Shown here piece after piece: positions 1 to 64,000 of a stretch of DNA of 64,000 nucleotides. Under the pieces are notes generated by a model. That model ran no database searches. It worked only from the letters and a program-made list of their open reading frames with translations, and was not told the DNA's origin. The translations under genes and the position numbers were made by a program. Origin of the DNA: Capitulum mitella (Eukaryota > Arthropoda > Thecostraca > Pollicipedomorpha > Pollicipedidae); the NCBI GenBank assembly GCA_030062745.1, contig CP099854.1:16631337-16695336 (forward strand), in the 5' to 3' direction. Positions within the stretch are counted from its first letter, which is position 1, and every line of letters begins with the position of its first letter.

Positions 1-318
1 TTTCAACCTAGATATGTATGGCTGCTAAAATCATAATCCCGACATTAGGCTGCCACTTCATGGTCAGTTTGCCCTTGCTAGGTTATCACAGACCTGATCC
101 TGGCGCCCCAGATCAGGTTGTGAGCTGGGGCTTGGCAAACTAATGACATGGTTAGGCAAGCTTATGACAATGTTTGCCTTTTGCACGGGAAGGCCAAAGT
201 TATTGTTTTTCGACCCTAGATAGGCATGGCTGCTAAAATCGTAATCCGGACATTGGGCTGCCAGTTCATGGTCAGTTTGCCCTTGCTAGGTTATTGCAGA
301 CCTGATCCTGGCGCTCCA
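1..318 (+). repeat. Direct repeat, two ~110-bp copies
   Basis: A block at 1-117 recurs at about 209-318 with few differences; both copies contain TGGTCAGTTTGCCCTTGC and end in CCTGATCCTGGCGC. The copies are separated by about 90 bp of unrelated sequence, giving a period near 208 bp. No coding potential is seen. The first copy may be cut by the window edge. Confidence 0.8.
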
Positions 319-405
319 TTTCAGTAACTTAAACCATAATGTAGTCTAAATCGACAACATCAAATGAAGAAGAAAACGAAAGTGCTGTTAGCAGTAACAG
401 GGTAG

Positions 406-437
406 GTTTGCATACACCTGTCAAGGTGTATGCAAAC
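406..437. repeat. Perfect inverted repeat, 14-bp arms
   Basis: GTTTGCATACACCT at 406-419 is followed by a 4-base loop and its exact reverse complement at 424-437. It lies between the direct repeat and a stretch with no genes. No gene or MITE end is visible next to it, so its role is unknown. Confidence 0.85.
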
Positions 438-1365
438 TTTCGCTGTCTGAAATACACCCCTGGTGTTTAGCTACCGAGGTGGGAGTGGGGCGCAGGCCAC
501 CTGTTCCCAGATAATGTCAGAAATTGTATGTAAGCAATAAAGCGCCCCATGAGAAGAAACCGGTGAAAAATGTGTTTAACTGCTTCCGCAACCCTGAAAG
601 CATTCAGCTTTTAATCACTAGCGTATTTAGAAACAGGCGAGGGGAAAGGCAGAAGAAGTGCAAAAAGAGTGCCAACTTTTTTACACTGGCGGATCTAGGG
701 AGGGGGCATCTCGGCCATGGCCGCAGTTAAGACGTTAACCGCGATTTAGGGGGGGGGGCAATAGCCACTTGGCCGAACCCCGAGCACATGGTTACTACTA
801 CTCAACCAGAGCATGGAGTCGCTGGACACTCCGAACCCACGGTCAGCGTTTTTCACTCCCCCCGTCGTTGGCTCACTGACCTATCACCCATACCTAGCAA
901 ATTCTGCTTGCCCCCCCCCCCAAACCGAGCCGCTAGATCTGCCCCTACTTCAGTTTGTGTCAGGGCCTCCCCTTCGCCCCTCAGGAACTCTCCTTTGGGT
1001 CTCGGGCGAGGGTGAAGGAACACGACAAAAAGTGGGGATGGGGAATAGGCCTAGGAGGATCGCCCGCCTCCAAGGGGGGCGGCGACCTCAAGGAGGGTTG
1101 CAATCTGTTTAGAATGAAACTGGTAGTTTGGTTGCATATTTACGGATGTAAAGGCACATATATCAATGCATTTCTACTTCTGTATACCTTTACACGGGCA
1201 GAGTGATGCCAAGCAACCACGTGAGGTCAGACACTTCTCTGGAACTTGGAACTTTTGATGCGATTTTTTCTGGCAATTTGTTTACTGATACTGGTTTTAA
1301 ACAGCTGCGTCACATCCGATATTTCCCCATGAAACTTGCCTGATCTGACCACCAATGGTAAAGTT
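438..1365. other. No recognisable gene
   Basis: The stretch contains short chance frames, a G-run near 750 and a C-run near 910. No splice-bounded coding exon or known domain could be supported on either strand. Confidence 0.5.
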
Positions 1366-1539
1366 TTGGTTGGTTATTATGTTATCTAACGACGCTCTCG
1401 ACTGCTAGGCTCATTTCGCGTCGCAGCCTCTCACGCCGGTTGTCGCGAGGAACTGCGAAATGTCGCTATTTCCTGGACTCGAACCGGGGACCTTCCGGCC
1501 ACAAGGCGAGTACGGTAACCACTACACTACGCCGCCCCT
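1366..1539 (-). mobile_element. tRNA-derived SINE, copy 1
   Basis: On the minus strand the element begins with a tRNA-like head (GCGTAGTGTAGTGGTTACC as A-box region, CTTGTGG in the anticodon-loop position, and a perfect B box GGTTCGAGTCC). A unique body follows with GCGTGAGAGG and GCGACGCGAAATG. It ends near a GTTA-rich tail reading ATAATAACCAA. The same body and tail recur at 12.85 kb and, more diverged, at 25.36 kb. This makes it an interspersed SINE family rather than a functional tRNA gene. Confidence 0.8.
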
Positions 1540-2079
1540 AACAACGGTAAAAGCAGTTACCTAGGGTGAAAGGTTGTTATGTGTGTCACTATTCTTGAAA
1601 TAGAGACGACGAAGAGAGCCGTCTTTTGAAGTTTTATAACTTAATGCAAAATGTAAAATGTAAAATGTAATGTAAAAGCCCGCCACGACGTGGGGTTGCT
1701 CTGAGGTCAGCACTGTGCGCATATGGGGGTGGATGCGAGCGCCACCTTTTGCGCATGACCAGCATCAGTAGGTGCCTGATTCAAGCGCCCGTCGCCAGGC
1801 GGCGGTCGCCTCGGCCGTCTGGCTGAGCCGGCGGTGGAACAGGGGCCGGCCGCTAGGCGGCGGTGGACGCTGCATCAGGTGTCTCGGGTGCTGCTGCCGG
1901 GTTAGGCGCACGCGCCAAAGAGGTGAGCGACCCGTCCCATGGTGCGTGCAGGGTGGATCGCGAAGGCCCGGCTTTCATGGCTCTCCGCACTGTGGCCTCC
2001 TTGGGGTAGGTCCTGGGCCTGTGGGTAAATTGTTGACTTAGGTCTTTAAGGGTGGGGGCTTCCCTGTGAATCTCCGGGC
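1540..2079. other. Gene-free stretch with a GC-rich block
   Basis: Contains a short ATGTAAA repeat near 1650-1672 and a GC-rich block at about 1780-1920 that is open on both strands. A minus-strand reading after an AG at about 1885 gives a short C-terminal-like peptide ending in a stop, but the plus strand is equally open, so no gene is called. Confidence 0.4.
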
Positions 2080-3898
2080 TTAATCCTATTCCCGGAGGGC
2101 TAGACGGTATGGCCGATTCCCGGCAGGGGGGAGGCGGATTCAGCCGCCCCTGAGATCTCGAGAACTACTCATCCGATTTCATCGCAACAAACGGCAATCG
2201 ATTTGCCATGACGTAAACTACACATAAAAAAAAAACCTTCCAAAATTTTGAAACGGGTGGATACAGGGGGCAAAAAGTCAGAAAGGGGGATATTTTTGGA
2301 CACCTAATAATTCCGTTGTTTATGGACTGATTTTGATGAAACTGGCATGAATCGAGAGAATATGGATAGGACTTTTACCATTGGTGCAAATATTTGAAAT
2401 TTTGGAAAAATTCATGAGCGTCCACAGGGTTTTAAGAATAGGAGAATTAATTTTCTAATAACTGAATGAACAAAAAAGGTAAAAACACTTTTTGGCTTCT
2501 GCTAGTCATGTTATGCTAAAGAAGTGCAGATCGTATTACAATGTTTGTACAATGTTAACATAGGCGGTGTCAGGGACATGAAAAAGGGGTAACTGCCATG
2601 GTCACATGTTCTTCAGATCAACTTGTGACATTTGACCCTAAATGACCTCCAGTTACCCTGGAGTCACTTGGAATGATCTCGTGTGCATCTAATATTATTC
2701 GAAAACGTTTTCAATTATTTTAGTTTGCTCTATTACAAAAATTCCATTTTACGGCTATTGTGATGTACGATCTTAAATATGCGATCACAACCGCCGGGCG
2801 GACCAACTTACCTCCGCTGGTTCGAATAAATAGCTAAAGGAGAAGGCAAAAGTAACAAAGGGAATAAAGAGGTAGGGATAAGCCCTAAAAATAGTCAAAG
2901 TCAGTCAAAAATCAGGGCTGGTGAGATTACGGAAGAATGAAAGACAAAAAGGCTAAAGAAAGGCAAAGTTCCGTCTCACGAACTACTCCTCACCGCACCA
3001 GAGCACCACCATCCACAATCCCACAACGCCCGCAACGAGCTCACGAGGCCAAGTGCCATTGGTCTGGAAGGTCCAGTTTGATGTTAACTCAGGTCAAGGT
3101 TGGGTCAAGGTCAGCGATCAGAGATGAAAATTATACCTTCCATTATGAAAAGAAACATTGGAAAGCTAAACCAAACCTCAAATTAATTATTTTAATGATT
3201 ATCTTTTTCACTGTTTTGCCTTGGAAACCGAAAATTTTGCTTTTATTGTACCATATGTTTCTCCAATAGATCGACAACAAAATACAAATGCGACGCGCCT
3301 CCCCAACCCACTACTAGACTACAGCCATTACAAGTCTAGCTTCTTGGGACGCCTGATGTTCCTGCCACTTCTTGTCTGTTTTTCCACAATGTATGTTTGA
3401 TGTGATGCTCGGTACGCGCACTGACATGATAACAGGCTGAACCTGATACACCAGTACAGGGCACCCTTCTCCGTCATTTTCATTCCACGTTTAACATTTG
3501 AAAAATAGTGCCAAAATTATGCCTGTAAAAGCAAATTTTGACTTTTGACCTTGACCTGGCCTTTTAAAGTGACCTCAGATAAACAAAATTGTATTTGTGT
3601 GTTTCCCACTATTCAGCTATATATCCATATAAAGTTTTAGGTTTTATCTTAAAAACGCTGTTTTTGGCAGTCATTTTCCTTTTGCCCTGAATAGGGCCAA
3701 AAATGGCCTGAGGTGCGTCCTAAAAACGTTCCTGGCTCCAATCCTGAGCAAAATGGAATTTCGAAAGCTTTGTCACAGTACGTAGACAGAATAGCTAGGA
3801 AAAGTGACCAAGTTTCGTGAAGCTGCATCACAAAGTCTGGAATTGGCAAGCAAAAAACCCGAAGGGGGATTCAACCCCCCTGCCGGGAATAGGGTTAA
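2080..3898 (+). mobile_element. TTAA MITE family 1, copy 1 (interrupted)
   Basis: Starts TTAATCCTATTCCCGG and ends with the inverted form CCGGGAATAGGGTTAA, so both ends show TTAA. It is homologous along its length to the elements at 41440-42645 and 52024-53178. The TTAA ends and CCC start fit the piggyBac superfamily; no transposase is encoded, so it is nonautonomous. The interior is rich in TGACCT. A 635-bp block absent from the sister copies interrupts it. Confidence 0.85.
2766..3407. mobile_element. Nested insertion inside the MITE
   Basis: Compared with the two sister MITEs, bases 2766-3400 are extra. They are flanked by TGTGATG at 2759-2765 and again at 3401-3407, a 7-bp direct duplication. 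The insert has no obvious inverted termini, no coding domain and no poly-A end. Its class is unknown. Confidence 0.6.
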
Positions 3899-5794
3899 TA
3901 TATAAATATTTGTACTTGCTGTATTTTAAAGTGATTTGCCTCGCCCAAAGTGTTTGTTTTGCTAACTTTCTGCATCTGCATTTGCATTTTTGCATTTGCT
4001 AACCTTCCGCATTTCTGCGTTACTTACATTGGGCTCTTGCGCAGACGTAATATTCGTGTAGCTGGTTTAAATTTTTATTGTGGCTACGTGGTATGTATAA
4101 TATGTGGCTATGACCAAACGTGAAGAAGGCGCTACCATTTCTTAGGGTAGGGCACTGGGACTACTCTGCGATGAACACCAGTACACCACACCAGTATACA
4201 CCAATATGCACCAGTATACAGTACACCAGTATATACCGGGTCTCACGTAACGACCGTGGGGTAGGCGAGCGAGACGGCGATAGCGATGCTTTTCGCCCCC
4301 CAGTGACGAGCTCGGCCGACGATTCACTGCGGAAGGTACAGCGGCGCAGGCGGTGCGAAAAGTTGGCTGGTGTCGTCATTGCGTATTTTTACATTAAACT
4401 GTCGGCTATTAGGAACATCAACACATCACGTCGCTGGTTAAAACTGTATTCTGTTCCAGGGAAGGGTTAGTCTGATGAAGTTTAAAAAGGGAATGCATAA
4501 AATGGAAACAAACATACACACAACCAGTCTGGCCTGTGCGAGGCGCGTACCTCGCTAGAAGTGCATGTTCTAGAGGGGGTTCCAAGTCCGGAATGGGCGC
4601 ATGGTCTGTAGAGTGGGCGCCAAATACACAATGGGTTCCTGATCTGTACTGGGACGCCTAACCTGTAACGGGCGCGTGTTTCGAAGACGTGTCTGGTCTA
4701 TGAGGGAAGACGAATTCCTAGGCATCTCATCTGCACGAGAAGAGGGGTCGCCTGGACTTAAAGGGGCGACGAGCTCATGAGGGATACCTGACCAGCGCGA
4801 GAGCGCTTACCTGCAAGGGGCGCCGTGTCCACAAGGAGTTGATGATCATTACATGGGGAGATGAAGCCTGGAGGCTGATGGTTGCTAAGGAAAAAAAGCT
4901 CCCCTCAGGAAAAATGAAATGAAGTGAAACAGAAAATAAAATAAAGAAGGAGAAGACACGCATTTTGGCGTCTCTTTGCGATGGAGTTCCAGACACAATT
5001 TTCATTCTTCTTCGAAGCCCATACACTCTTCTTTGCTGTGACATAAAGGGGCGACCGCACCATGGGCCAGAAAACGGAGGGCGGGGGGGGGACGTTTCCC
5101 CCATCCCCCGGCAATGACACCTATGGTTTAGGGATATCATTTTAAGCTTCGGTGGCGCACCTTCAGGCCTGGGGAGGGGCGCACTTTCAGGTCTCTAGGG
5201 TCATATATGTAGCCAGCCAATAACCAACGGGTCGAAAGGTGCGAATCCGAAAGGGAAAGGGGCTAGGGAGCCATAGATTTTTGAAATGCGTCGCAAAATC
5301 CAATAAAAGTAGGCAAAATATATAAAGACAACGATCAGTAAAACAAAGCAAGGGTCACGCGATTCCTAAAGGCATCCCAATATCGTAAAAATATTCAGAA
5401 TTCAATTAAGCCATTCAAAAAATACTGAAAAACAACGGCGGGAGGGGGTCAAATCCACCCATCCGTGACGAGGTGGGTTAAAAGGCCACTCCCTCCACTT
5501 CAACTTAGGGCCAATTTCCTTGAACAGGGATCTCGGTCCGAGCAAAAGATCCCTGTTTGAGTCGAAAATGTCCCTTGCCTAACGGGAACGATTTTGAATG
5601 TTCAGGGGTAAGAATCCTCTTGGAAACTTTGTGTCTTTCTTAAAGTCTCGCGGGCCCATTTGAAAGTTTAAAATCCCCAAAAATTTCGCGGGCCTGCCCA
5701 AAGTTTGGAACTGCGCTGGAAGCTCAGATCGCCTTGAAAAGTCCAGAAGTCGTTTTGGAGGCTTAGGTACCCTCCTGAACGACCAGAACCTCTT
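3899..5794. other. No gene; simple repeat and a MITE-like terminus
   Basis: Holds a CACCAGTATA-type simple repeat at about 4178-4240. A MITE-like right end lies near 5440-5479, with a G-run, then CATCCGTGACGAGG, then GGGTTAA. Its left partner was not located. The remaining frames look like chance. Confidence 0.45.
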
Positions 5795-7012
5795 TTAACC
5801 CGCGCACGACCGTCGGTCCGTTTCAAACATGCGCGACTGGGGGGGGGGGGGCAGTTGGCCGCCCCCCTCTAACTCACGAACGGTTGGTCGCACGATAAAA
5901 ATAAGCACACCGTTGGAAAGCTTGTGACGAGTAGAGCTCGAAACTGGTCTCATTTTTAGTTTTAGCCAATATGTAAGCAATTTACACCCTATATACGTTT
6001 TCTTATAGCCGGCTGCATGAGACCGAGAAATGGCCTGAATATCAAAGGCTGTGACTAAAAACGCATAGGTAAAGGCACCAGCGCACAGGTAAAGGTCCGC
6101 GGATGTCGATACACGTCTGATTTCCCAGATTTGTTCAATATATACGCCGAAACGTTGAGTTAAAGACACCGCAATCCTCACGCCAGCTGTCGGCGTTCGC
6201 CACAGCCGTATATGGTAACAAATTGACCATAACTAATTTTAGCGTTCCTTTATTTTCGCGAAAAAAGCCTATCTATGTAAATTTATTGATCTTACTGGTT
6301 CTTGTGATAGTTTTTCATGCTTAAATTTTGGAAAAACTCATTAGTTACCAGTCTACACAATTGGCGGAGCGTTATTGGCGAGACCCTGTTTATTTCCAAA
6401 ACATGTTTTTTTTTCAAACTTCTTGGGGTTCCTGGTATTACTTCTGTCTGTGCAAGCTAGTTCTGCCATTTTCTATCCATTCTGAGTAATTCATCGTCGA
6501 TTTTGACTGTGGTACATTTTGGCTCACTACAATTATTCGTGACCTGACCTCAGGTCAATGGCTGGAAGTCATTGATACTTTGCCCAGTGACGGTAACTAG
6601 ATGTCTGCTTCACTCGACACTAAAAATGTTATGAAATATTCCGTCAATTTCCGAAAAAAACGACATGTGTTAAAAATGGGCTTGACCTTACGTCAATGAC
6701 CCGGAAAATTCCGAAAAACCTGAGATAGCAGATTTGTTGCATCTATCATCACTAATCTCTGAAAGTATTATTGAGGTATCTTGTTTTCCGACAAAGTTAC
6801 AGAGCGCTAAACTTTTTTGGACATAGGTCTGTTTGACCTGACCTAGGTCAAGCACCTGACCTGACCTGAGGTCAAATTTTTGACACGAGATGTAAAATTA
6901 ATGAAGCAAAGGGTGCAAAAAGTTTCGTGACTCTGTGTTTGTTCGTTCTCTCGCAATCCCAGAAAAGCCTCAGGGGGGCGGTCAACTGCCCCCTCCAGTC
7001 GGGACGGGTTAA
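5795..7012 (+). mobile_element. TTAA MITE family 2, copy 1
   Basis: Left end TTAACCCGCGCACGAC, followed by GCGACTGG, a G-run and CAGTTGGCC. The right end is the inverted counterpart (GGTCAACTGCC, CCAGTCGGGACGGGTTAA). Length is 1218 bp with TTAA at both ends and no transposase, so a nonautonomous piggyBac-like element is inferred. The right half recurs at 63319-63794. It holds several TGACCT/AGGTCA palindromes. Confidence 0.75.
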
Positions 7013-8504
7013 GATCAGATAGCGCTTGATAACTAAGCGGCCCATGAGTTGGCGGGCCCGTTTTGATGACTCGGGCACTTTATACAGTACAGCTTTCACA
7101 TTTTTACAGAAGCAAAGGACTGATGAGCTTCAATAAACTTTCTCACTGGTGAGGTTTTAGGTTTCAGGCTAGTGGCAACCCAAAAACCTCTACACACACA
7201 CAAGAAAACAAAAAAGACGCCGTTTTGGTAGTTAAGTTACCGTTTGGATAGGTCAGAAACCTTTCATTCCTTTGAGATCGTAATACGTAGATTCTCTTGC
7301 ATATGACATATGTATGTAATTTTCGACGTTGAAAATGGGCCGAAATTGTCCTTGTAAGCCACCGGAAGTGTATATGCTGCCCTAACCAACCCTCCCTTGG
7401 CTATATGAGTACATAGAATATCGAATGCCTAAGTTCATCCATACCCTACTAGAGAAGTCTATGGTTCATCGCATGGCTAAATCATTTTACCTTCGAGCAT
7501 CAGACATCTCTAACTCGGAACGGTAAGACCGGTTAGATCTGCCCTTTTTACAAGTTGCCAATCAATTAGTCAATTTTCTTTTCTTTAACCAAACAATAAT
7601 TGGTGCCAAATATGCAGCAGAACTGTGGTTCTAAAGTGACGTATTCAAAATGAATGCAGCAAGACATTTAAGTCGATAAATTCAAATTGCGTGCAGTATC
7701 AAATAATGTGCCATATCAAAATCGGCATCGTGGACTTTTCCACCAATGACAAAAGGGACGTCATGACTAGAGACGAAATGACTAATTGATGCCCATCATG
7801 AATATATTTCCACTTGAAAAGTAACCTTCTGCGGCCTCTCCACAGGTCCATCTCTCCCCTGTCTGTGGTATCGACCTCCAGAAGCCCCGTCTCACCCAGC
7901 CCCAGCGAAGTTCTCCGCTAAATTTTTGGTTGGTAGCAATGGTGACGTTACCAGCCAGCTCCTGTTTTTCAAATGGTCCATAATTCTGAAGAACGCTCGG
8001 CACAGTTGTGCTGAATTCAAGCAAACTGGCGTTTTTTCTAAGGAAATGTTGTTTATTGTTTGTTGCTCATTTGCATTATCGCCAACGGAACTGCCACCAC
8101 TGACGGGCCGAGTCGTTACAATACAAAAACAAAAGCACGCAATAAATGTAGAAATAAAGCTGGTACGAAAAGCATTGCTAAAAACAAACCATTACAACGC
8201 CGGGGCATACTTTTTGACACGACCTCTGTGGGCACTAAAATGATCTGCAAAATGACCTGTTTTTTCGGTGCGGCTAGATAAAACGCGTTCACTAGCCTTG
8301 GAAGTGGAGAACCGCAATCACATGAGAAGGCAGATCGACGACTCAGTGAACCAATCAGCATCCTTCCTCGTTTTGTTTGGAAAAATCCATTTGCGCCCGG
8401 AAACATCGTCACAGCGTTCCAAATCACAACACGTGTTGAATTTTCGTTAGCTCCGTGCAGCCTTCGACTAGCCTGCTCCTTTTCCTCGTCATTGTTTGGT
8501 CTCA
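7013..8504. other. No confirmed gene
   Basis: No domain is recognised. A minus-strand frame at 7782-8024 has splice-like borders (an AG near 8010 and GTGAGA near 7890), but its phase does not match any neighbour, so it is left uncalled. Confidence 0.35.
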
Positions 8505-8508
8505 CCTG

Positions 8509-8640
8509 CCTGGGAGGCAGCTGCGACGGCTGGTCGCAGCTCCCCGGCTGCGCCTCGCGCCAGCTGCGCGCGTTGGCCAGCGCCTGCGACAGCAGACCCG
8601 GCGGCGCCGTCTTCGTCAAGTCCGCCCTGTTCAGCATGGT
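8509..8640. CDS. Candidate coding exon, strand ambiguous
   Basis: A GC-rich block is open in both directions with C/G-ending codons. Minus reading: an ATG at 8637 in the context GTCACCATG gives about 44 residues (starts MLNRADLTKTAPPGLL) up to a consensus donor CAG/GTGAGA near 8506. Plus reading: after an AG near 8515 it gives about 42 residues with three cysteines (GSCDGWSQLPGC...), ending near ATG/GTGACC at 8637. No family is recognised in either reading. One strand probably carries a real exon, because such open, codon-biased blocks are rare in the surrounding AT-rich sequence. Which strand it is cannot be settled here, and no phase-matched partner exon was found. Confidence 0.35.
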
Positions 8641-8894
8641 GACCTGACCTCGACTGAGGTCGGCCGCCCGGTCCGACCAGGGCTGCGTTCAGAAATGAAC
8701 TTGGCCACGCACCAAGTTACGTTAGTGCCTCCAAACACCATTCGAAAGCAAGGTCGGGTTTTCAATAGATGTAAACGGAAATGCAGCTTTGGTGCAAACA
8801 CCATTAAGGAACTACATCGTGACCTTGTAAGTGATGTTGGTAAGTTTATGAAAGCAGCTCGGGCCGTGGCGGTGTGGCCCCTCCGGCACCGGCC

Positions 8895-9420
8895 AGGGCA
8901 GGGGCACACCCAGGGGAGGTCATAGGGAAGTCACGGGCAGGGGTGTACTCAGCGGGAAGTCACAACCGGGGGCACACCTAGGGAGAGGTCATAGGCAGAG
9001 GCGCGCCCAGAGGGAAGTCACGGGCGGTGGCGTACTCAGCGGGAGATCACAGCTAGACGCACACCTAAGGGGAGGCCACGGACAATGACTCACCCAGGCA
9101 GGACGCACACAGGGGGAGGTCGCAGGCAGGGGCACACCTAGAGGGAGGTCACAGGCAGCGGCCACCCGAGAGGAGGTCAGAGGCAGGGGCGCACTCAGGG
9201 GATATAATTGACAGAGGCGAAACCAGGGGAAGGTCACAGGGGACACCCAGGGAAGGTCACAGGCAGGGGCACACCTAGCGAGAGGTCACGGACAGGGATG
9301 TATCCAAAGGGAGGTCAGAGTCAGTGACATACCCAGGGGACGTCAGAGGCAGGGATGCACTCAAAGGGATGTCATGGACAGAGGTCACAGCCAGGGGCGC
9401 ACCAGAATATTGTAATACAA
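8895..9420 (+). repeat. Degenerate minisatellite, ~36-40 bp unit
   Basis: About 14 diverged copies of a unit built on GGGAGGTCACAGGCAGGGGC and CACACCTAG. The unit carries AGGTCA in many copies. Open frames on the minus strand here are products of the repeat. Confidence 0.8.
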
Positions 9421-10837
9421 ACTTTACCCAGCAATCACCATTTCCAGACTGGTCCCATATTGCCCACTGACGTAACGCTTGACCTGATAGATAGCCTAGA
9501 GGTCCAGTAACATGCCACCGTGATATCATCGAGAAAAATCGCTCGCCGTTCGAGTCACCTTAATCGGCTCGATGGTTGTGAACCTGTTGAATGCTGCGGT
9601 AGGGCGTCTGACACTCCGCCCTGGTAAATATTTCGGCCGGTATTTCGCCCTGGGGCGAAATACCGGCTGGCGAGTGCGGGCCTGTCGACGCCGGCAAAGT
9701 TCCTCACGAATTCTCTGGACTCGCGAGTTGTCACATGTGGCTTCGCCATATGTGATTGAACGTCCGTCTTGTCAGTGCGTGATCTGTCTGTTTTTCATTC
9801 ACAAATGAGAGTCTGTTCTCATCATTGCATCAACTGGAGGAGCGAAGTCTAGTAATGTCATCACGAAAGCCGAGGCCATTGGACGAGTATGGTCCTGCCC
9901 TCATTTTAATGCGATCAAATAACAAAAAATAGAACGGGCATCAAACAGGAGGTAGTCATTGCCTCCTACATCAGCCTCGGGTACATGACCTCTAACGCCA
10001 TTCTTACTCAACGGACTTTATATCAGCAGCATATTTCAGTCTTGAACTCCACGAATGACCTGGCGGGGTCACCGAACCTGGCTCAGGTCACGGACACCTG
10101 CTGCTGCTGTTGCCCCGTTTGCTGTAATTTATCGCAATGAAACAAAGGTTTCGGCCCACCTTGTCCATTGGTCTTTTTTTACCTCCAGTGGTAATAAGGT
10201 ACGAGTTTTATGAAAGCAACAACGATGCCGTGTTGGGGCGTTGCTGTGGTCGCATCGGGCATTTGAGAGCTTCAGGGAACAATGGTAGCTTCCGTTTGAT
10301 GCACCATATTTTGTTGTGTTCGTTCCCAATGAAATAAGGCGCTGGGCATCCGCCATTCTTGGATGCTGACTCTGACCCTAATGACTGCCCGAGGTAGGAC
10401 ACGCTCTCAGGGCTAATTCAGCAAAGTGTGACGAGCTAAGTGCTTCGGGGCATCCGCTCAGTGCGTTTCCCGCGACATTCGGTTCCAATAAAAGTTGCTC
10501 GCTTTTTCCCAGCTCTTTGTCCTTATCCTTTACGAATGCCGAAGGGAAGTCACGTTTCCAAGGATAAAGCAAGAAATACTGATGAGCTGTCGGCCGAAGC
10601 CGCTTTTGTTGACGTTGATTGTAAAGCATAGAATGATCTGGTCTCGTCTGAAATATCTTCTGATGATGACGAATGAGTTTAAGAGTGCACGTTCCCATGT
10701 CGGCACAAGGGAACACGGGCTTTCATTTGGTATGTCCTCTACAGCATTTGACGCCAATGCTGTGCGGATTTCGGCCCACGATTTCGCCTCCATCTTGATC
10801 TCAGATGACCACGAAACGGCCTGTATCTGAAGCTGAC
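9421..10837. other. No gene; contains one hairpin
   Basis: Only chance frames are seen. A strong short palindrome sits at 9636-9667 and is listed separately. Confidence 0.45.
9636..9667. repeat. Perfect inverted repeat, 15-bp arms
   Basis: GCCGGTATTTCGCCC at 9636-9650 pairs exactly with GGGCGAAATACCGGC at 9653-9667 across a 2-base loop. No flanking gene explains it. Confidence 0.85.
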
Positions 10838-12154
10838 TTAACACGCGTACTGCAAGGGGGGTCGTTCTGTGTCCCCCACCTGTTTTTCTTGAATATCTCG
10901 AGAACGAACTGGAGATGGTTGCTGCTATTTGGTGACCTTTATGGCAATTGAATAACTCGTCGATTGACGCAGAACAGTTTGAAATCGGCCGGAAACTTTT
11001 GAAGCTTTAAGCATTTCAAGTCAGACAAACATAACGAAAACGACGGTTGTCGCGGACAAATGGGAACTTTGTGAAAGAACCAGCGTTATACCTAAGATTA
11101 CCGTTTAAACACTACCACGCGACGTCATTTGGGCATAAGTGATGGATGTACCAAGACCAAAGTGAGGGTCAGTAAGGGTCAAGGTCAACCAGCTTGTGAA
11201 CTGATCCAGATTTGCTTTGCAACATGTCGGTTTGCATGAAATATGCACCCAAAGACCCTAATAAAAAGACGTGTAAGCACACTGATACACTTACATATAC
11301 CAGGGTCAGTTAAAGTCAAGGTCATCAAAGGCCAAGGTCAAATATCTTGTGACCTGGGCCAAATTTGCTTTGCAACAAGTCGATTTATATGAAATATGCA
11401 TTTAAAGACTTTAGTAAAAACACGTGTGCACACATAGATACTTTTATGTACCAGACGATTTTTTGTATTTATTCATAGATGCTTTTACGTACCAGGGTCA
11501 TTTCAGGTCAAGGCCATCGAAGGCCGAGGTCAAATATCTTGTGACCTGGCCTAGATTTGCTTGGTAATATGTCGATATGTATGAAATACGCTTTCAAAGG
11601 CTGTACTAAAAACACGTTTGGCACATTGATACTCACATTTATATACATACATACAGATGCATATATGCATAAATATAAACCCTGGAAATGACCAAATGTA
11701 CCAAAGTTGGCTGCCTGTACTGCAAATACGCCAAAAGATATGTGTAGCGCCCTTATTTACGCTCAAGTTATCCGGATTGCTCGAAATCTGATCTGCAAAA
11801 GATGAAAAAATGACGCCATTGGTCAATGGCCTGACATGGCCTCGACCCGAAATCCTCAGTGAAGACGACAAATGAATGGAATTGTCGTATTCAACGTTTT
11901 CACGGCCAAACAAATACCCTTTTCCCCTTTCGTTCGAAAATTCGTACGGAATGGCCTGTAGGGGTCGAGAAAGTGTCAAAAGTTAACCTTTTCCAATCTA
12001 TTTGATCTTGAAGATATTAACTCAGGGTTATGAAAAGTGCGCAAAATGTAAATCGTTATATCCCACCCCGTCCATAAAATTTCATGTCTCTAGCTCTTTC
12101 TGTTCCCGAGATTGAATGGGGCACTTTTGTGTCCCCCCTTCCAGTGAGCGTTAG
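10838..12154 (+). mobile_element. TTAA MITE family 3, copy 1
   Basis: Left end TTAACACGCGTACTGCAAGG then a G-run; the right end is inverted (CCCCCCTTCCAGTG, AGCGTTAG). It is about 1.3 kb and has a clear sister at 14657-15811 in the opposite orientation, sharing interior landmarks such as the run around CTCGAGAACG. It is TGACCT-rich inside and encodes no transposase. Confidence 0.75.
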
Positions 12155-12852
12155 TGCGAAACCCGCTTCCAGTGCGCGGGGTAAAAGGTGATGGCGGGCT
12201 CCTGTTTGATGTCCCATATGGAGTTTTGGTTCCTGGAAGAAGGACGGGTTCAGGCCACCCATCCTTTGACCGCGAATCATTTTATTATATTATGATATAA
12301 GTAATATACAAAGAAACGATGCTAAACGATGAAACTCGGAGACAGCATATATTTCATGAACGGTTTCGTGTAATACAAATAGTCCATTATTAGCTCAGGG
12401 TACAGCTAGGTAAAGAAGACGAAAGACGTATTATCTAGGCACAACACACCGATACTAATTTTCATACTTTATAGCGTGATCAACTCATTAAGGATTCAGA
12501 TTCGTCCAAATCTAAACTTGACGACGAATCTGAATACAAACCAAAAGCTCTGAGGAGGAATTTCATAAAATCGCTTGTAATACCCGAGGTCATTGAGGGA
12601 CGGTGCAAGATGCAAAATAGGATCGGAGTGTCAGAGAGGGTGTCAGTTAGGCAAGCCTCAGGGGTCCCAGTCCAAAGTGTAGGTGCGCGGGATTATGGGA
12701 AATGTTTAAGCACTTTGCTTTATGGGCGTACTTAAGATTATCTAACAGAAATCGCATGCTTCCGTTACAAGACGACGACTGGGAACTTAGTGTTTCCTAA
12801 AGAAAAGTCCGAGATGCCAATGACGTCACAGCCTTCCGCTCGCGTTCACCTT
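12155..12852. other. No recognisable gene
   Basis: AT-rich sequence with short chance frames only. The block ACAGCTAGGTAAAGAAGACG near 12401 has a near copy at about 13772, suggesting another dispersed repeat. Confidence 0.45.
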
Positions 12853-13026
12853 CGGCGGCGACGTAGTATCGTGGTTACTATGCTCGCCTTGTGACCGAAA
12901 GACACCCAATTCAAGTTCGGGTAGTAGCGACATTTCGCCGTCCCTCGCCACAACCGGCGTGAGAGGTTGCGACGCGAAATGGCCCTGGCAGTTGAGAACG
13001 TCGTTAAATAACTCAATAACCAATTG
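12853..13026 (+). mobile_element. tRNA-derived SINE, copy 2
   Basis: Same family as 1366-1539. The head GACGTAGTATCGTGG and CTTGTGACC anticodon region are followed by an eroded B box (GTTCGGG), then the shared body (CGGCGTGAGAGGTTGCGACG) and tail (TAAATAACTCAATAACCAA). Chance frames overlap it. Confidence 0.8.
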
Positions 13027-14656
13027 CATTCATCCTCCATGCCGTCTTTCAGACAGGATAGCTCTTCCCATATCTGGGAAAGACAACACAAATAAGCATT
13101 TCCTCCACGGTCCATCCATATGGCGCAAGAACTGTAAGATCAAATAGGGCTGTAACTCTTCAGCTCAGTTTTGCGGCTGATCTCACACCCTTGAACACAA
13201 ACTGACCCTTGCCAGTGAAATGAACGATCATAATTATTCCGCAGGCACCGCGATGATTGAGTGGAATACAAGAATGCCTACTTAGCAATATCCTATTCGT
13301 TTGCCCAGAAATCGAACATAAGGCTCACAGCATCAGACAACCGAACACAAATAACTGCCCTGAAACTGCAATGCCCACAATTTCATCTATGAGATCAGGG
13401 CCAGTTTCAGTGCGATCAGGGCGGCGGCCTATGCAGGTCGGTGTTGATGGTCGTCTGATCGCCTTTTGTCTCTTTGATCCTTGCGGCATAAAGACGAAGG
13501 TTTCCCCAGGGGTTGACGCACGAGCATTTGCACAAAAAGGTACGCAACGCCACGAAAGCTGCTGTCTGTGATATTTAATCCCTCAAAAACATCATTTTTT
13601 TGGTGCGAGGAAACTTTGCCGATAACAAATACACAAACGCTGTGTCGGCTAATGGCAAGTAAGTACAGTGGAAGACAAGAAATAAAAGGCACATATGGAC
13701 TGCTCAGCAGATATTTAATGAATGCTTTTATGCAATTTTGTTAGCTTATTACCAATGTTAACCCAGAGTACAGTTAGGTGTAAAAGACGAAAGACGTATT
13801 ACCTAGGCCCAGCATACTCCATAACTACACAGTTATAGGGTGATTGCATGGCCATGTGTTTCTGGCAGCTTGCTTTTGTATTCTGAGTGATATCTGACCC
13901 AAGGTCGTCAAAGATCACAGTCACAGGCTGGGTCAAATTTGACTTCCGTGGTAGCCGGTAATGCAATGCATGCGTTCCTGTTCTTTTGACGGCAAAATTC
14001 TAAAAATGATATTTTCAAAGAGCTTGGAGCACCAGAGAGGCTTTGGCCTTGTTCTCAGTTACCGACTACATGCCATATTGCAACATTTTGTGATTTCAAA
14101 CATTGAGTATCACAAGCACGCTAGTGACCTCCAACTGGCATTTCTGGATGACCATGCAAGTCAATCTGTCCCATGTTGCACATTTTCGCGGAATGTTGCA
14201 TGACCTTGCAAGCGCCCATATGTCAACACTGCTCACCCAGAACGTGAAACTGACACCACCAGTTTACTCGTTAAGCTGAAATCTGCATAAAACCGCCAAA
14301 AATCAAAAAGTGTTGCATTGTTGCAAGATTCTGCGGTTTACATTGAACTTGAATTGTAATGCAATTCTGATAATGATAATGATAATCTATCTGGCCGTAT
14401 TCAAAAACCAGTCAATTCAGTTCCCTCTCTAAAACGCATACTCACTGAACACGGAAAGAAGAAAATACTTATTTTGACCTAGGACGATCTAACATGTGGC
14501 CAGGAGTATTCCATATTGAACTCATTCTTACACGCATTGCAAGCCACAAACAGCAAGCATTGTAAAAACAGCGACAGTATAGCGGCGAAGAAAAATTTGT
14601 CGTCGTATCGCAAAACAAAGTTGTCATGAACACCCGCAGTGGAAGGGGGTTTCGTG
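13027..14656. other. No recognisable gene
   Basis: Contains a repeat-like block near 13750-13830 related to 12390-12440 and scattered TGACC motifs. No coding exon is supported. Confidence 0.45.
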
Positions 14657-15811
14657 CTAACGCGCACTGGAAAGGGGGGATCAAAAAGTGTCCCCCTCCG
14701 GTCTCGGCAATGGAGAGAGCTACAGACATGCATGAAATTTTAGGGACAGGGTGGAGCTATAACGATTTACATTGTGTGCAATTTGTATGACCCTAAATCA
14801 ATATCTTCAAGGTCAAATGGGGTGAAAAAGGTCAATTTTTGGCACTTTCTCGGCCCGTACAGGCCATTCCATGCAACGTTTCGAACGAAACGGGAAAAGG
14901 GTGTTTGTTTGGCCATTAAAACGAGGAATACGACAACTTCCATCCATTTGGCGTCTTGACTGAGGATTTCGGTTCGAGATCATGTCAGGTCATTGACCTA
15001 TGGCGTCATTTTTCGTCTTTTGCAGATCAGATTTAGAGCAACACGGGGCAGCTTGAGTGTAAATAAGGGCGAAACCCGATCTTTTGGCATATTTTCAGTG
15101 AAGGTGGTCAACATGGATACATTTGGTCATTTTCAGCGTTTCTATTTATGGATGTATATGTATGTATATATGTAAATACTTGTGAGTATCAATGTGTCAA
15201 CGTGTTTTTATTATGGTGTTTGAAAGCATATTTCATGCAAATTGGCATATTGCAAAGCAAATCTGGAACAAGTCGCAAAATAATTGCCTTTGACCTGAGA
15301 TGACCTTAACTCAAAATGAACCTGGTATATATGTAAGCGTATCCATGTGCGCACACGCGTTTTTATTAGGGTCTTTGAAGTCGCATTTCATACAAACCGA
15401 CATATTGCAAAGCAAATCTGGATCAGGTCACAAGCTGTTTGACCTTGACCTTTGGTGACGTTGACCCTTACTGACCCTGACTATGGTCTTGGTACATCCA
15501 GCACTTATGCCCAAATGACGTCGCGTGATTGTGCTTACACGGTAATCTTAGGTAGAACGTTGGTTCTTTCACAAAGTTCCCATTTGTCAGCGACATCCGT
15601 CGTTTTCGTTGTGCTTGCCTGACTTCAAATGCTTGAAACTTCAAAAATTTCCAGCCGATTTCCGATTTTTCTGCGTCATTCGACGAGTTATTCAATTGCC
15701 ATACATGTCGCAAAGTAGCAGTAACCAGCTCCGATCCGTTCCCGAGATATTCAAGAAGAACAGGTAGGGGGGGGGGGCACAAAAAGACCCCCCTTGCAGT
15801 GCACGTGTTAA
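14657..15811 (-). mobile_element. TTAA MITE family 3, copy 2 (inverted)
   Basis: Read on the minus strand it starts TTAACACGTGCACTGCAAGG with a G-run and ends near CCTTTCCAGTGCGCGTTAG, matching family 3 copy 1. Copies 1 and 2 form an inverted pair separated by 2.5 kb. The GACCT-rich interior is shared. Confidence 0.75.
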
Positions 15812-17453
15812 GACGTGACCTAAGATGAACCCATTTCCGACTTTCGGTCAGTACGTGCACGACTTATGACACAACTTCCGACGCCTTTCCAAGATGCCTC
15901 GAAAGCATCCGAAATGGCTTCCACGGCCTCCCGAAGCATCTTGGAGGCCTCCCTTGAGAGACCTAGAGGCCCCTCGGAGACCAAAAATTATCGGCATGAG
16001 GCGCCACCAGTTATTGTATCGCCACACCGTGCCCGTTTGGCACCGTCGCTGACGGCCTCCCCATATGACGTCGAGCAAAGGTCACGACCCCATCTGTCAG
16101 CGGCGGACAGGGGGCGCAGGCAGCGGCGGGCGCAGCACAGTTCGGGAGGGCGGGCCCATTCTCGGTCACATGACAAGTAACTGGCCCTTGAACGCGTCTC
16201 CTGATGATTGTTGCCAGCATGCAGACTAGGATCATCTTTCGGGGCGAAACGTTTTGCGATCTTAACACATTTTCAGCCTTCTGACCTTCTGCGTGTGACA
16301 TTACCGGCAACTGCACTGCATGCGGCCCGGAATTCCCTTTCTTTGACCACAGGAAGAACGTAACTGTGCCGGGTCCCAGCGACAGGGTCCCCCGTGGGCC
16401 CGCGGCGGCGGGCTGCGCTCCTGCTACCGGCGGGGCACTGAAACCATCATGGCCGCGCCTCAGTCAGCTGTTGCGCGGCGGCGGTCGGCGTGCGCGCGCT
16501 CAGCTGGCGCCGGTGCGGGGCCGCAGGCTGAGTTCTGCCGTGGTGGTGCATCGGAGCAGCGTCAGCCGCCGACCGGTTGGTAGCTGCGAGCAGAGTTTCG
16601 TCAACATGCTCCATGTTGCCGGGAGCAATATTGAGTCCATTCTTGCCTTGTACTGCCTAATGCTGAAGTTCAGGATTATTGGTGTTGCACGCGCAGTACG
16701 GAGAGCGCAGCTGGTTCCGCCGCTCGTCGCGCGAATACTCCATCGCAGTGTCGCGGTCCCGTCCTCTGCGGCCTCGCGACCTGCCTCTGGGCTTCCCCGT
16801 ACAGACGAATTGCCTGTGGCGATTGCTCCGTGTTGGGTCCCTTTGTACGGTCCGTGTGGGCTCTGTGACAGTCCGTGACAATGCCGTGACAGCCTGTGGA
16901 CCGGCTTCACGCTGACATCCCCGTCGATTCCAAACGATGGACTGCTGGTTTCATGCTGGCATGAAAAATCGTTTGCTGAACACCGTTTTTTACCCACGCT
17001 GTTTGTGTTGTCGGTTTTCTTGTTCTCAGTTTGGAACTTGCGTGGTATTTCGCCGTCACCTTTGCACCTTTCTTTTCGCACGTGCAGGCTGGAGAAACGC
17101 TTCGGCTCACGAAGTGGAGACTGGCGTCGTTCCGTAGATTACCGCGCCGGCTGGAGGTCGTGTAAAATGTGACACGACATTCAGTCTTCTGCGTGCGCTT
17201 GTTTGCCCTCGTAATGAACACATCACATCCTCTGCAGGCAACAGCTGGACAAACGACAAGCGTCGTCACTGCCGACGATGTCACCGTTGCTTATCCTGTG
17301 AGTACGAAACGCTATCGGTGAGCTGCCGTTCGTGTTCGCAATGTCTGTATGAAAAGAACTGCATCGATTTTGATGGCAGACTGCGCTGCTGACAATGCCG
17401 AACGGTGACAGCCAAGACGAGAGGGCGCAGGACATTTGACACGGTGAAACTTT
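15812..17453. other. CpG-rich block without a confirmed gene
   Basis: Bases 16080-16570 are strongly GC- and CpG-rich and open on both strands. An AG after a pyrimidine stretch near 16350 and a good-context ATG near 16448 (ACCATCATGGCC) hint at a 5' exon, but the frame stops after about 45 residues and no family is recognised. A CTGATGA...CGAAACG arrangement at 16200-16255 resembles a ribozyme core but lacks the stem. Confidence 0.4.
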
Positions 17454-18670
17454 TTAACCCTTGCCCGGCGAGGCCACTTTTACCCCTCCGCCCGGCAGCG
17501 GGGGGTGTCCTAAAACGCCCCAATTAGCCTTTGAACAAAAATGGAGCAATTTGGTAAAATGCAGTATGTAGCTCGTCACATAGGTTACTCAACGATGTCC
17601 ATTTTTTTATTTGCGGTCAACAGGCGACCTCCCAGGTCACGCTTATGACATCAAAGCGGCCATGTCAAAATATATCAAAGTTCTCTTAGCGAGGAAGTTT
17701 CCGACTGATGAAAATACATCGATTTCGCAAGCACCAACGTGATGTCGTTGCCCTAGCTATTAAAAATGTATGGGATTTTGGGTCTAGGTAAGTAAGTGAC
17801 CCCTGACTTTACGAAAATGCCATCATGGCTGAAATTTGCTGATGGAGACGTGATAGTCCCATTGCACTTTTGTCTGGTCACAGGTCAAACGAACAACGAC
17901 ACGCGTGACAAACTTGGTACAACGGTTCCCATCGGTCTAGAAGGCGGTTGACTATTCCGGGTCGCGGCCACCTTAGTTCCCAAGGTCACCAAGAGGGGCA
18001 TTTATGACATCAATCAGAATCGCTCCTTGTCAAAAATGGTGCGCATGTTTTCGGGTACACGATCTATCCTGTCATTTTATTGCCCTGGTCATGATAGATT
18101 ATCAACGGCACCGCTAGGCGTGGAAATAAGTTTGGTATTTTCCACTTTTCGAATTTCTCTGGCGCAGCGCGACCTTGACCCACAAATTCACTTTGCATTC
18201 CGTCAAACGGTGTTCGTCAAAATATTGCTGACGTGAAGGATCGTAAAAAACATTTTGCCAAGTGTAGATGTCACTTATCCCGCATAAAAAACTACAATGG
18301 CGTTTGACATAAATGTTGGATATGTATGTTTGACATAGTTTGACCTGTGATGACCCGACCCTTTCCATGCAGTAAAATAAGGTCATTAACATCAACATAT
18401 TAAGAAAGAGACATGTAAGACAACATTGCAATACCCAATATCCAACAAATGAAATGCATTGCTGGATTTGGATAAAAACACGACTGACATGGCCCTGACA
18501 AATTACCACAGGTCACCACCTACCGCATGAAAAATTCTGAAAATTTTACCCAAGATGTGAAAATGGACGAAACTCGGCTGCAGCAAAAATCAGCGCTGTA
18601 TCACCACTAAAACGTTATTCAAGAAAAACCGCAGGCGGTTCCTAAAACGACCCCGTCGGGCGAGGGTTAA
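17454..18670 (+). mobile_element. TTAA MITE family 4, copy 1
   Basis: Starts TTAACCCTTGCCCGGCGAGG and ends CCCGTCGGGCGAGGGTTAA, inverted termini with TTAA at both ends over 1217 bp. GTCCTAAAACG near the left end is mirrored by CCTAAAACGACC near the right end. No transposase is present. Related partial copies lie at about 20985-22045 and 22430-23275. Confidence 0.8.
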
Positions 18671-19173
18671 AAACGACACTTCGGTGAAAACCAAATGGTA
18701 ACCTACGACCTGGGTCACGATGACATTTGTTCCGGAATTTATCAACAACATCCGTGGCCTTTTTCATGTGGTCTTGGGTATTAAGTTACCTCACTTGTCA
18801 AACACGGTGTAATTGTTTGCGGCTGTAACTTGTGAGCCATTAATCTCATCGAGATACAATTATGCCAAGCAAAATTCACGTGAATGAAACCGCGGAAACC
18901 TATTTTTGTGAAAACATGAGACATGAGGGTGTTAAATTATTTCCTTGGTGCTATGCAAGGTGCAAAATGCATCCGGTCTTTTGCTGTAGTGCACGTTTGG
19001 ACGATGCTAAATTACACAAAACTGGACTTCCTTTACCTTACACATTTGTTTGCTCGACTCCTACTCTTACTCATTCCCTCCGTTCTAATAAGTGACAAGC
19101 CTTCAAGTGTCTGGTTCAGACCAAACGGAATGCCCGTTCTCAGATGTGGATCCCTGAATGTGTTTTAACATAC
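18671..19173. other. No recognisable gene
   Basis: AT-rich sequence with two overlapping chance frames at 18862-19168; no splice-bounded exon or domain is seen. Confidence 0.4.
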
Positions 19174-19715
19174 TTATTGTTTCTTATGCTTCGTATTGTC
19201 ATGGACAGCCATAACATCAAAACGTGGGAATCCAAAGCGTGTTTCGGTTTCTGAACATCGACGACAAAGGGGCACAGCAGAGCTCTTTTGGTTCATCTTC
19301 GTTTGGTAGTGGCTAACGTGGGGACGGTTTCCTCGTGTGACAGCATTTCGGGCAGCGAAAACCAGCGACAACTGACCCGCGTGCCTCATCTGAAGAGAAG
19401 CGCACTGTAAACTGTACGGGTCATTGTCGAAGTCACCACTTGCGTTGCGCAGCATGAATTGCCACAGTGCTCACCCTCTGTTGGACAATCCACTAAAATT
19501 ACGTTTGTAGCTACCGTAACGATGTACTCTCTGCATGCTACCGGCGTCGGCTCGATCCTCCTGTTTGGAATCTCCGAGGCCTCGAGCCGCCGGTGTCGCT
19601 CTGCGTCGAGACCGACGGACACGTCGGTCGAGTCCGTCTCCGGCGTCACGGTGGCCGCGGCGGACGCCTCAGGGCAAGCAGACTGCTGCGGTACTCCGAG
19701 CAGAGAACGCCCCAT
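19174..19715 (-). CDS. Candidate two-exon 3' gene end, unknown product
   Basis: On the minus strand a block begins right after CTCCGTTTCAG with ATG at 19715 and reads about 60-70 residues (MGRSLLGVPQQSACPE...) to possible GT donors near 19530-19510. A second block begins after CTTCTCTTCAG with ATG near 19387 (MRHAGQLSLVFAARN...), contains a CRRC cysteine pair, and ends with TAA near 19174. The two can be joined in phase. No known family is recognised. The plus strand of the first block is also open, so strand is uncertain. It lies just downstream of the piggyBac relic and could be part of that transposon's degraded C-terminal half. Confidence 0.25.
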
Positions 19716-19893
19716 CTGAAACGGAGAAACAGAATTCGCTGCGTCATAAATTCAAATTCAATTCATGGGCGTTCGCAGGATTTCGAAAATGAAACGTATA
19801 TTAAAAAACTGGATTCACGTAAACTCCGAAATCGTTTTCGGTTTCTACTGGACATTTTATACTTAAGGAATGCAAATTTATTACATTGTCGAT

Positions 19894-20770
19894 TTACGTT
19901 ATTGTGACGTAGTCAGATGACGAGCAGTATTTCGGCAGCTGCTTACTGAAGGTCCCGAACAGCTCTCGGATCGGAGCCAGCTTTCTCTCCGCCCTGCTGA
20001 CCTTGCTGTCGAATCGGAGGACGCGCGTGATGGACGTGCGCGAGAGACTTTTTGAAAAATCTCCATGGAGCATGTCGTCGACGTCACACTTCTGCTCTTG
20101 TTCGCAGCCTTGGATAATGAGCAGGCCCCCCTCGGATAATGAGCAGGCCCGGCTAGACGTCCAGCTCTTGCCGACTGATGAGCATAAAGGCTGCTGATTT
20201 CTCCGGCGATTCGGCAGCATCTTCAGCCTGCTCCATCAGCTTGCGGACCTCAGTATTTGACCACCGCGAAGTCTTGTCCAGTATTTTGTCCGTCGGAAAA
20301 TCTCTCCTTGCAGGTCGATGCCTTTTTTGCTGCTCCCCTGGTATCGGGCTTACCCTCCATTTTGTTTCGGTCGGAAACTCGTAAGTTTCTGGTTGGCGTT
20401 TTTGTTGTCCACTTGTCTTTGCAAACATTTCCATTTCCTCCTGATCAGTTCGGATTCTCGGCCGTTGTTTTCCGTTGTCGGAATTGTCCGGTTCCACATC
20501 TTCATCTCCCTGCCCTTCAGCAGCTTCACCCGCGTCGATCTCAGCTTTCTGCGCGGCCGCATTTTCCACATGTTCTTTCCGCATGGTTTCGCGAAAGCCA
20601 ATAATTTGCTCTTCGTCCGACTGGGAGCCGGAATCTGGGCCGTGTTCTCCATCATTGGAATCACTTTCCAGCTCGTTCACCACTCTCTGAATCTCCTGCA
20701 ATCAATAGCTTTCTGGTTTGATGGTCCAGGCTCGTTCACGGCGCGGTTGGATCGGGGGGACGACGCCATG
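19894..20770 (-). pseudogene. Broken piggyBac-like transposase, N-terminal part
   Basis: Minus strand. An ATG at about 20770 opens a short frame (MASSPRSNRAVNEPG). It shifts near 20700 into a 180-residue frame with an acidic, Asp/Ser/Glu-rich segment, as usual at piggyBac N-termini, and a Trp-containing basic-proline segment. After a TAG near 20157 and a frameshift it continues with ITRVLRFDSK, RAERKLAPIRELFGTF and DYVTI, which match the conserved block of DDE_Tnp_1_7 transposases just before the first catalytic Asp. The catalytic core is missing. The frameshift coincides with a 22-bp tandem duplication (GGATAATGAGCAGGCC at 20112 and 20134); removing 22 bases would align the two frames, but the TAG remains. 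It is a relic that could have mobilised the TTAA elements. Confidence 0.7.
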
Positions 20771-20984
20771 GTCAGACTAATAGCTGTACCACAGGCCGCG
20801 GAACGGGGGGTGCACGGGGGCACCGTGCCCCTCCTCAACTGGCGAAACTCAACTATAACCCTTTGGCGTTGCATGGAAAGAAATGGCTCGAAATGTAGCC
20901 GGTGTCTCCTTTGCTGGAGCACCTCCCGCCCCTAGTGAGCTGTACACGAGCTAATGAATAGCTCGCGTATCTGGAGTGGCCCAG

Positions 20985-22045
20985 TCGCCACCGAGCGCGC
21001 CGCAACACGACTGACTGACTGCTCCAGGCTGTCAGTCGTGAAACTCTTGATGCATTTACATCAAACATGAACGTCAGACATTCAGTGCCAGCGTGCAATT
21101 GCTCTCATTTGCGGGTATGGACACGCACAGCGTCATTTTGCTGTCACAAGCGGTAGCACGGCAGTCCAGTTGCCACGTGCCGGCACTAACAGTACCAGGT
21201 CATGACCTCGCTCGATCTTGGCCAGACTTTGCTTGACCTCACTTGAACTGAGCTCATCTTTACTTGGCACTGGGAAAAGCGGTGTCCATTCATGTCAATA
21301 TAAACAAAACAAATTGAAAAATGACCAAAAGCGAAGACAGCACGCCTGCACCAGCCATGGTAGCCAAAAAATATTAATGTCCGCTGATCTGTTTTTTAGT
21401 TTCTCTGACACAACGTGACCTAGATCTACAGAGCGGCTTCACATTAGATCGAACCATATGGTGGATCGTAATAAAGCACTTTTGCAAGTGTAGGTAAAAC
21501 TACAATGGAGTTTGACGCCATTGTATGATATGCACCTTTAAGCTAGCTTAATCTCTCATTGCCTGGTCTTTTCGATACATTAAAATCAGGTCATTGACAC
21601 CCGAATTGAATACATTTATGACAGCAACATGAAACACGGCACTATTATGTCCATTTCAGCTAATGAAATGTATTGTTTGATTTGATTAAAAGCGTGACTG
21701 ACATGACCTTGACAAAAAAGTCGCTGGCCATGACCTGTTCCATGGAAAATTCTGCAAATTTTGCTCAAAGTCTATGTGTACAGGTGTGGGAACTCCATCT
21801 TGCAACTTCCATCCCCAGCTTGCAGCTCAGCCCCCAACCTTGCAGCCAGCCACCCCAACTTTTCGAAATGACCCAAATTTTGAAAAAAACGCAACAAAAG
21901 GACCCAAATCCGGAAACAAATCAGCATTTGGGAGCATACCAGATTGATCGCCCCAAGGCTAAGTACCCCCGTGTATGATCTCGCGATCCTACACCGCTGC
22001 CACAAGTTGCCTAAACCGACCCCCCCTCCACTGGGCGAGGTTTAA
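20985..22045 (+). mobile_element. TTAA MITE family 4, partial copy
   Basis: The right end reads CCACTGGGCGAGGTTTAA, like family 4. The left half (around ACATGAACGTCAGACATTCA at 21064) is shared with 22430-23275, so the two form a diverged tandem pair. The 5' terminus is not intact. Confidence 0.55.
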
Positions 22046-22429
22046 TACCGGGTGTTTCAGAAGTAATACCCACATTTTATTGTATCGAGGAGGTGGGTAG
22101 GACTATGAAGCTCGTGAAAAATTATGTGAATCAAAAGCACGGGCATGGAAGCTTTCTCTGGCACATGTTTTAACGAAACCAGTCATTGTGCTGCCAAGCA
22201 TGGAGCAAAAAACTCAAGCTTTTCCATTTATATTGCACAAAAAAGTTTTCGTCTTGACGCAACGTCGGTTTCGAATACTGTACAAAACCCTAAATGCACC
22301 TCGCTGAAAAGAAATCCTCTGCTAACTGAAAAATTCCCGGGTTTGGGTTCCATCCACATATCCACCATATCCAAGGGACAAAGTGGTCGAAAAAGTGGCA
22401 GACATGACCCAGACTAAGATTAGGTCGGC
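22046..22429. other. Unassigned spacer
   Basis: Lies between two related MITE fragments. It begins near a block reading GGGTGTTTCAGAAGTAA. No gene is supported. Confidence 0.4.
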
Positions 22430-23275
22430 TCTAGATAAGGACCCTTCAAAGTCCTCCTCCAGGCAGCTCGCAACTCTAGATGCATCTTCATCAAACATGA
22501 ACGTCAGACATTCAGTGTGCAACGTGCAAATGCTCTCAGTCGCACGTACGGACAGGCACGGTGTCATTTTGTTGCCACGAGCGACGTCACTTGACCTCAC
22601 CTTGTCCTTGCTTGACCTTGATAAAAGCCTTGTTCTTTCATACCAGTATAAGCGAAGCGTTAAAGAAAAGAATTGAAGAATGACAAAATGCAAAGACGGC
22701 ACGTCTGCACCAATCATGGTAACCAAACATATGATCATTACCTGCTCGTCTATTTTCGGATCTCTCTGACCCAGCGTGACCTTGACATCTTAACTGGCGT
22801 TGCATTAGGTTAAACGATGTTCGTCAAAATAATGTTGACGTGGTGGATCGTAATAAAGCATTCCTGGAAATGTAGGTATCACTTATCCATTATACAAAGC
22901 TACAGTGGCGTTTAACGTCAATATTTGATATGCACCTTTGACCTAGCTTGACCTTTGATGATCTGACCCTTTCGATAGACGAAGATCGGGCCATTAGACG
23001 CCTAAACGGAATACATTTATGAACCATGCAACACGACTTTGCAATATGCCCCACAACTGAAGGGTATTGTTCGATTTGGTTGAAAACACGACTGACATAA
23101 CCTTGACAAACGGTCACAGGTCACGAGCTGTTTCATGAAAGATTCCAGAAATTATGCTCAAGGTGTAGAAATGTTGAAGGCTCGGCTACAGAAAAAAATC
23201 AGCGCTCTGTCTTCCGAAACTAAAAAGTTATTCAGGAAGAACCGAATGGGGCCCTAAAACGTCCCCCCCCACACA
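22430..23275 (+). mobile_element. TTAA MITE family 4, second partial copy
   Basis: Shares ACATGAACGTCAGACATTCA at 22496 and the central TGACCT-rich stretch with the copy at 20985-22045. It ends near CCCTAAAACGTCCCCCC without the terminal TTAA, so the right end is damaged. Confidence 0.55.
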
Positions 23276-25361
23276 GAGCAATGTATGACGAAACTGGCGT
23301 GCACATGTTCCCAAATCCAGATCTTGATCTTTCTATGCACATTATGTTATTGGTTTTCAAAGGCATAAATTGTCGCATGGCACATCACGAAAGCCACCGA
23401 AAGATGCCTCCAAACTGGCATCGCCAAAGCTGCGATCAATTAAACTATTCCATAAACTGTTGAGCTTCAGAAACTGTGACGGGGACGGTTAGCAATGCGC
23501 TACAATGGTTGTAATTTTTGTGTCTGTTGATGGCTACAGTTGCCGCCTGAACTTCACGGACTTTCACAATACGCCGATGTTTCCGGTCACATTGTCACAA
23601 GTTGCGGAAGTCTCACTCACTTCATCAATGCTGGACTGTTTTGCGCCTTAACGCAAACTTGTCTTTCTCTTTGTTCAGGGAGAATAATATGCCGGGGAAT
23701 GCCGGGCCTAATATGGCCTGCTCTATCCCTCACCGGACAAAGGAGTTCTTCCTTCCACGAGGTTCTCTTGGGAGTGCCGCCGACCGGTCCGCTTCACGAA
23801 TCTGAAACAGGCTACAGCTGACCTTACATCCTTTCTACATGTTTTAAAAGACCTGTTACCAGGTCATGTCGGTCGCCGAGTTATGTTGCCGTTGTCCAGG
23901 TCTTGCACGCCGATTTTATAATTCTGAGCCGCGTTTCGGCTTTTCTCTCAGGAATTTAAGGAGATATCGGGTCAGTTTTTGATTTACGGCTTTTGCAGCG
24001 TAAGCTCGACAACAGCCGGCCTTGAAAGTGCAGTGACTTTCCAGGATTAAGAGAGGCTACTGACCTTGTTTGACCTCAGAATGCGTTTGAACATGTCTTG
24101 GGATATTTTTTGGCGCCGATTTCTGCAATGACAGCTATTTTTATTCCTCTCGATGATCAGAACATTATTATGCGAGAGAGAGACAGAGTTTTTTCACACT
24201 ATCTGCGCACAAAAAGATACTGATATTTGGCGTCTTGTTGACTTAACCGTGACACGGAGAAACAAAAGCAATCACTGAGCACAGGGGTTGAGGAATTATA
24301 ATACCAAGTCGCTACAAAAGTGTCGCTTGCATGCCCTGCTTTGAAAGCAATGCGATGACCTCGGGCACGGCAAATATTCCCATTCTCAAATCTATGAGGT
24401 TACCATGTGACCTGAGGTCAATTCATGCATCATTAGAGTCCGAAGGAAACGAGCTACACACTCGCTTTTGTTTCGACCCCGCATGTCATTTAGGAGTGCA
24501 TTGGGCAGGAGGTTGCCACCCGCGCCCCAGTCTGGCGGGTTGATGAAAAAAACCCTTGCGTCCGGCAAAAGTTAACGTACGCCTTGCCGCGAATTTCAAA
24601 CAGTTTTGAGATAAGAGACGATCACAGCGCGCAACCCCACTACCGAATGGTATTCCCAATCTTACTGTGCTATCATGGCCGAAAGATTCGAATGTTCAGT
24701 CGGTCAGTTTTTGACATCCAAACATTTAAGTCAGGTGTTCGTTATGTGATCCATTTATGATTTTTTTGCCCCAGCGTTCGAAATTCAGCCGGAAAGGGAT
24801 CAGGTCATGTCAGGTAAATGGCAAATGGTGTTCAGAATTCCGATTTTGACTGTTCGGGTATGACGGAATTTGGGTAAATGGTGTGACGCTTCCTGTAAAT
24901 AATATGAAAGCATGAGATTATTTTTTGTGGTTTTAAATAGGACAGTCAAAATCAAATCATTTTGTGCACGGCTTCGATTTCATAGCGTCGCAAGCTACGA
25001 ACATTGTGCCCCTTTGGCTGATGCTCTGTCCTGAAATATGGGCGCCTTTTTCAGGTGTCATACGTCATACCAGGAGTTGTGGCAATATGCATGGGATAGC
25101 TTTAAAGCTGAAGCGGCAAAACCCGTTTTGTGATTATTTATTTCCGTGCAACCCCGTATGGCTAATGCTGAAATTTTCCAAAGCTTGTATGGCCATCGCC
25201 TCGCCTGATATATGGGTCCATGTTTGTGATTTTAACACTTAGCTTCGGTGAATACCCGGCTTCTTTTTTGTTCGGGACAGTTATGAACCAAATAAGCAAC
25301 CTATATTGGACGCCAACTCGCAATACGATTCATTGCACCTCTGTTGGTCGCAAAAAGGGTA
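23276..25361. other. No confirmed gene
   Basis: A plus-strand segment after TTTCTCTTTGTTCAG near 23680 reads about 40 residues to a stop near 23805, a possible terminal exon with no recognised family. A MITE-like terminus (GGTTGCCACCCGCGCC, GGCGGGTTGA) lies near 24510-24545. The rest appears non-coding. Confidence 0.35.
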
Positions 25362-25518
25362 AGGGGGGTTAACTGAAGTGGTTACCATGCTCTCCTCGTG
25401 ACCGCAAGTTTCCACTCCGGGTGCATTTCGCCACCTCCCCCGTCAACCAGCTGAGAGGGTGCGACGTGAAATCACACTGGCCGCCGAGAGTTTCGATAAA
25501 TGTCCCAGTAACCAACCA
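25362..25518 (+). mobile_element. tRNA-derived SINE, copy 3 (diverged)
   Basis: Diverged member of the family at 1366 and 12853. It keeps GAAGTGGTTACCATGCTC in the head, GCTGAGAGGGTGCGACG in the body and CCAGTAACCAACCAC at the tail. Confidence 0.65.
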
Positions 25519-25588
25519 CAACCTACACAAACTCGGTGCAATGATGATAATCATCTTCCCCGTTGCGATACGGCCTTCCAGGGCTTCT

Positions 25589-25687
25589 GATTGGCTGGCC
25601 TCGCAGGCGCTGAGTGGTGAGCCCATCCGCCAGCCCGGCGGACGGCGCATGATTGGCTGACGTCTTCCATCGCAGGGCGCTGATTGG
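25589..25687. promoter_or_regulatory. Cluster of three ATTGG (CCAAT) boxes
   Basis: GATTGG occurs at 25589, 25651 and 25682, each as (T/A)GATTGGC, with a CRE-like GCTGACGTC beside the second. This layout resembles an NF-Y promoter and lies 40-140 bp upstream of the first recognised exon of the TULIP-like gene. However, that exon has no in-frame ATG, so whether transcription starts here is open. Confidence 0.35.
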
Positions 25688-25725
25688 CCAGCTCTCTCCG
25701 TCTTGGACCGCCCCCACCACGACAG

Positions 25726-25816
25726 GCTGCTCGGAGGCCCAGTTTCTGCGATATGTGGCCTTAAACAGCATACGCAAAGTTACCCGGTGTCTCTCCGAGG
25801 AAGCGTCTAAGCGAAG
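25726..25816 (+). CDS. TULIP-like gene, first recognised exon
   Basis: Acceptor CCACCACGACAG, donor AAG/GTCAGT. Reads CSEAQFLRYVALNSIRK and CLSEEASKR, and ends with two bases of a codon that the next exon completes as Arg. An alternative acceptor at 25674-25675 would lengthen it upstream by 50 bp. No in-frame ATG. Confidence 0.6.
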
Positions 25817-26392
25817 GTCAGTGACCCCGCCACGCGAGGCCGATGACCGACACGAACGGGGCCGCTAACCTGCCCCGAGGTGATCTGTTCATTTGCAGGT
25901 CGGATGAGATCGGCTGAAATGCGCACTGTTCCGCTGGGTTACGCGTGATTTGGAGAAAAATATTTTTCTGAGATTCTGCGGCGAAATGCAAGAGTTTTCA
26001 AATGCCCGGTTGATTTTGGAATACCACGCGAATATTCGGATAAAAAATGGTTAACCGAGTGTTCGCGGAATATCCAACTCTCACACTCAAGATCGAACAT
26101 ACGAAAAGGAGGGGGGGGGGGGAAGACAGGGGACAACTACCCTATGGGCGTTGGCTGGAAAGAATTGACCCAAAATACTCCCCCTCAACTGTGGAGGAGT
26201 TCCTGCGCTACTGCTCAGGATTGGAACATTGCCAAAGTCAAAATATTCGGCGGAGTATTCGAATCATCCAGACCCGAACCCACCACTGTTAAACCTTATG
26301 GTGACACGTTTTCTTTTTTCTCGTTTTCTTTTCTTCAGGCTTTTGTTCGGTATTTGGATGCATGGGTTAAACGTGCATTATTATTATTATTA

Positions 26393-26429
<37 letters not shown>

Positions 26430-29400
26430 GAGTGGTAGTATTAATATTGTTTTTACTATTATTAGTTATTGATTTTCATTAGTTATATTTTACATACCAC
26501 GTGTCTGATATAGATATAATATTTGTATGTTACATATAATTTATTTTGATTTACATATACATACATAATGATACGTGCTATCGTGTCTTAGATAAACGTA
26601 TATTATAAGCAACAGCAGTATGCGTATTTGTTCTGCATCATTATGCATATGCATCTTTCATCTTATGCTCGAATCTGCTGGAGATCATGGTAAATGATAG
26701 AATGTTGAGCGGGATGCAGTCTTGGGGCGTTGCAGGACAAACCGACACGGCACCTACCAACATGAGCGCACCATAGTCTCAAATTGTGATGAAATTTGGG
26801 CGGATGGGTAATCTGTGGGTGGGATTTCATTTTTTTCACTTCTTAGTTCGGTCGAACTAGCGGTTTTTATGCTACAGCAATTTTGAATAGTGAGATGTGA
26901 TGATTTTTGGTCCAACGCTTGGTGAAATAATGTGTAGTATTTCCGTAACCAATGAACATATTTTAGAAAACTGGGTATCGTTGCGATGAGAACAAAAATT
27001 TGCATCGTTTTGCTATTGGCATTTTCCAAAATATCTTTTTGTTTTTATATGACCTTTGCACTTATTTTCTAGGTCAAGTTTTGAAAGTGTGTCCAGTGAT
27101 TCCGTCTGAAAACTTAAACAGGACAGCATTTCGTCCTCATTAAAACGATATCCAATTTTTGAAAATGTGACTATTGGCTACTGAAATAATGCACATTATT
27201 TGCATATATGCATATATATGCGCATATTATGTAAAAATCATCGGATTTAGAAATTTCAGATTGCTCTAGCGCAGAAACCGTTTGTCAGACGAAGCTCAGA
27301 AGTGGAAATCGGGCATCCCAGCCACAGATTACCCCCTGAACAAAATTTCCTTACAATTTGAGACTAGGGTGTGGTACCCCGTAATCAGTCTCGCGCGGAA
27401 TTCCCCTCTTACTTACATTTCTTCGTATGAGTCTGCAAACCGACCGTGTGCCAGCACCTCTGGGCACCCACATAAGTAACGGGGAACGCTTCATGTACTG
27501 GTGTTTGCGTACTATGGAAACCTGCCACAGGAACCTGGACAGCACCGGTAGATCTTGACTCTCGCTAGCCTCGTAGCTACTAAGGCTACCCATCGTTGGT
27601 TGCTGTCCCCTGGCAAAACAATGCCTGCTCACACGAACAGGGTCCGACTGCCGTTAACAAACGCACGTGTCTCGAGAGAGGGCTGGGTTTTTTCAGATTC
27701 CGGCTTCCGGAGCTGGACCAACAAGTGTCATGGCTGACTCTGACTCACGGTCGCGCCGCGTTCCTTGAACACGCCACCCCTTGACCCGCAGGCTGTGCAC
27801 GCTGACGAAGGCGTACGGCAAGACGTACAGTACGGAAGCCGCCAAGCTGTGGCTGGCGAGGTGTGCGCCAGCCCAGGCCCCGGCCGTCGCGGCCACCACA
27901 GCCGCGTCGCCCACCGTGCCAACACGCACTGCCCCGAGCGCGCCGACAAGTCCTCCCGCCGGCGCGCGGAGGCCGTCCGTTCCCGGCGGGGGGCGGCGAG
28001 GGGGGCGGCGGGGGGACACCCGACCGACCGCCTCCCCGCCCGCCGTGGCCGCCCAGTCGCCTGGGACGGGAGGCCGGCCGAGCCCACCCAGGGCGCCCCC
28101 ACCAGGGCCCCCACTGCCGCCGGATGTCGGTGGCGGCGCGGACAACCTCACCAAAATAATCAGTGAGTGGGCTGCGCTGCGTTCGGCGTCAAGGCGGGGC
28201 GGTCCGTGAGTCGAGGGCGTCTCGCCTGCTGACGGGGTCGTCACGAGCACTCGTGAGTCACGACAGCTGCTTGCTCTTACGAGACCTCGATGGTCGCTGA
28301 GTTGAGGCTTCTCCCCCACTGCTGAGGTGCGGAGCCGGGATCACCATGACAACCGGTAAGTTCTGAGAGCTACGTGTCTTAACGTCACCGGGATATCGAA
28401 TGAGGGCGCCTCATCTGAGACAGACCATCAGGATCACCTGCAAATTGAGACGGCTGCCTTCGGTTACGTTACCAGGTTGGGTCGAGAGCCGAGGGCATCA
28501 CCCGCGTACCAACACCACCAGGATTGTCTGTCAGTCAAGGACATCACTTGGATAACATCACAGTTTATCTGGTGCATAACCCAACAGGCTCACTTGGGCA
28601 AGATGTTAGCAATGCTATCAGTGTGTCAGGACCGTGTGTTGCAGCGCTCTTGGCGAAATCTGCACGTGGCAAGGTTATGCTGGTGGAGGAACATCGAGTG
28701 TACTCCCGCTGACCAAAACCCCTACCCCTGAGTCCTGAGTCGGTGGAGTGATAGCCGCGTTTATTTCTCCTGCCGGCAGAGCCATAGCTATGTCCTTCCT
28801 CTCTTCTGACGGAGTCTCTGCTGAGACAAGTTTGCCGAGAGTGCCATTGTTGAGTCTTTCCTCTTTGTCTGAGGAATCACTACCGAGTCTCGTCTCTCTG
28901 CCTGTCGGGTTACCACCGAGTCCTGTCCCTCTGCCGGAGGATCCATTGCCGAATTCTTCTCCCCTGCCGGATGAGTCATTGCTGAGTTGCTGAGTCGTGT
29001 TTCTCTGCCGGAGGGGTCCCTACCGAGTCTCGTCCCTCTGTCTGCAGCCGCGAACCTGACCACCAGCTGTTCCGAAGTCGATGAGCTCCTGCTTCCGAGC
29101 GGCCTTCGTCAACGGCGGGCCAGTGATAGCAGCAGGTGAGCCGTCATGGTCCGTAGGTCGGGCCAGTGATGGCAGCAGGTGAGTCGTCATGGTCCGTAGG
29201 TCGGGCCAGTGATAGCAGCAGGTGAGTCGTCATGGTCCGTAGGTCGGGCCAGTGATAGCAGCAGGTGAGTCGTCATGGTCCGTAGGTCGGGCCAGTGATA
29301 GCAGCAGGTGAGTCGTCATGGTCCGTAGGTCGGGCCAGTGATAGCAGCAGGTGAGCCGTCATGGTCCGTAGGTCGGGCCAGTGATAGCAGCAGGTGAGCC

Positions 29401-32400
29401 GTCATGGTCCGTAGGTCGGGCCAGTGATAGCAGCAGGTGAGTCGTCATGGTCCGTAGGTCGGGCCAGTGATAGCAGCAGGTGAGCCGTCATGGTCCGTAG
29501 GTCGGGCCAGTGATAGCAGCAGGTGAGCCGTCATGGTCCGTAGGTCGGGCCAGTGATAGCAGCAGGTGAGCCGTCATGGTCCGTAGGTCGGGCCAGTGAT
29601 AGCAGCAGGTGAGCCGTCATGGTCCGTAGGTCGGGCCAGTGATAGCAGCAGGTGAGTCGTCATGGTCCGTAGGTCGGGCCAGTGATGGCAGCAGGTGGGT
29701 CGTCATGGTCCGTAGGTCGGGCCAGTGATGGCAGCAGGTGAGCCGTCATGGTCCGTAGGTCGGGCCAGTGATAGCAGCAGGTGAGCCGTCATGGTCCGTA
29801 GGTCGGGCCAGTGATAGCAGCAGGTGAGCCGTCATGGTCCGTAGGTCGGGCCAGTGATAGCAGCAGGTGAGCCGTCATGGTCCGTAGGTCGGGCCAGTGA
29901 TGGCAGCAGGTGAGCCGTCATGGTCCGTAGGTCGGGCCAGTGATGGCAGGATGCAGCAGGTGAGCCGTCATGGTCCGTAGGTCGGGCCAGTGATAGCAGC
30001 AGGTGAGCCGTCATGGTCCGTAGGTCGGGCCAGTGATAGCAGCAGGTGAGTCGTCATGGTCCGTAGGTCGGGCCAGTGATGGCAGCAGGTGAGCCGTCAT
30101 GGTCCGTAGGTCGGGCCAGTGATAGCAGCAGGTGAGTCGTCATGGTCCGTAGGTCGGGCCAGTGATAGCAGCAGGTGAGTCGTCATGGTCCGTAGGTCGG
30201 GCCAGTGATAGCAGCAGGTGAGTCGTCATGGTCCGTAGGTCGGGCCAGTGATAGCAGCAGGTGAGTCGTCATGGTCCGTAGGTCGGGCCAGTGATGCAGC
30301 AGGTGAGTCATGTCCTAGGTCGGGCCAGTGATAGCAGCAGGTGAGTCGTCATGGTCCGTAGGTCGGGCCAGTGATGGCAGCAGGTGAGCCGTCGGCGGGC
30401 CAGTGATGCAGCAGGTGAGCCGTCATGGTCCGTAGGTCGGGCCAGTGATGGCAGCAGGTGAGCCGTCATGGTCCGTAGGTCGGGCCAGTGATAGCAGCAG
30501 GTGAGCCGTCATGGTCCGTAGGTCGGGCCAGTGATGGCAGCAGGTGAGCCGTCATGGTCCGTAGGTCGGGCCAGTGATGGCAGCAGGTGAGCCGTCATGA
30601 TCCGTAGGTCGGGCCAGTGATAGCAGCAGATGAGCCGTCATGGTCCGTAGGTCGGGCCAGTGATAGCAGCAGGTGAGTCGTCATGGTCCGTAGGTCGGGC
30701 CAGTGATAGCAGCAGGTGAGTCATCATGGTCCGTAGGTCGGGCCAGTGATAGCAGCAGGTGAGCCGTCATGGTCCGTAGGTCGGGCCAGTGATAGCAGCA
30801 GGTGAGCCGTCATGGTCCGTAGGTCGGGCCAGTGATCATTGTGATCGGGCCGCCTATCATTCCCTCACCTTACCTGACACCTGGGTCACTCAGTTGCCTC
30901 TTCCTGCAGTGGACCCTTCAACCGTCAGCCTGACCGACGTCAGGGGCGGAAACGATGACTTCGGCTGGACTGGTCAATCAGCTGTCATCAGTGGCATCTC
31001 CCAGTACAGGGTGGACAACGTCAGGTCAGGTCAGACAAGATAGACAGCGTCAGGTTACAACCGGTACAAGGTGGAGGTCAGGTGAGATATCCAATGCAGA
31101 TTACCGGTAGAATCCAGCAGAAACATTTGTTGAACACCAGGACTCGGTGCTTACTTTCTTCAGCGAGATTCATGGACATCACAGAACTGCCCGATTTCAT
31201 AACATCATAACATCATCGTAACATTTCGTAAGATCGGTTTCAAAGCAGTCTGACCTTTGGGATCTTTGGTTGGTTTTGGGTTTCGGGGCGCGCATTGTCA
31301 TAAATGACGGTAACGCGCTCCTTCCTGGAGGCTCCTGTATGACGAACCGCGTTTCTAAACGCATGTGATTTTATTTCGCATTTTGCTTTAGTGCTCCGAT
31401 CTTGTGGAATGTTTTTACGTCCGACAGAAGAGGTGAAATACTTGGTAAATAATCATTCTGTTCTGCTCATGAACGGCGCACCAGTGTTCTTCTGGAGCGC
31501 ACAAGAGACGTTATGCCACATGCTTTTCAATTTCTTTAGAGAGAATGTCCTTTTCGAGTCACGATCCTTGGGTGGCCAGTAGAGCCTTTTGAAACCAAGA
31601 CTACTTTGATATGAACCGAGCTTTTGACTATGCCGATGCATCGCTAGGAAAATTACAGTCAGCAGATTTTGCGGTGGCGTGCGATACCTTTCGAACGGTG
31701 CACGACACGTGCCGATCCGCCAATCCATTTGGGTCCTGGACCGCAGCAAAGATCTGTCAACAGGAAGAGAGAAAGACAGAGATGACTCAAACAGCGTATA
31801 AATTTCTGCAGCTTGGTAAAAGCAAGCCGGGAAATCTGTGGCATATTTCAGGGATGCGCCTCTATTTTACAGCTGACTGCGGTCTGAACGGAATGAGCTG
31901 GTGTTGCTGCTGCGAAAAATATGTCGCCGAAATTATTCATGTGTTCGATAACGTTTCGGTGCCACCTATACCCACATCTTAACAACGTTTGCGTCCTACA
32001 GCTGGGAAGCCTAAAACAGTGATATGCGAGAGGAACACGCGCGGATTACTAAAGTTGCACTGATGAAATAATGAATGAAGGATATGAGCAATGAGAAGTG
32101 GAAGAGAAAAGAATTTATAAATGTACTGGAGTAAAAAGGCGAATAAAAAATGGTCATTGCCTTTTCGGAGAATGCTGGATGGCGAATACAAAACGGCGAC
32201 ATGTAAAAATGGCGACAAGCTAAAATGACGATCGGCCAAATGGCGAATGGCCAAAAGGCGACATGTAAAAAAGGCGACTTACCGAATTGGCGGCCGGCTA
32301 AATGGCGAATGGCCAAATGGCGAAGCGTGAAAAAGGCTACATATCAAAATGGCGAACGGCCGAATGGCAACATGTAAAAAATCAACATGTTAAAATGCCG

Positions 32401-35400
32401 AACGGATATATGGCGAAACGGCCGATAAATGGATAGATGGACACGGCCGCCCGTGCCGGGACAGCCCTCTGTAGTGAGTTGCCAGCCGGCCACTTCATAA
32501 TAATGAGCCTCCTGTGGGACTCGAACCCGGTGTCACGGGAACCAAGTGTTTGATCTTACCCCAGGACATCAGGTAGTTCGTTTAAAGCTGCTTACGATGT
32601 CCCCCATCTGTTATTTCAGAAATCTAGCAATGTGGCCGGAAACAAAATCGGACGGCAATTGATAGCCCTTGTCACTATCCACCCCTCTCCCCAAAAAGAG
32701 CGTCATGGATGTTGGCCTGTGTCACGTGACAGATTCGTAGCGAGGCATGGAAGAGTCCTTAGTATTGCCAGTCCTCTCCCATCCTTTTCGCTCTTGCCTG
32801 TCACGCCAGGGGACCACGGAGTTGGGACACTATCCGGTCCGCACTGTCGAGACTGTTTCATTACATCCTTACGCATCGTTTCTAAGTACTAATAGCCCCT
32901 TCAGGCTTTCTGCAACGAAGACCGTCCGTCACTGAGTTACACCACTGGACGATGGGTTTACGATACAGGCAACAGACAACAGGCAACAAATAACGGTTTG
33001 ACATTAATCTGAGCCCAAACCCATCTAGGTTAGCCATTCGGGTATAATTTATACTAAGAACTGTCGTCATTTTGTCATTCGCATTCGTTCCTTCGCCACT
33101 GCGGCGCGATGCTGTCATTTTGCCGTTTGACATTTAAGCATTCGCCATGTTATGCGCTATCTTGGCATGTCGCCTTTTTTACGTTGCCATTTTGCCGTTC
33201 GCCATTTTGGTATTTCACGTTTTTTACATTTGGCCGTTTGCCATTGAACTATTTGCCATTTTGGCACGTCGCCATTTTAACATGCCACCATTTCGCTGTT
33301 CGCCATTTTAACGTGCCGCCTTTTTACGTGTCACCATTCAGCATTCGCCATCCGGCATTCGCCATTTTTACATTTCGCCGTTTTGTCCGGACACCAGAAG
33401 AAAAAGCACACGAACCCTCTTTTGTAATACACAATTCAGTCGCTCATCGCAGGGGTAATCAGTTCTGAAATGATGCACGACTTAATTTGCTTGTTTAAAC
33501 TCGGCGATTATATTTGAACCATGACGACCTCCAGGATGGTAAGGTGCCTTTTCCTAGACTCTGATCTTAGAATCCGTAGGTTGCCCATCAAGTCCGTTAG
33601 ACTTAATCGCTGATTATGCTCTGGGGTGGGTTTTGTTTGGGGCTCCGTCCTGTAAACGCCTGGTTAGCCTGCGCCACAGCGTGGCCTAAGTCACACCAGT
33701 GTAGCGTACTTTACGAAGCCTCCAGTCTTCGTTTGGGCATGCATGTATATCTGCAAACTGCATCGATTGGCTTCCACTTGCTGGTGTTGTTGGCGATGTT
33801 GTTTCATTACGAAGGTTTGGATTTTTTTGCTCCTGTAATATACGAAAAGCTTGGTCGTGGTTGACTGATTCATGCAGGTCACCTTATTAATGAGGATGTT
33901 TTGGAGCACCCTCTCCTTAACTTTGTAAAGAGACACTTGGTTCCGTTCGAACAGCTAAAGGGTCCGCTGTTTCGTGCCCGTGGTTTGTTGTTGAAACAGC
34001 TGAATGATCTGACTGTGGATCTCCACGTCAGTATCGGTATTTGAAAAACCATTGCCCCCGAGGCCGGCGTGGATGGATGTCCAGTCAGAACAGTAGTGAA
34101 CTATCCGCCGCACTACTGTTCAGTAGTGAACTATCCGCCGCACTACTGTTCAGTAGTGAACTATCCGCCGCACTACTGTTCAGTAGTGAACTATCCGCCC
34201 CACGAACGATGTAATGGCTCTCGGCTGGTAGCGGGCCGGGCACGCACTGGCTGGACCCATACAGCGACTGGCATCTGTCGGAATGTGATACACTTTGGTG
34301 TGAAGGGTGGCATCCGCACCACTGATGTCAATTTCGACAAAGTAGGTCCGGTTTGATGCGCTGACTTCGTCCGTTCGTGCCCTGATACTGAATCTGTCCT
34401 CGTCCTCGTCTATTCATGCGTTCCATCTGTCCTCGTCCACTTTTATTCCTGGCCTCGCACTAAATTTGTTCTCGTCTTCTTCCATTCCTGTCCTCTCACA
34501 GAATCTGTTTTCGTCCTCGTCCGTTCCTGTCCTCGTACTGAATCTGTTCTATCCTCGTCTGTTCCTGCCCTGGTACTCAGTCTGCCCTCGCCCTCGTCTG
34601 ATGTTGTCCTCTCACAGAATCTGTTTTCGTCCTCGTCCGTTCCTGTCTTCGTACTGAATCTGTTCTATCCTCGTCTGTTCGTGCCCTCGTACTCAGTCTG
34701 CCCTCGCCCTCGTCTGATGTTCTCTCTCAGAATCTGTTTTCGTCTTCGTCCGTTCCTGTCCTCGTACTGAATCTGTTCTATCCTCGTCTGTTCCTGCCCT
34801 GGTACTCAGTCTGCCCTCGCCCTCGTCTGATGTTGTCCTCTCACAGAATCTGTTTTCGTCCTCGTCCGTTCCTGTCTTCGTACTGAATCTGTTCTATCCT
34901 CGTCTGTTCCTGCCCTCGTACTCAGTCTGCACTCGCCCTCGTCTGATGATGTCTCACACAGAATCTCTTCTGGTCCTCGTCCGGTGTTAGTCGTCCACGA
35001 ACCGCGAGATAATTAGTTATTCCCGAAAGGGGGGGGGGGGCGTTTTCCTGCGACTCGGCCGTTCTCTCTGGGTCTAGCGTCTCTAGGTCAGCAAGACGAC
35101 CCCCCTGGACTCAGAGGAGGGCCTAGTCGATGGGGTTGCCCTCGACTCAGAAAAAACTTGGGGACTGAGCTGGTCTCCTGGCGGGGGACCTGCCGCGATT
35201 CAGAGTCGGAGTCGCGGGGGCGGCAGTGCTGCCGAGGACCGAGTCGGACTCCAGGGTCTCAGCGTGTCTTCGGATGGGCCCGGAGGAGGACCTGAGCGAC
35301 TTTGGCCTCCCATATGGCTACATTGAGTTAAACCAGCACATTCTACTCCTTTCGCAGAAAAACAAGATTGTACTTTCAAGACCGAACACGACAAATAGCG

Positions 35401-38400
35401 CCGAAAAAGCACATCGTTACAGTCCTCAGCATATATTTCGCGTCGGTCTGTTGCACTTTGGAATCGGTGCAGTCCTCAGCATGTGCATGACCGTTCGTGT
35501 TCGGTCCCTCTACAAACTCCAAACACGCACATACAGCACGTGTTGTGCCGAGGTTCGAGCACATCCCGGCCATCCCACCAAAGGCCTGCCCGGGCCGTTT
35601 GCTCCCGAATTGTGGGCCTCCGCATGGGGCTTGGCCAAAGGAGCTATGGTGCCCTTTCCCGTCGGTTTGAAAGTTAAATGTTCTTCACGCATCAAAAACG
35701 GATACAAATAGCCACATCTGTGACTCGAGATTCGGGTCTCGCGGATAAAGCGGCCCAAATCGAAGGAGGTCTTGATTTTGGGGGGGTTTGGGATTGTGCT
35801 GGCCCCCTCCTCGGCGAAATCCTGGCCGACTCCTGGCTCTCAGACGCGGGCCCGGCTGCAGGCTGACGAGACTCTGCTCCTGCCGCCAGCGCCCTCTGGA
35901 TGAACGCCACCGGCCGCAGGAAGCTGGAGCTGAGGACGACCTGGAAGACGGACAAGTGGTGGCTTCGGGTCGACATGATCTACCACACACGGGCCATCAA
36001 TGACACAGTCACCATCCACATACCTTCCCGGTTCTTCGTGGAACTGCGTAAGCGGGCAGTTGATGTTCAAGTCAAGTCAAGTGTTTTATTAAAAGCCATC
36101 TACAGAACATGTGGCTATTATGGGTCTCACGTCAATGAAATGCGGATACAAGGATGCAGGATAAAAACAGACATGAGCAGTATACGGAAAATGCAAATAT
36201 AAAAGCGAGCTTGAGGCCACCGCTGAAGGGAGGGCTTACTGATGCAGTGATACTGATGCAGCGCGCAGATGTGACTTCACTTTCCGTCTGAAGGGCACGC
36301 CGCTCAGATCACAAATGTGCGATGGTAGTGCACATCTGACGTGGAGCCCTGTGCACAAAGCGACGTTTCCCCGCCTCAGTGCGGATATCGGACGCTCGTA
36401 ACAGACCGTCCTGACTCGGGCGAACATGTTCGGGATGGTCTCGGTTGGCGCAGGTCTGACGGCCGATGCACTCTAGTCGACTGCTCTTTTTCATTCGTTC
36501 ATTATTCCCTGCCGGCGGTGGGAAACGTGGGGACAAAACAGAACCCGGCAGCGAGTATTGCTGGACTGAAATCGCGGCAGAACCGGTTTTCACTTGCGCA
36601 AAAAAATACCGCCCTGTCGGTCGTTTTCGTGATTTCCGCAAGCCAGCACCACGAGCGAGCGCTGGGCCGTTGCTGGCCTTCCGCGGAAAAAGCCGGCGTT
36701 TTCTGCTATCAGTCTGCACCAAGAATGCTCTGCGCAAGGTCTGAGGCCATGAAATTAGCGCGCATCCCACCTCATAATCCATGTCCGCCACCAAGTCGTT
36801 TCGCTATGAGAGACTCGTCTGAGAGTGACGGGTTCAAATCCAGGCGCGGACCGCGTTTTCGAGCTCCCACGTTTTCCTCAGGAGACGAAAATGGGCTTCA
36901 GACCCTCCTGGTGCGTTTCAGCCGCCGTGGAGATGGTGCTGAGGTCGGAGGTGTGGATGGAGGGCCGAAACGGGGACGGGTCCTTCAGGTTCGCCTCAAA
37001 TGACAACCTCTTCACGCTGGACTACGACAGGCAGCGCACAGTCACGCGGCTCGAGTTTCTCTCCTGGCTGGAGACTTGGGGAGGTGAGCTGCTGATTTAA
37101 CGGTGCCCAGTCGCTGACGTGGGAAGGAAACGCCATTTTTCATGTGCAGTTCTAACGGGGTAGTTTTTAATTTCATCGAGGAAGTCAGCTGTGCAATGTT
37201 TGCATAACGATAAAAGATGACAAGCATCAGAGTACGCAGTAGCTGAGTTGGCTCCAATTGCTCCAGTCCATGAACGCCTCCAGTTGCAGTTTCGAATATC
37301 ATACGACGTTTGCGACGTTAAGAAGTTTTGTGTTGCTCATGGACTGCTCATTTCAACTTTGGCGCGATATTTATGGGACATCTTCATCGTGCGCATGACA
37401 GGCCAGGACTCCCTGTAGTCCATACATGTCGGGTGTTCATGATGCCACTTTGCTAGTGCGTTTAACATTGGCTTTGCGGGCTTTAGTTTCTCACGAGCGA
37501 CTATGACGTGGTGCCGGAAGTACGGGAGTACAGGGCCGGCCTCAAACTTGACGTGTTCCTCCAAACATTGACGGAGTTGAATTTTACGCCCATGAATGTC
37601 GTATTGAGATAAACGCATTCCACACCTTGATGCCTTCCCCATGGGTGGGAAATGTGGTGGGGCTGGTGTGGCCTCTGGTACACCAGCTTCATAAGGCGGT
37701 GTGGCACGCCACACCAACTTTTAACATTCTGCGTTTCCAGAACTGGATGCTGCGTGGAACCATACACACCCAAAAGTTTTTGTTGCGAAGCTATGACGGG
37801 TAAAATAAAAAATGCCCCAAAAATAGTAAAGAAATAAATTGACACAGCAGAAACGTGCAGATTATGGACCAATGCCATCGTCGAGCACTCCAGTGCAGTA
37901 GGTGTGCAGTGTATATCGTTAAGTTCGCACTCTTCAGTGTTGGTTTATACCGTACTGCGTTGTAAACCTGTAATTAGCGGGAAGCAAACCTTTTTCTTAG
38001 CCATTTCCATCAAAATCGAAAACGAAGCGGTCGAAATCCGGCGCGAAAATGGGGGCGAGGCGCGAAAACTGAGTAAACTGAACTGAATGGGACTGATCGG
38101 ACCGACTTTCACCGCACCAACTTTTGACATAATGCCCCACCCATGGCCACCCTCGGTGTCGAAGTATTGGCCCGCTGTGGTCATTCTGTCCGGATGAATA
38201 CAAGGAAAGGCGCTAAAAATCATGCTTTTTATGGACGCCCTATATTGTACGAACAGATGCTATTTTTCAGTCAGAAGAACAAATATGGATATCCTTAATA
38301 CAGGGTATGTAGTTAATTGCATTTAGTTAGAATACGCAATATGTCATGAAATATTTCGTACCTTCATATGAGGACCCATGTGGCATGCCTTACGGCCCCC

Positions 38401-39136
38401 CACGCCCCCCTAAGTACGTACGGCCATGCCCCCCTACCGCCACCTTGGCTGCTCCCGAAAAGGCAGGGCCACCCTCTGCCAGCTGTTGGTGCCAGTCAGC
38501 TGATGCGTTCAGCAGCTGTGTTCGTCGCTTGTGTTCCAGTTCACGCCTTGAAGAATCTGACCCTGGTCCACTTCCAATACAAAGCATGGCAAGAGGTCTG
38601 GGCCAGGGTGCAAAGCGCTCTGGGAGAGGAGTTTCAGAGACTCATAAACGGGTGAGACTGGGGTTTTGTCTGGGATATTTCGTGCGGCTAGGATGCGTTT
38701 GATAACGCAGCAGTGTTTGCCTCGTTTTTCAGAGGCGATATTTATTGTCATTGTCTGTCAGTGCCATTTGTCTAGTCTGTATGGAGTCTTCTGAGATGTG
38801 AGTTGTAACATGTGCGACGTATGACATCACACAGAGATTACCTCGATCATACTTAACTGCCTCTCAACGTAGTCCAACGGAATAAAATTCAGCATTTCTT
38901 CACACGTATTCCAACAAGAACGTTGCATACCCCCTGCCACAAGTTCCACCAACAAACAGTCGTTTTATCCGTGCGAGCCAGTGGTCCCATGCAAACTTCG
39001 CCACGTGCCTGGCATCTAACCCGGCATTTTGTGTGCGCGTTCCAGCCAGATCGTGCCGGTCATCATCGAGTACGTGATGAGGGCAAGCTCGACGACCCGT
39101 AGCCCCAACGCCGAGCGGGGCTACGATCCCCGCTAG
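25726..39136 (+). CDS. Multi-exon gene: probable secreted TULIP-like (JHBP/takeout or Grp7-allergen type) protein, 5' incomplete
   Basis: Exons at 25726-25816, 27792-28162, 30910-31024, 35890-36047, 36844-37083, 38540-38651 and 39046-39136 join in matching phase (2, 1, 2, 1, 1, 2) with GT-AG borders, giving at least 391 residues to the TAG. Layout: a Cys-containing N-terminal part; a roughly 90-residue Pro/Gly/Arg/Ala-rich linker; then a folded part with MDPSTVSLTDVRGG, GISQYRVDNVSALWMN, alternating hydrophobic strands and an amphipathic C-terminal helix (AWQEVWARVQSALGEEFQRL). The DP motif, the 'G(L/I)S.YRV..V' strand and the W-(D/E)-rich C-terminal helix resemble haemolymph JHBP/takeout or group-7 allergen proteins, lipid-binding TULIP folds in arthropods. 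Family placement is by eye and moderate. No in-frame Met or signal peptide was found before the exon 2/3 junction, so at least one 5' exon is missing. Confidence 0.7.
25817..27791 (+). other. Intron 1 of the TULIP-like gene
   Basis: Nearly 2 kb. Contains a (TTA)n microsatellite at 26377-26430, AT-rich sequence with ATGCATATATATGC-type runs near 27200, and no recognisable exon. It ends in CCCCTTGACCCGCAG. Confidence 0.6.
26377..26430 (+). repeat. (TTA)n microsatellite
   Basis: About 18 TTA/ATT triplets with one TTG interruption. The open frame over it (poly-Leu or poly-Tyr) is an artefact. Confidence 0.95.
27792..28162 (+). CDS. TULIP-like gene, Pro/Gly-rich exon
   Basis: 371 bp, in phase 2, out phase 1, acceptor TTGACCCGCAG, donor TCA/GTGAGT. 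Starts LCTLTKAYGKTYSTEAAKLW with a following Cys, then runs through a low-complexity Pro/Ala/Thr/Arg/Gly segment and ends GGADNLTKII. It is GC-rich, so long open frames exist on both strands; the plus reading is preferred because its phase fits exons on both sides. Confidence 0.65.
28745..29040 (+). repeat. Degenerate repeat with pyrimidine tracts
   Basis: Five to six diverged copies of a roughly 45-bp unit (CTCTGCCGGAGGATCC, GCCGAGTCTCGTCC). The last copy runs into a strong acceptor-like TCTCGTCCCTCTGTCTGCAG. The open frame at 28748-28993 reflects the repeat. Confidence 0.65.
29048..29135 (+). CDS. Possible alternative exon of the TULIP-like gene
   Basis: Bounded by acceptor CTCTGTCTGCAG and donor CAG/GTGAGC. 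The only open frame (ANLTTSCSEVDELLLPSGLR...) matches the phase of the previous exon. Its outgoing phase (2) does not fit the exon at 30910 (phase 1), so it would be an alternative or non-productive exon. Its last bases are the first unit of the 43-bp minisatellite. Confidence 0.35.
29116..30837 (+). repeat. 43-bp minisatellite, ~40 copies, each with a splice-donor consensus
   Basis: Near-identical 43-bp units (GGTCCGTAGGTCGGGCC, AGTGATAGCAGCAG, GTGAGTCGTCAT). Variation is mostly A/G in GATRGCAG and T/C in GTGAGYCG; a few units are shortened or extended (near 29948, 30298 and 30393). Almost every unit contains CAG/GTGAGT or CAG/GTGAGC. As 43 is not a multiple of 3, no long frame runs through it. 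Confidence 0.97.
30910..31024 (+). CDS. TULIP-like gene exon, start of the folded domain
   Basis: 115 bp after CTCTTCCTGCAG. The A from the previous exon plus TG creates the first Met of the joined frame (MDPSTVSLTDVRGGNDDFGW). Ends GISQYRVDNV with donor CAG/GTCAGG, phase 2. A second AG upstream (CACTCAG, 30891) would add LPLPAV but in another phase. Confidence 0.7.
31025..32149 (+). other. Intron 3, left part
   Basis: Contains a 123-codon chance-like plus frame (31611-31982) with no recognised domain. No splice-consistent exon is seen. Confidence 0.45.
32150..33392. mobile_element. Foldback-like element A
   Basis: The left arm (about 32150-32440) is a string of short degenerate units such as AATGGCGACATGTAAAA and AATGGCGAACGGCC. 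The right arm (about 33085-33392) is the same in reverse orientation (TCGCCATTTT, TTACATTTCGCCGTTTTG). The arms flank a roughly 640-bp core. Long inverted arms built of short tandem repeats are the hallmark of Foldback elements. The plus frame at 33109-33468 is read-through of the right arm. No transposase is seen. Confidence 0.7.
32460..32580 (-). mobile_element. tRNA-like SINE head in the foldback core
   Basis: On the minus strand CTACCTGATGTCCTGGGGTA is followed about 35 bp later by a perfect B box (GGGTTCGAGTCCC). The body differs from the SINE at 1.4 kb, so this is a second tRNA-derived family or fragment. Confidence 0.4.
33393..34090 (+). other. Intron 3, middle part
   Basis: No exon or mobile element recognised; short chance frames only. 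Confidence 0.45.
34091..34199 (+). repeat. 30-bp tandem repeat with a built-in hairpin, 3.7 copies
   Basis: Perfect 30-bp units (CAGTAGTGAACTATCCGCCG plus CACTACTGTT). Each junction forms CACTACTG-TT-CAGTAGTG, an 8-bp perfect inverted repeat with a 2-base loop. Confidence 0.95.
34380..34985 (+). repeat. ~116-bp tandem repeat, about 5 copies
   Basis: GAATCTGTTTTCGTC recurs at 34501, 34617, 34730 and 34846, with a variant at 34961 (spacing 113-116 bp). Each unit is built of smaller CCTCGTCYGTTCCTG blocks, so it is a higher-order repeat. Confidence 0.9.
34986..35889 (+). other. Intron 3, right part
   Basis: Holds a G-run near 35030 and several chance frames. It ends in the acceptor CTCCTGCCGCCAG. 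No exon is recognised. Confidence 0.45.
35890..36047 (+). CDS. TULIP-like gene exon
   Basis: 158 bp, acceptor TGCCGCCAG, donor CTGC/GTAAGC, in phase 2 and out phase 1. Reads ALWMNATGRRKLELRTTWKT, then DKWWLRVDMIYHT and TVTIHIPSRFFVELR. The alternating hydrophobic pattern suggests beta strands. An N-glycosylation motif (NAT) fits a secreted protein. Confidence 0.75.
36844..37083 (+). CDS. TULIP-like gene exon
   Basis: 240 bp. Acceptor TTCAAATCCAG was chosen because it alone gives phase 1; the stronger-looking CCTCAG at 36876-36881 would break the frame with the previous exon. Reads ADRVFELPRFPQETKMGFRP, VEMVLRSEVWMEG and LEFLSWLETWG. Donor GAG/GTGAGC. Confidence 0.72.
37084..38539 (+). other. 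Intron 5 of the TULIP-like gene
   Basis: Contains only short chance frames. It ends in CGCTTGTGTTCCAG. Confidence 0.5.
38540..38651 (+). CDS. TULIP-like gene exon, C-terminal helix
   Basis: 112 bp, acceptor TTGTGTTCCAG, donor CGG/GTGAGA. Reads HALKNLTLVHFQYKAWQEVW and GEEFQRLIN: an amphipathic helix as at the C-terminus of JHBP/takeout proteins, where a conserved Trp precedes an acidic-hydrophobic helix. Confidence 0.75.
39046..39136 (+). CDS. TULIP-like gene, terminal exon
   Basis: After GTGCGCGTTCCAG. The first base completes Gly, then QIVPVIIEYVMRAS and a polar tail (ERGYDPR) to TAG at 39134-39136. No polyadenylation signal was confirmed nearby. Confidence 0.7.
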
Positions 39137-39289
39137 CCCTACCGAGGTCAACGCCGACGGTCTTCTGCGCAGAAGAGTTCAGGGTCGGCGCGCCGCCCGA
39201 GGCAGGGAGTGTAGCCGCGGATTGTTGGTACGCTGCGCCCCCGAGAGATGCTGAGGGCGCACTTCTTGTGATCACGATTCCGTGTTGTA

Positions 39290-39451
39290 CACAGGCGCAG
39301 CCAGGGGGGCGGGGCCAGGGCCCCTCCCTTAGGCAGGCAGTTTTGGCGAAAACTATTGCACATTGTCGTCTCCCCGGCAGGCAGTTTTTGTACGATTTCA
39401 GCCCACAGTGGATTTCGCCTCTCCCCCAAGAAAATCCTGGCTGCGCCCCTG
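39290..39451. mobile_element. hAT-type MITE with 8-bp target duplication
   Basis: 162 bp. The left end CACAGGCGCAGCCAGG and right end CCTGGCTGCGCCCCTG are inverted. GTGTTGTA flanks it at 39282-39289 and 39452-39459, a perfect 8-bp duplication typical of hAT. It lies 150 bp downstream of the TULIP-like stop codon. Confidence 0.85.
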
Positions 39452-39459
39452 GTGTTGTA

Positions 39460-40924
39460 TGTGCCTACACGAACATCTTAGGGAACAGAAAATGGAGGAA
39501 ACCAGGTTTTTAGCAGCCTCTAGGCCAGTGAGGTCAGCGTGGCCCTACAAAAGTGCCGGTGGCCCTCCTGACTCGGAATGAGGAATGATTTGAGCATTGC
39601 TATGAGGTGTTTGGGGAAAAAAAAACATTCTCCAAAAAATCACTCTGGACCTACTAACTGTGAAACGGCAACTCCATCGCTAGAGAAAGCGAACACGCAT
39701 AGGTTTTTGAATTTAACACCTGGCGCTATCGAATGATCATTAGGGGCGTGGCCCAAGGGGTCAAGAAGCCATGCCTCCTTTTAGTTAGAAAGGTGACGTT
39801 GCATCACATGCCAAAAATGAAAATAAATAAAAATTTCCAGGACTCAAAAATAGAAATAACCGAAATCCGTGGAACTTGCGGTTTGGAGGGGGTTAAGTTT
39901 GTTCCGATCCGCCTCTTGGCAAAATCCTCGCTATGCCCCTGACAATGGCATCGGATAATGACATCATGCCATAAGCATCTAGAACTGACATTTAGAACGC
40001 ATGGACGATGGCGGGACCAGGAAACCCAAATGGCAAAAAATGAACCGGATATATTTTGGCAGTGAAATAGTGAGACTTCCTGTAGGCTACCATCATCCCG
40101 TGCTTAGTTTCCTGGGTCCACCACTGACATTTTCAATGGATCATTATCCTCACATCGGACCTGGAACTGGCTCAGTCAATCGGGCAAAACTGAGTGAAAG
40201 CCAGCCATAAAACTTGCAGCTGCCTGCCTGCCATATTCGGAAAAATGAATCTGCCGCTGCTCCAACAATTGCTCCCATGTTGGCCTCGACGCCTTCTAAA
40301 TGTCAGAAAGCTAACTGCAGACTCAAAGAAATGGTCGGAGCAGAGTATGCAAGATAACGAAAGCGGGCCGCGAACTCCTATTTTTGTTCCCCCTAGAGGC
40401 GCCACTGGTGTTTTTCTTTTACCTTCGATCACAGAGAATAACCTAACCTTGCACCTTGATTGCGAACGTTAGTCTGAACTTTGGTTTATCGAAATCGGTC
40501 CGATAAATCGACAGATTTTAAGGGGAAGCAGATTCGGCCTGGATTTCAAGCGAAACCCACCGCATAAAAATAGCGTCAAAATGCCCTTTTTTGACCCAAG
40601 CATTCGGCGTTCAGCAGTTGTTTAGCCGGATGGCAAAAGTACACACCTTCGAGTCGAGTCGGAGTCGTAGCCAGGATTGCGTCAAAGAGGAGGCCGGAAC
40701 AAACCCAACTGCCTCAGACCACAAAACGCCTCTGATTTCGGCCACTTCATTTCCGAGATCCGGAAATCTGTATTTCTTCTCATTTCTGGCGCGTAAAAAA
40801 CGTTACATTTCCAGCTCCAAGGGGCCATGTTCCCTTTGCCACTCCTGCGTTCATCTAACCATTGAAAACCGAGTTCACTTTAGTTGCGCGAGAAAAAGGT
40901 TTTCTTGCAGAAGTTCGTCGGACT
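39460..40924. other. No gene; possible second hAT-like fragment
   Basis: Ends resembling hAT termini (AGGGGCGTGGCCCAAGG near 39744 and CTCGCTATGCCCCTG near 39925) may mark an old element, but no target duplication is seen. No gene is supported. Confidence 0.35.
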
Positions 40925-41295
40925 GAAGTTCTTAGAACTATAGCTAACTATATCGTCGTGTAATAGTCCATAAGGACAAAACTGCGTTGGACAAAAGTTC
41001 GTGTCGCGAAAGTTCGTCTGGACAAAGTTTGTCCGGACAAAAGTCCTTCTACGCCAAAAGTTCATCTCGCTTATCTTCGTACAGGACAAAAGTTCGTCTA
41101 GGACAAAACTTTGTCCAAAAAAAGTTTGTGCAGGACAGCAGTTTGTCTAGGACAAAAGTTCGTCCGGGACAAAAGTTCGTCTCGCGGAAATTTGTCTAGG
41201 ACTATAGTTCGTCTAGCACAAAAGTTCGCCTTGGGCAAATGTCGGCCCAATAAAAGCTCGTCCGGGGCAAAAGATCGCCCAGGAAAAACCTGTCA
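40925..41295 (+). mobile_element. Foldback-like element C, left arm
   Basis: Degenerate tandem units of about 20 bp built on GGACAAAAGTTCGTCTA. The reverse-oriented counterpart lies at 48120-48520. Confidence 0.7.
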
Positions 41296-41439
41296 GTGTC
41301 GTATGGTTCTCGCATGAAAGTGCTTCAGGACAATACATGTGTGGCCAGGAAAAATTGCCGACTGTCAGCCGACAGCTAGTGGAATCATGCTGGTGAATGA
41401 GGCTCTGGTTCCCCACGAACGGATCCGGAACCGATCCCA

Positions 41440-42645
41440 TTAACCCTATTCCCGGAGGGCTAGACGGTATGGTCGATTCCCGGCACGGGGCGGGATATCT
41501 GAGGTCTCGAGAACTACTTGTCCGATTTCATCGCAACAAACGGCAATCGATTTGCCGTGACGTGAACTACATTTTTATAAAAAGAAATTTTCAGAATTTT
41601 GAAATCTGTAGATACAGGGGGGCAAAAATGTCAAAATGAGGGGTACTTTTGGACTTCTTATAACTCCATTGCTTATCGACCGATTTCGATGAAACTGGCA
41701 TGAATCGAGAGATTATGGATAGCGTTTTTACCATGGGTCCGCAAATCTGAAATTTTGAGAAAATTCATGGGCGTTCACAGGGTTTCAAAAATAGGAGGAT
41801 TAGTTGTCTAACAACTGAATGAACAAAAGAGGCAAACATCTTTTTTTGGTTTCTGCTGGTCATGTTATACTAAAGAAGTACAAATCGCATTACAATGTTT
41901 GTATAATGTTAGCATAGGCGGTGCCGAGGACATGAAAAAGGGGGAACTGTCATGGTCACACGTTTCTCAGATCAACTTGTGACCTTTGAACTTAAATGAC
42001 TTCCAGTGACCTTGGGGTCACTTGGAATGATCTCGTGTGCATTTAATATTATCTGTAAACGTTTTCAATCATTTGAATTCACTCTATTTCAAAAATTTCA
42101 TTTTATGGCTATTGCGATATGAGGTACGCGCACGGACATTTTGGGTCATAGCTCCGTGACCCGACCTGATATCAAGCTGAAACTTCATACACAAGTAGAA
42201 GCCACCGTTCTACGTCACATATATTGCGGGTTTGGCATTTGAAAAAAACGGCTCCGAAATTATTGCAAAAAAACAAATTTTGAATTTTGACCTTGATCTG
42301 ACCTTGAAAAATGACCTCAGATAAACAAAACTACATCTGCACATTGCCTAACTATTTAGCTATAAATCCATATAAAATTTTTAAGTTTTGTCTCTAAAAC
42401 TCTGTTTTTGGCAGACATTTTCCTTTTACCCTCAACATGGCCAGAAATGGCATGAGGTGCCTCCCAAAAACGTTGCCTGGCTCCGGCCCTGAGCAGAACA
42501 GAATTTTGAAATTTTGTCACGGCCCGTAGAAAGAATATCTAGGAAAAGTCACCAAGTTTCGTGAAGCTGCGTTAAAAAGTCTGGAATTGGCAAGCAAAAA
42601 ATCCGAGGGGGGCGGATTCAGCCCCCCTGCCGGGAATAGGGTTAA
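41440..42645 (+). mobile_element. TTAA MITE family 1, copy 2
   Basis: 1206 bp from TTAACCCTATTCCCGG to CCGGGAATAGGGTTAA, uninterrupted. It sits between the two arms of foldback element C and is therefore a nested insertion. Interior as in the copies at 2.1 and 52.0 kb. Confidence 0.9.
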
Positions 42646-43299
42646 AAACCTGCGCAAACCCAAACTTAGCCACTGTGCACCGTGTTGACCTGGCCAAATC
42701 ACTGGTGAATGCTACCAAAGGGACCGTGGTGGTGGTCATGTTAGGAAGGGGGCGTGGCTAGCGGCCCCGTGGTGATGGGGGGGGGGTGGACACGTCAATA
42801 TTCAGGGATTTTAGCATTGGACATATGGCTGTGACTGAAGGAAACGGTCTGAAATCAATATGGACCTTTCTCCCCCCCTATCAATGTCATGGAATCCCCA
42901 GCCATGACAGGGGGAGAGAACGGGGCTCTGGGTCCTACCATAGTAATGAAAACTATGCGTTGTTCGGTGTTTTTTTATATTATTTTCTCGTGGGTGAGGC
43001 GAATGCCATGTGTTGTTCGGTGTTGCGGTTCGAGCGCCTGACTATGGCGGCCGCCGTGTCGTGAAGTCCTGTTTTTTTCTGTGATTTTCCGAGGAATCTG
43101 ACGTGACCGGGCCGTGAGACTGTGCAGAGACACGGCTGTGACATCGGTGCTGCTGGCTGATGACTTTTTACACCGCGATTAGCCGCTGCCTCACTTTTAT
43201 CTGTGGATTTGTTGTTGACTTGTACTCGATGATATCGGCGCAGTGGGATGGACGAGGTATTGCCACCCTCCTCTCCGTTCTACCGGTTATGGCAGAGGT
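42646..43299. other. Unassigned sequence before the LINE
   Basis: May include the LINE 5' untranslated region or part of the foldback core. No coding domain is recognised. Confidence 0.4.
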
Positions 43300-46200
43300 G
43301 TGGCGCTGAGGACCACCAATCAGCGCACCGATGTGCCATTCAACCGCTCTCTGCCGAATCCCGCTGCGGTGGCGCGACCGTGACCTAGCGTTGGGCGAAA
43401 GCGAGCGGCCGCCGCTGCGGCCTGCCTGGCAGACCATAGGCGGGCTCAGGCCGTGGTCGGCTGGGGCGGTCGTGCCGCGCGCGATCGCGCGGGGCCGTCG
43501 CCACGATCGAGCTGCGCTGGCACGAGGACGACGGTGCCGGCGCGGATGCCGGGCCGGGCGACGCCACCAGATGCGACGTTTCCGCGTCAAGAGGGGCACC
43601 TGCCGACGCCCGTGCGAGGGGATGATGCCAACCTCTCGGGTGCGGCCGCGTTGCGGGCCGCTGACGCGGTCCCAGACCCTCACCGTACCAGCTCGCAAAA
43701 CCATCAGGCAGACTCAGCAGTTAAACTACTCGACGCCGACGAACTCTACTGGTTCGGTACGGAAACTGGTCATTGGTCACTCGAACGTCCGGTCTCTGGT
43801 ACCGAAGATGAACTGTCTGCTCCGGACCCTGCAGGACCATAACCTCGATGTGTTGTGCGTTACCGAGACATGGATCTCCGATCCGACCGCGGACAGGATT
43901 CTTGTGTTCCCCGGCTATAAGGTGGCGCGCCGAGACCGGCCGGCTCAGCCCGGCCGTGGCCGCGCCGCTGTGGCCCGTGGCGGCGGTGTGGCCATTCTAT
44001 GCCGAGACGAACTGAGCATAAACGTTCTACCGATTACCAGTGCAGGGTCATCCTGCGAGCGAGTCACTGTGGGTCTCGATTGCTGGCGGTGGGCGTCGCT
44101 CGGTTGTCGTTGGCGTGGTGTACCGTCCACCATCCGAGCAGATGTCAGCCGGCCTGGATGATCTGTATGACCAACTGCATGCCGCCGTGAGCCTAGGTAA
44201 ACCAACCTTTTGCTTAGGCGATTTTAACATTGACTTCTTGCGTCCGGACGGCCCTGGTGTACGCCGATACAAGTCGATTTTAAATGACCTCAGCCTGTCT
44301 CAGCTCATTCGAACACCGACGCACCTTTCACCGACGGAGTCTCTCTTAGATCACATAATCACGAGCGTTCCACATTTGGAGTCGGCCGTCCGGGTGCTCT
44401 CGGAGCCGATCGCTGACCACTTGACCACCATTGTTAGCGCACCTTTCTGCCGTCCTTGCTGTCGTCCGACGCCCTTTGCAGCTCGTTCGTGGCGTAAGGT
44501 GAATTGGGAGGCGCTCTGTCTGCAGCTTCTGCAGTCGGGCTGGGACCAGGTTTACCGTGAAACGCTGATTGACCGTAAGCTGGAGGAGTTTATGCGTGTG
44601 TGGTGGAGTGCGGTTGATGTGCATTGTCCTCTGAGAACGGTGACCCCTCGTCGCTCCCATTGCCCATGGCTTGAGACTAGCCCTGACCTGCGGCAACTGA
44701 TGCAGGAGCGGGACGACGCATATCGGAAGTGGCGTCAATTCCGAACCGAGAACGATTTGGCCGCATACCGACGCCTTCGTAACAGCGTTAAGAGCCTTTT
44801 CGCTCGGGCTAAACGCAACTTCCTGTGTGACAATGTGCTTGCCGACCGTGCCGTTTTTTGGAGGGGCGTAAAAAGCTTCGCCTTTCAGCCCGCCAAGGGG
44901 GGAGGGGGTGCCACCGGGGAAATGTCCGCTGAGCAGGCTGATGACTTCAACCGCCACTTTGCGTCCGCCGGCCCTCGTATTGCTGCCGAGCTGGCAGCGG
45001 GCAGCCACAGTGGTACCCCGCCTCCACCTAGACCACCATGCGTGACGACGTCAAGTCTAAGTCTGTTTCCTTCGACTCTCCCTGAACTCGCGAGAGCTAT
45101 GAGTGACTTGTCATCGTCGAGGGCGGTAGGACATGACGGCGTGCCGCTGTATGCGCTGCGAAGATGTTTCCCCGTTCTCGGGCCACATTTACTTCATTTG
45201 ATTAACAGCTCTATCGCCACTTGTGTTTTCCCTTCCTCCTGGAAGATGGCCTCTGTTCTCCCTCTTCACAAACCAGGTCCGCGTGACATCGCCAGCAATT
45301 TTAGACCCATATCTATCTTATCTGCGCTGTCAAAGATATGTGAAAAGATTGTGTGCTCACAGCTGTCTTCTTATCTCGCTACCTATGATCTTTTAGCTCC
45401 ATCACAATATGCATATAGACCATGTCACTCGACCGAGGACGCCCTGGTGAACGCTGTTGAGTGGATGGTGCGTCGGATTGACGGTGGCCACGTCGTCGCC
45501 GTCACCTCGACTGACCTCAGTCGAGCTTTTGACAGTGTCGACCACGACTCCCTCCTAACCAAGCTCCAATGGTACGGCATCGACCCTAGGTGGTTCGAGA
45601 GCCACCTGGCTGACCGGCGGCAGGTGGTGAGAGGTGGTTCTCTTTCTCTTCCTCTCTCCCACGGTGTTCCGCAGGGGTCCATTGTCGGTCCTATCCTCTT
45701 CAGCATCTTCACGAACGACCTTCCATCCTATCTGCCTCACGGACGTCTAGTATCCTATGCCGATGACACCCAGCTGCTAGACTCCGCACATCCCGATCAT
45801 TTATCCATCCTAAAATCCCGGCAAGAAGAGACTCTCCTTGCCGTCCAATCCTACTTTACATCCAACTCCTTGAAAATGAATCCATTCAAAACAACCCTGC
45901 TCCTTGTCGGCACAGCCCATAACCTCAAGAAGACCACATCCTTCCATCTTAACTTTGACGGCCACATACTAACCCCTTCTTCTTCCGTGAAGATGCTGGG
46001 GGTCACCATCGACAACTCCTTGTCCTGGGAGGAGCACATATCCAAGGTTGCCAAAAAAGTGCAACTCCATCCTGCTCTGTTTATATAAGATACGTCACCA
46101 CCTTACGCCAGAGGTCCTTACACTCCTAATCCAGTCACATGTTTTCCCCCACATCCTTTACTGCCTTTCGGTCTGGGGCGGGGCCGCGTCGTGCCACCTT

Positions 46201-46727
46201 AACAGAGTTCAGAGAGTGGTGAACTTCGGGGCCAGGATCGTCTCAGAGGCTCGTAAGCGGGAGTCGGTGTCGGCGACCTTGAGGGCGCTAGGTTGGCGCG
46301 CCATACGTGACCTAGTTGCGAGGCGCGACAGCATTGGTGTCTTCCGAGCCCTGAACGACTCGCGTGCTCCGGTGGCGATCCGGTCCCTGTTCATTTCACG
46401 TACCGCCGTGTCCCAACGTGTCACCCGGGCGTCGGCCGCTGGCGCCTTAGAGCCGCCGACTTTTCGTCTGTCTGTGGCCCGCAGGACTTTTTCGTATCGC
46501 GCGGCCTCGTCCTGGAACCGCCTGCCGCCGGACATCACCGTCTGTCGAACCCGTGCAGAGCTTGAGCGTAAACTTGACCAACTTTCTCTTACAGCTTGAC
46601 GTGTCTGACTGCCTTATTTTATCTGTATGACTATTGGATATGTACTGTACTGTACTGACTTGAATCAAACAATAATCCACGCGGTGGAAAGATTCGAAAT
46701 AAACCGAACATGAACATGAACATGTTG
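43300..46727 (+). mobile_element. CR1/L2-like LINE, nearly full ORF2, two frameshifts
   Basis: An endonuclease domain begins near 43770 (IGHSNVRSLVPKMN, DVLCVTETWI, GGGVAIL). It shifts frame near 44060, continues (GVVYRPPSEQ, LGDFNIDF, LLDHIITS), then has a reverse transcriptase with FRPISILSALSKICEKIV, DLSRAFDSVDH, GVPQGSIVGPILF and the catalytic YADD. A second shift falls at a run of six A near 46055; after it comes the usual C-terminal part (FPHILYCLSVWGG, SWNRLP) to a stop near 46600. It ends with about three GAACAT units near 46707-46724, a CR1/L2-type microsatellite tail. There is no RNase H. ORF1 is absent or unrecognisable, so the 5' edge is approximate. Confidence 0.85.
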
Positions 46728-46869
46728 CTGTGCCAGTGCACCACCCTGAAGATGCATTGTGATCCGCCGGTTCAGGAGATTGTCGTCGTGCGACACTGAC
46801 AAAGTCTTGACCGTGCGTGCGGTCGCCGTCGTAAATTTGAGTCTGTAGACTTTAACGGATTCCCGTAGC

Positions 46870-47587
46870 AGTCTTGTTGCTCTTAGATCTTTTTTATCCA
46901 TCATGCCCCCTTGTACAGGACATTTTACTTCGACTGTCACAACTGGATCGAACTGGAAAGAGAATCATCCTGTGCTGGATACCCAGTCACGGCGGAATTA
47001 CAGGCAACGAGTTGGCCGATGCCGCTGCCAGGCGAGAAGCGCTGGCACCATGTACACGTTCTCTGCCAATCCCTGCCAGAGACTTTTATCCGGCAATTAG
47101 GAACTCCCAGTACAGCAAGTGGCAGCGCTCTTGGGATGGGACAGATGGCAGTAACCTCAGAACGGTAAAACCCCAGCTTGGTTTATGGTTATCCTGCTCT
47201 CGCTAGCCGAGGCGAGAGGAAATAATACTGTGCAGACTGCGTATCGGTCACACTTATGCGACCCATGGCTATCTGTTGCGTGGGATTGATAGTCCTCTCT
47301 ACCATCGATGTGGTGCCTTGCTCACTGTCAACCACGTGATCCTATCGTGTCAACATTTGGCTGAAGAACGTTCACTTCACTTTGGACAGCACGCTTCGTC
47401 TCTGACGCTTTGCGATGTACTTAGAGACAACTCGCGCTTTCTTGAATCCAGACAGCTCTTTTTGTTTCTTAAAGATGCTGATTTCGAGGCTGTTTATACA
47501 GCTCACTTGTTAAGTAAAGCAACCTCGTTATGGACGCAAAATGGCCTCAGTAGTCGCTCGAAAACACCAATAAACAACTAATAAAAT
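46870..47587 (+). mobile_element. 3' fragment of an RNase-H-bearing LINE (I-like)
   Basis: Reads an RNase H C-terminal block (CWIPSHGGITGNELADAAAR). After a shift near 47210 a cysteine-histidine motif follows (RLRIGHTYATHGYLL, CGALLTVNHVILSC), usual in I-type and related LINEs, and a stop near 47580 followed by AATAAAATAA. The 5' part is missing. It lies 140 bp past the end of the CR1/L2-like LINE. Confidence 0.8.
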
Positions 47588-47829
47588 AACTCTGTAGACT
47601 ATGTCTGACGCCTTCAGCGTTTCTGAGTGGCGGAGAGGTTGATTTTCCTTCGTGACGAGGCCCGACAGTTGTGGACAGACGCGGAATATTTGGCGAAATG
47701 AATTTGTTCTTCATCGTCCCACATCGGTTGATCGGCAGTTTATTCGCACAGTGTCTTATGAGACTATTTCTGCCGTCCTGGACGATGTCAACATTTGCAA
47801 CTGGTGGTTAAGTGTGATGGCCCTGTTCT

Positions 47830-48070
47830 CATTTCTTTCGTCTTGAATCTTACGGTATTTGTCCGATTGGTGTCGGATTTCTTGCTGGGTGGTGCTGGTG
47901 CTGTAATGGTGCCGGTGCTGCTGGTCCGGAGATTCATTCTTCGCGTCCAGGGTGTGACTAGTGTTTGTTGGTTTTCGGTAAATGTGCGTCATGAATGGTC
48001 CGTCAGTGACGTCCACGAACACATACAAGTAAAGTAATTTGACTATGTTCTCTTTTTTGGTAAATTTCAA
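47830..48070 (-). mobile_element. Penelope-like element fragment
   Basis: The minus-strand frame contains DGPFMTHIYRKPTNTSHTL, matching the 'VYRKPTHT' block near the end of Penelope-like reverse transcriptases, followed by a decayed H/K-rich stretch. Only about 80 residues remain. Confidence 0.65.
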
Positions 48071-48119
48071 GACGGAATTCCTCTCAAAGTCCTTTCGTAT
48101 TCTTTTATGTATACTTTCA

Positions 48120-48520
48120 TCCTACAAAAGCTTGTCAAGGGCAAACGTTTGTTCTCAACGAGTCTCGGCGAAACGAACTTGTTCTAGACGAACCTCTGCA
48201 GGACAGACTTTTGTCCTAGACAAACGTTTGCCCTGGACGAGCTTTTGCTGGAAACGAACTTCTGTCCTAGACGGACTCCTGCGAGGCGAACTGTTGTCCT
48301 AGACAAACCTCTGAGCTACACAAACTTCCGTCTCATGAATTTTTGTCCTCGACGAACTTTTACCCTGGTCGAACTTTTGCCATAGACAAACGTTTGCTAT
48401 AGACGAACTTGTGCACGACCAGCGTCTGCGTGAAGAACTTTTGTCAGACGAATTTAAGTCCGACAGACTTTTGCCTGAAAAACTCCCGCGATACAAACTT
48501 TGCCCTAAAATCGAAAATGG
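48120..48520 (-). mobile_element. Foldback-like element C, right arm
   Basis: Reverse-complement units (CCTAGACAAACGTTTGCCC, GACGAACTTTTG) match the left arm at 40925-41295 in opposite orientation. The 6.8-kb gap between the arms is filled mainly by the MITE, two LINE pieces and the Penelope fragment. Confidence 0.7.
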
Positions 48521-49390
48521 GTGGTGTTTCAATGTGAACTGTTTCAGGTTTCCAGAGCTATCATCTTTTAGGATACTCTCCCCTAAATTGTGTGTGGCTG
48601 TTCGCTTTCAGACACCTCTAGAACATTACGTTTGAGTAAAGGAATAACTAAATTACCAAGCAACGCGTCGTGTAGTAAGTCTGTGAAAAGAAGAGGAAGA
48701 ATCATTGCGAAAGTGGAGCAACCAGTGAAGGAATGGCACAGGTGGCACTACCAGTGACGATGTGGCCGTCGACCTGATTGTGTTCGGTCATTACGCACAG
48801 TGCTCTAAATTCAACAGAATGTTGCAAATTGGCTTAAAATTCTTGGCTTCTAAGTTTCCCCGTTTCGTAGGTGTTTCCCGATTACTGCCAAAGGCATTAT
48901 TTTGGATGATATTTAAATCGCCGTGAACCCAGTGTATGGAAAAAGGGCACAATGCAACGACCGTCCAGATCCTCCAAAACCCGACAGTTAGGACGCCAAA
49001 CGAATTCTACGGGAAATCACCAAAAGAAACTTCGGGAAAGGAGTTTGCACGTCGCGGCGTAGTCTTCCTCTCACCTTGGATCAACCTCTGAGTCACCATT
49101 GCCCTCTTAGGGATATTAATCCATGGCGTGGATGTTATTTTCATGTAGGTTTCTACGAGACTATGCCAAAAAGTATAGCGGCAGCGGCCTTCTCAGAAAT
49201 GGAGATGCATTGAAAACATCAGCACGTGTCAGCGATGTATGGGCTGTTTGTCAGGTAAAAACGTGTCCTCCGTTGCACGCACTTTTTCGCTACATCAGTG
49301 TTCCACTCGAATGACAATTTAAAACTCAAGATCTTGAAATAGATAATCAGGCATTTTTTTCTACCACGAGGCTGCCAGACCAGTCACACC
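48521..49390 (+). other. Possible Tc1/mariner relic; otherwise no gene
   Basis: At about 48958-49060 a plus frame reads DRPDPPKPDS, stop, DAKRILREITKRNFGKG, like the second helix-turn-helix region of Tc1-type transposases but with stops. The match is weak and no inverted termini were found. Confidence 0.3.
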
Positions 49391-49595
49391 ATGTCAAGAA
49401 AGGCAGACAAAGACAGGGAAGACATCGAGGTGGAGATAACCCATAAGCATGTTCCCCGAGAGCTTGAAGACTTTCAAGTTCAAAGGCGTCAGCGCTACGA
49501 ACACTCTTACGACATGACAATGGACATGCCAACCATCCCAGGGCCCATCGAGGAACGAATGCGATCTACTCTGGAGACTTACTTCAAGGATGAAA
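49391..49595 (+). CDS. Tctex1 gene exon 1
   Basis: ATG in context CACACCATGTC. Encodes MSRKADKDREDIEVEITHKH, then a charged linker and the first domain helix ending YFKDE. The GT of GAAA/GTTAAG gives phase 1, whereas exon 2 needs phase 2. Without splicing the frame stops at 49598-49600. Confidence 0.75.
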
Positions 49596-52500
49596 GTTAA
49601 GTTGATCTGTGGTTTCACAGCCCGTTCGACAGTGCGCCGAACTAGTAAACTGGGGTGTGAAGTCACGGGTCAAACAAATGCATAAATTTGACAGAGACGC
49701 CAAATTAGAGGGATCAAACATTTGGGGAGGCCAGACGACGCTGCAGACGAGCCGAGACGGGATTTTTGCATTCATGGACCAATATAAAAGTACGCCGCGC
49801 CGGATTTTTTTACTTGCACGTTCTATAGCACCAGCATTGGGACAGTTGTATGGAAATGAACGAAGCCCAAACGAAAGCCCCGTATGTTTGTTCTGACATG
49901 ATCAAATACCACTGAATAAGGTCAGAAATGATCTATGCTGATTCCCGGGCTTCATGCATGACTTAGGCAAGACAAAATGCGGAACTCAAAGTCCTGGAAT
50001 CGTTTCACGTTCGCAAATTTCGTCCATCTCTTAACGCACATGCTACGTCTTTGTGTATATTTGAGTTTACGGAAAATGGGATTATGATATCGCATTCTTT
50101 TTTATCCATCTTCTTGCTCTTACTGAACTGTTTGTGAATGGGCAAAATACATGACAGGCTCTAGAATGCGGAGGACAACTCTATTATTTATCTGTAGTGT
50201 TCTCTCCTCGTTCATATCAATGACTGATAATGACAGTTAATTGGATAAAAAATGGAGCGTCCAAATAAATAAAGTATCCTTGGTTGTGCCGATTTACATT
50301 GCTGAAATTGATTTATTTCCGCATTTCCCTGTTAATGTTGGTGTCTGCAGCTCCGAAGCTGGTTCTTTTGACTGACTGACTGAAGTTAGTTCTTTTCGCG
50401 TAGCATTTACAAATGCTACGCGTGCTGTAGGATTTGTAATTTTGGAACTTCAGTTTGTATCATTTCTGAAGATGTTCTATGGCTGTAGCGTTGAGTCTGT
50501 TAACATCTTCAGTAAACGTGGTAAACTGTGCATTTTTTTGCGTGTTAACCAAAGTCTCTCCTGACATAAAGAAGGGTGTATGTTTCCATAATCTTGATCA
50601 AAGATGATCCACTTTTCACACTCGAGAAAAATAAAGATGAAAAAACTGCCTTCCGTTTGGTACAGGTTGTAGAAAGAAAAGAAAAGAAACATCACCAAGA
50701 TAAAGGAATATCAGAAAAGATGGTATGCAGCAGAAACTGTGTGTGAGTGCAGTACACCTTTTTGTGATGGCTTTTTCACAGCCTGCGCGCAGCGAAATCA
50801 GTCTTTTCATCTTTGTTCTTCTTGTCTAAGAAGTAACTTCACAGCGTTATTTGGCCAAAACAAAATATAGCACCAATTATAATAGCGCGCTTTATACCAT
50901 GTTCCTTCCGCGAATGGGAAGAAAATCCCGAGTGTCATAAAACGACGACTCGGTCAATGCGTTTCCATTTCATGTAAGACGTGCTACGGCCCAGGGTACC
51001 CCTAACCCGGCAAAGGGTCAGGCCAGGTCAGGTCATTCCTCGCACCAGGAATGGGCGGTGTTTGAAACCACCCTCACCTATCTCCAGGTACGATCCAGAG
51101 AAGATGAAACAGCTGGCCTCCGATGCCGCCGACGAGATAAAACAGGATGCCATCAAGATGGTTTCACCGCGGGTCAGGATAGTGTGCCAGGTCAGAACAG
51201 AATGTCAGGATACTCTGTCAGGTGGGAACAGAATATAATGATAAGGTGCGAGATACGAACAGAATATAATGATGAGGTGCGAGATGCGAACAGAATGTCG
51301 GAACGCTGTGCCAGATCGGAACAGAATGCCAGGAAAATGTGCCAGGCCAGAAAAGAATGCCAGGAAAATGTGCCAGGGGTAACAGGGTGTCAGGGCAGTG
51401 TGCCAGGTGGGAGCAAGATGTCAGAATAGGGTGCCATGCGGGAACAGAAAGTAGGGATAGCGTGAAAGGCATGTGTTTACAGAATGTCAGGACAGTGTGA
51501 TATGTGGAAGCAGAATCCCAGGATAGCCTGCCAGGGAGGGGACGAATGCTAGGATACTGTGGTTTGTGGGAAGAGTGTGTCTGCATAGTGCATCGGGTGG
51601 AGACAGAATGTCCGAATAGCAGGTAAGGTGGAAACGGAATGCCCGAATAGCGTGCCAAGTAATAGCAGAATGTGAGGTGGATGGACGGGTGCGAGGACGG
51701 GAGGGAGTGGAACTGGTAGGTTTTGAGACGATTTTGCCATGTAACACCATGGGATTAATGATCAGTTTGGAGAAAGGTCAGGAGCAGCATGGGTGTTCCC
51801 CTGTCCTTGAATCTTTTCTTTAAAGATCCCCACGAAATAACACGCCCGGAAAGAGCACCCCTGAAACCGTCTCGGGGCATGCAGGAGATGACGACTAGGA
51901 TAACAGGCATTGTAACAACTAAACAGAGCAAACGTTTTAGTTTTAATGATGGAAAATGCAGGAAAGTCGCCCCTCATCAAAAGTAGATCAAATGTGCCTT
52001 AAGGAAAGGGTGAACATCCTAGCTTAACCCTATTCCCGGAGGGCTAGACGGTATGGCCGATTCCCGGCAGGGGGGTCGGCCCCCTAGATCTGAGAATATT
52101 ATCCGATTTCATCGCAACAAACGGCAATCCATTTGCCGTGACGTGAACTACATTTTTATAAAAAGAAATTTTCAAAATTTTGAAATTTGTGGATACAGGG
52201 GGAAAAAATGTCAAAATGGGGGTACTTTTTGACTTCTTATAACTCCGTTGTTTATGGACCGATTTCGATGAAACTGGCATGAATCGAGAGATTATGAATA
52301 GGGCTTTTACCATGGGTATGCAAATTTGAAATTTTGAGAGAATTCATGGGCGTTCACAGGGTTTCAAAAATAGGAGGATTAGTTTTCCAATAACGGAATG
52401 AACAAAAGAGGCCAAAACACTTTTTTAGCTTCTGCTAGTCATGTTCTGCGAAAGAAGTACAAATCGCATTACAATGTTTGTATAATGTTAGCATAGGCGG

Positions 52501-53548
52501 TGCCAGGGACATAAAAAAGGGGGAACTGTCATGGTCACACGTTTTTCAGATCAACTTGTGACCTTTGACCTTAAATGACCTCCAGTGACCTTGGGGTCAC
52601 CTGGAATGATGTCGTGTGCATTTAATATTATCTGGAAACATTTTTAATCGATTGAATTCACTCTATTCCAAAAAATTCATTTTTTGGCTTTTGCGATATA
52701 GGGTACGGGCACTGACATTTTAGATCATATCTCCGTGACCCGACCTGATATCAAGCTGAAACTTGGTACACAAGTAAAGGACACCTTTCTACGTCATATA
52801 TATTCCGGGTTTGGCATTTGAAAAAACGGCGCCGAAATTATTGCGAAGAAACAAATTTTGACTTTTGACCTTGACCTAACCTTGTAAAATGACCTCAGAT
52901 AAACAAAATTACATATGCACATTGCCCAACTATTTAGCTATACATTCATGTAAAGTTTAAAGTTCTATCTTAAAAACTCTGTTTTTGGCAGACATTTTAA
53001 CGTTGCCTGGCTCCGCCCCTGAGCAAAATAGAATTTCGAAATTTTGTCAAGACGCGTAGAAGGAATAGCTAGGAAAAGTCACCAAGTTTTGCGAAGCTGC
53101 GTTAAAAAGCCTGGAATTGGCAAGCAAAAAACCCAAGGGGGGGCGGATTCCGCCCCCCCCTGCCGGGAATAGGGTTAACGGAACGAATAATTTTCAGCCC
53201 TGACCTGCAATGAAGCAAGGGTCAAAGTGGCGATTACACTCCCTCCCCATTAATTTTCAAAGCGTTCACGAATTACGCCGTAGGTGTTATTTTTGGTGTC
53301 CAAGGTCACAATGGCACGAGTCCGCCGAGACCCTGTAGTGACGTCACATTTGCTCTTCTGTCGCTGCAGTGACGTCACCGTTTCCTGTCCGCCTGCCGCA
53401 GGTGCTGGTTGGCCAGAAGAGTGGACAGGCCGCGAGAGCCATCAGCCGGTGCCTGTGGGACCCGGAGAAGGACCGATTCATGCGAGCGTTCCTCGAAAAC
53501 CAAGAGCTGTTCGTCTCGGCCACGGTGTTCGCTCTTTACTTTGAATGA
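49391..53548 (+). CDS. Tctex1-domain dynein light chain gene (three exons)
   Basis: Exons 49391-49595 (or 49596), 51088-51190 and 53402-53548 encode about 150 residues. The Tctex1 domain covers RMRSTLETYFKDE, YDPEKMKQLASDAADEIKQD, SPRVRIVCQ, then VLVGQKSGQAARAISRCLWD, and ends in FALYFE, where the family usually has 'YAVYLE' or similar. Such proteins bind dynein intermediate chain or work in ciliary/axonemal motors; the hydrophilic 50-residue N-terminus points to the TCTEX1D/DYNLT-like subgroup rather than short cytoplasmic DYNLT1. Exons 2 and 3 join in phase 0. Exon 1 to 2 is one base short with the GT at 49596, so a micro-exon, an unusual donor or a sequence error must be assumed. Intron 2 carries a minisatellite and a MITE. 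Confidence 0.85.
49597..51087 (+). other. Intron 1 of the Tctex1 gene
   Basis: Nearly 1.5 kb, AT-rich, with a perfect hairpin at 50397-50422. It ends CTCACCTATCTCCAG. No micro-exon could be pinned down. Confidence 0.6.
50397..50422. repeat. Perfect inverted repeat, 12-bp arms
   Basis: CGCGTAGCATTT, then AC, then AAATGCTACGCG. Exact arms with a 2-base loop inside an intron. Confidence 0.9.
51088..51190 (+). CDS. Tctex1 gene exon 2
   Basis: 103 bp, acceptor CTATCTCCAG, donor CCAG/GTCAGA, in phase 2 and out phase 0. Encodes YDPEKMKQLASDAADEIKQD and SPRVRIVCQ. The usual 'RYK' of the family is RVR here. Confidence 0.85.
51173..51720 (+). repeat. Degenerate ~30-bp minisatellite starting at the exon 2 donor
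   Basis: Units built on GGGAACAGAATGTCAGGATA and GTGTGCCAG. The last 18 bases of exon 2 (51173-51190) recur, for example at 51389-51406 with two mismatches and again followed by GT. About 17 diverged units. Frames across it on either strand are artefacts. Confidence 0.85.
51721..52023 (+). other. Intron 2 spacer
   Basis: About 300 bp between minisatellite and MITE with no recognisable feature. Confidence 0.5.
52024..53178 (+). mobile_element. TTAA MITE family 1, copy 3, in Tctex1 intron 2
   Basis: 1155 bp, TTAACCCTATTCCCGG to CCGGGAATAGGGTTAA. It contains a DR1-type pair TGACCTTTGACCT at 52559-52571. It lies 224 bp upstream of exon 3. A short internal deletion near 52997 distinguishes it from copy 2. 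Confidence 0.9.
53402..53548 (+). CDS. Tctex1 gene exon 3 (terminal)
   Basis: Acceptor GTCCGCCTGCCGCAG, phase 0. Encodes VLVGQKSGQAARAISRCLWD, then PEKDRFMRAFLENQEL and FALYFE before TGA. This is the best-matching part of the Tctex1 domain ('SRCLWDP' block). Confidence 0.9.
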   Translation: MLVGQKSGQAARAISRCLWDPEKDRFMRAFLENQELFVSATVFALYFE

Positions 53549-55142
53549 CGGATCGGACGGAGCAGCGAGCTGGTGGAGCAGTCGACTGACGGAGCAGTCA
53601 GCTGACGAACGAAATGCCGGGCATTTTCTACGGCACATTGCGTCCAACCTTGTCCTTCATCCAAGGCTAGGTGTAATTCACTCATGTGGAAAAAAAGATA
53701 TCTGTCCAGCGTTTGCGTGCAGGCGAGCGACACGGACATGCAGCGCATGCATCCAACGTGTTTAACTTCCTGGTTACCAGCACGCGTTTTGGCACTTGCC
53801 TTTGGTTTTCATTCATAACTTCCGAACGGCGAAAGCAGACTACCTCTTTTTTGAAACACTACGAGCATAGACCTTCCCACCTAAAACGGAGCAGCTGAAT
53901 TGTATCCGTCGCAACGAAGGCCGACAGACAGACATACCTCCAATCGGCTCTCAAAGACTTGTTTTCGTCATTCGTTTTATTTGTTTTGTTTGTTGTTATT
54001 GTTTCTTGTTTAGTGCTCTATTTTCTGTGGCTGTTGTTTCACGATGATGATAGCTTATATATTTTCTTTCTCCAAAACTTGCTTTCCTTTCGTTCCACAC
54101 TAAGATGTCTACTGCAGCACGTTCAGGAAAGCCATCGCGGTCGACATCTTACATCATAACTAGTTTTGCAATGTTCATAGTGGAGGCAGATATTCCTGGG
54201 GAATATTTCAAAGGTATTCAATTTTTTTTTCATTTGAATTTCAAATTCAAATTCAAATTTTCTCATTTCATTTCAATTTAGTACAGGAATTCAAAAGTCA
54301 CATTGAAAGATAACATACCGCATAAACATTTAAAAGGGCAATGCCGCCAGGTATGGTGCACCATGTATAGGGCACCACATAACAAGAGACAGCTGGGGCA
54401 CTCCACAACAGGTCGACCAGTGCTCAGCACCCTTATCTGTTAACATGTTTTGATGACAGCTGGTCCCCGGGGGAAAAAAGGCAAAAGTTCAGCAACAAAA
54501 AATCTTCGGCTCACGAGCTATAGACACCGAAACTTTAAAGCCGTTGGTCGATAGTGGTATCTTGGACAGCAAAACTGGCAACATTCCTGACAACGGGCTA
54601 TCACACCGCAACATCAAAGAATGCTCAAGCATTCTATATATGATGCCATTTTGAACGACTTTATGACTTCATACAGCTGACCTCGTGACCTAACGTCCAG
54701 TGACCTAGCTTCGCATTAAGCTTAGAAAAAAATGCTGAATTCTGTGATGCATAAAATTCAATCGTTTTGCGTCTTATTCAAAACGTAAAAACCTTAGAGC
54801 TTTTGTTAACTCACTTCATGCCAATTTTTCTTCAGCACTGCTAACATAGAATGCGTTTTGCAGGATGGTATGCTAAAGGCGCACGTTTTTACAAATGTTT
54901 CCAAATGAGTCTTTGCAGGTATAGTTAAACGTGATGCATCGGACGAACCTGAAATTCAAACGGCCATGTTTGACGACCAAGGCAATCATTAGGAAAAATT
55001 TACGTTAAAATCGGAGATATGAGGGCATAAATTCGTCCTACTGACTAGCCAGTTTGTCCTGGCATGCCCAATGGACCATTGTCTATTGACAACTGTCGTG
55101 CTTTGAAATCCTTTCATCAGTAACGGGACAATATGCCGCATG
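53549..55142. other. No gene recognised
   Basis: Holds the 3' flank of the Tctex1 gene, a TTTCAAATTCAAATTC-type low-complexity run at 54236-54270, and AT-rich sequence without supported exons. Confidence 0.5.
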
Positions 55143-56060
55143 GCGTATTATCGAATAGAAATATCGAAATTCAAATAAAGAACATTGAAATCTAGCAGAA
55201 TAAATATCGCCCTACTTAAGTTTCGAACAGGGAAGATATCAAATGACAAAATATCGAGTAAGGTTAAATATCGAACGGGAATACTTACCGAAACAGAAAA
55301 ACACCGTGGGACAAAATTGGGAATTGAAAATTACTGAACGAAAAATGTGGACCAGCAAAAATATTGGCCAGGATCAACAAAAAAATGGGAAAATAATCAT
55401 TGGCAAAATGCCTACAGAAATTCGGAAGGCTTAGCACACGAACGACATCGAAAGCCAACGTCTTCTGTTTGCTGTGGGCGTAGTAATCTCTTTACCATAT
55501 GAAAAGTACTCGGTTTACCGTAGGTACAATAATCGGATCGATGCAGGCGTAGAAATCGGTCTGCCGAATGTTTTACGAAAGGTCAGGCTAGATAAGGTAA
55601 GGTTAGGCTAGGGAGGCTTACCTTTATCTAGGATAGGCAGTACTACCTATTGACCTCTGTTGAAAATTACTCTATCAAAAGTTAACCTGGCCAGCGCAAT
55701 ACTTCACACTGCGATAATTAGATACGTCGCCTTAATGAAACTTTTTCCTTCAGTGTTTTTTTTTTTCATGGGACATTTAGTCGGAAATCTTGATTTGATA
55801 TCTAACTCATTTGTCATCTAAGACCTAACATTTATTCAACTCGATATTTCTGTTTCATATTTTGCGTCTGATATCTGTCATTTGACATTATGTTCATCGG
55901 TATTTTCGACTTCGATATTTGTCCCTAGTCATTATTTTGGTGCTCGACGACCTGTTCCTTATTCATACCTGTTGATATTGATATTTGGTACATCTGCGTT
56001 CAACATCTTCGTTTTTGATGTGGTTCCGGTCGACACATTCTACAAAATATTCTTCCCCCT
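55143..56060. mobile_element. Foldback-like element B
   Basis: The left arm (about 55143-55440) repeats AAATATCGAAC-like units; the right arm (about 55785-56060) repeats the reverse form (TTCGATATTTGTC, GATATCTGTCATTTG). The core is about 340 bp. It resembles elements A and C in plan, with a different unit. The arm match is looser than for A. Confidence 0.5.
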
Positions 56061-56207
56061 AATAGCTTCACGGGCGCCGCAGTCAATGGCTGCACACCTA
56101 CAATGATCTGATATTTTAACGCGTGACTCCGTGCAACACCGTCTATTTTCTGATAAATGCTACGTTGACGTGGCGACTAGAGGGCGTCTTTCCTCTGCGG
56201 GACTCAC

Positions 56208-56316
56208 CAGCAGCAGCAGGACCGAGGAGAGGGCGACGATGAACATGCCGAAGTGCCGGTCGGCCGGCCTGTCGCCGAGACTCAGAGACGTCTCCGGGCT
56301 GACTAGTCTGGCGGCC
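56208..56316 (-). CDS. Signal-peptide-like first exon, minus-strand paralogue
   Basis: Minus strand. ATG at 56246 gives MFIVALSSVLLLL, then donor CTG/GTGAGT, phase 0. The 70 bases before the ATG are strongly conserved with the plus-strand exon at 57089-57194 and are open as well (VSPETSLSLGDRPADRHFG), so the coding part could begin further upstream. Downstream exons were not found; foldback element B would lie in its first intron. No family assigned. Confidence 0.5.
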
Positions 56317-56430
56317 TGTATCAGGTGCCGCCGGTCCGTGACGTGACGCGTGACGCTCCGTGACGTGACGTGGCGGTCGTCAGCACTGCACATCGGCGCT
56401 GCGAACCGGAGAGAGGTGCGCCCGGCCCGG

Positions 56431-56630
56431 CCGTAGCCCCCTCTGTTTGAAGGACCGGGCACTGTCTGTTCTGTTGAATCCCGGGAACCAAGCAGATGTC
56501 AGGGCTGCTCTGGTGATCTGGTGCTGCTCTGCCGTAGCCCCTCTGTTTGAAGGACCGGGCACTGTCTGTTCTGTTGAATCCCGGGAACCAAGCAGATGTC
56601 AGGGCTGCTCTGGTGATCTGGTGCTGCTCT
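56431..56630 (+). repeat. 100-bp tandem duplication
   Basis: Two almost identical 100-bp copies (CTCTGTTTGAAGGACCGGGC begins at 56441 and 56541). Lies between the two divergent exons. Confidence 0.95.
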
Positions 56631-56689
56631 GTTCGAGATGTCGGTCGACAAGACTTCGCGACGCTTCATCTGCTGTACCTTGCAGAGTA

Positions 56690-57000
56690 CACACCACGTT
56701 GCCCTGTCGACCGGCACCTCAAACAGAAGAACATTGTCCATCCCGCGGTGGGTTAGGATACAGGAGAACGAACAGTGACAGGCTTTCCGAACAGAAGAAA
56801 TCTCTGCCATGTCGACAGCCGGGATACAGCAGAACAAACCCTCTGCCCGATTTCCGAAACAGACGAACCTCTGCCTTCTCCACAGCCCGGATACAGCAGA
56901 ACAAACACGCTGACCGACGCCTCAAACAAAGGCATCTCTGCCATAACGACAGCCGCGATACAGCAGAACAAATACGCTGACCGGCCCCTGAAACAGACGC
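56690..57000 (+). repeat. ~67-bp tandem repeat, four copies
   Basis: GATACAGCAGAACAAA recurs at 56823, 56890 and 56957, with a variant at 56757. Each unit also holds ATCTCTGCCAT-like and CGACAGCC blocks. The open frames here arise from the repeat. Confidence 0.85.
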
Positions 57001-57088
57001 GGGCCCGGCACACCCCGCTCGCTCTGCAGCGCCGATTTACAATGGTGATGACCGTGACGTCACGCCACGGTCGGCTGCACCTGAGATA

Positions 57089-57194
57089 AGCCGCCCGCTC
57101 GGTCAGCCCGGAGGAGTCTCTGGGCTTCGGCGACAGGCTGACCGACCGGCGCTTCGGCATGTTTACCCTCGCCCGACCCGTTGTTCTGCTGCTT
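57089..57194 (+). CDS. Signal-peptide-like first exon, plus-strand paralogue
   Basis: ATG at 57159 gives MFTLARPVVLLL to donor CTT/GTGAGT, phase 0. The region from GTCAGCCCGGAG through GGCGACAGG to CTTCGGCATG is about 80% identical to the minus-strand exon at 56208-56316, in inverted orientation. Either a conserved 5' UTR plus signal peptide or an internal exon (VSPEESLGFGDRLTDRRFG) is possible. No downstream exon found. Confidence 0.5.
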
Positions 57195-59539
57195 GTGAGT
57201 CGGACAGAGGACACCCACCCTCTGACCGCCAAGTCAACGTAGCGTACGATGTCGTTTGGAATGGAAGTTTTTTGGTGATGTTTGTATGGTGAACCATTAG
57301 TTAGACTAACATCGTCACATTAGTTACTTCAGTGACGGAAAGATGGCGCACAAAACGGAGATATTTCTTCAATTCAACAGGACCTGCTACCGTACTAGAG
57401 TGACTATTTCTGAAGTAAATGTCATTGTAGCTTAAAATAATCGAAAGATTAGTAACGTACAACTACCTGCGTAGAGAATCGTCCGATATCAAATAATAAC
57501 ATCTTGGCAGAGTGTGACTTTTTCCTAGAATGTTCACAAAACAGCTGAGTTTTCTGGGTTTCGCTGGGTTTATGTTTGCAGAGCACAGGTTACCAACGTG
57601 ACGTTTCGGATGAGACAGGCGGAAGACCTTTTGCATGTTTTGCATGCTGTGCAGGATAGTCTAGCGTCGTGGCTGGAGATTTCTGAAAATTATTGAGGGT
57701 CAACAAAGGATTTCAAACCGTTTCGTTCCAGTAATTGTCATGAGCCTGATGTCAAAATTTCTGAATATTGGGGAGAGCTTAAACCCTCCTATACCTCAGG
57801 TTCTTAAACCATGGCTCGCAGGCTGTTTGGCTATGCTTATTTATGACATTTGGGTGAAAACTAAACAGCTTTATGGATCTCACACATTTTATGCATGTGG
57901 CAACACAGACATTTCTGTGGATGATGGTGCGGGACTTCAAAGAAATATCGCATCGAAAGCGTTAAGTCGTTTTTAATATTTCGAAAGCCGTGATGAATTC
58001 CTTTTCAGTCATCTTCAAAACATGTCAAAGTCGGGATCCTAGCAAAAAATGTCGTACGATGCTTATTACAGCAATTTTTATCGTTGTTACAACAAATTTA
58101 TGCTAAAAAAATAATTCTATGATAACAATAGTGAATGGTTAGTAATGAATAAATAAATAATAAATCCGAGAGCTCTAAATTTGGCTAGTGTTATCTAAGA
58201 GCAGAGCCAATCCTCTGCCTAACCACACATTATAGCTGAAGGGCGCGGGTGGCCGGGGGAGGGCAGGGGGGCAACTGCCACCCATAACTTCTTTAAATTT
58301 AGCATTGAACCTCCGAGCGTTGACTGGAAAAAGTGACCTAAAATGCTTCCATCCACTAAAAAAAATACTTCCAATAAAAAAATTATAAATGAAATAAAAA
58401 TATAAATAAAAAATGGAAAAAAATAAAAATGAAAATAAAATAAAAAAATGCTTGCAATAAAATATTTCCAATGAACACTGCCCCCAGCGTGGAGTAATTG
58501 CCGCGCCCCTGCTGCAGCCAGATTTTCGATATGTTGATCCGGCATTGATTTGGGAGGTCGTTTAACACCCCACCCACCCGCTGGTGCATTTCTAAGATAT
58601 CTCCAAAATGAAGAAATGCAGCGTCCTGCATCTTTTGGTATCATGTCTTACATTAACTGTCCAAATACGGACCAAAATAAGCAAATAAGGTTATCTTTGG
58701 TCATGCCTTATGACGTTGTAAAGTTCAGCATCGTATTGTTGGCGCTTTTACATTGTATGGTTACTGTGTCTTGCATTGCATATCAGCATGACTTGAGACC
58801 TGACCTCATGCTAGGTCATCGTAGGTCAATCATGTCCTTTGGATTTTCCGGGTCCAATAAGAATACGTTTAAAAAAAAAAACTAAATGAGCTGATTTTTG
58901 GATACGGTCAGATAGATTATCGTATTTTCTTGCAACAACCTGCACGTGGAATTGATACAGCAGTTCCATGCAACATTGCAATATATCTCCGTAGCTCGAC
59001 CTATAGAGGTTCTATGCAAATTTCATCATAGCGAACAAACCGGTGGCGTCTGTTTGACGTTCTTGACGACAGGTGTGAACATGTTGGCCTGTGCGTAGTA
59101 TTCTGTGATATTACGTAGCATTCTGTAGAAATGTGCAACCTGGGACATACTGACTTGTCTTGACTTGACATGAAGGTCACTAGCGTGCTCGTGGTAATTC
59201 AAGTTTGAAACTACAAGATTTTTAATGCTTGATGAGCACGATCATTTTAATTTTTTTTTGCGCCCAGGGCTCTTTGAAAGGGTTTTTCAGAATAGCCGTG
59301 TCAAATGGACCAGGAAACGTCTTTTGTATGGCATGTCATAAAGGAGATCAAATTTAAACCGGCCTGTGACCTCCTTAGGTCAGGTGGCACTTGAATATGA
59401 CATTAAGCTGTCAGGAATATATTGTCACGCAAACTTCAGTCTCGGTCAGTTTTTCATTGTGATTAGTTGAAATTGGTTCAGAGCAAATTTTCTTCCGCTC
59501 ATTGTTGATGAAACATTTACTTTGTTTTGCCGCACACAG
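57195..59539. other. No confirmed gene
   Basis: Would include intron 1 of the plus-strand paralogue. Contains a 78-codon plus frame at 57740-57976 without a recognised domain, and A/T-rich low complexity (AAATAAAAAT) at 58370-58460. Confidence 0.4.
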
Positions 59540-60060
59540 TTTCGGTTAAAGATATACATAAATAACAAACGGATGGAAGAAAGTGATCACGTAAAATAGC
59601 TTGGAAATCTGATTGATAACAATGTAAAGTCATCTCGTCAAATAAATTATATTGCCAACATAGTAGGTCTTAATATAGGCATCTTTGTAGCAGGATTAGA
59701 CACCTCACTGACAAACAGAACGCTCATGTGCTTCTCTAATCCTTTCGCAATTGAAATATTGTTGCCTCATATGGGATGTAAATTACACGCCACAACTAAA
59801 TCATTAAATGATGTTGCAGGAACGTGCTTTCAGGATGAACGAACATGTATATCCCAGTCAGCAATGACCCATATTTAAGAAATACAAAATTCCGAAACCC
59901 AATGATATTGCTAGGTCGCAAATGCTCATCGTAATGCATAGGTTCCTGGAAAATCAACTACCTATAGCTTTCAGCTCAAGATATAAGAGGAAGGAAAACA
60001 ATGACCAAAAAACAAGGCACGTAAAACATTTAGAATAACCATTCGCAAATCAAAATTACA
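59540..60060 (+). mobile_element. LINE reverse transcriptase C-terminal relic
   Basis: Plus frame with stops reads YINNKRMEESDHVK, LGNLIDNNVKSS, INYIANIVGLNIGI, LTNRTLMCFSNPF, like the segment after the YADD motif in non-LTR retrotransposons. A related copy starts at about 63800. Confidence 0.6.
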
Positions 60061-61359
60061 GGCTTTTGACCAATTTCCTGGCTTGGTCCCAGGCTGAAGT
60101 GCGAGATGTTTACCAGCAATTATCGCACTGTGGCCGAAATCCGCAACTCCAAAGATGTAACAAAGACATTAATTTGTACGAAGTTTCTCAGTATATACAA
60201 TCCATAGTTGCCGAATACCCGAACAATACAAATCATCTGTATCACCGAATCGCCATCGACCAATGACACCCTTACCAATGGCGCTGGCTTCTGGAAGCCA
60301 GACAACAAGCTGTGCTTAGCTGGGTGGACTTCTCGGAGATCCAGCAAAACTCCGGCTGTCAGTGAGTAGCCAAAGCCCCTCCGACACCTGTGATTGATTA
60401 CTAATACCGACTGAGAGCGTTCATATCCGGAACGGTATAGCGTGCAGTCATGAGCTGGATTTGGCCATGACTACTTTCAGCATTATTTGAACTTCATAGT
60501 AATGCGGCTCTGGTTTACACGACTGTCGACGTTCGTTTCCATTTCCTAGCAGGGAGTGCAGCAACTTGCTTTCGATGTTCTTTAGTGTTAACGCACGGTT
60601 CTTTGGGTCGCTTGGCTGAGGAAGGGGCACTCCTGATTGCCTGAGCTTGGAGATGCTGAAAAAAATAGGCGACTCTGGAGGAAATGACCACTTTTTGCGT
60701 ACAATCAGGCCTGTGACGTCTTCCGTGACGTTAAAGTGAAAAAGGTGTACGTAAGAGGATCGCAAGGTTCGGTGCTATCGGTTGGCCTTTCAGTCATCCG
60801 AATAGGACGATTGGTTCTCGACATAGAGGGGGAGGGTCAAACGACCCCGTGAGTGGAAGGTGGCGAAATTCCCCAGTCATTGCCGGGTTGAACCGTTTTT
60901 GAACTACCTGAAGGGAAAGCTGACAGAGACATAAGATTTTGTGAACAGTGGGCTGCGTTCAACACATTTTCAGCCATGTAAGTTCTTGTTCTATTGCAGA
61001 TGGCGGGCAGAATGTTTCACTGCGCAGGATGTTTTTGCTTAAAAACGACTGTGCTATCCAGTAGTAACACTTGATTTTTGCTAACGTCTGTTTACTTGAT
61101 GCCGACCATGTAAAGTCACGAAACGAGACCAAACCTTATGGCTGAGCTTCCGTGAGACAGCCGCGGCCGGCGTCTCTGGTCCTGCAAATGGCACACCCTT
61201 GACAAACGGTTGCAGCTTGCACATCATGTGATTTAGTGAAAATCCAAGAGCGCCACAGCATCCTTGGTCTCGCGATTTATTGCACCGTATTGGTGTTTCC
61301 ATTTGGTAGTTTCGGCTTTTTATTGATCTTTGTGACCCCACAGCTCAGTTCAAAACCTT
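60061..61359. other. No confirmed gene
   Basis: The first 200 bp may continue the LINE relic. Later sequence contains only chance frames, including a MITE-like G-run near 60820-60860. Confidence 0.4.
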
Positions 61360-62208
61360 TTTATGATTCTGGGAGATTTTTGTGCTCATAATCCCGTTTG
61401 GAATAACAACATGACAATGCCCAATCGACGGAGCCGCATCATCGAGGATTTGATGGACCTGAGGAATTTTCTTCTGCTTAACAGTGGTGAACCCACTTCC
61501 TTCTCCGAAACAAATACAGGCAGTCAGCCATTGATTTGTCGTTAAGCTCTCCAGAAGTCAAAGCCTTTTTAAATTGGGGTGTCGATTCGGATATATATCA
61601 TAAAGACCACCATTCACTTAAAACATACAATGAGGAAAACACAGAAAAAAATGATTCTTAGCCGTATTCCTCGTTGGAATACACAGAAAGCCAACTGGGC
61701 ATTATTCAAGGCAATGTGTTAAATTCGCCCTGATGTTTGTGACTCACAAACAGGACACAGATTTTATCACTCGCATACTTTTAAGACCAGCGTCCTCTGC
61801 AATTCTATTGACATTCCCTTTACAGCTTCGCACACCAGTGCTCTGGAGGGAGGCAGAAGTGGTGTAGGCTGGGCGCGTCGTTATCGCGCCTTTCGCAGTT
61901 ATTTACGACACAACGACTTCCTCATCTTATTCCACGAAACAAAAAACGAGCCAGAATACAACGCATCACTGGATGTGCCAAACGCATGGTGTAGCCTCAT
62001 TTCTCAATTAACGCAAGAAACAACGTTAACCCACGTTGGCGATTGCTTCTTTCCGCAGGAGGCAAATTTTGTCAGGGTTGTCGCTGACCGCCGTCGCTGT
62101 CGCGTCCGTCTAAAGACTCTGGCGTGGACTGCATGTTTTATGGACACCAGAGGTCCGCGACACTTAAATGGGCTACGCTCGGCTCAGGAGAAAAGTAAGG
62201 AGGAATAG
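61360..62208 (+). mobile_element. LINE endonuclease relic
   Basis: ILGDFCAHNPVWNNN, NRRSRIIEDLMDLRN, LLNSGEPTSFSE match the endonuclease of I/Jockey-type LINEs. Shifted frames continue with LSSPEVKAFLNWGVDSD, DHHSL and RWNTQKANWALFKA, the usual link to the reverse transcriptase. Multiple stops and shifts; the reverse transcriptase itself is not seen. Confidence 0.75.
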
Positions 62209-62231
62209 GTGGGAAAATTCAGGGAAAGCAG

Positions 62232-62430
62232 GCACAGAATGCTTCAATTCAGCAGCATGAAAGGAAAACCATCCAATTCAAGATGGCATACGATCCTAAC
62301 TGAGAATGCTACAATTCAACAGCATAAGAGGATAACCATCCAATTCAAGATGGCATACGGGTCCTAACCGAGAATGCTACAATTCAGCAGCGTGAAAGGA
62401 AGAACCAGCAAATTCAAGCTGGTTTAGGTG
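62232..62430 (+). repeat. ~67-bp tandem repeat, three copies
   Basis: GAATGCTWCAATTCARCAGC followed by CCATCCAATTCAAGATGGCA recurs three times with moderate divergence. Confidence 0.85.
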
Positions 62431-62810
62431 AGGCAGGAGCTCCAAGTCAAGAGCACTAGGAACGCTCGAATTCATGCGCGCTGGAATAGGAATGAACTAA
62501 TCTCCAGAGTGGCAATTCGGCCAGCAAGGTGACCTCCAATTCAGGAGGCCAAGGAAAGGGCGGAAGGAAACTCCCGAGCCTCGCGGACTGTTATTTTTCT
62601 GTTACATGTCACTTCACATCACTGCACTGCCGCACACCATCACTGAGAACGAATTTCTGTATTGAAGAGACGTCCGAACAGTTTGAGCGCCAGACGGGAA
62701 GAGACCGAGGACGTGTTTACGACAAGCTTATATAGTGCGAGCGAAAGAGGTCACGAGATAAAGGGGAGACGTATTTTGGGGACAGAACAAACGGTAAAAG
62801 CAAACAGAGG

Positions 62811-63010
62811 TGGCCGGCCGGGTCCGGCGAGACGCGCGAAACCGCCGGCGCAGGGCGGCCGGCCGGCCGGCCGGGGCGTCGCAGCCCAACGCGGAACAAA
62901 GGCGGCGCAAACATAAATGGCCGGTCGGGTCTGGCGAGACGTGCCGGACCGCCGGCGCAGGCCGGTCGGACCGGCCGGCCGGGGCTTCGCCACCCCACGG
63001 ACAAGGCGCT
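62811..63010 (+). repeat. GC-rich ~107-bp tandem duplication
   Basis: TGGCCGGYCGGGTCYGGCGA and CCGCCGGCGCAG occur at 62811 and again at 62918, with GGCCGGCCGGCCGG runs. Open on both strands because of composition; no protein is called. Confidence 0.85.
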
Positions 63011-63318
63011 GCACGACCGACGGCAACAAGGGTTAATATAGACTTATTGCTGTTTCTTGTCTGGTCATCATCTAGGAGTACACTTCATAAAATCTGCCAT
63101 TGAAAAGAGGGGACAAAAAAATCGTGATTTTCAAACATAAGGCGTGTGCAAATGAATTCATTAAGCCGCGGAAAGACTGTCATCTCGTTGCTGGCGAAAA
63201 ACGTACGAAGATGTTGATATTTTGTGCGTTATAAGCGACCCAGAATAGTCGAAAATAATGACCGAAAATAATGATAAAATAATAAAAATTTTATAATTAA
63301 AATAATAAAAATAATAAT

Positions 63319-63794
63319 TCGTGACCTGATCTCAGGTCAATGCCTGTAAATCATTGATACTTTGCCCAATGACGGTAACTAGATGGTTCCCTTATTCCAC
63401 ACAAAAAGTTTATGAAAAATTCCTCCAATTTCCGACAGTACAACATGTCTTAAAAATGGGCTTGACCTTAGGTCAATGACCCAGAACATTCCGAAAAATC
63501 TGAGATAGCAGATTTGTTGGATCTTTGAAGATCACTAATCCCTGAAAGTGTTACTGTGATATCTTGTTTTGCGAAAAAGTTACAGGGCGCTAAACTTTTT
63601 TGGGCATAGGTCCGTTTGGCCTGACCTGCGTCAGACACTTGATTTGATCTGAAGTCAAAACTCTGACGCGAGGTGCCAAAATGATCAAGCAAAAGACACA
63701 CAAAGTTTTGTGGCTCTGTGTTTGTTCGTTCTCTTGCAATCCAAGAAAAACTTCAGGGGGGCGGTCAACTACCCCCCAGTCGGGGGTGGGTTAA
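63319..63794 (+). mobile_element. TTAA MITE family 2, right half
   Basis: Matches the right half of 5795-7012 (from GTGACCTGATCTCAGGTCAA through GGGGGGCGGTCAACTACC to GGGTTAA). The left half is missing. Confidence 0.8.
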
Positions 63795-63799
63795 TAAAG

Positions 63800-64000
63800 G
63801 TATCATTATAGCATGATTAGATGCGTCATTGACAAACCGAACGCTCATGTACTTTGCAACTCTATGGTCCTTTTGAAACTGGACTACTGTTGCCTTATAT
63901 GAGGCGTAAATTTCACGTCACAACTAAGTCGTTTAATCATGCTGCAAAAACGTGCTTTCAGGATAAGCGAACATGTATCTCCCCAGTCTGCACTGCGCCA
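63800..64000 (+). mobile_element. LINE relic running off the window
   Basis: Homologous to 59680-59850: TTGACAAACCGAACGCTCAT, then a decayed frame and AACGTGCTTTCAGGAT. Truncated by the window end. Confidence 0.65.

Follow-up and report, generated by a model that had tools for sequence, protein, structure and literature searches.

The closest described counterparts of the array analysed here are the mirages of amphioxus which, in the available text of two reports, are minisatellite-like tandem duplications across an exon-intron boundary with many units carrying AG/GT (PMC3087553, PMC3902484). According to the same text, mirages are known at Adh3, at the globin genes BflGb6 and BflGb9 and at TnC, with similar repeats in PGBD5; the unit of the Adh3 mirage measures 10-72 bp, and splicing is reportedly undisturbed. 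Two further systems are relevant. One is the tandem genomic duplication of segments that bear AGGT which, in the accessible part of PMC3443670, is described as creating extra splice signals and leading to intron gain. Human segmentally duplicated genes contain variable internal tandem repeats (units averaging 30 bp, ~4 copies) that, in the portion of PMC2812944 available, were detected by comparing paralogues; their number varies between young paralogues, half are in coding sequence, and they can sit at exon-intron boundaries.

The array in our window (a 64,000-nt stretch of the Capitulum mitella genome) resembles the mirages, as far as these are described in the available text, in its minisatellite-size unit (43 bp x 40.3) and in having splice signals in its units (38/40). 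Mirages, however, are reported there from cephalochordates, in a handful of genes and at both boundaries, while here the host is an arthropod, dozens of loci are involved, and the arrays were counted against a control motif and are mostly restricted to GTGAGT donors. An amphioxus host was considered and rejected on the genome's CCTAA repeat, GC content and JHBP matches. With intron gain, as presented in the accessible part of its source, the array shares the extra splice signals that arise from tandem duplication, but there an exonic AGGT segment is doubled to make a new intron, whereas here a junction is multiplied and the intron, if real, is apparently older than the array. The human repeats, again as available, are alike in unequal copy number between paralogues and in a possible boundary location; they differ in having ~4 copies, in being half coding and in having been found by paralogue comparison rather than by splice signals.

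The array and its flanking exons

TRF calls the minisatellite at 29116-30836 on the forward strand (period 43 bp, 40.3 copies, 95% matches, score 3057), and anchor-based splitting yields 40 units, of which 36 are 43 bp long and the others 50, 42, 37 and 32 bp. CAGGT is intact in 39/40 units and the donor CAGGTGAG (CAG/GTGAG) in 38/40, with the two altered donors in the units at 29676 and 30611. A full unit, whose donor reads CAG/GTGAG[CT], comprises 20 nt derived from the exon and 23 nt derived from the intron. The earlier note's description of about 40 near-identical 43-bp units, almost all with a donor, is thus confirmed; its placement of the array inside an intron needs correcting for the first unit, which starts ~20 nt short of where the exon probably ends.

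The probable upstream exon (29049..29135, forward strand, start approximate) ends ...GGPVIAA at CAG/GT and is suggested by an open frame into the next exon and by conservation in a paralogue. A probable acceptor at 29048 and an open frame from 29066 conflict in frame at its start. A degenerate 33-bp pyrimidine-rich repeat (28852..29044, forward strand; 5.6 copies and 58% matches with relaxed TRF settings) stops just short of this probable acceptor. The first donor, CAG/GTGAGC (29133..29141, forward strand), is attached to the probable exon with its GT at 29136. After the array, the intron would end (30837..30909, forward strand) in the acceptor TTCCTGCAG/TGG, followed by a probable downstream exon (VDPSTVSLTDVRGGNDDFGWTGQSAVISGISQYRVDNV; 30910..31022, forward strand, end approximate) proposed from frame continuity and paralogue conservation. 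When spliced in silico, the frame stays open across 29135/30910, and the first donor is the only one tested that preserves it: use of donor 2 puts the next exon out of frame, and with the later donors tried (3-6 and the last two) a stop is read inside the repeat.

The earlier assignment to a TULIP-like gene was not borne out. The 62 residues of the two joined exons match no Pfam family at E values of up to 10 and nothing in a PDB sequence search, and 0/23 of the JHBP matches in the genome fall in the window; the gene may be a diverged TULIP member.

A diverged copy of the locus is present 240 kb away, in which the junction CCAGTGATGGCAGCAGGTGAG occurs once, versus 40 copies in the window. The other 18 nt of the unit, which derive from the intron, occur neither in the paralogous locus nor in the rest of the window. 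Beyond its junction the paralogue has 1.9 kb of unrelated sequence, with no array, before the next conserved block; its version of the pyrimidine-rich repeat is well preserved (33/99 bp, TRF). The upstream exon is conserved with a 1-bp indel relative to the window, and the downstream exon is conserved too, but with a 7-bp indel and loss of the acceptor AG; the differences between the two loci thus include frame-breaking indels, and third-position bias is weak (11/21, p 0.056). Since the paralogue has the junction without the array, the comparison suggests that the intron, if real, is older than the array, though the paralogue's acceptor is lost.

Tandem donors across the genome

Genome-wide, CAGGTRAGT occurs in pairs 12-41 nt apart 163 times, versus 14 for the reversed motif, with single copies equally frequent (6124 and 6165, respectively); the excess is 11.7-fold per motif copy. 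Pairs of AAGGTGAGT are likewise in excess (13 vs. 1 for the control). Pairs of AAGGTAAGT are not (8 genome-wide, control 11), so the excess does not extend to all strong donors. There is little or no excess of donor pairs at gaps of 0-10 nt (29 vs. 21, second half only CAGGTG) or at a fixed 15-nt gap with a CAGGT second half (16 vs. 10). In a sample of 267 kb we found 39 non-overlapping arrays of period 21-50, none of which (0/39) has [CA]AGGT[AG]AG in its unit. Dozens of unrelated arrays of the kind seen in the window are present across the host genome, mostly with GTGAGT donors. Their periods show no excess of multiples of three (15/38 array loci vs. ~12.7 expected).

Of 20 array loci with at least 2 listed pairs, 18 were read, leaving out the segmental duplicate C6:6633480 and C7:27503604. 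A recognisable protein-coding exon precedes the first donor at 4/18: a PDZ exon (L046), a mitochondrial Phe-tRNA ligase exon (L048), a MAGI PDZ exon recognised by PDB search (L050) and a VPS9 exon (L051), the last with a frame that runs across a 33-bp array and stays open for 223 codons beyond the first donor. A unit spanning the exon-intron boundary is better supported at these four loci than in the window. At L041, L042 and L043 no coding sequence was seen by eye upstream of the array. A codon score passed seven arrays, 5/7 of them training exons that were each scored with themselves left out; the score is crude, giving -5.0 to the MAGI exon although the PDB search recognises it. The sixth array to pass, L052, sits in a repeat that reaches further upstream.

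Origin of the array and rival explanations

We propose, with a probability of about 0.7, that the array began when a segment across an exon-intron junction was duplicated in tandem and then grew, that the first donor is used and the others are inert, and that the locus belongs to a genome-wide, mirage-like class. The duplicated segment would have held 20 nt of exon and 23 nt of intron, an origin proposed because the first unit straddles the probable exon end and the paralogue has the junction once. Ordinary minisatellite turnover, by slippage or unequal exchange, would have raised it to ~40 copies. Splicing is expected at the donor joined to the exon, which alone among those tested preserves the frame, and the other 37 intact donors would be intronic passengers with no dedicated function, inertness being their most likely state. 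We place the locus in a genome-wide class because a like process appears to have struck dozens of GTGAGT-type donors. Among the earlier suggestions, that of a repeat seeded by a splice donor fits best with the single-copy junction in the paralogue and with the genome-wide excess of arrays, some of them at recognised exon ends; the mirages, as described, are a precedent for arrays that leave splicing undisturbed. Against the proposal stand the missing family matches of the window's exons, their weak third-position bias and frame-breaking indels, the lack of excess for AAGGTAAGT pairs and the loci with no coding sequence seen upstream.

An ordinary minisatellite whose likeness to a donor is coincidental, flanked by exons that are unreal or come from a dead gene, would agree with the missing Pfam and PDB family matches, with the frame-breaking indels between window and paralogue, and with the abundance of minisatellites of period 21-50 in this host (39 in the 267-kb sample). 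This is nonetheless unlikely, given that none of those 39 arrays has the donor motif in its unit, that donor pairs exceed the control motif 11.7-fold, and that the array starts inside the probable exon, in its final 20 nt. Use of several repeat donors, producing an exon of variable length and making the array a source of coding sequence or introns, is very unlikely: in the window, the later donors tested either break the frame or run into a stop, and the array periods do not favour multiples of three. The earlier idea of variable exon definition is disfavoured here on both counts, even though the VPS9 frame runs on through its array and duplication of AGGT segments is, in the accessible part of PMC3443670, accepted as one way in which introns are gained.

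Selection on the donor cores, acting as a U1 snRNP decoy, sink or splicing enhancer, would account for intact donors in 38/40 units, and the earlier note had held that variation spares the core. The reverse was found among the 36 full-length units of the window (the 4 of other lengths were left out): 3/9 core columns vary versus 3/34 in the rest (Fisher p 0.09), non-consensus cells number 17/324 versus 10/1224, and the most variable base of the whole unit is donor position +6 (C in 21, T in 15). Cyclic alignment of all 40 units points in the same direction (20/360 vs. 26/1359, odds ratio 3.0). The core is thus not less variable in the alignment that the earlier note had called for, one of the results that it had itself named as telling against a U1 role. 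Taken together, 11 other arrays show a slightly lower mismatch rate in the core (79/936 vs. 261/2336, p 0.02), but this small deficit is biased, because the arrays were picked for intact donors, and remains so with three intact units dropped from each. The decoy or sink is left with no positive support, and we consider it highly improbable.

Significance of the proposed junction-derived arrays

Beyond junction duplication itself, we tentatively consider a broader possibility, which we hold to be rather doubtful: in this arthropod genome, GTGAGT donors may be hotspots of minisatellite birth, with the junction sequence, or transcription or splicing over the junction, promoting duplication. The outcome, time and again, would be pre-mRNAs with anything from several to forty equivalent donors, splicing settling on the first. 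In-frame repeats might also become new coding sequence or introns in certain genes (e.g., the VPS9-domain gene, L051).

In the available text of the sources, the boundary minisatellites described so far come from a handful of amphioxus genes. Dozens of them in an arthropod, ~12-fold over control per motif copy and chiefly at GTGAGT donors, would show that they are more than a cephalochordate oddity. The arrays would form a natural collection for asking how the spliceosome, in vivo, settles on one 5' splice site among many that are nearly identical. They would also bear on why tandem duplication begins at exon-intron junctions.

The window array and its flanking exons

Tandem Repeats Finder resolves the array at 29116-30836 into 40.3 copies of a 43-bp period with 95% matches. 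Cut at a fixed anchor, it yields 40 units, 36 of them exactly 43 bp long, and CAG/GTGAG is unaltered in 38 of the 40, confirming the tandem array with a donor in nearly every unit described in the earlier note. That note also held that variation spares the 9-base donor core, and here the counts run the other way. Across the 36 full-length units, the varying columns relative to the junction are -8 (28 A, 8 G), +1, +4, +6 (21 C, 15 T), +8 and +14. Three of 9 core columns vary vs. 3 of the remaining 34 (p = 0.09), with non-consensus bases in 17 of 324 core cells vs. 10 of 1224 elsewhere; in a cyclic alignment of all 40 units the core is again the more variable part (odds ratio 3.0).

An open frame ending in GGPVIAA reaches the first CAG/GT at 29135/29136 and resumes past the acceptor, from 30910, into VDPSTVSLTDVRGGNDDFGWTG.. 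(the probable second exon). Unit 1 would thus straddle a donor, with 20 nt from the end of a probable exon and 23 nt from the start of its intron, so that placing the array within an intron holds for its bulk but not for this unit. All other donor uses that were tested disrupt the frame: donor 2 causes a frameshift, and with donors 3-6, or with either of the last two among the 39 sites, a TGA is read within the repeat. The joined 62 residues of the two exons have no match in Pfam or PDB sequence searches, and none of the 23 genomic matches to JHBP (14 above the cut-off), a family biased to arthropods, falls in the window; the exon is therefore only probable, and the ‘TULIP-like’ label once given to the host gene is unproven.

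At 51088-51561 of the window, a diverged 31-bp repeat runs for 12.5 copies with 69% matches, directly preceded by a short putative exon (YDPEKMKQLASDAADEIKQDAIKMVS...) whose expected end approximately coincides with the array start; this is perhaps a second, older boundary array. GC content of the window’s 4-kb stretches is 0.42-0.58. TTAGG is the arthropod telomere repeat; among 20 contig ends read, the sole run of CCTAA-type repeats opens contig C10. Together with the GC range and the JHBP matches, this run speaks against amphioxus, where boundary repeats of this kind are known, as the host, which is probably a barnacle.

Donor arrays across the genome

Genome-wide, 163 pairs of CAGGTRAGT lie 12-41 nt apart vs. 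14 for the reversed motif, although pairs inside one array are not independent counts. Single copies of the two motifs are equally frequent (6124 and 6165), giving an 11.7-fold excess of pairs per motif, with a chance expectation of about 1.2 pairs. The first 100 pairs listed, which reach C12:11.5 Mb (~79% of the genome), occupy 39 loci by hand count, two being mutual duplicates, vs. at most 14 reversed-motif loci in the whole genome; the locus-level excess is at least nearly threefold. A single spreading repeat is rejected as the source, since each listed locus has a unit sequence of its own, the duplicate pair excepted. In a 267-kb genome sample, all 39 arrays of period 21-50 lack a donor-like motif; arrays with donors therefore make up a small fraction of the minisatellites here. 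Periods are divisible by three in 15 of 38 array loci, showing no bias.

We read the arrays at 18 of the 20 loci with two or more listed pairs, and in 4 of the 18 a recognisable protein-coding exon precedes the first donor. Matches extend to within 1 residue of the donor for mitochondrial phenylalanine-tRNA ligase (L048, E = 1.2e-5), 3 for a MAGI PDZ domain (L050, 6.9e-12), 7 for a PDZ domain (L046, 1.7e-5) and 17, in the same open frame, for VPS9 (L051, 4.4e-6; no meaningful match in the PDB search). Pfam was searched for 10 of the 18 loci and PDB for 5; 6 of the 10 searched gave no meaningful match in the searches applied to each. By eye, the upstream sequence looks coding at L053, L054 and L056 but not at L041, L042 and L043. 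Trained on 448 codons, a codon score rises above 2 at 7 of 18 arrays; among 40 single-copy sites picked consecutively from C1 onwards, 4 score as high (p = 0.025). This contrast is weak because five of the seven arrays are training exons (each left out when scored) and L052 is a repeat. At 16 of 18 loci the first and next donors share 12-32 nt of exon-side homology, the outliers being L042 (4 nt) and L052 (>98 nt); the window array has 20 nt. The array following the MAGI PDZ exon (C6:6607092-6607209) recurs 26 kb away at C6:6633480-6633597 with identical listed donor pairs, reflecting either segmental or assembly duplication.

Donor type matters. By hand count, both donors are GTGAGT in 94 of the 100 listed pairs and both are GTAAGT in 3, with one of each in the other 3, while GTGAGT:GTAAGT is 64:36 among the first 100 single copies listed; GTAAGT-only loci (3 of the 39 listed) are fewer than the single-copy share predicts (p = 5e-5). 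Pairs of AAGGTGAGT number 13 vs. 1 for the control, at six loci in all, with eight of the 13 in one locus; AAGGTAAGT pairs show no excess (8 vs. 11). Something about GTGAGT may promote duplication, or GTGAGT donors may sit in GC-rich surroundings that ease minisatellite birth; the data fit both. A highly regular 39-bp array with AAG/GTGAGT donors and eight listed pairs lies at C1:5575097-5575417.

Turnover between duplicated loci

One further copy of the array region (L013) was found 240 kb away on the opposite strand, with 87% identity to the window in the two longest aligned stretches and 74-86% in others. The junction CCAGTGATGGCAGCAG/GTGAGTC is single in L013, and alignment with the window is lost soon afterwards. 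L013 carries a 31-bp array (4.2 copies) at its next exon boundary (5465-5600, + in gene orientation), of which the window has degenerate traces at most, and a pyrimidine-rich 33/99-bp array at the preceding acceptor (2977-3327, +), degenerate in the window. Boundary arrays thus differ strongly between the copies, with turnover from one duplicate to the other at adjacent boundaries. Between the two loci, the first exon differs by a 1-bp indel, the second by a 7-bp indel and an acceptor lost in L013, and 11 of 21 substitutions fall at third codon positions (p = 0.056), all of which speak against a healthy gene. Over the 270 bp of a GC-rich segment at window 27767-28036, L013 differs by only 4 substitutions and carries a 12-bp insertion; the flanks differ by about 10-20%. 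This points to either recent gene conversion or strong constraint.

Origin and role of the arrays

In the simplest account, a segment spanning an exon-intron junction would have been duplicated in tandem and then expanded as minisatellites do, with donor 1 presumably still serving splicing and the remaining donors carried as passengers. Duplicating AGGT-bearing segments in tandem is an accepted way for new introns to arise (PMC3443670). For the alternative raised in the earlier note, that the array acts as a U1 decoy, the only positive evidence is a slight and biased difference seen across 11 other arrays, and in the window array the donors are not protected from variation. That unprotected core agrees with passenger donors, as do the 15 of 38 periods divisible by three and the normal splicing reported for amphioxus mirages (PMC3087553, PMC3902484). 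These mirages appear to be the same kind of thing as the barnacle boundary arrays.

Among the top results and selected passages of our literature searches, none describes minisatellites at exon-intron boundaries in any arthropod, barnacles included, and the word ‘splice’ is absent from a Daphnia tandem-repeat survey (PMC3152781). For a C. elegans minisatellite, the reported link to alternative splicing is through a motif, not through a donor (PMC4039745), and in human paralogues a different repeat number can change exon-intron structure (PMC2812944). At L051 (C7:25258568-25259804, minus strand) a 33-bp unit repeated about 22 times follows the VPS9-domain exon, and the exon frame stays open for 223 codons beyond the first donor, through the array; at some loci such as this one, downstream donors could therefore give longer proteins.
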